Assembly: GCA_019695095.1 (NCBI GenBank)
Contig: JAIBAQ010000059.1
Span: 1-32,706, forward strand
Length of the DNA stretch: 32,706 nt
Reading direction: 5' to 3'
Origin: Candidatus Hydrogenedentota bacterium
GTDB lineage: Bacteria > Hydrogenedentota > Hydrogenedentia > Hydrogenedentales > SLHB01
This document shows, one piece after another, positions 1 to 32,706 of this stretch. Within the stretch, counting starts at the first letter, position 1. Each line of letters begins with the position of its first letter. Under the pieces are notes generated by a model. It saw only the letters and a list, made by a program, of their open reading frames with translations. It did not search any database and was not told the DNA's origin. The position numbers and the translations under genes were made by a program.

Positions 1-2
1 CG

Positions 3-740
3 CTGCAGCTCTATACGATACGGGACCACATGGAAAAGGACATTCCAGGTTCGCTAAAGCGGGTCAAGGAGATTGGCTACGACCATGTTGAATTGGCGGG
101 TCTTGGGCCCTACACCGCCGAGGAATACAGCTATTTCCTCGCCGATGCAGGTCTCACGGCCATCAGCGCGCATATCGGATTCAAGGAATTGACCCAGGAC
201 ACGACCAAAGCCGCGGAGATTGCCGAATCGCTTGGGTTGTCCTTCGTGATCGTTCCTTGGCTCGGAGGCGACCTGTGTCCGGATGCCGAAGCATGGAAGG
301 CGAACATCGCGGCGATGAACGACGCGGGCTCGAAGTTGCGCGAAGTGGGCATTTCGCTTTGTTACCACAACCACGCGCACGAGTTTGAGCGCATCGATGA
401 CACGTATATCTTCGACTTGATCTTCGAGTTGACCGATCCGGAAAACCTGGCTGCCGAAATCGATTCGTACTGGGTCAAGTTTGGAGGCGTCGATCCCGTG
501 GCCACAATTAAGAAATACGCCGGACGCTGTCCGCTGCTGCATGTGAAGGACATGGAGCCGGAGGAACCGCATTCGTTCACGGAGATGGGCCGCGGCATGA
601 TGGATTGGAAAAGCATATTCGCGGCAGCACGTCAGGCGGATGTGCGGTGGTATATCGTGGAGCAGGACATCTGCAAGCGTGATTCGTTCGAGAGCGCCCG
701 TATCAGCGCAGAATTCATGCGAGGCATTGCGAACGGGTAA
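3..740 (+). CDS. Sugar phosphate isomerase/epimerase-like TIM-barrel protein (5' end outside window)
   Basis: The frame is open from base 3 and reads LQLYTIRDH before the first in-frame ATG at 30. QLYTIRD is the usual first strand of the xylose isomerase-like TIM-barrel (AP endonuclease 2) family, so the real start lies upstream of the window and the gene is 5'-truncated here. Numbering from the ATG at 30, an HNHAHEF segment (H113, H115, E118), an AAEID strand, an LLHVKDM strand and a YIVEQD strand near the C-terminus match the metal and substrate ligand positions of this family. The length is that of a nearly complete barrel. Members isomerise or epimerise sugars or act in inositol and sugar-acid catabolism; the substrate cannot be told from sequence. 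The next gene starts 21 bases after the stop, so the two are probably co-transcribed. Confidence 0.85.
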   Translation: MQLYTIRDHMEKDIPGSLKRVKEIGYDHVELAGLGPYTAEEYSYFLADAGLTAISAHIGFKELTQDTTKAAEIAESLGLSFVIVPWLGGDLCPDAEAWKANIAAMNDAGSKLREVGISLCYHNHAHEFERIDDTYIFDLIFELTDPENLAAEIDSYWVKFGGVDPVATIKKYAGRCPLLHVKDMEPEEPHSFTEMGRGMMDWKSIFAAARQADVRWYIVEQDICKRDSFESARISAEFMRGIANG

Positions 741-761
741 CAGCACTTGGGGGCTTGAAGC

Positions 762-3341
762 ATGGCGTCGATTCATGACGGTCCGCGATCGCCGCTTTTT
801 CGCGCAGTACCGCTGAAGGGAAATACGACATTCTCGCGCTTGAAGGAAGCCGGCGCTTCCAGGGCCATGTGCGAAGCGGCATCGCGCGCACCCACGGGGC
901 AATGCACATGCTGGGGCATTCCCTTTGAGGTGAAGAAACCTCTTTTCGCAAAGGAGGAGACTGTCTCGGTGCCGTTGGGTTGCTCGCGTGTGACGTGGTT
1001 AGTCTTCATGCACACCACGGACATCGAGGCCATCGACTGGAACGAACACGGTTTTCTGTCGCCAACGCGCGGAATAGGCCGTCTTGCGGAACCGGTCGCT
1101 GACTACGTGTTTGAGTACCGAGACGGGACGGAAATTCGACAGACTATTCTGCGGCGCCATCAGATTGGCATGTTTTCGCGCATTTGGGGAGAGAATTGCT
1201 TCAAGGCCGTCGCTTCCTCGAAGCCCTTCTCAATTCCTCCCGTGCACGAGCAGGTGATTCCTCCGCCTCCTGGAGCTACGGAGGGTTACTACGGAGGGAG
1301 TCAGACGCGGGTCCGGCAACCCGATATTCTGCCGTGGGTCAACTGGCTATGGGCGTGGGAGAATCCGTATCCGGAGAAGCGCATTGCTTCGTTGCGGATA
1401 GAACCCAAGGGGTGGGGCGTTCTGCTTTCGGGCGTTTCCGCGGGAAACGCAACGTCGCTGCCATTGCGCTGGGAGCCGCGGAAGAAAGCAATTCTGAACC
1501 TGCCGAAAGGTGTCCTCTTCGATCGCGCCTTGTCGGAGCACGGTCTGTATAAACAGATTCAGATCGATTTGGGGCAGATTATCTCGGCTGTGCCGAGGGC
1601 GATCTATCCCAACGATACGTGGAGCGAGTCGTACAACAATCAGCTTCCCGAGATATCGGATCGGGAAGTGTTAGTGGAGTACACCTGTCATCGAGACGCG
1701 AAGTTCCATGTTGCAGGAAGGATGATTGCGGTATCGGACCTTGAGAAGGGAACAAAGGCCGGACCGCTGACGCCGGTATCGCCGACGGCGCGGCGGGTAT
1801 CGTTTCGAGTCATCGACAAGACTTCCAAGCGGCCTGTCCCGGTCAAGCTGCACGTACACGGTGAGGCAGGCGAATACCTTGCGCCGCTTGACCGGCATCG
1901 ATTTATCAACTATGGATGGATTGAAGACTACGCGCCTGAATTCCTCCATCAGCAGAGACATGCCTGCACGTACATTTCGGGCGAGGCGACCCTTGATTTG
2001 CCGATAGGCAACGTCTTCATCGAAGTTAGCAAAGGCTTTGAAATTCGCCCCATTCGCCGTGTGCAGCGCATAACGCCGGCCACGGAGTCCATTACCATCG
2101 AAATAGAGAGAGTGCTTCCGTGGCGCGAGCGTGGCTGGGTGACCGCGGACACACATGTCCATTTTCTGTCGCCGCAGACGGCCATGCTCGAAGGCAGCGC
2201 CGAAGGTGTCAATGTCGTCAACCTGTTGGCAAGCCAATGGGGTGAGTTGATGACGAACGTGGGCGACTTCGACGGGAAAACGACTTTCGGTTCGAAGGAA
2301 GCTGGGGGCGACGGCGAATGGCTAGTGCGCGTGGGCACAGAGAATCGCCAACACGTGTTGGGGCACATTTCGTTGCTGGGATACCGAGGTAACCTCATTG
2401 CGCCGTTGTGCGTGGGTGGTCCCGATGAATCGGCACTGGGCGACCCTGTCGGGGTGTTGCTGTCGGAGTGGGCGAGGCAATGCAAGTCGCAAGGCGGATT
2501 GGTGGTCATGCCGCATTTTCCGAATCCGCGATGCGAGAATGCCGCCAATCTGATAAGCGGAGACGTGGACGCCGTTGAAATGACTTCGTGGGGGAATCTC
2601 TATGGAGGCATCGATCCGTACTCGTTGTCCGACTGGTATCGCTACCTGAACTGCGGCTACTTCCATGCGGCGGTTGGAGGCACCGACAAGATGACCGCTT
2701 CAACGGCCGTGGGTGCAATCCGCACGTACGCACATCTGGAGGAAGACCAGGCATTCACGTATGAAGCGTGGATGGAAGCGGTACGAAAAGGGCACACGTT
2801 CGTTACGTACGGACCGCTACTCGAGTTCTCGGTCGACGGCCATCGTTCCGGATCGTGGATATCGATGAAGAGCAGCGGGGGAACTGTCGAGGTCGAATGG
2901 CGCGCTGCGACGGTTACGGTTCCGATGACACGTGTCGAGTTGATTGTGAACGGCGAGATTCGCGAAAGCCAATCTGTTGGAGCGTGGGAAGCGGAGGGGC
3001 ATTGGTCAACTTCTATTGGAAAAAGCTCGTGGATAGCCGTGCTGGTTCGAGGCAAGTACGCCGACAAGCCAGAAGTGATAATCGCGCACACGTCGCCAGT
3101 CATGATACCCGTGGAAGGCTCCCCGTTCTTTGCGGCAGCCGACGCGCTGACAATCCTTGAGCAAATCGAAGGGGCCCTGGCCTATCTGGATACGCTGGGA
3201 ACGCGTTGTGAGGTGGAGCGGCATAAACGAATGTGGTTGACGCTTACTTCGGCTCACCGCCGTCTTCATAATGAACTTCACGCTCACGGACACTTCCACA
3301 CGCATACGCATCCGCACGATCATCCTGAGCATCGCGATTAG
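762..3341 (+). CDS. CehA/McbA-like (PHP-type) metallohydrolase with His-rich C-terminal tail
   Basis: An 859-residue protein starting at ATG 762, about eight bases after a GGGGGC stretch. The middle contains ADTHVHF (H465, H467), the HxH that opens a PHP-type metal site. Further on come VVMPHFPNP, an AVEMTSWGNLYGG strand and AVGGTDKM, then an FVTYGPLLEFSVDG segment; this order is typical of the CehA/McbA family of metal-dependent hydrolases. The first 450 residues carry no recognised motif and look like beta-rich accessory domains. The last 25 residues are extremely His-rich (HAHGHFHTHTHPHDH). No signal peptide is seen. The substrate is unknown: the family name comes from carbaryl hydrolase, but most members in environmental genomes are uncharacterised. 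It follows an isomerase-like gene, suggesting a catabolic pair, and precedes a metal efflux operon. Confidence 0.75.
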   Translation: MASIHDGPRSPLFRAVPLKGNTTFSRLKEAGASRAMCEAASRAPTGQCTCWGIPFEVKKPLFAKEETVSVPLGCSRVTWLVFMHTTDIEAIDWNEHGFLSPTRGIGRLAEPVADYVFEYRDGTEIRQTILRRHQIGMFSRIWGENCFKAVASSKPFSIPPVHEQVIPPPPGATEGYYGGSQTRVRQPDILPWVNWLWAWENPYPEKRIASLRIEPKGWGVLLSGVSAGNATSLPLRWEPRKKAILNLPKGVLFDRALSEHGLYKQIQIDLGQIISAVPRAIYPNDTWSESYNNQLPEISDREVLVEYTCHRDAKFHVAGRMIAVSDLEKGTKAGPLTPVSPTARRVSFRVIDKTSKRPVPVKLHVHGEAGEYLAPLDRHRFINYGWIEDYAPEFLHQQRHACTYISGEATLDLPIGNVFIEVSKGFEIRPIRRVQRITPATESITIEIERVLPWRERGWVTADTHVHFLSPQTAMLEGSAEGVNVVNLLASQWGELMTNVGDFDGKTTFGSKEAGGDGEWLVRVGTENRQHVLGHISLLGYRGNLIAPLCVGGPDESALGDPVGVLLSEWARQCKSQGGLVVMPHFPNPRCENAANLISGDVDAVEMTSWGNLYGGIDPYSLSDWYRYLNCGYFHAAVGGTDKMTASTAVGAIRTYAHLEEDQAFTYEAWMEAVRKGHTFVTYGPLLEFSVDGHRSGSWISMKSSGGTVEVEWRAATVTVPMTRVELIVNGEIRESQSVGAWEAEGHWSTSIGKSSWIAVLVRGKYADKPEVIIAHTSPVMIPVEGSPFFAAADALTILEQIEGALAYLDTLGTRCEVERHKRMWLTLTSAHRRLHNELHAHGHFHTHTHPHDHPEHRD

Positions 3342-3391
3342 CGAGGCCATGAGAGGGTGCAAACACGGTAAAAGGGAATCAGCGTTTTGCG

Positions 3392-3437
3392 GGGACAGTC
3401 ATACGGATTTGACTTTGTCCCGTGATCTTCACAATGA
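3392..3437 (+). promoter_or_regulatory. Dyad overlapping a possible promoter of the metal efflux operon
   Basis: GGGACA (3392-3397) and TGTCCC (3416-3421) form a perfect inverted repeat. Inside it GTCA (3398-3401) pairs with TGAC (3410-3413), leaving a two-base bulge. The 3' arm overlaps a TTGACT -35-like hexamer (3409-3414), and AATGAT (3433-3438) lies 18 bases further on as a weak -10. The first efflux gene starts at 3448. The position fits an operator for a metal-responsive regulator, but no regulator gene is in view. It could also act as an RNA hairpin. Confidence 0.4.
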
Positions 3438-3447
3438 TCTAGGCGCT

Positions 3448-3846
3448 ATGACCAAGGTTGTCCCATATCTAATCGTTCCGTGTCTCTTTGCGGCAATGAT
3501 GCTGCACAACGCAAAGGGTCTGTTCCTCTGCATCTGCGAGGATGGAAAGGTTGTGATAGAGACTTCGTGCGCGGGGTCACAGTGTTGTTTCGCGTCTTCG
3601 CATACGGACAGTGAAATGCACGCGGAGGAGACGTGTCAGAGTTGTGTTCAAGTCCCTCTCGCAAGCACCGGCATGCTGTCGAAGGCGCGACCTGTCTATT
3701 CACACACGGATACGGTCTTGGCCGCCAGCGTATTTCGTGAGCGGGATCTAAGTCCTGCATCCAATCCATGCGACGTCACTGGTCTATTGGATTTCGGGGA
3801 GCGACTTGCTCCCGATTCGCCTCGTACTACCATCCTTCGAATCTGA
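3448..3846 (+). CDS. Small Cys-rich exported protein, first gene of the metal efflux operon
   Basis: A 132-residue protein. An upstream in-frame ATG at 3271 would overlap the preceding gene, so the ATG at 3448 is preferred: it begins MTKVVPYLIVPCLFAAMM, a hydrophobic segment that looks like a signal peptide or signal anchor. Next come CIC (about residue 28), SCAGSQCC and then ETCQSCVQVPL, seven or more Cys along with His residues, a pattern suited to binding soft metal ions in the periplasm. The C-terminus is polar and ends in TTILRI. Comparable short Cys/His proteins often sit in front of CusCBA-like operons in Planctomycetes and Verrucomicrobia, as far as I recall; they have no assigned function. 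The next gene begins 65 bases later. The start codon has only a weak AGG in front. I infer a periplasmic metal-binding accessory. Confidence 0.7.
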   Translation: MTKVVPYLIVPCLFAAMMLHNAKGLFLCICEDGKVVIETSCAGSQCCFASSHTDSEMHAEETCQSCVQVPLASTGMLSKARPVYSHTDTVLAASVFRERDLSPASNPCDVTGLLDFGERLAPDSPRTTILRI

Positions 3847-3911
3847 TTTTTCCTGCCTTCCACTGATTCGTTCTGGCTTTGACGGAATCTGTCTGGAACA
3901 GGAGTCTTCCC

Positions 3912-5465
3912 ATGTGCCGAATCGTCCTATTCCTTTTGCCCGCGATGCTTGTGTTCGCGGAGAACGCTGCGCCCATCGATGCGCCCCAAGGTCCTTTGAC
4001 TTTGCGTGATGCTGTCGTCGCGGCGCTTGCCGGGAATCCACAGTTGGCCACGTTTTCGTATGACATTCGCGTGGGAGACGCGCGCATGCTGCAAGCCCGG
4101 TTGCGCCCCAATCCCGAATTGTCGCTCGAAGTTGAAGACATACGACTGGGCAGTGGCGCAAGGCGCGAATCCACGACACGCGCATTGGGTTTGCGCCCGA
4201 ATGCATGGCTCGATTCGTTGGGGCAATTGAGTGAAGGGGGATCATTTGCCGACGTACTGGCGTCGGGACTGTCGTCAGATGGTGTATCTGCCGAGTTCGA
4301 ACGCGAATCGCAGGCGGGAAGCGGTACATTCGGGAATGTTGAGATGACGCTCTCGCTATCGCAACTGATCGAACTTGGCGGTAAACGCGCCGCTCGTATC
4401 GCGGTCGCGAAGAGCGAACGCGCAATCGCCGAGTGGGACTATGAGGTCGCCCGGTTTGAGGTAGTCGGACAGGTCGTCTCGCGATTTGCGGAGACTCTGG
4501 CCGCGCAGGAGCATCTAAAGCAGGAGCGACAGGTTGTCGAGCTTGCCGAGGCACTGGCAGAAACGGTCGGCCGTTTAGCGGAGGCGGGAAGCGTTTCGCC
4601 CTTGGAAGGACGACGCGCGAGGGCAGAAGCGGAACGCGCGCGAATTGACCTAACACAACGCGAGCGCGAATTGCATCAGGCGCGCGTGCGATTGGCATCG
4701 ACGTGGGGTTCGACGCGGCCCCAGTTTGCGGAGGCCGTGGGGGACATTACGCAAATCGTCGACGTGCCGCCGCTGGACGATCTCCTGGCGCGGCGCGATC
4801 GTCATCCCATGCTGAAACGTTGGGCATCCGAATTGGAGCGTAGAGGTGCAGTCCTCTCGCTTGAGCGGACGAAGCGAGTTCCCGATCTGACATTGCGGCT
4901 GGGCTATCGTGCGACAGCCCTGAATGAAGGCAACGCGGAGAGCATTAGCTTGGGCACCGAGGGTGTCGTTTCCTCACGCACCAATTCGCGTGGAGATGAC
5001 TGGGAGCACTCGCTGGTGCTAGAGGCTTCGATACCATTGCCGGTTCGTGACCGGAACCAGGGGGCAATTCTCGAAGCGGAACTGCAAGAAGAAAAGCTTG
5101 GGGCTGAGCGCCGAGCTTGGGACCATGACCTGATTACCTCGGTGACCGAATCCTATTCCCAAGCACAGGCATCAGCAGAACGCACCGAGTCGCTGGCCGC
5201 GCGTGTATTGCCCGAACTCGAATCGACGTATGCGTTAACGCGCGAAGGATACGAACGAGGCAAGTTTGACTTTCTGGCCGTGCTCGATGCTCAGCGCGCT
5301 GTAGTCAACACCCGCATGGAATTGCTTGAATCCCGAATCGCTTTTCAACTTGCCGTTGCGGATATGGAACGTCTCCTGGGCGCGGGGATTCTTGCAGGCG
5401 TAGACGTTCACGAGCTGACTCACCGCGATACTCAGAATCAACGCAAGGATACGAATCATGAATAA
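3912..5465 (+). CDS. TolC/CusC-like outer membrane efflux channel
   Basis: A 517-residue outer membrane factor of the heavy-metal type. The frame is open from ATG 3879, but ATG 3912 has a GGAG seven bases upstream and yields a signal peptide (MCRIVLFLLPAMLVFA), so it is preferred. After the signal comes LTLRDAVVAALAGNPQL, the usual first helix of the family. Two long alpha-helical, Ala/Glu/Arg-rich repeats follow; the second ends with EGYERGKFDFLAVLDAQR, a hallmark of CzcC/CusC-type proteins. A Ser/Gly-rich insertion around residues 95-140 is longer than usual. The protein would trimerise in the outer membrane and extend into the periplasm to meet the adaptor and pump encoded next. Its stop overlaps the adaptor start by eight bases, so translation is probably coupled. 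Confidence 0.92.
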   Translation: MCRIVLFLLPAMLVFAENAAPIDAPQGPLTLRDAVVAALAGNPQLATFSYDIRVGDARMLQARLRPNPELSLEVEDIRLGSGARRESTTRALGLRPNAWLDSLGQLSEGGSFADVLASGLSSDGVSAEFERESQAGSGTFGNVEMTLSLSQLIELGGKRAARIAVAKSERAIAEWDYEVARFEVVGQVVSRFAETLAAQEHLKQERQVVELAEALAETVGRLAEAGSVSPLEGRRARAEAERARIDLTQRERELHQARVRLASTWGSTRPQFAEAVGDITQIVDVPPLDDLLARRDRHPMLKRWASELERRGAVLSLERTKRVPDLTLRLGYRATALNEGNAESISLGTEGVVSSRTNSRGDDWEHSLVLEASIPLPVRDRNQGAILEAELQEEKLGAERRAWDHDLITSVTESYSQAQASAERTESLAARVLPELESTYALTREGYERGKFDFLAVLDAQRAVVNTRMELLESRIAFQLAVADMERLLGAGILAGVDVHELTHRDTQNQRKDTNHE

Positions 5466-6927
5466 GCAGATGACTCGACTCGTCGTGGCGCAAGTCGCGA
5501 TTGTGGTCCTGGCTATATGCATGCCCGGTTGCGAAAAAGGATTTGCAACGGATCGCGCTTCGCACGACGCGGGGAAAGCAACCGCGACCGAGCCCGAAGC
5601 TCAGCGCGATCCCAATCGTCTGTGGTGCAAAGAGCACAACGTATACGAGGACGAATGCACGGTTTGTCATCCGGAGTTGAAACAAGACGCAGCCCGTGCA
5701 GGCAAGGATGAGCACCGGAGTGAGGCAGGAGATGCTCGCGAGCATGAGACCGGCGCATCGAATGGAGGTGTGCCGATGTGTGGGGAGCACCGGTTGCCCG
5801 AAGCCGAATGCGGCAATTGCAGACCGGACACGTTGTCCACGTTGAAGGTGGGACAAGGCCTCAAAGTACGGCTTCCATCGGACTCCTCCCTGAGTAAGGC
5901 CGGCGTGACATTGGGCCGTCCCACTTCCGAATCCGCGGACACGACGCGTAGTCTATTGGGGCACGTGTCCTTCAATCGCAACAAATCCGCGGCCGTCACG
6001 ACACTACTGTCCGGAGTGTTGGTCGACGTTTTCAAAGACGTTGGGGAACAGGTGCGAGAGGGCGAGATTGTTGCGACGGTGCGGTCGCCGGAGCTGGCGC
6101 AGGTTGCCGCCGAATACAAGAAGGCGTTGGCAGAAGCGCAACTTGCCAGCCAATCGTTGTCGCGCGAGAAGGACCTATTTGAGAAGCAGATATCTGCGCG
6201 CCAGGACTTGGAGGCGGCGCAGGCGGCATCGGCCGTATGTCAGAGCGCCGTGAATGAGGCGCGCCAGCATCTCTTGAATCTGGGTTTGGAGCAGTCCGAG
6301 ATTGATAAGGCTGTCAAGGGAGGCAAGGAGCATTCCTTGGCGCCGATTCGCGCTCCGTTTGATGCGACCGTCATTGATCGCAGCGCCGCGCGCGGAGCGG
6401 CGGTCGAACCCGGCACTCCCCTGTTGCAGATTGTCGACCTGTCCACGATGTGGTTGCAGCTCTCCGTTCCGGAGAGCGCGTTATCCACGATTGGGATCGG
6501 CTTGGACGTGCGAGCGCATTTCGATGCCTACCCTGAGTCCACATTCAGCGGCACGATCGATTGGATTGCCCCGATTGTCGATCCTCAGACTCGAATGGTC
6601 CAGGCGAGGGCCGTCTTGGCAAACCCGGATGGTCTCCTGAAGGACGGGCTCTTTGGCCGCGTAGAGATTGGAGACTCTCAACGACATGAAGGCATCACCG
6701 TGCCTTCGGGCGCCGTGCAAGAAGTCGACGGAATCCCTGTAGTCTTTCGCAGGCTCGAGGATGACTTGTTCGAGACCAGAAGAATCGATACACGTCCCGC
6801 AGCAGACGGGCGTGTCGTGGTACTTGCGGGCCTCGCTTCCGATGAAGAGATTGTGACTGAAGGCAGCTACATCGTGAAGTCTGAACTTCTCAAAGCGCGG
6901 CTTGGCGCTGGCTGCGCGGACCACTGA
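5458..6927 (+). CDS. CusB/CzcB-like periplasmic adaptor lipoprotein of the RND metal efflux system
   Basis: A 489-residue membrane-fusion protein. The N-terminus is a lipoprotein signal ending AICMPGC, with C25 the likely lipidated Cys. Residues about 55-125 carry two copies of a C-x-E-H-x(4)-E-x-x-C-x-x-C-x-P motif (WCKEHNVYEDECTVCHP and MCGEHRLPEAECGNCRP), likely metal-binding sites before the adaptor proper. Then come the barrel-sandwich hybrid (LLSGVLVDVFKDVGEQV, near residue 185), an alpha-hairpin, the second lipoyl half (IRAPFDATVIDRSAARG) and a beta-barrel domain (STMWLQLSVPE). It links the inner membrane pump to the TolC-like channel and may hand metal ions to the pump. It overlaps the channel gene by eight bases, and the pump starts 16 bases after its stop. 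Which metal is exported (Cu, Ag, Co, Zn or Cd) is not decided by sequence. Confidence 0.93.
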   Translation: MNKQMTRLVVAQVAIVVLAICMPGCEKGFATDRASHDAGKATATEPEAQRDPNRLWCKEHNVYEDECTVCHPELKQDAARAGKDEHRSEAGDAREHETGASNGGVPMCGEHRLPEAECGNCRPDTLSTLKVGQGLKVRLPSDSSLSKAGVTLGRPTSESADTTRSLLGHVSFNRNKSAAVTTLLSGVLVDVFKDVGEQVREGEIVATVRSPELAQVAAEYKKALAEAQLASQSLSREKDLFEKQISARQDLEAAQAASAVCQSAVNEARQHLLNLGLEQSEIDKAVKGGKEHSLAPIRAPFDATVIDRSAARGAAVEPGTPLLQIVDLSTMWLQLSVPESALSTIGIGLDVRAHFDAYPESTFSGTIDWIAPIVDPQTRMVQARAVLANPDGLLKDGLFGRVEIGDSQRHEGITVPSGAVQEVDGIPVVFRRLEDDLFETRRIDTRPAADGRVVVLAGLASDEEIVTEGSYIVKSELLKARLGAGCADH

Positions 6928-6943
6928 GGGGAGGACACCACGA

Positions 6944-9900
6944 ATGCTGGAAAGACTCGTTGCATTAGCCTTAGAGAATCGCATCTTCATCATCGTGGCG
7001 TTCCTGGGCGCCAGTGGCTTCGGGGCGTGGCGGGCGGCGGACCTTGAGATTGACGCCTTCCCTGACACGTCGTCGGTGCAGGTTCAAGTGAATACCACCG
7101 CGCCGTCGCTGAATGCGGCTGAGATTGAGCAGCAGATTGCGTTGCCGATCGAACTCGCGATCGCAGGATTGCCCGGGTTGGTGGAATCGCGGTCGGTGTC
7201 GAAATTCGGCTTTGGCCAGGTTGTCGCGGTGTTCAGTGACGACACGGATATCTACGCCGCGCGGCAGTTCATAACCGAGAGGCTGAACTCGATTGAGCTG
7301 GCTGAGGGAATCGACCGTCCCCAGCTTGGCCCCATATCCACGGGGTTGGGCGAAGTGCTCCACTATGTCGTCCGATCCAGCAACCCATCTCGGACGCTGT
7401 CGGAGATTCGCGAGCTGCACGATTGGGTGGTCAAACCGGAGTTGCTCAAAGTCCCCGGGGTTGCCGAGGTGAACAGTTGGGGAGGATTTGAGAAGCAGTT
7501 TCACGTCATCGCCAATCCCGAGGCGCTCGTGAAATATGGTCTCACGATGAGTGACATAGAAGATGCCCTGCGCCGCAACAATGAGAACGTGGGCGGGGGG
7601 CAGCTTGATCGCGCGGGCGAATCGCTTCTCGTGCATGGTCTTGGGCGAGTCTCATCCGTCGATGAGATCCAGTCCATTGTGATACGAGCGGTCGATGGAC
7701 AACCGCTTTTCCTTCGCGATGTCGCCGACGTGCGTCTCGATCATGAAATTCGGCGGGGAGCCGTGACATTTCAGGGACAGGGAGAGGCGCTGCTGGGTCT
7801 AGGTTTCATGTTGCTCGGCGAGAACAGCAACGAAGTCACGGGCGCATTGCGCGCGCGTCTGGCCGCCGCCGCGCAGGCATTGCCAGAGGACATCACCATT
7901 TCTGTTGTCTACGACCGCACAGAATTGGTATCGCAGGTCATCGGAACCGTTAAGCACAACTTGCTGCTTGGCGGCATCTTTGTCGTCGCCGTGTTGTTCC
8001 TCTTGCTGGGCAACATGCGGGCGGGACTTCTTGTTGCAGTGACGATTCCGATGGCGATGTTGTTCGCCGTTGTCGGCATGTACGAGATGTCGATCGCTGC
8101 AAGCCTGCTCAGTCTCGGCGCGATTGACTTCGGGATACTCGTCGACGGAAGTGTAGTCATGACTGAAGTGAATCTGCGCCGATTGCGCGAAGAGCAAGCC
8201 CGTTTGGGTCGAAAGCTGAGCTCCAAGGAACGCCTTGCGTGCATTGTCGCATCCAGCAAAGAGATCGTAAGGCCCATCGCGTTTGGCATGTTTATCATAC
8301 TTGTGGTGTTCGTTCCCGTCCTGACGCTGGAAGGTGCGGAAGGAAAGATGTTTCGTCCCATGGCGTGGACGTTCATCTTTGCCTTGATTGGTGCGCTGCT
8401 TATCGCGGTTCTTTTGTCACCGGTACTCTCGTACTACGGGTTGCCGTGGAATGCGCGTCCCGAACGGCACGGTCTCGCTCATCTCCTAACGCGGATCTAC
8501 GGGTTTGTCCTGCACGGCGCGATTCGAGCGCGCGCGCTGGTCATTGCCGCGACGATAGGCGCCATCGCCGGGACAGTCATGCTTGTTCCGAAGCTTGGCG
8601 CGGAGTTCACCCCGCGTCTCAGCGAAGGTTCCATTGTCGGAAATGTAGTCCGCCTTGCCGGAGTGTCAATTCCCACCTCCGTAGATTACAACACTCGTAT
8701 CGAGAAGCAGCTTCTGCAGGAATTCCCGGACGAAATCAAATATGTGTGGAGTCGAATCGGGGTCGCGGAAGTAGCCACAGACCCGATGGGTACGGAACTG
8801 ACCGACATCTTTCTCACGTTGCATCCGCGAGAGCAGTGGACAAAAGCGGCGAGCCAGTCGGAGTTGGTGGCGCAGATCCAAGAGACGCTGCGCGACTTGC
8901 CCGGCCAAACCATGGGATTCAGTCAGCCCATAGAAATGCGAATGAACGAGCTCTCTTCGGGATTGCGGTCGGACGTGGGAATCAAGGTCTTCGGCGATGA
9001 TTTCGATGAGCTTATTCGGATCGCGGAGAATATTCAGCGGGTCCTGCTGGATATCGAAGGTGTATCGGACATATCCATCGATCAGATTACGGGGCAGCCT
9101 ACGCTGCAAGTTAGGATTGACAGCGCACGCCTTGCGCGTTACGGCGTACCGCGCGAGGAGATTCTGGGATTCGTGGAGGCAATGGGCGGCATTGAGGTTG
9201 GAGTAATCCATGAGGGCCAGCGCGTGTTTCCGCTGGTAGTGCGTTTGCCGGATGCTCTCCGCACCGATATCGAGGCCCTGAAGAACGCGCCGTTGCCCAC
9301 TGAGTCGGGGGCGCAACTCACGCTGCAACAGGTGGCCGATGTAGTCATTACCGACAGCCCCGCAACGATCAACCGGGAATGGGGCCGGCGGCTAATCCGC
9401 GTTCAGACGAACGTGCGCGATAGGGATGTGGCCTCATTTGTCGCCGAGGCGCAACGGCGGATCGCTGATGAGGTTGTGTTGCCGCAAGGGTACATCATCG
9501 AGTGGGGCGGCCAGTTTGAGAATCTTCAACGTGCTCAGCTTCGTCTAGCCATCGTCGTTCCCTTGACTCTGCTGCTCGTCTTCTTGCTTCTGTACTTCAG
9601 CCTTGGGAGTCTGCGCGATGTTGTGATCATCTATACGGGGGTTCCCTTTGCGGCAATAGGCGGAATCCTCGCTCTCTCCGTGCGAGGGATTCCGTTTAGT
9701 GTCAGCGCGGCGGTGGGCTTTATTGCGTTGTCGGGAATCGCCGTGCTCAATGGCCAAATCATGGTCTCGGCGATACGCGGCTATCGCAAGCAAGGTCTTT
9801 CACTTCTCCACGCCGTACTTGAGGGCGGGAAACAACGTCTGCGTCCCGTTCTAGCGACCGCGATCACCGATGCCGCCGGTTTCATTCCCATGGCCATGTC

Positions 9901-10075
9901 GACCGGGGTTGGCGCTGAAGTGCAGCGGCCACTGGCAACCGTGGTGGTTGGAGGGATGATCTCGGGTACTCTGCTGACGCTGTTTCTGTTGCCGATTCTG
10001 TATTTGATCGTGGCGGAAAGGGTGGGGGCGCACTCGGAACCGCCGGTTGAATCCAAAGCTACCGTGGGTGTATAA
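6944..10075 (+). CDS. CusA/CzcA-like heavy-metal efflux RND pump
   Basis: A 1043-residue inner membrane RND transporter, close to the usual 1020-1060. ATG 6944 is chosen over an earlier in-frame ATG at 6902 because it has GGGGAGG about nine bases upstream and begins MLERLVALALENR, the standard family start. It has twelve membrane segments and two large periplasmic loops. The fourth membrane helix carries AIDFGILVDGSVVMTE with D395, D401 and E408, the charged proton-relay residues typical of the heavy-metal (HME) branch. DIEDALRRNNENVGGGQL in the first loop and EWGGQFENLQRAQLRL before helix 8 are also standard. It takes metal ions from the periplasm or cytosol and drives them out by proton antiport. 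The C-terminus ends shortly after helix 12. Confidence 0.96.
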   Translation: MLERLVALALENRIFIIVAFLGASGFGAWRAADLEIDAFPDTSSVQVQVNTTAPSLNAAEIEQQIALPIELAIAGLPGLVESRSVSKFGFGQVVAVFSDDTDIYAARQFITERLNSIELAEGIDRPQLGPISTGLGEVLHYVVRSSNPSRTLSEIRELHDWVVKPELLKVPGVAEVNSWGGFEKQFHVIANPEALVKYGLTMSDIEDALRRNNENVGGGQLDRAGESLLVHGLGRVSSVDEIQSIVIRAVDGQPLFLRDVADVRLDHEIRRGAVTFQGQGEALLGLGFMLLGENSNEVTGALRARLAAAAQALPEDITISVVYDRTELVSQVIGTVKHNLLLGGIFVVAVLFLLLGNMRAGLLVAVTIPMAMLFAVVGMYEMSIAASLLSLGAIDFGILVDGSVVMTEVNLRRLREEQARLGRKLSSKERLACIVASSKEIVRPIAFGMFIILVVFVPVLTLEGAEGKMFRPMAWTFIFALIGALLIAVLLSPVLSYYGLPWNARPERHGLAHLLTRIYGFVLHGAIRARALVIAATIGAIAGTVMLVPKLGAEFTPRLSEGSIVGNVVRLAGVSIPTSVDYNTRIEKQLLQEFPDEIKYVWSRIGVAEVATDPMGTELTDIFLTLHPREQWTKAASQSELVAQIQETLRDLPGQTMGFSQPIEMRMNELSSGLRSDVGIKVFGDDFDELIRIAENIQRVLLDIEGVSDISIDQITGQPTLQVRIDSARLARYGVPREEILGFVEAMGGIEVGVIHEGQRVFPLVVRLPDALRTDIEALKNAPLPTESGAQLTLQQVADVVITDSPATINREWGRRLIRVQTNVRDRDVASFVAEAQRRIADEVVLPQGYIIEWGGQFENLQRAQLRLAIVVPLTLLLVFLLLYFSLGSLRDVVIIYTGVPFAAIGGILALSVRGIPFSVSAAVGFIALSGIAVLNGQIMVSAIRGYRKQGLSLLHAVLEGGKQRLRPVLATAITDAAGFIPMAMSTGVGAEVQRPLATVVVGGMISGTLLTLFLLPILYLIVAERVGAHSEPPVESKATVGV

Positions 10076-10150
10076 ACTCGGTCGCTTCTGCAAGGAAAGC
10101 TGTGGGTGACCAGGCTAGCGCATGTTGTGGCCGGCGGGTTCGATGGGTTT

Positions 10151-10170
10151 TACGGTTGTTTTCGACCGTA
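10151..10170 (+). promoter_or_regulatory. Hairpin directly before the ribosome binding site of a small peptide gene
   Basis: TACGGTTG and CGACCGTA form an eight-base-pair stem (one G-T wobble) closed by a TTTT loop. The stem ends four bases before the GGAGG at 10175-10179 that serves the small gene at 10183. The close spacing suggests that it could tune ribosome access; it is not followed by a T tract and so is a poor terminator for the pump gene. Confidence 0.45.
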
Positions 10171-10182
10171 CAAAGGAGGCAA

Positions 10183-10332
10183 ATGATGGGTTGTGTGAAG
10201 GCGACTGTGCGTAAAGAAGAGATGCCCGCCTTGGCAGGAATCGGATTCGACGCAGGCTTCCCGATCTTCTATATCATTCAACTGATTTTGAAGTTCTTCC
10301 CCAATTTCTTCGCCAGATTCCTCAACGGCTAG
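10183..10332 (+). CDS. Small hydrophobic peptide, 49 residues, unknown function
   Basis: A short open frame with an excellent ribosome binding site, AAAGGAGG, ending at 10179. Two ATGs are adjacent (10183 and 10186); the second has the better six-base spacing. An in-frame ATG at 10102 exists but has no comparable signal. The peptide begins MGCVKATVRKEEMPALAG, then has a long aromatic and aliphatic segment (FPIFYIIQLILKFFPNFF) and ends ARFLNG. The hydrophobic part could be a single membrane segment or an amphipathic helix. The N-terminal pattern (basic residue, V/T, K, then MPAxA) loosely resembles two peptides at 29842 and 30161. It lies 107 bases after the efflux pump and could be read from the same transcript. 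Candidate roles are a small membrane protein, a toxin-like peptide or a secreted peptide; none is demonstrated. Confidence 0.6.
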   Translation: MMGCVKATVRKEEMPALAGIGFDAGFPIFYIIQLILKFFPNFFARFLNG

Positions 10333-10758
10333 CATAGCAGGAATTTAGAGGTCGCGGGTTTCGTCTCGATGCGACGTGCGCCTTGCAGGGATGTTCGGCG
10401 AATTTGCCGGGCATAACTGCCTGCTGCGGGGTGCAGTTGTCGTAGGTGTGTCGTGCGTGCCACAGGGCGGGAATAGCCCGTACTTGTCAATGTGGCGGCG
10501 CAAGCTTCCATTCAAACCGCCAACTCGAGTGCTGCATTTGCCGAACCCAACAGTGGGCAGTCGTTTGCCCCCCGCTTGGTTCACGACACCCTGCTTACAT
10601 TACTAAAAGCTTCTACTGGGTGTTTGCCGGATCAAATGCCGCAATTGCTCCGTCTACCGGCTGTCGCCATAATAGGAGGAACCTCTGTCCACCGGAGGGG
10701 ATTATCTCAATGGCGAGCCCGGAGTCCTTGTTCCCGGTACCGTGAAATTGTGAGGAAT
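10333..10758. other. Intergenic stretch of 426 bases without a convincing gene
   Basis: No open frame here has a plausible start signal and composition. The far end, 10668-10707, has the sequence ATAAT, GGAGG, CCTC, GAGG, ATTAT in nested order: CCTC pairs with GAGG and ATAAT with ATTAT, a weak imperfect hairpin upstream of the lipoprotein gene. An 11-codon frame beginning at the ATG near 10710 ends before that gene and is probably chance. A short Cys-rich reading on the plus strand and a Pro/Arg-rich reading on the minus strand have no ribosome binding site. Confidence 0.5.
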
Positions 10759-11652
10759 ATGAAGCATCTACCTTGCTCGTTGCCGCGTTTGCTTTCCGCG
10801 CACACGCTTGCATTCTGTTTTCTTGTGGGGACACTCGGGTGTTCAAGGAATGCCCTGGTTGGCACCGTCCAGAATGTTCGTGGCGAGACGCTGCCCGGCG
10901 TGGCGGTCACCATCAAGGGGACGAACTTTCAGGCGACCACGAATGGCCTCGGCGAATACCGGTTTCCGGCTGTTCCCGGCAAGCACACGATTACGTTTGC
11001 GAAGACCGGTTATACACAAGGAGTGCTTGAGCTGACCGTCGATCAGCCGCGTCCGATTACGGCGACGACAGTATCCCTCTGGCCGTTGCCAGAGTCCAAG
11101 GGCGTCTACCTGTTCGAAGACTATCGCTATACCCGGGCCGACGTGATCACGCCTGCTCCGTGGCGCCGTAAGCGTGATTCGGAGATCATTTTTGGATTCA
11201 AGCGCGGAATCGAGGCCTCCACGACCAATCCTCAGCCGATGATTGTCTGCTACAACAAAGCAATGCCGTTGGAGGTCAAGTTAAGCCGTTTGGAACAGAT
11301 GGAAGTCGAGCCCGATATTGGCCAGACCACACTCAAGGCGATACAAGTCTGGTCTCGCGCCGAAGACATTCCGGTGGTTAGTGAGGCCATCGACGAGCCC
11401 GAACAGGAATTGCGTCATCTGGTGCTTCAGAATCCATTGGCCCCCGGTGCGTACGCGGTGCATTGGGGCGGTCTGGCGTCAGGACAAGCCAGCGAAGAGC
11501 AGCGCGTCTTTTGTTTTCGTGTGGCCGACCCTAACGCGCCACCTGTCGAGGAAGCGCCCACTGCGTCACCACAAAGCGAAACGACTAAGAAAGGGGAAGC
11601 ACCGGTTCTGCCGCCAGAAACCGGGGAACCCGCCATGGACGACGAAGGCTGA
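10759..11652 (+). CDS. Lipoprotein with carboxypeptidase regulatory-like (CarboxypepD_reg) domain
   Basis: A 297-residue protein starting at ATG 10759 with GAGGA three bases upstream; the longer frame from 10492 has no support. The N-terminus has a hydrophobic signal segment ending VGTLGC at about residue 29, a slightly atypical lipobox. Residues about 33-100 form a transthyretin-like Ig fold: NALVGTVQNVRGETLPGV, TTNGLGEYRFPAVPGKHTI and FAKTGYTQ. The remainder (about residues 100-260) has no motif I recognise and may be another beta domain. The last 40 residues are a low-complexity Pro/Glu/Ser/Thr tail. It is predicted to sit in the envelope. The function is unknown; such domains often serve in attachment or as linkers. 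It is separated by gaps from both neighbours and is probably transcribed alone. Confidence 0.75.
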   Translation: MKHLPCSLPRLLSAHTLAFCFLVGTLGCSRNALVGTVQNVRGETLPGVAVTIKGTNFQATTNGLGEYRFPAVPGKHTITFAKTGYTQGVLELTVDQPRPITATTVSLWPLPESKGVYLFEDYRYTRADVITPAPWRRKRDSEIIFGFKRGIEASTTNPQPMIVCYNKAMPLEVKLSRLEQMEVEPDIGQTTLKAIQVWSRAEDIPVVSEAIDEPEQELRHLVLQNPLAPGAYAVHWGGLASGQASEEQRVFCFRVADPNAPPVEEAPTASPQSETTKKGEAPVLPPETGEPAMDDEG

Positions 11653-11657
11653 GCAAG

Positions 11658-11684
11658 CCCGCCTGGTTCCGGGATTTTTTTAGC
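11658..11684 (+). terminator. Possible weak factor-independent terminator
   Basis: CCCG (11658-11661) pairs with CGGG (11670-11673), and a run of seven T follows at 11675-11681; a second run of T lies at 11699-11705. The stem is short, so this is a tentative end signal for the lipoprotein gene. Confidence 0.35.
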
Positions 11685-11802
11685 CGCGGTTCCCAGTTGT
11701 TTTTTCGTTGCATCGGACTTGCACGCGGGGTACGCTTACCGTTCTGGCGCGACAAGGCTGAGCGCGCCAGCGCACCGGAATATCCGAAAGAGGAACTACT
11801 AC

Positions 11803-12750
11803 ATGAAGCGTCAGTTTGTCGATACCCTACAGGAGGGCGACGTCGTCAACGATTATTTTGTGGCGACGCGCAAGGACCTCCGCGAGCAACAAAAGGGTGG
11901 CAAGTTCCTCGGGATGGTGTTCAAAGATCGCAGCGGCGAGATCGGAGGCATCCTCTGGAATAACGCCGCATCCGTGGCCAAGTTGTTTGAAGTTGGCGAC
12001 GTGGTCAATGTCCGCGGAACCATTGTGAGCTATCAAGACCGTCTGCAAGTGCGCGTGGATCAGGTGTTGCCCATGCGGAAAGAAGAGTATAACTCCGCCG
12101 ACCTTGTGTACGAGCCCGAGGATACGGGCAAGGTGGTCGACAAGTTCCGCGCAATTCTAGGCACGATTCAAAACGAGTGGCTGAAGCGTCTCGTGGACTC
12201 CATTCTTGAAGATGCCGGTCTCATGAAGCGGTTCACGGAAGCGGCTGCGGGCAAGAAGTGGCACCATGCGTATCGAGGCGGCCTTGTGCAGCACTGCTAC
12301 GAGATGGCGCGGCTGGCCATGACCGTGGCCGAGTTGTTTCCGAACCTGGACAAAGATGTGTTGCTGACGGGTATCCTCGTGCATGACATCGGCAAGCTCG
12401 ACGAGATGAGCCAGGACTTGTTCGTGGACTACACGACCGTCGGCAAGATGCTTGGCCATTTATCGATCGGATCGGATCTTGTTCAGCGGCGCATCGACGC
12501 TATCTCCGATTTCCCCGAAACGCTGCGAATCCAGGTGCTGCATTGCGTGCTCTCGCACCACGGAACGCTTGAGAATGGCTCGCCCGTTCTGCCGAAAACA
12601 TTGGAAGCCCTTGTGCTCTATCATCTCGACAATCTCGATGCTCAAGCAGATGCCTTCACGCGCATAGTCCAGGAAACTCGTGAAAAGGGCCAAACGTGGT
12701 CCGAGTTCATTCCGCTAATCGATCGGCAGGTCTGGACGAAGGAATTGTGA
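11803..12750 (+). CDS. yhaM: YhaM-type 3'-5' exoribonuclease (OB-fold plus HD domain)
   Basis: A 315-residue protein. ATG 11803 has AGAGG about nine bases upstream; the frame extends back to 11719 without a comparable signal. Residues 1-95 are an OB-fold nucleic acid-binding domain (VNDYFVATRKDLREQQKGG, then VGDVVNVRGTI). An HD phosphohydrolase domain follows with HHAYRGGLVQH (H164), VHDIGKLDE (H194, D195), a YTTVGKMLGH segment, CVLSHHG and a late LDAQADAF; these supply the metal ligands. The arrangement and length match YhaM/CbfA exoribonucleases, which trim RNA or DNA 3' ends in the cytoplasm. The stop codon overlaps the first unit of an AT-rich seven-base repeat. The next gene, tgt, starts 138 bases downstream, and there is no clear terminator between them. 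Confidence 0.88.
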   Translation: MKRQFVDTLQEGDVVNDYFVATRKDLREQQKGGKFLGMVFKDRSGEIGGILWNNAASVAKLFEVGDVVNVRGTIVSYQDRLQVRVDQVLPMRKEEYNSADLVYEPEDTGKVVDKFRAILGTIQNEWLKRLVDSILEDAGLMKRFTEAAAGKKWHHAYRGGLVQHCYEMARLAMTVAELFPNLDKDVLLTGILVHDIGKLDEMSQDLFVDYTTVGKMLGHLSIGSDLVQRRIDAISDFPETLRIQVLHCVLSHHGTLENGSPVLPKTLEALVLYHLDNLDAQADAFTRIVQETREKGQTWSEFIPLIDRQVWTKEL

Positions 12751-12780
12751 TTTTGGATTTTAGATTTTGGATTTTGGATT
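12749..12780. repeat. Seven-base tandem repeat (GATTTTG-type)
   Basis: Four and a half units read GATTTTG, GATTTTA, GATTTTG, GATTTTG, GATT. The first unit supplies the last two bases of the exoribonuclease stop codon. The array is much richer in A and T than its surroundings. It could be a simple-sequence expansion; I see no second array in the window. Confidence 0.9.
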
Positions 12781-12846
12781 GGCGCGCGGAGGTTCCGGCG
12801 GCGACTGACCGCAATTCGGATTTCGCACCTCACATTCCGGACTTGA

Positions 12847-14030
<1,184 letters not shown>

Positions 14031-14042
14031 GGGAGGTAGACT

Positions 14043-14411
14043 GTGTTCGAGTCAACGATGGCCTTTGTTCTGCATGGAATTGCGGTAGCGCAGACTGAAG
14101 GCGCGCCAGCCGCGGCGCCTGCTCCGGGCGGCAACCCCATGAATATGGTTTTCTTCATGATGGCCCTCTTTGGCGTCATGTATTTCTTAATGATCCGGCC
14201 CAACCAGAAGCGCGAAAAGGAGCGGCAGGCCATGCTTTCCGCGCTTTCAAAGGGTGACAGAGTCGTTACCGCGGGGGGGATTTTCGGCACCATCGTGGGT
14301 TTGACGGAAAAGACTGTGGTGCTTCGGGTTAGCGAAGAACCTGGTGTAAAGATTGAGTTTCTACGTTCCGCGGTTTCTCGTGCAGTACCGCGCGACGGAA
14401 AAGGGGAGTAA
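14043..14411 (+). CDS. yajC: YajC, preprotein translocase accessory subunit
   Basis: A 122-residue protein starting at GTG 14043, six bases after GGAGG. It has a short N-terminal region with an Ala/Pro-rich stretch, then one membrane helix (MNMVFFMMALFGVMYFLMI) followed by RPNQKREKERQAML, the YajC signature. The C-terminal beta region includes KGDRVVTAGGIFGTIV. It binds SecDF and the SecYEG channel in the inner membrane; its exact contribution is unclear. The first segment is longer than in many relatives and may include a partial second hydrophobic stretch. It lies between tgt and secDF, 61 bases before the latter. Confidence 0.95.
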   Translation: MFESTMAFVLHGIAVAQTEGAPAAAPAPGGNPMNMVFFMMALFGVMYFLMIRPNQKREKERQAMLSALSKGDRVVTAGGIFGTIVGLTEKTVVLRVSEEPGVKIEFLRSAVSRAVPRDGKGE

Positions 14412-14472
14412 GGACGCGTTCTGAAACGTCCCGCGCAGACCGGGCGCGACAGCGAAGGTACTGGAGTCACGA

Positions 14473-17211
14473 ATGAAAAGGCATTTATATCGCACACTTT
14501 TGGTGTACGGCGTCCTGTTGCTGGGACTCGTCTATGTTTATCCGACTATGGGTTGGATGACTCTTTCGGATGCCCAAAGGGCTGAACGGCTCGAACGCTG
14601 GAAGAAGGAAGACCAGAAGGTAGAGCGGCTGGGCTACTGGGCAACTGTCGCGAAGAAGGCAAGCCGGTGGGCCGAGTTTGACCGGGATTGGGTTATCAAT
14701 CTGGGTCTCGACCTTCAGGGTGGCGTGCAGATGGTGGTTGGCGTGGACTACAACGCGCTCGACCCCAAAGTAAAAGACCGCCTCATCAACGAGCAGAAGA
14801 TGACCGAGGCCGCGATCAAGAAGGAAATGCAGCAGCAGGTATTGCAGCGCATTGAACGGCGGTTGCGCGGATTCGGCGCGAGCGAGCCCATTGTTCAGAC
14901 GATGGGCGACGACCAGATTCAGGTTCAGGTGCCGGGTGAAAAAGACATCGAACGTATTCGCAACCTCATCTTCATCCGGTCATTCCTCACCTTTCATATC
15001 GTAGCTGGCGAAGATGAAATGGTGAAGATCATCTCCGACATCGACAAGCACTTTAAGAATGATTTTGTGCCACGGCTGGAACGTTCTGCGCTGAGAGAGG
15101 AACAGGGTCTCCTTGCGGTCAAGGACGGCATGTTTGAGCGCGTGCAGGAGATCGTAAAGGAAGCCGCGACCGTACCGGGACTCATTCCAGACGACAAGAT
15201 GATCGCCTTCAGCAAGGACCCGTTACCCGGGGAACCTCAGAAGCACTTCATCTATGTTTTGAACAAAGAGCCGTTGATGACCGGCGACAATTTGACCCAA
15301 GCGGGGGCGCGACCGGACGAAAATACCGGCGGCAGCAAATGGATGATTCTATTCAATCTCAATGCGGCCGCAGGGCGCGAGTTTGGCGAGCGCACGCAAG
15401 CGAACATCGACAAGCCGATGGCCATCGTGGTGGACAATGTCGTCTTGTCCGCCCCGACGATCCGTGATCGCATTACCACAAGCGGTCAGATCACGGGCAA
15501 TTTCTCTCAAGATGAGGCCGTTGGGTTGGCTATCAACCTGAATGCCGGATCGTTGCCGGTTCCGGTGCGCGAAGATCAAGCCGGTCTGGTTGGCCCGAGC
15601 CTGGGTGCGGACTCCATTAACAAGGGTGTCGAATCGTCGATAGTGGGTCTCATCATCGTCTGCATTTTCATGATCGTCTACTATCGAGTGGCTGGCCTCG
15701 TCGCGAATATAGCCCTATTTATGAACGCGCTGCTTCTGCTCGGATGCATGGCGTATATTCAAGCCACGCTAACATTGCCGGGTATCGCAGGCGTAATCCT
15801 TACGCTGGGTATGGCAGTAGACGCCAACGTGCTGATCTACGAACGCATGCGCGAGGAAATCCGGAACGGGAAGTCGCTCCTCGCGTGTATCGAAGGCGGT
15901 TATGCTCACGCGATGAACGCCATCGTCGACTCGAACGTCACCACGCTTATTGCAGGCGTCGTTCTAATTCAGTTCGGATCAGGACCTGTTAAGGGGTTTG
16001 CGATCACGCTGTGTATCGGTATCGCGTCCAGTATGTTCACCGCGCTCGTCGTGACGCGGGCCGTGTTCGACTTCCTTGCGTCGAAGAAGTGGCTCACCAA
16101 AGTGTACTTCATGCACCTCATTCCGTCGGATACGAATGTGCCGTTCATGAAGTGGCGCCGTCCGCTGATGATAGCAAGTGTCGTAGCAATCGTGGGCGGC
16201 CTGGGCCTGTTTTTTGCTCGTGGCGACAAGATGTATGGTGTCGAGTTCACGACGGGTACCAACGTTATCGCTTCGTTGAAAGCAGATAGCCCGATAAGCG
16301 CGGAGAACGTTCGCGCGGAACTGACGGGCAGCGGTTTTGTCGAGCCGACGGTGACGGCATACGAGCAGATAGGCAATGAGAAGGCGAATCGATTCATGAT
16401 TCACCTTGGCGAAGTTGCCAAAGGCGCGACGGTCGGTGCTGAGCAAACCGGACAAGCGGAACAGACCGATCAATCCAAGACTGAGCAATCCGCGACGCCA
16501 GACAATTCCATTGCGAGCCGGGTCCAAGAATCCCTTGGAAAACTCGCTGGGGCTGCCGACAAAGTCGAGATCGAGAAGATCGATATGGTCGGGCCAACCG
16601 TGGGTCGTCAACTCAAGGTTGATGCATTCAAAGCGATTGCATGGGCGTCAATCTTCCTTTTGATTTATCTGTGGTTCCGGTTTGAATTGCGGTTCTCGGT
16701 TGCCGCGCTTGTGGCGACCGCGCACGACGTGGCGTTTACGCTGGGCTTGTTTGCGTTGACCGGAAGACAAGTGTCGCTGGGTGTGGTGGCCGCAATCCTG
16801 ACGATCATCGGTTACTCGATGAACGATACAGTTATCGTGTTCGACCGTATTCGCGAGGATCTGAAGCTGTACCGGGGCCGTGGAATGACGCTCCTGGAGA
16901 TCATGAACAAGAGCGTCAACCAAACCTTGAGCAGAACGCTGATCACGAGTACCCTGACCCTGTTCGTGGTTATTGTGTTGTTGTTCCGAGGTGGCGCAAC
17001 GATCAATGACTTTGCCTTCGCGCTAGCTCTCGGAATCATCATCGGTACCTATTCCTCGATCTTCATCGCAAGCCCGACGGTGTACTACTGGGAACGGCTT
17101 GTGGCGCGTTTCGAAGCACGGAAGGGTACGGACAACGACGACAACACGCCGTCGCGCCGCCGTCGCAAGTCCACAAAGCCGGCCGTTGAGGACGGAGCCA
17201 CGACGGTCTAA
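14473..17211 (+). CDS. secDF: SecDF, fused protein translocase subunits SecD and SecF
   Basis: A 912-residue natural fusion of SecD and SecF. The SecD half has an N-terminal membrane helix (LYRTLLVYGVLLLGLVYVY), NLGLDLQGGVQMVV, a large periplasmic region, then a membrane domain with MAVDANVLIYERMREE. The SecF half starts near residue 559 (MKWRRPLMIASVVAI) and has GVEFTTGTN, a variant of the usual G-x-D-F-x-G-G, and IIGYSMNDTVIVFDRIRED. Twelve membrane helices are expected. A Gln/Thr/Glu-rich insert (AEQTGQAEQTDQSKTEQ) lies in the SecF periplasmic loop. The C-terminus is a basic Arg/Lys tail. The protein uses the proton motive force to pull exported proteins through. It ends just before a strong terminator. 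Confidence 0.97.
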   Translation: MKRHLYRTLLVYGVLLLGLVYVYPTMGWMTLSDAQRAERLERWKKEDQKVERLGYWATVAKKASRWAEFDRDWVINLGLDLQGGVQMVVGVDYNALDPKVKDRLINEQKMTEAAIKKEMQQQVLQRIERRLRGFGASEPIVQTMGDDQIQVQVPGEKDIERIRNLIFIRSFLTFHIVAGEDEMVKIISDIDKHFKNDFVPRLERSALREEQGLLAVKDGMFERVQEIVKEAATVPGLIPDDKMIAFSKDPLPGEPQKHFIYVLNKEPLMTGDNLTQAGARPDENTGGSKWMILFNLNAAAGREFGERTQANIDKPMAIVVDNVVLSAPTIRDRITTSGQITGNFSQDEAVGLAINLNAGSLPVPVREDQAGLVGPSLGADSINKGVESSIVGLIIVCIFMIVYYRVAGLVANIALFMNALLLLGCMAYIQATLTLPGIAGVILTLGMAVDANVLIYERMREEIRNGKSLLACIEGGYAHAMNAIVDSNVTTLIAGVVLIQFGSGPVKGFAITLCIGIASSMFTALVVTRAVFDFLASKKWLTKVYFMHLIPSDTNVPFMKWRRPLMIASVVAIVGGLGLFFARGDKMYGVEFTTGTNVIASLKADSPISAENVRAELTGSGFVEPTVTAYEQIGNEKANRFMIHLGEVAKGATVGAEQTGQAEQTDQSKTEQSATPDNSIASRVQESLGKLAGAADKVEIEKIDMVGPTVGRQLKVDAFKAIAWASIFLLIYLWFRFELRFSVAALVATAHDVAFTLGLFALTGRQVSLGVVAAILTIIGYSMNDTVIVFDRIREDLKLYRGRGMTLLEIMNKSVNQTLSRTLITSTLTLFVVIVLLFRGGATINDFAFALALGIIIGTYSSIFIASPTVYYWERLVARFEARKGTDNDDNTPSRRRRKSTKPAVEDGATTV

Positions 17212-17242
17212 GAGACGATTCCGCGAAAGACGTTACGTGAAC

Positions 17243-17276
17243 GTGAGGCGTCGCTTCGGCGGCGCCTCACTTGTTT
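17243..17276 (+). terminator. Strong factor-independent terminator with UUCG loop after secDF
   Basis: GTGAGGCG then TCGC (17243-17254) pair with GCGG then CGCCTCAC (17259-17270), a twelve-base stem with one wobble, closed by a TTCG tetraloop, and followed by TTGTTT. It lies 32 bases after the secDF stop and between convergent genes. Confidence 0.85.
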
Positions 17277-17324
17277 CGGTGGGTTCTGACCTACTCGTTC
17301 GAGGCCGTGATCGGGTTCAGTCGT

Positions 17325-18440
17325 TTATCCGACTACCCCCGTCAGAAGATATCCAAACAGGTATCCGATTCCTGCAACGCCCAGCCCGACCAGGAACATA
17401 TCGAATCCGCTGCGGAAGACGCCTCGACCGGTAAAAAGGCTTCGCGCGGCGCCCACGGCGAAATGCGATACCATCGCAATCGTGAACGATACCCACGCCG
17501 CGTGCATGGCGTTGGACATCACCATAAACGGGGCCACCGGAATGAACGCCCCAATGGCCGTCGCGATGCCCGTTGTCCAGGCTTCTTTCATGGGAGTGGT
17601 ACGTTGTTCGCCAATCTGCAATTCCTCGCGCACCATTTCCTCAAGGGCCCGGTCCGGAGTCTTCATCATATCTTCCGCGAGCTGCTTTGCCTGGTCGGGT
17701 GACATCCCCTTCGCTTCGTAGATTAGCGCCAATTCTTCGCGCTCGAGGTCCGGCATGAGTCGAATTTCTTCCCGTTCCATCGCGATTTCGTGGTCGTGCA
17801 CCTCTTGCTCGCTCTTCGATGCCAAATAGCCGGATGACCCCATGGACAGAGCGTCCGCGATCATCCCTGCCAGGCCCGACAGGACTATGAAATGCGGGGC
17901 GGCCTCCGCGCCCATCACGCCAGCGACCAAACCGAAGTTGGCAGTCAAGCCGTCGTTAAATCCGTATACGATATTCCGCAGGAGATCGCCCGATTCGAGT
18001 TTATGCCAAGACTCGCCCGCGCCGGTGCCGTCCAGATCGCGTAACGCGGATGCGTGCTGTGCCGATTCGCGCGCCAACTTTAGCGCGGCATCCTGCGCCG
18101 CGCCGGGTCCGCTTTCCTTGTGAAACTGCAAGTATCCCTTGACTTCCTGACCTTCTTCGCGAAGCAGTTGTTTTAGGAGCAGATCTCCGCCGAACTGCCG
18201 CGCAACGGTCGCCTTCAGACGTGCTGTTGCGGTCGGAATAGCCTTGGGAACGTTGAGTCCCTTCTCACGGAACAGTTTGCTCCAGACCTCGACGTGGCGA
18301 TCTTCCACGCGCGCCAAGCGTTCATAGACGTTCTTGCGTTCTTCACGCGGTTCCACCGCCGCCAACGTGCGATAGAGATATGCCGCATCGACTTCGTCGC
18401 GGTAATGACGTCGCCACTGGGAGAGTGTCTTTGCATCCAA
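17325..18440 (-). CDS. Ferritin-like/VIT1 fusion iron transporter (MbfA, Er-VIT1 type)
   Basis: A 371-residue protein. Residues 1-150 form a ferritin-like four-helix domain with candidate di-iron ligands at E16, E46/H49 (VEDRHVEVW), E96/E99 and E125/H129 (RESAQHASAL). From about residue 160 comes a VIT1/CCC1 membrane domain: NIVYGFNDGLTANFGLVAGV, ADALSMGSSGYLASKSE, and three to four C-terminal helices. Domain order and length match membrane-bound ferritin A (MbfA), known in Agrobacterium and Bradyrhizobium as an iron exporter or detoxifier. The Glu-rich segment after the first two membrane helices (HDHEIAMEREEIRLMPDLE) is where VIT1 proteins bind metal. A bacterioferritin gene lies 4 kb away in the same window, so iron handling is a theme. 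The best reading is an iron or manganese exporter in the inner membrane. Confidence 0.87.
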   Translation of the reverse strand: MDAKTLSQWRRHYRDEVDAAYLYRTLAAVEPREERKNVYERLARVEDRHVEVWSKLFREKGLNVPKAIPTATARLKATVARQFGGDLLLKQLLREEGQEVKGYLQFHKESGPGAAQDAALKLARESAQHASALRDLDGTGAGESWHKLESGDLLRNIVYGFNDGLTANFGLVAGVMGAEAAPHFIVLSGLAGMIADALSMGSSGYLASKSEQEVHDHEIAMEREEIRLMPDLEREELALIYEAKGMSPDQAKQLAEDMMKTPDRALEEMVREELQIGEQRTTPMKEAWTTGIATAIGAFIPVAPFMVMSNAMHAAWVSFTIAMVSHFAVGAARSLFTGRGVFRSGFDMFLVGLGVAGIGYLFGYLLTGVVG

Positions 18441-18541
18441 CTCAGGTTTTCCCTATTCGTTTAGTCACAGATGAGACCCTATTAGAGCATTTTTTCGGGC
18501 CGGGTTGTAGCGTGCGTATCAGGGCGAGTTCGGGGATTCGG

Positions 18542-19234
18542 TTATGGACACGCGGCCAATTGAATTCGAGACATGATGCCGTCGTGGATCTCACGCGCGG
18601 CGTGCCAATCGATAGAGACTTCGTTTCGCGCAAGCACTTCCTTGATTTTGCCCCAGTGCGTGTCTGGAAGATTGCGCTCAAGGCTCACAAGAAAGAACAA
18701 GCTGCTGCTCCACGTTGTGTCGAACGAGATTTTGCGACCGCCGCGCTCAACTATAGTGAAGGTCGTGATGCTGTCCTCTACACTTTCGATATCGGTCCAT
18801 TGGATGAAGTGGTCTCTCTTGAAAGCCTCTTGTACGAGTACTCCGTCACGAAATATCCAGGTCCGTAGTCTTAGAAGGCATGCGAATTGATAGCCGGTCA
18901 CCAGGGCCAAAGCCAATCCAAATACGGCGACGGCGACCCCAAAGGCGATTAGCAGAGAATCCAACTCAGAGAATTTCTGCCAATTATTCCAGATTAGCCT
19001 GCACCAGAAGTACGTGCCAGCGGAAAGAGCTCCCGCAAACACTCCAAAGAATGCAGTAACGAGCCAGCTTGGGGTGATAGGGATGGCCAATTTGCCTTTG
19101 TATTGGGCGGGCTGCGGCGTTCGCTGCGCGATCCGTGCGGTCAGACGGCGTCCAAGCAGTCTAACTGCGGACTCGAATGCCCATGCCAAGGCAATGCCGA
19201 ACGCGATTCTGACGGTCCACGAACCCCAATCCAT
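18542..19234 (-). CDS. Membrane protein with a PH-like C-terminal domain, unknown function
   Basis: A 230-residue protein starting at ATG 19234. It has three hydrophobic segments: about residues 7-25 (WTVRIAFGIALAWAFESAV), 57-77 (WLVTAFFGVFAGALSAGTYFW) and 95-120 (AFGVAVAVFGLALALVTGY). From about residue 120 come beta-strands (WIFRDGVLVQEA, HFIQWTDIESVEDS, FTIVERGGRKISFD) that look like a bacterial pleckstrin-homology fold, then a C-terminal helix. No enzyme motif is seen. It lies 101 bases upstream of the iron transporter on the same strand, so co-transcription is possible, and it follows a divergent-free gap of about 90 bases after the HAD gene. I do not recognise a closer family; the assignment rests on the strand pattern only. 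Confidence 0.7.
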   Translation of the reverse strand: MDWGSWTVRIAFGIALAWAFESAVRLLGRRLTARIAQRTPQPAQYKGKLAIPITPSWLVTAFFGVFAGALSAGTYFWCRLIWNNWQKFSELDSLLIAFGVAVAVFGLALALVTGYQFACLLRLRTWIFRDGVLVQEAFKRDHFIQWTDIESVEDSITTFTIVERGGRKISFDTTWSSSLFFLVSLERNLPDTHWGKIKEVLARNEVSIDWHAAREIHDGIMSRIQLAACP

Positions 19235-19322
19235 ACAAGCGGCGCCCCTATTCCGGTCTGGCTAGAGTATAACCGATAACTGTCGCAGATACGTAGGCTG
19301 CGGCGAGGGTGAAATCCGAGCG

Positions 19323-20048
19323 TTAGGATATGCGCTGCATCATTTCGAGGAGTCCAGGCAAGGCCGAGATATCGGGAATCATCAGTTCCGGCCAATGGTC
19401 ATCGCCGTCCCCCAGATGATTCAGGTGAGGTCCGTCAACAAGCACGGAAGTCATGCCGACGCGCCGCGCACCGCATACGTCGCGGTGCGGCTTGTCGCCG
19501 ACGTACCACGCACGGTTGGGAGCCACGTTCATAGCATCGAGCGCACACGTGAAGATGGAGGTATCCGGCTTGTTCATGCCGAACTCGGCAGAGAAGACTA
19601 GCACGTCGAAGGCGTCGAATATGCCCGCTTCTTTGAACAGCGTCCGATGTGCATCGCTGACCATGAGCGTGTTTGAGACGAGTCCAAGTCTGTAGCCCAT
19701 TTGGCGAAGCGTCAGGATGGTCGCGGGAACGTGTTCGTACAGCGGACGCACTTCCCAACGCGCAAGAATTGCGTATAGGCGGTCGACTTCCTCCTTGGTG
19801 GCTCCATGACCCAATTGTCGCAGCCAATCGGCGATGATGGGACGCGTGTCGAGCGCGTGCCGCGGTTGCGGAAGAGCCTCAAAAGCTGCGATCAGTGCCT
19901 TCGATAAAGCCAAGAACCAGTCGATGGGGAGATCATCGGGTATACCGTCAGGAAACGATTTCGCAAATCCGGCGGCATCCCACATATCCGCCGATTCCAG
20001 CAATACGCCGCCCATATCGAAAAGCACGGCTTCTACATCATACTTCAT
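19323..20048 (-). CDS. HAD-superfamily hydrolase
   Basis: A 241-residue hydrolase. The start at 20048 gives MKYDVEAVLFDMGGV, placing motif I at the N-terminus; the longer frame to 20279 overlaps the upstream gene. Motif I is D11-M-G-G-V, with Gly where many relatives have the second Asp, a variant found in other active HAD-IA enzymes. Motif II is LVSNT, motif III is the Lys in FGMNKPD, and motif IV is YVGDKPHRDVCGARR. The cap is the helical type between motifs I and II. It would hydrolyse a small phosphate ester; the substrate is unknown. It starts 53 bases downstream of the GH20-like gene on the same strand, so the two are plausibly co-transcribed and may share a role in amino-sugar use. Confidence 0.88.
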   Translation of the reverse strand: MKYDVEAVLFDMGGVLLESADMWDAAGFAKSFPDGIPDDLPIDWFLALSKALIAAFEALPQPRHALDTRPIIADWLRQLGHGATKEEVDRLYAILARWEVRPLYEHVPATILTLRQMGYRLGLVSNTLMVSDAHRTLFKEAGIFDAFDVLVFSAEFGMNKPDTSIFTCALDAMNVAPNRAWYVGDKPHRDVCGARRVGMTSVLVDGPHLNHLGDGDDHWPELMIPDISALPGLLEMMQRIS

Positions 20049-20100
20049 AGTCTTTGTTTCATCCGGTAGCGTGTTTGGAGCGAGCAAAGGTATCGGACTG

Positions 20101-21231
20101 TTATCGGTCTTTCTTTGAGTATAGCGAGGATATTTCCCGCATGCTTGCAAGAACGCCCGCTTGGGTTGGGTCCAAGCTGGATTCCTCGCGCTGCCCCAGC
20201 AATGCCTCGGATAGTTCCGCCGTAGACGTCCATGTTGTGCAGAGAAAGCCCGGCACCTTACCCGTATTCGCGCCAACACTGAACGTATGCAACGCTTTGG
20301 TGGCGGTCACACTTCGCCAGGCGGACGGCCACACTCGAAACCCTTTCTCCTGAAAGAATGGAATAGACGGATACTCATCTCTTCTCGAATAGTGCCAATC
20401 GCAGATCACGATGTCCTTGGGGATTCTGTCAACAGCGGACGCAGTACCATTCTCGCTGCACTCGTATTTGTTGTATCCCATGGCGCTTCTATCGAGCAAT
20501 CGGTCTCCCCACATGTACATCGTGAGTTTCTTCTCGACTACGAGGTGTTGGTAATAGTCGTTCACGGCTTTGGCGAACAACTCCGCGGGATCCTTGCCTG
20601 CGCAACGCGGGCAATTTGGATTCGCGATCAGGAAGACTTCATCCATTCCCACATGAAAGGCGTCGCATTGGAACGCATCGATCAGTTCATCCATGAGGCT
20701 GAAGACAATGGGATTCACGTCGGGATGCAACGGACACCAACTGCGGGAGTACACGCCCTCGGCGTCTCGTGGTATCTCGGGTGTCTCGTCGAACTGGGGA
20801 TACTTCCTCAGAAGAGCGTGATTTCCGCTGCTGCCCCACGATTGATGGCCAAGGCAATTCAACTGCGGTATCAGCCGAATGTTGTGCTTGCGGCAAACGG
20901 CGACCAAGGCGGCGACGTCCTCTTTTGTCACCACGGAGCCTTCCACCTCGGCCAATTCAGGGTGGCTCTGAAAGGCGTACTGGTAGTCCATCTGGACAAT
21001 TAGTGTTGTCACTCCCATTGGAGCGAGTGCTTCATCGACGGCTTTGACGAAGACGGGCCAGCCATCCTTCATCGGGGCGAAGACATGGACTCCGAAAGAA
21101 GGCAGAGTTGTTTTGCTGACCGGCGCAGGCTGCGAAAGATGTGCGGATTTCGAGGTTGACGCGCACGATGCAGCCAGGCAAAGAATGGCGACGGCCAAGA
21201 AAACAACGTTTCGGTAGTATATGAATTTCAT
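20101..21231 (-). CDS. GH20-like glycoside hydrolase lipoprotein
   Basis: A 376-residue protein starting at ATG 21231. The signal peptide ends in a lipobox (LAASC, C23), so it should be anchored in the envelope. The body is a TIM barrel related to glycoside hydrolase family 20: VSKTTLPSFGVHVFAPMK near residue 40, IRLIPQLNCLGHQSW near 118, and HVGMDEVF with the adjacent D197-E198 that act as catalytic pair in GH20. It is shorter than classical hexosaminidases and lacks an obvious N-terminal GH20b domain. It probably removes terminal N-acetylhexosamines from glycans; exact specificity is uncertain. The start is preceded by a run of G that could serve as ribosome binding site. The covarying tandem elements lie upstream on the other side of its promoter region. 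Confidence 0.78.
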   Translation of the reverse strand: MKFIYYRNVVFLAVAILCLAASCASTSKSAHLSQPAPVSKTTLPSFGVHVFAPMKDGWPVFVKAVDEALAPMGVTTLIVQMDYQYAFQSHPELAEVEGSVVTKEDVAALVAVCRKHNIRLIPQLNCLGHQSWGSSGNHALLRKYPQFDETPEIPRDAEGVYSRSWCPLHPDVNPIVFSLMDELIDAFQCDAFHVGMDEVFLIANPNCPRCAGKDPAELFAKAVNDYYQHLVVEKKLTMYMWGDRLLDRSAMGYNKYECSENGTASAVDRIPKDIVICDWHYSRRDEYPSIPFFQEKGFRVWPSAWRSVTATKALHTFSVGANTGKVPGFLCTTWTSTAELSEALLGQREESSLDPTQAGVLASMREISSLYSKKDR

Positions 21232-21375
21232 GGTGTGCCCCCCCGCTGAAGTACTGCGAGCTACAAATTCGCTGGGGATATTGTACACGAGGCAATACGG
21301 TTGAGGTGAATTCACGGGCATCTTTGAAGACGCAACGGAATCGGAGAGTGGTGATGCATTTGGGAAGTGGGGGAG

Positions 21376-21512
21376 GGCCGCGCAGCGTGTCCCATGCGTT
21401 CCGGGCAAAACACATAGGCGAGGGAGCCAGTATCACGCTGCGCGGCCGGTGTCCTGGTGGTGGAGTCAGCAACCATCAAACCTGTGCAGAGCGCACAGGA
21501 GGAGTGGGGCTA
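21376..21512 (+). ncRNA. Structured element, copy 1 of 2 (undescribed RNA-like repeat)
   Basis: An outer stem of 14 pairs (21376-21389 with 21434-21447) encloses an inner hairpin (21391-21400 with 21409-21418) whose eight-base loop is CCGGGCAA. A conserved linker GAGGGAGCCAGT follows the inner hairpin. The 3' half has GGAGTCAGCAACCA between TGGT and ACCA arms, then a seven-pair hairpin CCTGTGC/GCGCACAGG (21481-21499), then GAGTGGGGCTA. Every piece recurs in copy 2 in the same order. Because arms change together between copies, structure rather than protein appears to be conserved. The strand is not certain: the plus strand is assumed as it reads toward the bacterioferritin gene. I do not recognise the family. 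Confidence 0.55.
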
Positions 21513-21545
21513 CGCTATGGGGAAAACGTCTTGCGCAGAGGGGGG

Positions 21546-21682
21546 AAAGCCGCGCAACGCATCCGAATACTCCGGGCATAGCATTCGGTTGAGGGAGCCA
21601 GTGTCGCGTTGCGCGGCCGATATCCCTGGTGGCGGAGTCAGCAACCAAAAACCTGTACAGACTGCACAGGGGAGTGGGGCTA
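21546..21682 (+). ncRNA. Structured element, copy 2 of 2
   Basis: The same architecture as copy 1, about 170 bases downstream. Outer stem: 21549-21560 with 21606-21617, twelve perfect pairs. Inner hairpin: CCGAAT (21563-21568) with ATTCGG (21583-21588), an A-C mismatch, then CT/AG, and loop CCGGGCAT. Compared with copy 1, at least six pairs differ on both sides yet still pair (G-C to A-T and T-A to C-G in the outer stem; T-A to C-G, G-C to A-T, T-A to A-T and A-T to G-C in the inner stem). The loop, the linker and the 3' GGAGTCAGCAACCA block are unchanged. Confidence 0.55.
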
Positions 21683-22309
21683 ATCTAAGCTCTGCCGAAC
21701 CGGACCTGGCGCGTCCCATGTACCACGAAGAAAGCCTGCTCCATGAGCGGGTTTCCTACGCGAGGGATGGACGGATCGGAAGCGTTCAACACCGGCGTTG
21801 CCGTTGCTGTCATTTCCGTGCCGAGGTCCTTGGAGGCCTCGCGCTCGGCGCACATCCATTCGGATGCGCGGCCGCTTTGCGTTTTCCCAATTCGTGTCAT
21901 CGATTCAACTCTGTTTGAGGTCTGCCTTGTTTACCGCTTGACTAACCTCGTTAAGAGGTATAAAGCAGGTCGCGTGCCAATGGTCATAGATTTCGCATTC
22001 GAGTGACTTAACGTATTTATTTTGAATGATTTAGGTGGCGCAACTCGTGCTTGAGCTGCTTTGCATGATTCTGGCAAGTGCTACCAAAGAGTAGGTGTTG
22101 ATGTTTGAAGTAACGTAATTGTAGGAAATGCATTCTGAGACGAGCCTCAGAATGCGCCGTGTGGCCGCTGATTCAACTCAGCATGGAGTTGCTGAGTGCG
22201 TCGGTGTAATATACGTTTCGGAAACGGATCCGCGAATGAAACGGGGGCGCGATCACCGCGGAAGCCGCAGGCCCTTCGTAAGGAACACAGCGCTCAAAGG
22301 AGACTAATC
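21683..22309. other. Intergenic region upstream of bacterioferritin: no convincing gene, many inverted repeats
   Basis: Open frames at 21743-22006 (plus) and 21685-21900 (minus) lack ribosome binding sites and recognisable domains. The sequence holds a hairpin at about 21848-21870 (CGCACATCC, loop ATTC, GGATGCGCG, one mismatch), a perfect ten-pair hairpin at 22130-22139/22146-22155, and two competing hairpins at 22174-22197. The composition becomes AT-rich after about 21990. It may be the continuation of the tandem structured element or a separate regulatory leader. Confidence 0.5.
21938..21964 (+). promoter_or_regulatory. Possible promoter with a dyad in its spacer
   Basis: TTGACT (21938-21943) and TATAAA (21959-21964) are separated by 15 bases, slightly short of ideal. 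The spacer contains ACCTC-GTTAA-GAGGT, a perfect five-base inverted repeat that could be an operator. It would read toward the bacterioferritin gene 346 bases away. Confidence 0.35.
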
Positions 22310-22813
22310 ATGCACGAGAAAAGCATCGAATTGCTGAACAAAGCCGCTGCGGACGAAATGGCCGCCGTTCATCAATACATGTACTTTCACTTTCACTGCG
22401 ACGACCAAGGCAATGATTTGCTTGCGGCCTTGTTCAAGCGGACAGCCATTGAAGAGATGATCCACATTGAGCGTCTTGCGGAGCGCATTTTGTTTTTGAA
22501 GGGGGACGTCGATCTGACGGCCGCGCATCCCGTGAAGAAAGTTCACGACGCCAAAGAGATGCTGGAAACGGCCCGCAAGATGGAAGAGGAAAGCGCGCGC
22601 GACTACAACAAGTGGGCAAATGAGTGCAGCGCGAATGCCGATGCCATGTCGAAGAAGATCTTCGAAGACCTGGTGGCTGATGAAGAACGGCACTACGACC
22701 AATACGATCAGGAACTGGACAACATGGCAAAGTACGGCGATCAGTACCTGGCGTTGCAGTCGATCGAGCGCAGCAAGACGCGCGGCGCGGGTCAGCCTCC
22801 AGCCGGAGAGTAA
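22310..22813 (+). CDS. bfr: Bacterioferritin (heme-binding ferritin-like iron store)
   Basis: A 167-residue protein, near the usual 155-160, starting at ATG 22310 with AAAGGAG seven bases upstream. The di-iron ferroxidase residues are present: E16 (DEMAAVHQY), E49 and H52 (EEMIHIERL), E92 (KMEEESARDY), E125 and H128 (DEERHYDQYD). M50 sits where the heme-binding Met52 of E. coli bacterioferritin lies, so a heme between subunits is expected. The C-terminus has a short extra tail rich in Gly and Pro. Twenty-four subunits should form a cytoplasmic shell that oxidises and stores iron. It stands alone, downstream of a long structured upstream region that may control it; a ferritin-like/VIT1 exporter lies 4 kb away. 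Confidence 0.93.
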   Translation: MHEKSIELLNKAAADEMAAVHQYMYFHFHCDDQGNDLLAALFKRTAIEEMIHIERLAERILFLKGDVDLTAAHPVKKVHDAKEMLETARKMEEESARDYNKWANECSANADAMSKKIFEDLVADEERHYDQYDQELDNMAKYGDQYLALQSIERSKTRGAGQPPAGE

Positions 22814-22868
22814 GCCGCAAATCGCAAGAGACTATTCGGCCGTGGCGCGGGTGTTCTTCGCGAGAAGA

Positions 22869-22888
22869 GGCCGGCGCTACGGCCGGCT
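22869..22888 (+). terminator. GC-rich hairpin after bacterioferritin
   Basis: GCCGGC (22870-22875) pairs with GCCGGC (22882-22887) around the loop GCTACG; a G-T pair extends it. It lies 57 bases after the stop. No T tract follows, so termination is uncertain. Confidence 0.3.
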
Positions 22889-22912
22889 GTTATTGGGGGA
22901 TGAAGAATAGGA

Positions 22913-22937
22913 CGGATTGGCCGGATCCGACGGATAG
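22913..22937. repeat. Nine-base period CGGAT repeat
   Basis: CGGAT recurs at 22913, 22922 and 22931, a nine-base period (CGGATTGGC, CGGATCCGA, CGGATAGG). The unit is short and imperfect; it may be part of a dispersed intergenic motif. Confidence 0.4.
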
Positions 22938-23083
22938 GTCATGTGGAATCTTAAGTTGGCCCAGTCACTCGGGACTGCTCTGACTATTTGCGCGAAACCG
23001 GAATCGACGACGCGAATCGGCATCGGGCAAGCATTTCATTGCACAGGAGCGAGTCTAGATCGGTCAAACGGTTTCTGCACGCA

Positions 23084-24220
23084 CTATTTGGCTTCAAGCT
23101 TCCCTACCGGATAGCCATTCGCATACGAAATGACAAAGGTCCCACCTTCAACGGGATAGCGGACTTCGTCGTACCGGTCGAAATCCGGGGGGCCTTCGCG
23201 GCGCAGAAGTTCTGGTGATTTCGGATCGAGGTAAGGGCCTGCGAGTCTGGTGAGGATCTGGGTGCGGTCGCCGAGCGAGTGTCCCGTATCCTTGAATGTC
23301 TCGTTATCCACTTGGCCGGCGGTAATGATATGCGGTTCCACGTTGAGCCCGGCTGCCTCGAAGTTCGCAATCATCTCCTTTGTGTCGGCGACGAGGCACT
23401 TGTCGTCGTCTTCACCGTGGATCACAAGAATCTTGGCGACATTGCCGAGCGACTTCATGACCGCCAGATGACTGGGTTCGCCGACGAATCGCAATTGTTG
23501 CGCGCCCGGACTCAGGTAATTCTTCTGCGTGGGGTCCTTGCTGTAGCCGGCGTTTAAATCGCTGCCTCCGGGAAGATTGAAGGCAACGTCGTCGGTAAGT
23601 TTGGTCATTCCGCTGAGATTGACGACGCACGCGAACGTGCGCGGGGCGAGCTTGTTCGCCATGAGCGAAACGTTGCCGCCGCCGGAGCCACCGCCGGTAT
23701 AGATGCGGCTCTTGTCGAACGACACGCACGCTTTGTTAAGGCCATCGTACACGAAATACAAAGCGCGTAGCGCGTCGAGGGCTTGGAGGTACCCGAAATC
23801 GTAGGGCCCATTCACGGCGGCATCGTACTTGCCGCTCTGGAGGTAATCGACGGAGATGGCGACGACATTGAACAATTCCGCCATCTGGTCGGGGTCAGGA
23901 GCGCCGATGGCGTGCGTGCCGCCCCAGTTGTGGATGCACAGCATGAGGCCCGTTTGCGGCGTGACGTTCTTCTGGTCACCTCCGGGGTAGTGGATATAGA
24001 CGGGGACCGTGCGTGGTCCCGGCGCAAACGGCCATTCCTGCGCGGGAATCGAGACGGTGGCGTTAACTTGTGGGAGCGCAGGCCAATCTTGGGCTCGCGA
24101 CGGAATTGCGGCCGCGCAAAGTAACGCCAACGCCCACAGACATCGCCACCTATCGCATCCTAATCCCAGTAGTCTTCGACCATCAGAATTGGGTTTGTGC
24201 GGGCGCGATTCCTGATTCAC
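23084..24220 (-). CDS. Secreted alpha/beta hydrolase (DUF2920-like), probable esterase
   Basis: A 378-residue protein. The start is GTG 24220 with AAGGAG six bases upstream, inside the last codons of the preceding small gene. A signal peptide runs to about residue 43 (LWALALLCAAAIPSRAQ). The hydrolase fold shows LMLCIHNWGG (oxyanion region, near 92), a nucleophile elbow TGGGSGGG with S179, an acidic cluster HGEDDD (D271-D273) and DTGHSLGD with H314, so a full Ser-Asp-His triad can be assembled. The substrate is unknown; cell-envelope or extracellular esters are likely. It is the last gene of a probable four-gene unit with a small membrane protein, a zinc-ribbon protein and an MBL-fold lipoprotein. 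Confidence 0.8.
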   Translation of the reverse strand: MNQESRPHKPNSDGRRLLGLGCDRWRCLWALALLCAAAIPSRAQDWPALPQVNATVSIPAQEWPFAPGPRTVPVYIHYPGGDQKNVTPQTGLMLCIHNWGGTHAIGAPDPDQMAELFNVVAISVDYLQSGKYDAAVNGPYDFGYLQALDALRALYFVYDGLNKACVSFDKSRIYTGGGSGGGNVSLMANKLAPRTFACVVNLSGMTKLTDDVAFNLPGGSDLNAGYSKDPTQKNYLSPGAQQLRFVGEPSHLAVMKSLGNVAKILVIHGEDDDKCLVADTKEMIANFEAAGLNVEPHIITAGQVDNETFKDTGHSLGDRTQILTRLAGPYLDPKSPELLRREGPPDFDRYDEVRYPVEGGTFVISYANGYPVGKLEAK

Positions 24221-24222
24221 GC

Positions 24223-24510
24223 TTATCTCCTTGGCAGATCGATTCCATATGCGTGCTCACATCCGTCCCGAATAAGGAGCAGCGAGAGCAAGGTTCCCGG
24301 AAACCCGAAGATGAAGGCTACTATACGCCATCCTGCACTTCTACTTCCTTGAGCACGCATTCCCGCGTAGCTGATGTTGGCGAGTATCCAGAGCGCCGAA
24401 GGGCCGGTTTGGACAACTACGTCGTAGTTGAGTTTCCCCATTTCCGTTTCCGCGTTGGCAATGAGCGGAAAGAGCGTCGTCAGAAATGTAAGTCGAGCTA
24501 GTTTGCACAT
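24223..24510 (-). CDS. Small exported membrane protein, unknown
   Basis: A 95-residue protein. ATG 24510 has AAGGAG seven bases upstream and opens with a signal-peptide-like segment (LARLTFLTTLFPLIANA). Two hydrophobic stretches follow, GPSALWILANISYAGM and GWRIVAFIFGFPGTLLSLLLI, separated by a basic segment. The C-terminus is polar (RDGCEHAYGIDLPRR). Its stop overlaps the ribosome binding site region of the hydrolase gene, two bases from its start, so translation is probably coupled. No family is recognised. Context suggests a membrane partner for the secreted hydrolase or the zinc-ribbon protein. Confidence 0.7.
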   Translation of the reverse strand: MCKLARLTFLTTLFPLIANAETEMGKLNYDVVVQTGPSALWILANISYAGMRAQGSRSAGWRIVAFIFGFPGTLLSLLLIRDGCEHAYGIDLPRR

Positions 24511-24544
24511 GGGTCGCTCCTTGATCTGTCGTGTACTCCGACTT

Positions 24545-24796
24545 CTATTTGACGCGACCATGCCACCTTTCGTTTACCTCATCCTCTTCGCCGTCGACAT
24601 CACCAAGGGAAAATTCCGTCGTCTGCATGGAATTCGTGCCCCCACACCGGGGGCAGACGCCCTTTGAGATGGCAAACGACCGCATTTGCTCAGAATCCGA
24701 CAACAGGCAGTCTTTGCACACTGCTATGGGTCTGTTTCGAAATATGGCCCATAGCACCAGCACCCAACTCTTAAGAATGGCGAACTTGCGCAACAT
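24545..24796 (-). CDS. Small protein with hydrophobic N-terminus and zinc ribbon
   Basis: An 83-residue protein starting at ATG 24796, six bases after an AAAGG. A short N-terminal hydrophobic stretch (LKSWVLVLWAIF) is followed by VCKDCLL and then GVCPRCGG, two CxxC pairs that should bind one zinc ion. The C-terminus is acidic (LGDVDGEEDEVNE). It starts 32 bases after the MBL lipoprotein gene and ends 34 bases before the small membrane protein gene, so it is placed inside the same unit. The role is unknown. The good start signal and Cys spacing favour a real gene. Confidence 0.65.
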   Translation of the reverse strand: MLRKFAILKSWVLVLWAIFRNRPIAVCKDCLLSDSEQMRSFAISKGVCPRCGGTNSMQTTEFSLGDVDGEEDEVNERWHGRVK

Positions 24797-24828
24797 AACA
24801 GGCCTTTCTCACCCACGTTGCAGACGTT

Positions 24829-25734
24829 CTACTCGATAGTCTGTAGGCCCTCGCACATGACGTAGTGTTGCTTCACTGGCAATTGGCTCATCCACTCGCG
24901 GACCTCAAGCGTCTTCCACTTGCCCGAACCTTTGCCGCCGCCCGAATCATTGTCCCAAAGCCATTTCGGCGTTGGCCAGAGGCAATACGTGGGGTTGACC
25001 GTGCGATAGAACTCGCGCGACACGCCGTTTTGGCCGTGGTGCGCCATTTGCACATAGTCGCAGTGGAGGCGTTTGGCGTAGGGACTCGCGAGCAACTTGT
25101 TGCCGCCCTCATATCCCAGGTCGCCGAGGAAGAGAACACTCTTGTTGGAATCCCAAACGCGCAGGACGGCGCTCGAGTTGTTCAGCGGGTTGTTGTGAAA
25201 TTCCGGGTTCTTGACGCCAAGCACTTCAATTCTGACACCGTCAATCCGAAACGTCTGGCCGAGACGCAATTCAATCAGCTCGCGATTGGCCGATTGCATC
25301 GTCGCGACAAACTCGGCGTATTGTTTCTTGTCGGCCTCGTTGCAGTACAGATTGACCCAGTCCCTATCAGGCATCGAGGCATAAATGGGGCCGATGGTGA
25401 GTCCGTCGGGGTTCTTGACGAGCTCATGCATGGCATTCATGTGATCGTCGTGTGGATGGGTCAGAAACCATACGTCCACCCTATTCCCGTGCGCTCTCAG
25501 GAACTCGCGCAGGTAAGGGGCATCGCCCGCGACGCCACCGTCGATGACGATGAGTTTTCCGCCTTTCGTTTGCAGCACGTACGACATGATCTGCGAGTTC
25601 GTCTGGTTGGGAAGCTGCCACAAGGTGAACGTCGTCGTACCGACGGGCTTATCCTTACGACATGCAGGCGCAGCGCAGCCCGCGAGGCTCGCGGCCAACG
25701 CCAGTACAAATGCCAGATACAGAATTCTTCGCAT
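24829..25734 (-). CDS. Metallo-beta-lactamase-fold lipoprotein
   Basis: A 301-residue protein. ATG 25734 with GGAGA upstream is preferred over an earlier ATG at 25776. The signal ends in a lipobox LAGC (C20). The metal site is clear: LTHPHDDHMNAM gives H93, H95, D97 and H98, with LGDLGYEG (Asp) and MAHHGQNG (His) further on. It resembles the ComEC/Rec2-type stand-alone MBL domain proteins, and the metal ions are probably zinc. The substrate is unknown; a nuclease or phosphodiesterase-like hydrolase is the usual guess for this subgroup. It is the first gene of a four-gene unit that ends with the secreted alpha/beta hydrolase; spacings are 32, 34 and 2 bases. Confidence 0.85.
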   Translation of the reverse strand: MRRILYLAFVLALAASLAGCAAPACRKDKPVGTTTFTLWQLPNQTNSQIMSYVLQTKGGKLIVIDGGVAGDAPYLREFLRAHGNRVDVWFLTHPHDDHMNAMHELVKNPDGLTIGPIYASMPDRDWVNLYCNEADKKQYAEFVATMQSANRELIELRLGQTFRIDGVRIEVLGVKNPEFHNNPLNNSSAVLRVWDSNKSVLFLGDLGYEGGNKLLASPYAKRLHCDYVQMAHHGQNGVSREFYRTVNPTYCLWPTPKWLWDNDSGGGKGSGKWKTLEVREWMSQLPVKQHYVMCEGLQTIE

Positions 25735-25784
25735 AACTTCTCCACGTTGCTTTCCATTCAAGGTTCTGCGCGACATTCGTCAGG

Positions 25785-26987
25785 CTAGGGGATCGGAAAA
25801 AGAAGCACATCCGCTCCAGAGGGCCACTGATCTTTACCGATCTTGGTCTGCCACTGCGCGTATTCGCCGTCTTTGTAGACTCGCGCCGCGCGCCAGGTCA
25901 TAGGCAAGATGACCTTTGGTGCAATGGGCTTCAGATTCTTGTACGCCCATTTTTCGCTGCCAAACGCATGATTAAGAATGTAGTCGAGCGCTTTGCGAAT
26001 GCTGCGTCCGTCTTCAGTCTGGAAGTGCCACAAGTCAACGCCCGTGTGTTCGCCAAGCCGCGCCAGATTGAAGAATGCGCGCAGGTTCATCACGCTGTAG
26101 TTGTACGAGTTTGTGCGCCGGAGTTCGAGGGGTTGGCCGCCATCCGGTTCGATTTGCGCGGCAATGCGTTTACTTCCGACTTCCGAGAGGACTTTCTTCG
26201 CCAGAGCTTCATCGCCCGTGAACAACGCAAATGTGGCAACCTGCACGTCATACCACGTGCCGTGGTTGTTCTTCTCCTGGGATTCGGCAATGCCGTATGG
26301 GTGCGTAGTGAGCCAGTTCGTGTACTCTTTGAACCACTGCACGAGCCCCGCCTGATCCGAGCCCGTCCACGATTTCGAGCCAGCCAGCAGCCCGATCGAA
26401 TCGAGGAAGTCCGCCAGGCCAGCCGTGTCGATAATGCCGATTCCGCGGCCCTCGCTACGCCCGGGAACTGCCTGCCCATACTTCAGATTCGGATTCATGC
26501 GGGTCGCTTCATCCAAGAACCACACGCGCACAAGCAGAGCGGCGCGTTCGGCATATTTCTCTTCGCCGGTGAACCAGTAGGCCTGCGCCAATAGCGTGGC
26601 ATTTCGCGCCATCGAGCCTAGGCCGACGTTGTCGTACTTGTTGCGATCCGGATTCACTTCGCCATCTTTGTTGATATACGGCAGTCCATCCTTCTTGGTT
26701 GGGTCGGGCCACCAGTAGGGCCCGACGCTCATGTAGTCGTGCTTATCGCCGCTCGGCGGCGTGAAGGGCTTATCCATGACCGAGAACGGACCTGCGGTCA
26801 GGGCCGCGTCCGCCGCCGTTCGCAATGCCGCTATCGGCACCGTGAACGCCGAATCGCCGGCCTGCACTCTGGCCCGCGTGTCGACGAGCGATTGGCCATC
26901 GAGCAGGAAGACGCGAGGGAGACCCTCGGCAGCGGAGGCAGAACTCAGTGCGAGACAGAAGAGAGCAGTGACTTTGAGTAGCGACAT
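25785..26987 (-). CDS. Alginate lyase family (PL5-like) exported protein
   Basis: A 400-residue protein starting at ATG 26987, just after AGGGGGG. It has a signal peptide (LLKVTALFCLALSSASAA). The body is an alpha/alpha toroid of the alginate lyase family: DYMSVGPYWWPDP near residue 84, then NNHGTWYD (N240, H242, Y246), which matches the catalytic region of A1-III-type lyases, and RTNSYNYSVMNL near 300. It would cut uronate polysaccharides by beta-elimination in the periplasm or outside. The exact polymer is not decided; PL5-like proteins from non-Pseudomonas bacteria may prefer other polyuronates. The MBL lipoprotein start lies 50 bases downstream on the same strand, so it may be co-transcribed with that four-gene unit. 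Confidence 0.85.
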   Translation of the reverse strand: MSLLKVTALFCLALSSASAAEGLPRVFLLDGQSLVDTRARVQAGDSAFTVPIAALRTAADAALTAGPFSVMDKPFTPPSGDKHDYMSVGPYWWPDPTKKDGLPYINKDGEVNPDRNKYDNVGLGSMARNATLLAQAYWFTGEEKYAERAALLVRVWFLDEATRMNPNLKYGQAVPGRSEGRGIGIIDTAGLADFLDSIGLLAGSKSWTGSDQAGLVQWFKEYTNWLTTHPYGIAESQEKNNHGTWYDVQVATFALFTGDEALAKKVLSEVGSKRIAAQIEPDGGQPLELRRTNSYNYSVMNLRAFFNLARLGEHTGVDLWHFQTEDGRSIRKALDYILNHAFGSEKWAYKNLKPIAPKVILPMTWRAARVYKDGEYAQWQTKIGKDQWPSGADVLLFPIP

Positions 26988-27126
26988 GGCAGACCCCCCT
27001 TGGCTCCAGTGTTGCTATCGAGGATGCGGCGCAAGACTAGTACATCGCTGCACCGTTTCGTCCATCACAATACGCGAAGAGGACGCGAGGCTTCCACTTG
27101 CACCGCGATGCCGAGACTCGTTGGCG

Positions 27127-28350
27127 TTATACCGTGTATTTCGTTGCCACGTATTCGTCGATGATGGCGCGAAATTCGGTAGCAAGCTCCGTGGGCGAGC
27201 CGGTGAGGGTCTTGTACTTCTGCCCATCCACGTAGACGGGACAGCTAGGTTCTTCGCCGGAACCGGGCAGGCTGATGCCGATGTTCGCGGCCTTGGATTC
27301 GCCGGGACCGTTGACTACGCAGCCCATGACCGCGAGTTTGAGGTCTTCGAAGCCTTTATACTGCCGCTTCCATTCCGGCATCTTGTCGCGCACATAGCCC
27401 TGAACCTGTTCCGCGAGTTGTTGAAACACGGTGCTGGTAGTGCGGCCACAGCCGGGACAGGCGGTAATGCTCGGAGCGAACGAACGCAGGCCGAGCGATT
27501 GCAGGATTTCACACGCCGCATAGACTTCCTCCCGCCGATCGCCGCCGGGGCGCGGCGTGAGCGAAACGCGGATGGTGTCGCCGATGCCTTCGGCAAGCAG
27601 CGCTCCCAGTGCGGTGGCCGACCAAGCCACACCTTTCGTGCCCATGCCTGCTTCAGTTAGGCCAAGGTGCAGGGGCTGGTCGGTTTGAGCGGCAAGATTT
27701 CGGTACACCTCAATTAGGTGGAGCGGAGTGGAACTTTTGCAGGAGATGATGATTTGGTCCTTGCGCAAGCCGCATTCGAGGGCGAGCTGGGTCGACTGGA
27801 CCGCGGAAATGACCATGCATTCGTTGATAATCTGCTCGGAGGTCTTGCCCAAATCCTGGTCAGTGTTTTCCTGCATAGTGCGCATGACCAGCTCTTGATT
27901 GAGCGAACCGACATTGACGCCGATGCGCACGGGCTTGTTGTGGTCCACCGCAACCTTGCAGATGGTCGCGAATTGTACGTCGCGCTTGGAGCCGCGACCC
28001 ACGTTTCCGGGGTTAATCCGGTATTTGTCGAGGGCGGCTGCGCAGTCGGGGTACTCGGTGAGGAGTTTGTGGCCGTTGAAGTGAAAGTCGCCGATGATGG
28101 GCGCAGTGCACCCGGCATCGCGGACGCGTTGGCGGATCTCAGGCACGGCAGCGGCAGCTTCGGCGGTGTTGACGGTAATGCGGACGAGTTCGGACCCTGC
28201 CCCGGCCAGATCGAGGATCTGCTGGGCAGTCCCGGCGGCATCGGCGGTTTCCGTGTTGGTCATCGATTGAACGACCACGGGCGCGCCTCCGCCGACTTGT
28301 ATTCCCCCGACAAGTACCCCCACCGTGTTGCGACGCGGTGCTAGAACCAT
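27127..28350 (-). CDS. ispG: 4-hydroxy-3-methylbut-2-en-1-yl diphosphate synthase (IspG/GcpE)
   Basis: A 407-residue IspG of the two-domain bacterial type, lacking the central insert of plant and some PVC-group enzymes. It reduces MEcPP to HMBPP in the MEP isoprenoid pathway. The N-terminal TIM barrel begins [19 protein letters not shown]. The C-terminal domain holds the [4Fe-4S] cysteines C298 and C301 (CPGCGR) and C344 ([10 protein letters not shown]), plus the downstream conserved Asn/Gly/Pro/Glu run. The Glu in PGE is the expected third-domain ligand. ATG 28350 has GAAGGAG upstream. It is divergent from the HisG-like gene, sharing a 181-base intergenic region. No other MEP gene is in the window. 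Confidence 0.97.
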
Positions 28351-28531
28351 AACGTAACGACTCCTTCTTCAAAGAAACGCGGCAAAAATGGTATGGTATC
28401 ACAAAATGGGTTGCAAAGCAGATGGTGGGTTCAACTCATTTACAGGGTAATTGGGCTTAGCATTGCTGCAAAGGCCTCATCTCGTCGTTCCCGGGCGAGC
28501 AAGAATCCATGTTGGAGCAAAGGTGGTATTC

Positions 28532-29575
28532 ATGAGTGAAAGTCAGTTGATTGTGGGGTTGCCGGCGGGATCCTTGGCCGATCCGAACCGCGGTGGAAGC
28601 CTGATAGCGTTGTTGAAGCACGCGGGATTCGCCACAAAGGGCTATGACAAGGGCGGTCCGAGCTCGTTTCCGGTGACCTCATTTCTGGTGGGCTGGGACG
28701 GGCGTCCCCAGGAGTTTGGGTCGCAACTTGCGCTGGGCGAAATCGATATCGCCATCGGAGGCGACGACTGGGTGCGCGAGCGCATGCTTGAGTTTAAGTA
28801 CGAGTACAACCAGACCATCGAACTGAAGAAGGTGCTTTCGCTGCAGCGCGGCGAAGTGCGTATTGTCATTATAGCCACCCAACCTCAGTCGTCTTGCGAT
28901 GCGTGGCTTGCGGGTCTGCTCGCGGCGAAACCGTTGGTCAGCATGGTCTCGGAGATGCCGTATCTGGCGCTTGAATGGTTCCAGACGAAAGCCAAAGCGC
29001 TCGGTTTCGGGGATTCCCACATGGGATTCAGCGTGCAGAAGTACAAGACGCCGCCGAAGATCGACAAGGGGCTCGTTATCTACGAGACCTGGGGCAAGAC
29101 CGAAGCCAAGGTTAAGGGCGGCTCGGTGGATTTCGGTCTCGAAATCACGCAGACCGGCGGGGCCATCGCAAACTACGGACTGCATGTCGTGGACCAGATC
29201 ATGGAGTCGGAGGCTGGAATCTGGGCCAATCCGGCTATCAAGAACTCGCCCGAAAAATATGACCTGGCTCGCATGTTCCTGCTCAACCTGTACGGTTCCA
29301 TCTATGCCGAGAACAAGGTTCTGCTTACGTTCAACGCCCGCAAAGACGACGTGGACCGCCTCATGGACTATCTGCGCACGAATCGCTTGTTCGGCGACGA
29401 GCCGACCGTGAAGGAGGGGGTCCATTTCACGGAGTTCACCATTAAGTTGGATACCACGAACAAGCAGTTGCCCTTGGCAAAGGCTCGGTTTGACCTGGCA
29501 AAGCTGGGAGCGACCCACATTGAGACTATCCCCTTGGAGTCCTCGATTCCTGGATTGGATGTAATAGACGTTTGA
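28532..29575 (+). CDS. HisG-like protein (ATP phosphoribosyltransferase family, altered N-terminal motif)
   Basis: A 347-residue protein. ATG 28532 has AAAGGTGG a few bases upstream; the frame extends to 28451 without a signal. The fold is that of ATP phosphoribosyltransferase: an N-terminal LIVGLPAGSLAD segment where enzymes have LPKGRL, an IDIAIGGDDWVRER strand, GSVDFGLEITQTGGAIANYGL (the phosphoribosyl-binding signature) followed by VVDQIMESEAGIWANPA, and a C-terminal regulatory domain (KDDVDRLMDYLRTNRLF) like long-form HisG. The Lys and Arg of the N-terminal loop are Ala and Ser here. It is longer than usual (about 290). It would normally start histidine synthesis from PRPP and ATP, but no other his gene is near, so catalysis is uncertain. 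Calls other than a HisG homologue seem unlikely. Confidence 0.75.
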   Translation: MSESQLIVGLPAGSLADPNRGGSLIALLKHAGFATKGYDKGGPSSFPVTSFLVGWDGRPQEFGSQLALGEIDIAIGGDDWVRERMLEFKYEYNQTIELKKVLSLQRGEVRIVIIATQPQSSCDAWLAGLLAAKPLVSMVSEMPYLALEWFQTKAKALGFGDSHMGFSVQKYKTPPKIDKGLVIYETWGKTEAKVKGGSVDFGLEITQTGGAIANYGLHVVDQIMESEAGIWANPAIKNSPEKYDLARMFLLNLYGSIYAENKVLLTFNARKDDVDRLMDYLRTNRLFGDEPTVKEGVHFTEFTIKLDTTNKQLPLAKARFDLAKLGATHIETIPLESSIPGLDVIDV

Positions 29576-29591
29576 CGAGTTGGTAAGAATA

Positions 29592-29802
29592 GCGAAAAGT
29601 CTCGAAAGTTTACGGGCTGATTTTCGCGTAAAGCCATAAAAAATATGGTTGCGAGGCGCAAAATGGACGCAACATATAGTGGACTATCTGCTAAGGGCTT
29701 GAAAATTAGCCGTTGTTGCGTCATAATTACTGCGTGCTATAGCATGTTTCAGAGGCGTCCAGCGTTTCTGAAGACGCGGAATGGAGAGTCCTGCGATTCT
29801 CC
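29592..29802 (+). promoter_or_regulatory. Inverted-repeat-rich leader before two small peptide genes
   Basis: The region holds at least six inverted repeats. GCGAAAA/TTTTCGC (29592-29598, 29621-29627) and TTTACG/CGTAAA (29609-29614, 29627-29632) interlock. ATAT-G-GTTGCG/CGCAACATAT (29643-29653, 29668-29677) is ten pairs with one bulge. GCTAA/TTAGC, TTCAGA/TCTGAA and GCGTC/GACGC (29755-29777) follow, then GGAGA/TCTCC (29783-29802). Some exclude one another. A structured 5' leader or an end signal for the upstream gene is possible; I recognise no known riboswitch. Confidence 0.4.
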
Positions 29803-29841
29803 ACCAGACCAAAGACGGAAGGAAGGGAGGTGAATCGTAAT

Positions 29842-29988
29842 ATGAAGCATACCAAAATGGTGTCGAAGCCGGCTCGCGCTGAGCAAGTTGCGTGGGTGGA
29901 ATTCAAGAACATTTTTGGACCGCTGCCCCTGGGCCAGAATCAGGCGGCTTGGTTGGTGTCGCTGATCGACAACGCCCTGCAGAAGTAA
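29842..29988 (+). CDS. Small peptide, 48 residues, MKH/PARA family
   Basis: A 48-residue open frame starting at ATG 29842, ten bases after a GGGAGGTGA ribosome binding site. It reads MKHTKMVSKPARAEQ, then a mostly hydrophobic helix (VAWVEFKNIFGPLPLG, AAWLVSLIDNALQK). The first 13 residues match those of the peptide at 30161 (MKH, V, [TS]K, PARA), while the rest has little in common. No signal peptide motif or Cys is present. A conserved N-terminus with a divergent C-terminus is what one sees in leader-core peptides and in some membrane-interacting peptide families. It lies 266 bases after the HisG-like gene behind a leader rich in hairpins. The function is unknown. Confidence 0.6.
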   Translation: MKHTKMVSKPARAEQVAWVEFKNIFGPLPLGQNQAAWLVSLIDNALQK

Positions 29989-30075
29989 GTTTCGTGGCTT
30001 AAGTTTCCGGATTTGCATGCGGAAGGAGGGTCGGAACGGGTAGCCCAGGGCTGCTCAGTCCGGCGCTTCCGCGAT

Positions 30076-30104
30076 TGTGACATCGATCACACGCGGATTT
30101 GACA
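30076..30104 (+). promoter_or_regulatory. CRP/FNR-like dyad followed by a -35-like hexamer
   Basis: TGTGA (30076-30080), CATCGA, TCACA (30087-30091) is a perfect match to the CRP/FNR-family half-site arrangement. TTGACA, a consensus -35, follows at 30099-30104. No good -10 is found at the right distance. The site lies 70 bases before the small peptide gene at 30161, so it may control it. No CRP-family gene is in view. Confidence 0.5.
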
Positions 30105-30160
30105 ACAGTGTATCTTGCAGTCACGGCTGCGGGATATGCGTCGCGAAAGGGTAACGTACA

Positions 30161-30301
30161 ATGAAGCACGTTCGCATAGTTACGAAGAGTATGCCGGCCC
30201 GCGCCTGGTGGTGGAGTTGGTTTGCCCCGATCATCGGTGAAGTGCCGACGCTGCTGGGGGCGTTCACGAAGTTCGAGATTCCCGACATCCGGGATCTATA
30301 A
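30161..30301 (+). CDS. Small peptide, 46 residues, MKH/PARA family
   Basis: A 46-residue open frame starting at ATG 30161, with GAAAGGG about nine bases upstream. It reads MKHVRIVTKSMPARA, then WWWSWFAPIIGEVPTLLG and a charged end (KFEIPDIRDL). The first 15 residues match the peptide at 29842 (M-K-H, V, [TS]K, PARA) apart from a two-residue S-M insertion. Four Trp in the next five residues make the middle strongly membrane-active in character. It has its own upstream dyad and -35-like box, and a strong hairpin terminator lies 155 bases after its stop. A paralogous pair this short, with separate signals, argues for selection. The function is unknown; candidates are secreted peptide precursors or small membrane proteins. 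Confidence 0.6.
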   Translation: MKHVRIVTKSMPARAWWWSWFAPIIGEVPTLLGAFTKFEIPDIRDL

Positions 30302-30455
30302 GAATTTCGGCCTCACGACGGGGTTCCACTGCCCTTTTCTCGTCTAGTGATCGATAGATCCGTTTAGCGGAATCGATCTGCGGAATAGGCAGTAACGGTG
30401 GATCACGGAACGAAAGTTCTGTGCGCCGTCGAACCTCCAAACAGATGAGAAATGG

Positions 30456-30490
30456 CGGGTCGCAGATACGTCTGCGGCCCGTTTCCCTTT
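30456..30490 (+). terminator. Strong terminator downstream of the small peptide genes
   Basis: CGGGTCGCAGA (30456-30466) pairs with TCTGCGGCCCG (30471-30481), eleven pairs with one wobble and a TACG loop, followed by TTTCCCTTTGTT. It separates the peptide genes from the convergent membrane gene at 30538. Confidence 0.75.
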
Positions 30491-30537
30491 GTTCCAGGAA
30501 TTGAAGATCCGCCGGACGCTTCAAGCTCCGTCGGCAC

Positions 30538-30909
30538 TCAATCGCGCCGGTGCAAATTGCGGACTAATGTCTTCTCCTTGAAGTCCTCTCCAGCGTCTAC
30601 ACCATGCTGGAATACCCAAGCGAGCAGTCGCATGCATAGATAGGCGATTCCCTCAAAGATGCCCAACCAAAAAGCGTTGTTGAAAGCGAAGCGAGACATG
30701 TAGAATCCCTGTGGACCGAGAATGTCGGGATGCCACACGCGAAACCAGATGGGGAAACCACAGTATTTGATGATGCCGACGGTGTCGATTTCGCTATAGT
30801 CCGTGGCGGCTACGAAAGCGAGGCTCAGGAACGAAGCGCACAGCGCTGCAAACGGCGTGACTACCCCGTAGACTATGAGCTTGAACACGATACGTATGAA
30901 GCGAATCAC
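30538..30909 (-). CDS. Membrane protein, unknown function
   Basis: A 123-residue protein starting at GTG 30909, seven bases from the stop of the upstream lipoprotein gene, so translation is likely coupled. It has an N-terminal hydrophobic segment (IRIVFKLIVYGVVTPFAALC), a second (FLSLAFVAATDY) and a third near residues 82-99 (FWLGIFEGIAYLCMRLLAW). It has a few aromatic and Pro-rich stretches (CGFPIWFRVWHPDILGPQGF) and ends in a charged tail. No family is recognised and it may be specific to this lineage. Confidence 0.65.
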   Translation of the reverse strand: MIRFIRIVFKLIVYGVVTPFAALCASFLSLAFVAATDYSEIDTVGIIKYCGFPIWFRVWHPDILGPQGFYMSRFAFNNAFWLGIFEGIAYLCMRLLAWVFQHGVDAGEDFKEKTLVRNLHRRD

Positions 30910-30915
30910 CTTGAC

Positions 30916-31449
30916 TTAATCCTCGGTTAAGACCGCTGTGAATGCCCCATCCTTGTAGACGTAGCTGGTTGCAGCTTTCTCGAAGTGGCAAAAGACTACC
31001 GTGTCGTGGTCGTAAACAAAATCCCTATCCGCATCGAAGTCGTGCGCTCTTGATCCCTTCTGTGCCAAACGCAAGTAGAGATCGCCCGATGGAGAACCAG
31101 TGAAAAGAGGGTATTCCTTGTAGGAGTCCCCGCGTCGGAGGAAGGCTAACAGGTGCAGCGTGTCCTTTTCCTTCCCTTGTTGCCTTACGAGAACCGCAAT
31201 GTCCAGCTCGTCATCACCGTCGAAATCCGCACGGAGCAATGCCAAGTCCTGTCTGCGACCGCCAAAGTGCGTTTCTAACATGTCAACAACTTCGTCGCTC
31301 GGGTATGCAAGCGACCATGTGCCAAGTCTCTTGTCGAGCGATGCGCGTACGACCTCCGGCAACAGGCTGGTCTCGGAATCGACGGGGGAATCCGGTGCTT
31401 GGACACAAGCACCGGCGGTGAGTACGAATACGATGGCAAATGCCTTCAT
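30916..31449 (-). CDS. Lipoprotein with an FG-GAP/calcium-binding-like segment, unknown
   Basis: A 177-residue protein starting at ATG 31449, preceded by an AGGA. The signal is short and ends TAGAC (C15), a fair lipobox. The middle has LLRADFDGDDELDIAVLVR, the D-x-D-G-D-x-x-D-x-A pattern of FG-GAP/dockerin-like calcium loops. A second acidic stretch (HDFDADRDFVYDHDT) lies nearer the C-terminus. It is too short for a full propeller, so it may be one blade-like unit or a small beta domain. It is followed by a membrane protein gene overlapping by reading distance of six bases, which suggests an operon of two. Confidence 0.65.
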   Translation of the reverse strand: MKAFAIVFVLTAGACVQAPDSPVDSETSLLPEVVRASLDKRLGTWSLAYPSDEVVDMLETHFGGRRQDLALLRADFDGDDELDIAVLVRQQGKEKDTLHLLAFLRRGDSYKEYPLFTGSPSGDLYLRLAQKGSRAHDFDADRDFVYDHDTVVFCHFEKAATSYVYKDGAFTAVLTED

Positions 31450-31519
31450 CGCAAACTTTTCCTGGCTTCATGCCGGGTCCACATCGGACTACTAGAGCCT
31501 AGACCCCTGTGTAGTATTA

Positions 31520-31525
31520 TATAAT
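31520..31525 (+). promoter_or_regulatory. Possible -10 box for the rhomboid gene
   Basis: TATAAT lies within TATTATATAATTG, 101 bases before the start at 31627. No good -35 is placed at the usual distance. The region also has to serve the divergent lipoprotein gene. Confidence 0.3.
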
Positions 31526-31626
31526 TGCGGTGGAGAGAGAAAAGTTGCCTGCGGAGGAGTGCCCAGTCTCTCGGGTTGTGGCGGGGGGGCACTGGGGGAT
31601 GTTGTTTTCTTAAGGGGTTTCATCCA

Positions 31627-32706
31627 ATGAAGTGTCCGGCGTGTGGGAATGCGGTACGAAAGAAGCGGTATCGCGATCTGATCATTGACGAGTGCGAATC
31701 GTGCAAGGGGTTGTGGTTTGACGAACGGGAGTTGGGGGAGTTCCTTCAGCAGTATGTCGAGGAGCACCCGGACGCGGCGAGTGCACCGGTAGGGAATGGC
31801 GCGCGACGGCGTGATTCGAGTGCCGCGGCGCTGCAATGTCCATCGTGCTGCGTGGACATGCGGGTGACGAACTACGCGTACGATTCGAACGTGTTCGTGG
31901 ACCGGTGCGCGCAGTGTGGCGGGGTGTGGACGGACCGGCGGGGCGTGCGGCAACTGGCGGCATATGTGCGCGGCAATCCCAAGATGGACAAATTGGGCGC
32001 GGCGTTGGCGCAGGACATTCAGAAACGCCAGAACCTTCAGGACTTGGTTGATGGCATCCAAGTGCTCACCGCGTCACCGGGACTGTGGACCCTCATGCCG
32101 AGGATTATCGTGCCCATCGGTGACGATCTGGGGAGACAGACCATTCCGTTTGTGACGTTAGGGCTCATCCTTGCCAACACGCTTACGTTCCTGTTCACTA
32201 CGCGTGAGCCTGAAGCGTTCATGGCATTCTCCACCGAGTACGGTTTTATACCCGCGCGCTTCCTACAGGGGGAAGCGATCTACACGGTGTTGTCTTGCAT
32301 GTTTCTGCATATAGGGCTGTTTCATTTGCTTGGCAATGCGCTCTTCCTCTGGATATTTGGCGATAACATTGAAGACGAATTTGGTCACGGCTCGTTTCTG
32401 GGATTCTACATCTTCTGCGGATTGATGGCGTGCGGGGCGCACCTGGCCCTATACCCCCATTCGACAAGGCCGCTTGTTGGCGCAAGCGGCGCGATTGCGG
32501 GGACGATGGGGGCCTATTTAGTGCTGCATCCGGGAGCCTATATAAGAACGTTTATCATCAATACAGTCGTACCGATACCCGCCCTCGTCTACTTGGTGGT
32601 CTGGATCGGGATGCAATTTCTATTCGCGACGGTGAACTATTCCGCGGGCGTCACCGGGGGCGTCGGTTACGCGGCGCACGCGGGAGGATTCGTGGCGGGG
32701 TTGGGT
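31627..32706 (+). CDS. Rhomboid protease with two N-terminal zf-TFIIB zinc ribbons (3' end outside window)
   Basis: An open frame of 360 codons runs off the right edge. ATG 31627 has AAGGGG about nine bases upstream. Residues 1-45 form a zf-TFIIB zinc ribbon (C3, C6, C23, C26; DECESCKGLWFDERELGEF). Residues 70-110 repeat it (C71, C74, C94, C97; VDRCAQCGGVWTD). From about residue 175 a rhomboid intramembrane protease begins: several membrane helices, HIGLFHLLGNALFLW, the nucleophile GASGAIAG (S287) and the His in AAHAGGF (H351). The Ser-His dyad is complete. It would cleave membrane proteins within the bilayer; the ribbons may bind a partner or sense metal or redox state. The divergent neighbour is a lipoprotein gene. 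The missing C-terminus probably includes only the last helix. Confidence 0.88.
   Translation, partial: MKCPACGNAVRKKRYRDLIIDECESCKGLWFDERELGEFLQQYVEEHPDAASAPVGNGARRRDSSAAALQCPSCCVDMRVTNYAYDSNVFVDRCAQCGGVWTDRRGVRQLAAYVRGNPKMDKLGAALAQDIQKRQNLQDLVDGIQVLTASPGLWTLMPRIIVPIGDDLGRQTIPFVTLGLILANTLTFLFTTREPEAFMAFSTEYGFIPARFLQGEAIYTVLSCMFLHIGLFHLLGNALFLWIFGDNIEDEFGHGSFLGFYIFCGLMACGAHLALYPHSTRPLVGASGAIAGTMGAYLVLHPGAYIRTFIINTVVPIPALVYLVVWIGMQFLFATVNYSAGVTGGVGYAAHAGGFVAGLG

Follow-up and report, generated by a model that had tools for sequence, protein, structure and literature searches.

A tandem structured RNA with a putative sigma-54 promoter and nitrogen-type activator sites in one family of Hydrogenedentota

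Introduction

Several described RNAs resemble the locus reported here in the way they are controlled or laid out. NrsZ of Pseudomonas depends on NtrB/C and RpoN, and processing of this small RNA yields shorter pieces that are active (PMC8395346). GlnZ of the Enterobacteriaceae is an RpoN/NtrC-dependent small RNA derived from the 3′ UTR of glnA (PMC9731577). NsiR4 of cyanobacteria is a nitrogen-controlled small RNA that acts alongside small nitrogen-metabolism proteins (PMC9196836), and VcdRP of Vibrio cholerae is a dual-function RNA concerned with carbon metabolism that encodes a 29-aa protein (PMC8672173).

The stretch of DNA that was analysed here, referred to as the window, comprises 32,706 nucleotides of a Candidatus Hydrogenedentota genome. 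We suggest, with a probability of roughly 0.7, that it contains a nitrogen-regulated transcription unit on its minus strand which yields a trans-acting structured RNA together with a co-made small protein. The Hydrogenedentota are an uncultured phylum, and the organisms considered here are known from metagenomes; within the window, the IspG protein has its nearest named relative in a Candidatus Hydrogenedentota genome, at 87% identity. To our knowledge, the phylum has no studied model organism, and a full-text search of the literature for small RNAs of Hydrogenedentes returned nothing relevant.

What the locus would share with NrsZ is a nitrogen-controlled sigma-54 promoter from which a small RNA is transcribed; NrsZ, however, belongs to another phylum, whereas in the window a small open reading frame (ORF) precedes the RNA and ntrC is not adjacent. 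With GlnZ the locus would share a regulatory RNA that follows a coding region within a single sigma-54 nitrogen-regulon transcript, yet the ORF predicted here encodes a fast-evolving small protein rather than glutamine synthetase, and one relative (G011) has the RNA without any ORF. Since NrsZ and GlnZ are sigma-54 nitrogen small RNAs, the kind of RNA proposed here is already known, and the likeness proposed is one of control logic. NsiR4 depends on NtcA and not on sigma-54, in contrast to the sigma-54 promoter predicted here; what links the two is a nitrogen-controlled small RNA accompanied by small proteins. For VcdRP, the parallel is a single transcript with a small protein and a regulatory RNA (translation being predicted for the locus studied here), set in carbon metabolism and with a protein of 29 aa there, and under nitrogen-type control here. 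We know of no sigma-54 or nitrogen link of VcdRP.

Tandem RNA Modules and Their Orientation

Two tandem segments (21374-21515 and 21546-21686; register 171 bp) share one architecture, as the sequence-only reading of this DNA had held, and a pair-by-pair comparison of the copies recovers exactly the compensatory changes that it had claimed: two pairs of the outer stem and four of the inner hairpin are altered on both sides, all with pairing kept. Folded as the plus strand, copy 1 beats 200 of 200 shuffles (z −3.3), and the advantage of copy 2 over its shuffles is moderate (z −1.7). The element had been drawn on the plus strand, an orientation that we revise: among the non-Watson–Crick cells, 11 are G-U on the minus strand against 3 on the plus strand, and the wider core set gives 12 against 6. 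Because of these counts and the directions of the promoter and the ORF discussed below, the RNA is assigned to the minus strand, and a plus-strand RNA was rejected on the G-U counts and the promoter direction.

Read in this direction, the module transcribed first occupies 21537-21685 (R1 score 154.8, E 6e-36, together with covariation) and comprises a 5′ hairpin (21652-21670), an outer stem (21549-21560/21606-21617) and an inner hairpin (21563-21588). Module 2 at 21365-21515, also on the minus strand, is the tandem copy with a pyrimidine-rich 3′ tail (R1 score 159.2, E 4.5e-37); its 5′ hairpin lies at 21481-21499, its outer stem at 21376-21389/21434-21447 and its inner hairpin at 21391-21418. 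The pyrimidine tail of the module contains a clear U-run in some copies only. Rfam 15 gave no match at the gathering score in the window or at six homologous loci, and its sub-threshold matches were at chance level; the impression that the element is unlike any recognised RNA family is thus upheld.

Covariation and Distribution Among Relatives

When 60 related genomes were searched with blastn, four others from this family proved to contain homologues, the remaining matches listed being short and weak. The first alignment holds six minus-strand sequences with 37 pairs; 12 of these pairs are changed on both sides, compared with 4.6 in shuffles, and none of 500 shuffles reaches as high. In a core alignment of 12 homologues, 17 of 24 pairs covary against 5.8 in shuffles (again 0 of 500). 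These counts, for which structure strings were placed by hand on MAFFT alignments, bear out the proposal of a structured RNA.

A covariance search, as the sequence-only reading had advised, confirms the structured RNA. Model 1, built from the six sequences, detects the element in 12 of the 25 genomes of this Hydrogenedentota family at E < 1e-4 (the E-values are rough, and the genomes are draft assemblies with many contigs), and model 2, built from the 12 core sequences, returns the same 12 genomes. Because some matched sequences sat in the alignment of model 2 itself, the search with model 1 is the independent test; it recovered seven genomes that lay outside the alignment of model 1. Weak matches in G001 and G039 were counted as doubtful. 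In the same order but beyond the family, 43 genomes gave no match that reaches E 0.001, and scanning viral and GTDB contigs for exact motifs yielded nothing. On this comparative evidence, the element is an RNA family that is not in Rfam, shows strong covariation and is confined to one Hydrogenedentota family among the genomes searched.

Each of the 12 genomes carries one locus, with two modules in the window, two or three in G016 and a single one in most genomes. What we read by eye as a degenerate third module in G016 (L039 974-1084, contig C176, minus strand; weak model match) lies between two good ones; its stem sequence differs, and GGCTCCC and GCCC are found at the same places.

Invariant Unpaired Sequences as Likely Contact Sites

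The unpaired strand GGCUCCCUC lies at 21591-21599 in module 1 and at 21420-21428 in module 2 (minus strand), and in the core alignment its CTCCCT is invariant in all 12 sequences. Both CTCCCT and GCCC are thus kept in a fixed structural setting. As the stems covary while these C-rich unpaired parts stay unchanged, the GGCUCCCUC strand and the GCCC loop are the likely places at which mRNAs or a protein make contact. Targeting of Shine–Dalgarno sequences by GGCUCCCU was assessed with one motif and showed no enrichment (AGGGAGCC ahead of ATG 138 times in RNA-bearing genomes and 138 times in the control); pairing with nine glnK, amtB and activator leaders was no better than with shuffles.

That neither this motif nor the nine leaders produced an mRNA target is compatible with a different mode of action, in which the modules would serve as a sponge whose C-rich sites titrate an RNA-binding protein under nitrogen stress. 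The invariance of CTCCCT and GCCC and the tandem modules in the window and in G016 would suit such a role, yet most genomes make do with a single module. GGA is the motif of CsrA, and a sponge of the CsrA type was rejected in view of the lack of GGA conservation in the inner loop. We know of no candidate protein, and we consider a sponge unlikely, while giving it more credit than the 3′ UTR, leader and mobile-element alternatives discussed below.

The Small ORF Upstream of the RNA

A small ORF of 71 aa with the C-terminal sequence ...GNPLMEQA... is predicted at 21685-21900 on the minus strand from third-position bias and an excess of synonymous changes between G004 and G024, and from a sequence profile. 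ORFs of 56-71 codons are present at 11 of the 12 RNA loci, G011 being the exception. The deduced protein is mostly variable, with NP and two hydrophobic residues kept near the C-terminus at the 11 loci; it matches no Pfam or NCBIfam entry, and the profile search gave one match per genome with strong scores at RNA loci only (11 of 12). Over the last 22 codons, G004 and G024 differ at codon positions 1, 2 and 3 in 2, 1 and 10 cases (nine synonymous and two nonsynonymous codons), a substitution pattern that is coding behaviour by this comparison. In G008, the gap between ORF and RNA (L041, about 4029-4127) is longer by some 100 bp, which direct repeats (GTGCAGGTCAAAA) delimit and which contain GCGCCCATTTGTAATGGGCG as a palindrome; this may be a tiny insertion.

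Within one genus, a comparison of G009 with G021 gives identities of 96.6% for the RNA, 62.6% for the ORF and about 45-51% for most of the flanks. Because the identity of the RNA is far above that of the ORF, the RNA is the better-kept product, and it is probably the main product of the unit. This difference bears on the converse arrangement, in which the small protein would be the product and the RNA its 3′ UTR, serving termination and transcript stability but not acting in trans. The coding constraint on the ORF and the motif kept at 11 loci agree with such an arrangement, as does the fact that in the closest relatives the module begins where the ORF stops. A long stem followed by pyrimidines, which include U-runs in G011, G008, G009 and G021, moreover looks like a terminator. 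A terminator, however, needs neither fixed unpaired sequence nor duplicated modules, and G011 combines promoter and RNA with no ORF at all. Together with the far better conservation of the RNA, these points make a mere 3′ UTR improbable in our view.

A Sigma-54 Promoter and Tandem Dyads Shared With Nitrogen Genes

The sequence-only reading had placed the element alone in its intergenic gap; the same gap also holds the small ORF, a sigma-54 promoter and two enhancer-like sites. The predicted −24/−12 promoter TTGGCACGCGACCTGCT (21964-21980, minus strand) agrees with the consensus at 12 of 13 positions. Such a promoter with 11-13 of the 13 consensus bases stands upstream of the RNA at 11 of the 12 loci, mostly at a distance of 260 to 310 bases; G008 has a weaker site (9/13) that is backed by the enhancer spacing, and in G011 the promoter adjoins the 5′ end of the RNA directly, with no ORF between them. 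Across the family, the exact sigma-54 pattern is several-fold commoner than a reversed control. In the orientation of the RNA, 11 of the 12 loci show the order two dyads, sigma-54 promoter, ORF, RNA.

Repeated sigma-54 sites were seen elsewhere in the family: three promoter-like sites stand in a row, 56 bp apart, at G020:C463:49658-49786, and TTGGCATGGCGGTTGCT occurs three times in identical form within 2.3 kb at G013:C353:11263-13593. Sigma-54 promoters also precede flagellar rod-like genes in the window genome; a flagellar role was dismissed, as G006 and G016 (the latter 78% complete) have the RNA unit and no flagellin match.

The two enhancer-like dyads, with the consensus CCTACN6GTAGG, are a distal one, CCTACAATTACGTTAC, at 22110-22125 and a proximal one, CCTACTCTTTGGTAGC, at 22080-22095, both on the minus strand; they lie 30-32 bp apart at all 12 RNA loci, at roughly −130 to −148 and −99 to −117 relative to the promoter. 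All 12 loci score at least 14/20 for the tandem dyads, as do 0.4% of upstream regions after shuffling; the scores of the loci themselves are biased upward, because the consensus was derived from them. The dyads were therefore tested elsewhere with a composite dyad-plus-sigma-54 pattern, which matched 28 sites in the 25 genomes against 10 for the reversed control. Eight of these matches are RNA loci, and 12 other sites have tandem dyads, of which three precede glnB/glnK (PII), five precede genes for ammonium transporters (AmtB) and one adjoins a NifA-type activator (542 bits; NCBIfam NifA cut-off 529). A glnK-amtB operon with the dyads (L100) was found independently of the composite search as a match of the simple sigma-54 pattern, and one amtB locus likewise has NifA-like activator sequence on its upstream side. 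The putative activator sites of the RNA loci are hence common to nitrogen-assimilation genes, the same arrangement recurring at glnK, amtB and NifA-type loci; no glnK or amtB promoter with tandem dyads was located in the window genome itself.

The classical NifA site is TGT-N10-ACA. As CCTACN6GTAGG is unlike it, the identity of the activator is a guess. At L106 and L266, the gene after a NifA-type one is a shorter sigma-54 activator-like gene with tandem dyads in its own promoter, and at L259 a similar short activator-like gene stands directly before amtB. The best tandem dyad pair seen (19/20; L240, G007:C50) stands before a flavoprotein-like gene; the sigma-54 site there is less canonical.

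Proposed Function of the Transcription Unit

Since the same tandem dyads are found at glnK, amtB and NifA-type loci, the element most likely represents a small RNA under nitrogen regulation; a small RNA was among the guesses of the sequence-only reading. Under ammonium shortage, a NifA/NtrC-type activator would bind both dyads, which lie about 115 and 145 bp upstream, and turn on the sigma-54 promoter. The predicted transcript, about 590 nt long in the window, would carry the gene for the 71-codon small protein, followed by the two RNA modules, each of which would form a long GC-rich stem enclosing the unpaired GGCUCCCUC strand and the GCCC-loop hairpin. Action in trans is the most likely mode for the RNA, by pairing with G-rich sites in mRNAs or by binding a protein, and the small protein would be a second, co-made product. 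The sequence data support the fold, the strand, the family-wide conservation, the promoter and enhancer layout, the sites held in common with glnK, amtB and NifA-type loci and the coding signature of the ORF; activator binding, induction by nitrogen limitation, action in trans and any target are what we infer from them. More tentatively, and as a possibility that we would not favour at present, the locus may be a dual-function nitrogen-stress gene whose NPLM protein and modular C-rich RNA, with tandem copies adding contact sites, jointly tune ammonium assimilation.

Two further origins and roles raised for the element receive little credit. A riboswitch-like cis-acting leader of the next gene would fit the co-directional genes after the RNA in the window (GH20) and in G004 (secreted protein), but each genus examined has other neighbours, and in G024 and G009 the following gene is convergent with the RNA, so that the orientation is inconstant and such a role is highly improbable. 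A mobile palindrome (REP-like, MITE-like or an integron attC), to which variable neighbours and tandem modules in two genomes might point, has next to no chance of being correct given one locus per genome and the conserved promoter and enhancer set that accompanies the element; the notion of an intron remnant found no evidence in its favour.

Significance

The nitrogen-regulated unit proposed here adds an RNA family missing from Rfam, with a concrete regulon assignment, in a little-studied phylum. Through the shared enhancer, tests can be aimed directly at the activator, at the dyad and at the condition that induces the unit. If our reading is true, nitrogen-controlled sigma-54 small RNAs would exist far from the Proteobacteria, with a layout that joins an ORF to the RNA and with tandem modules.
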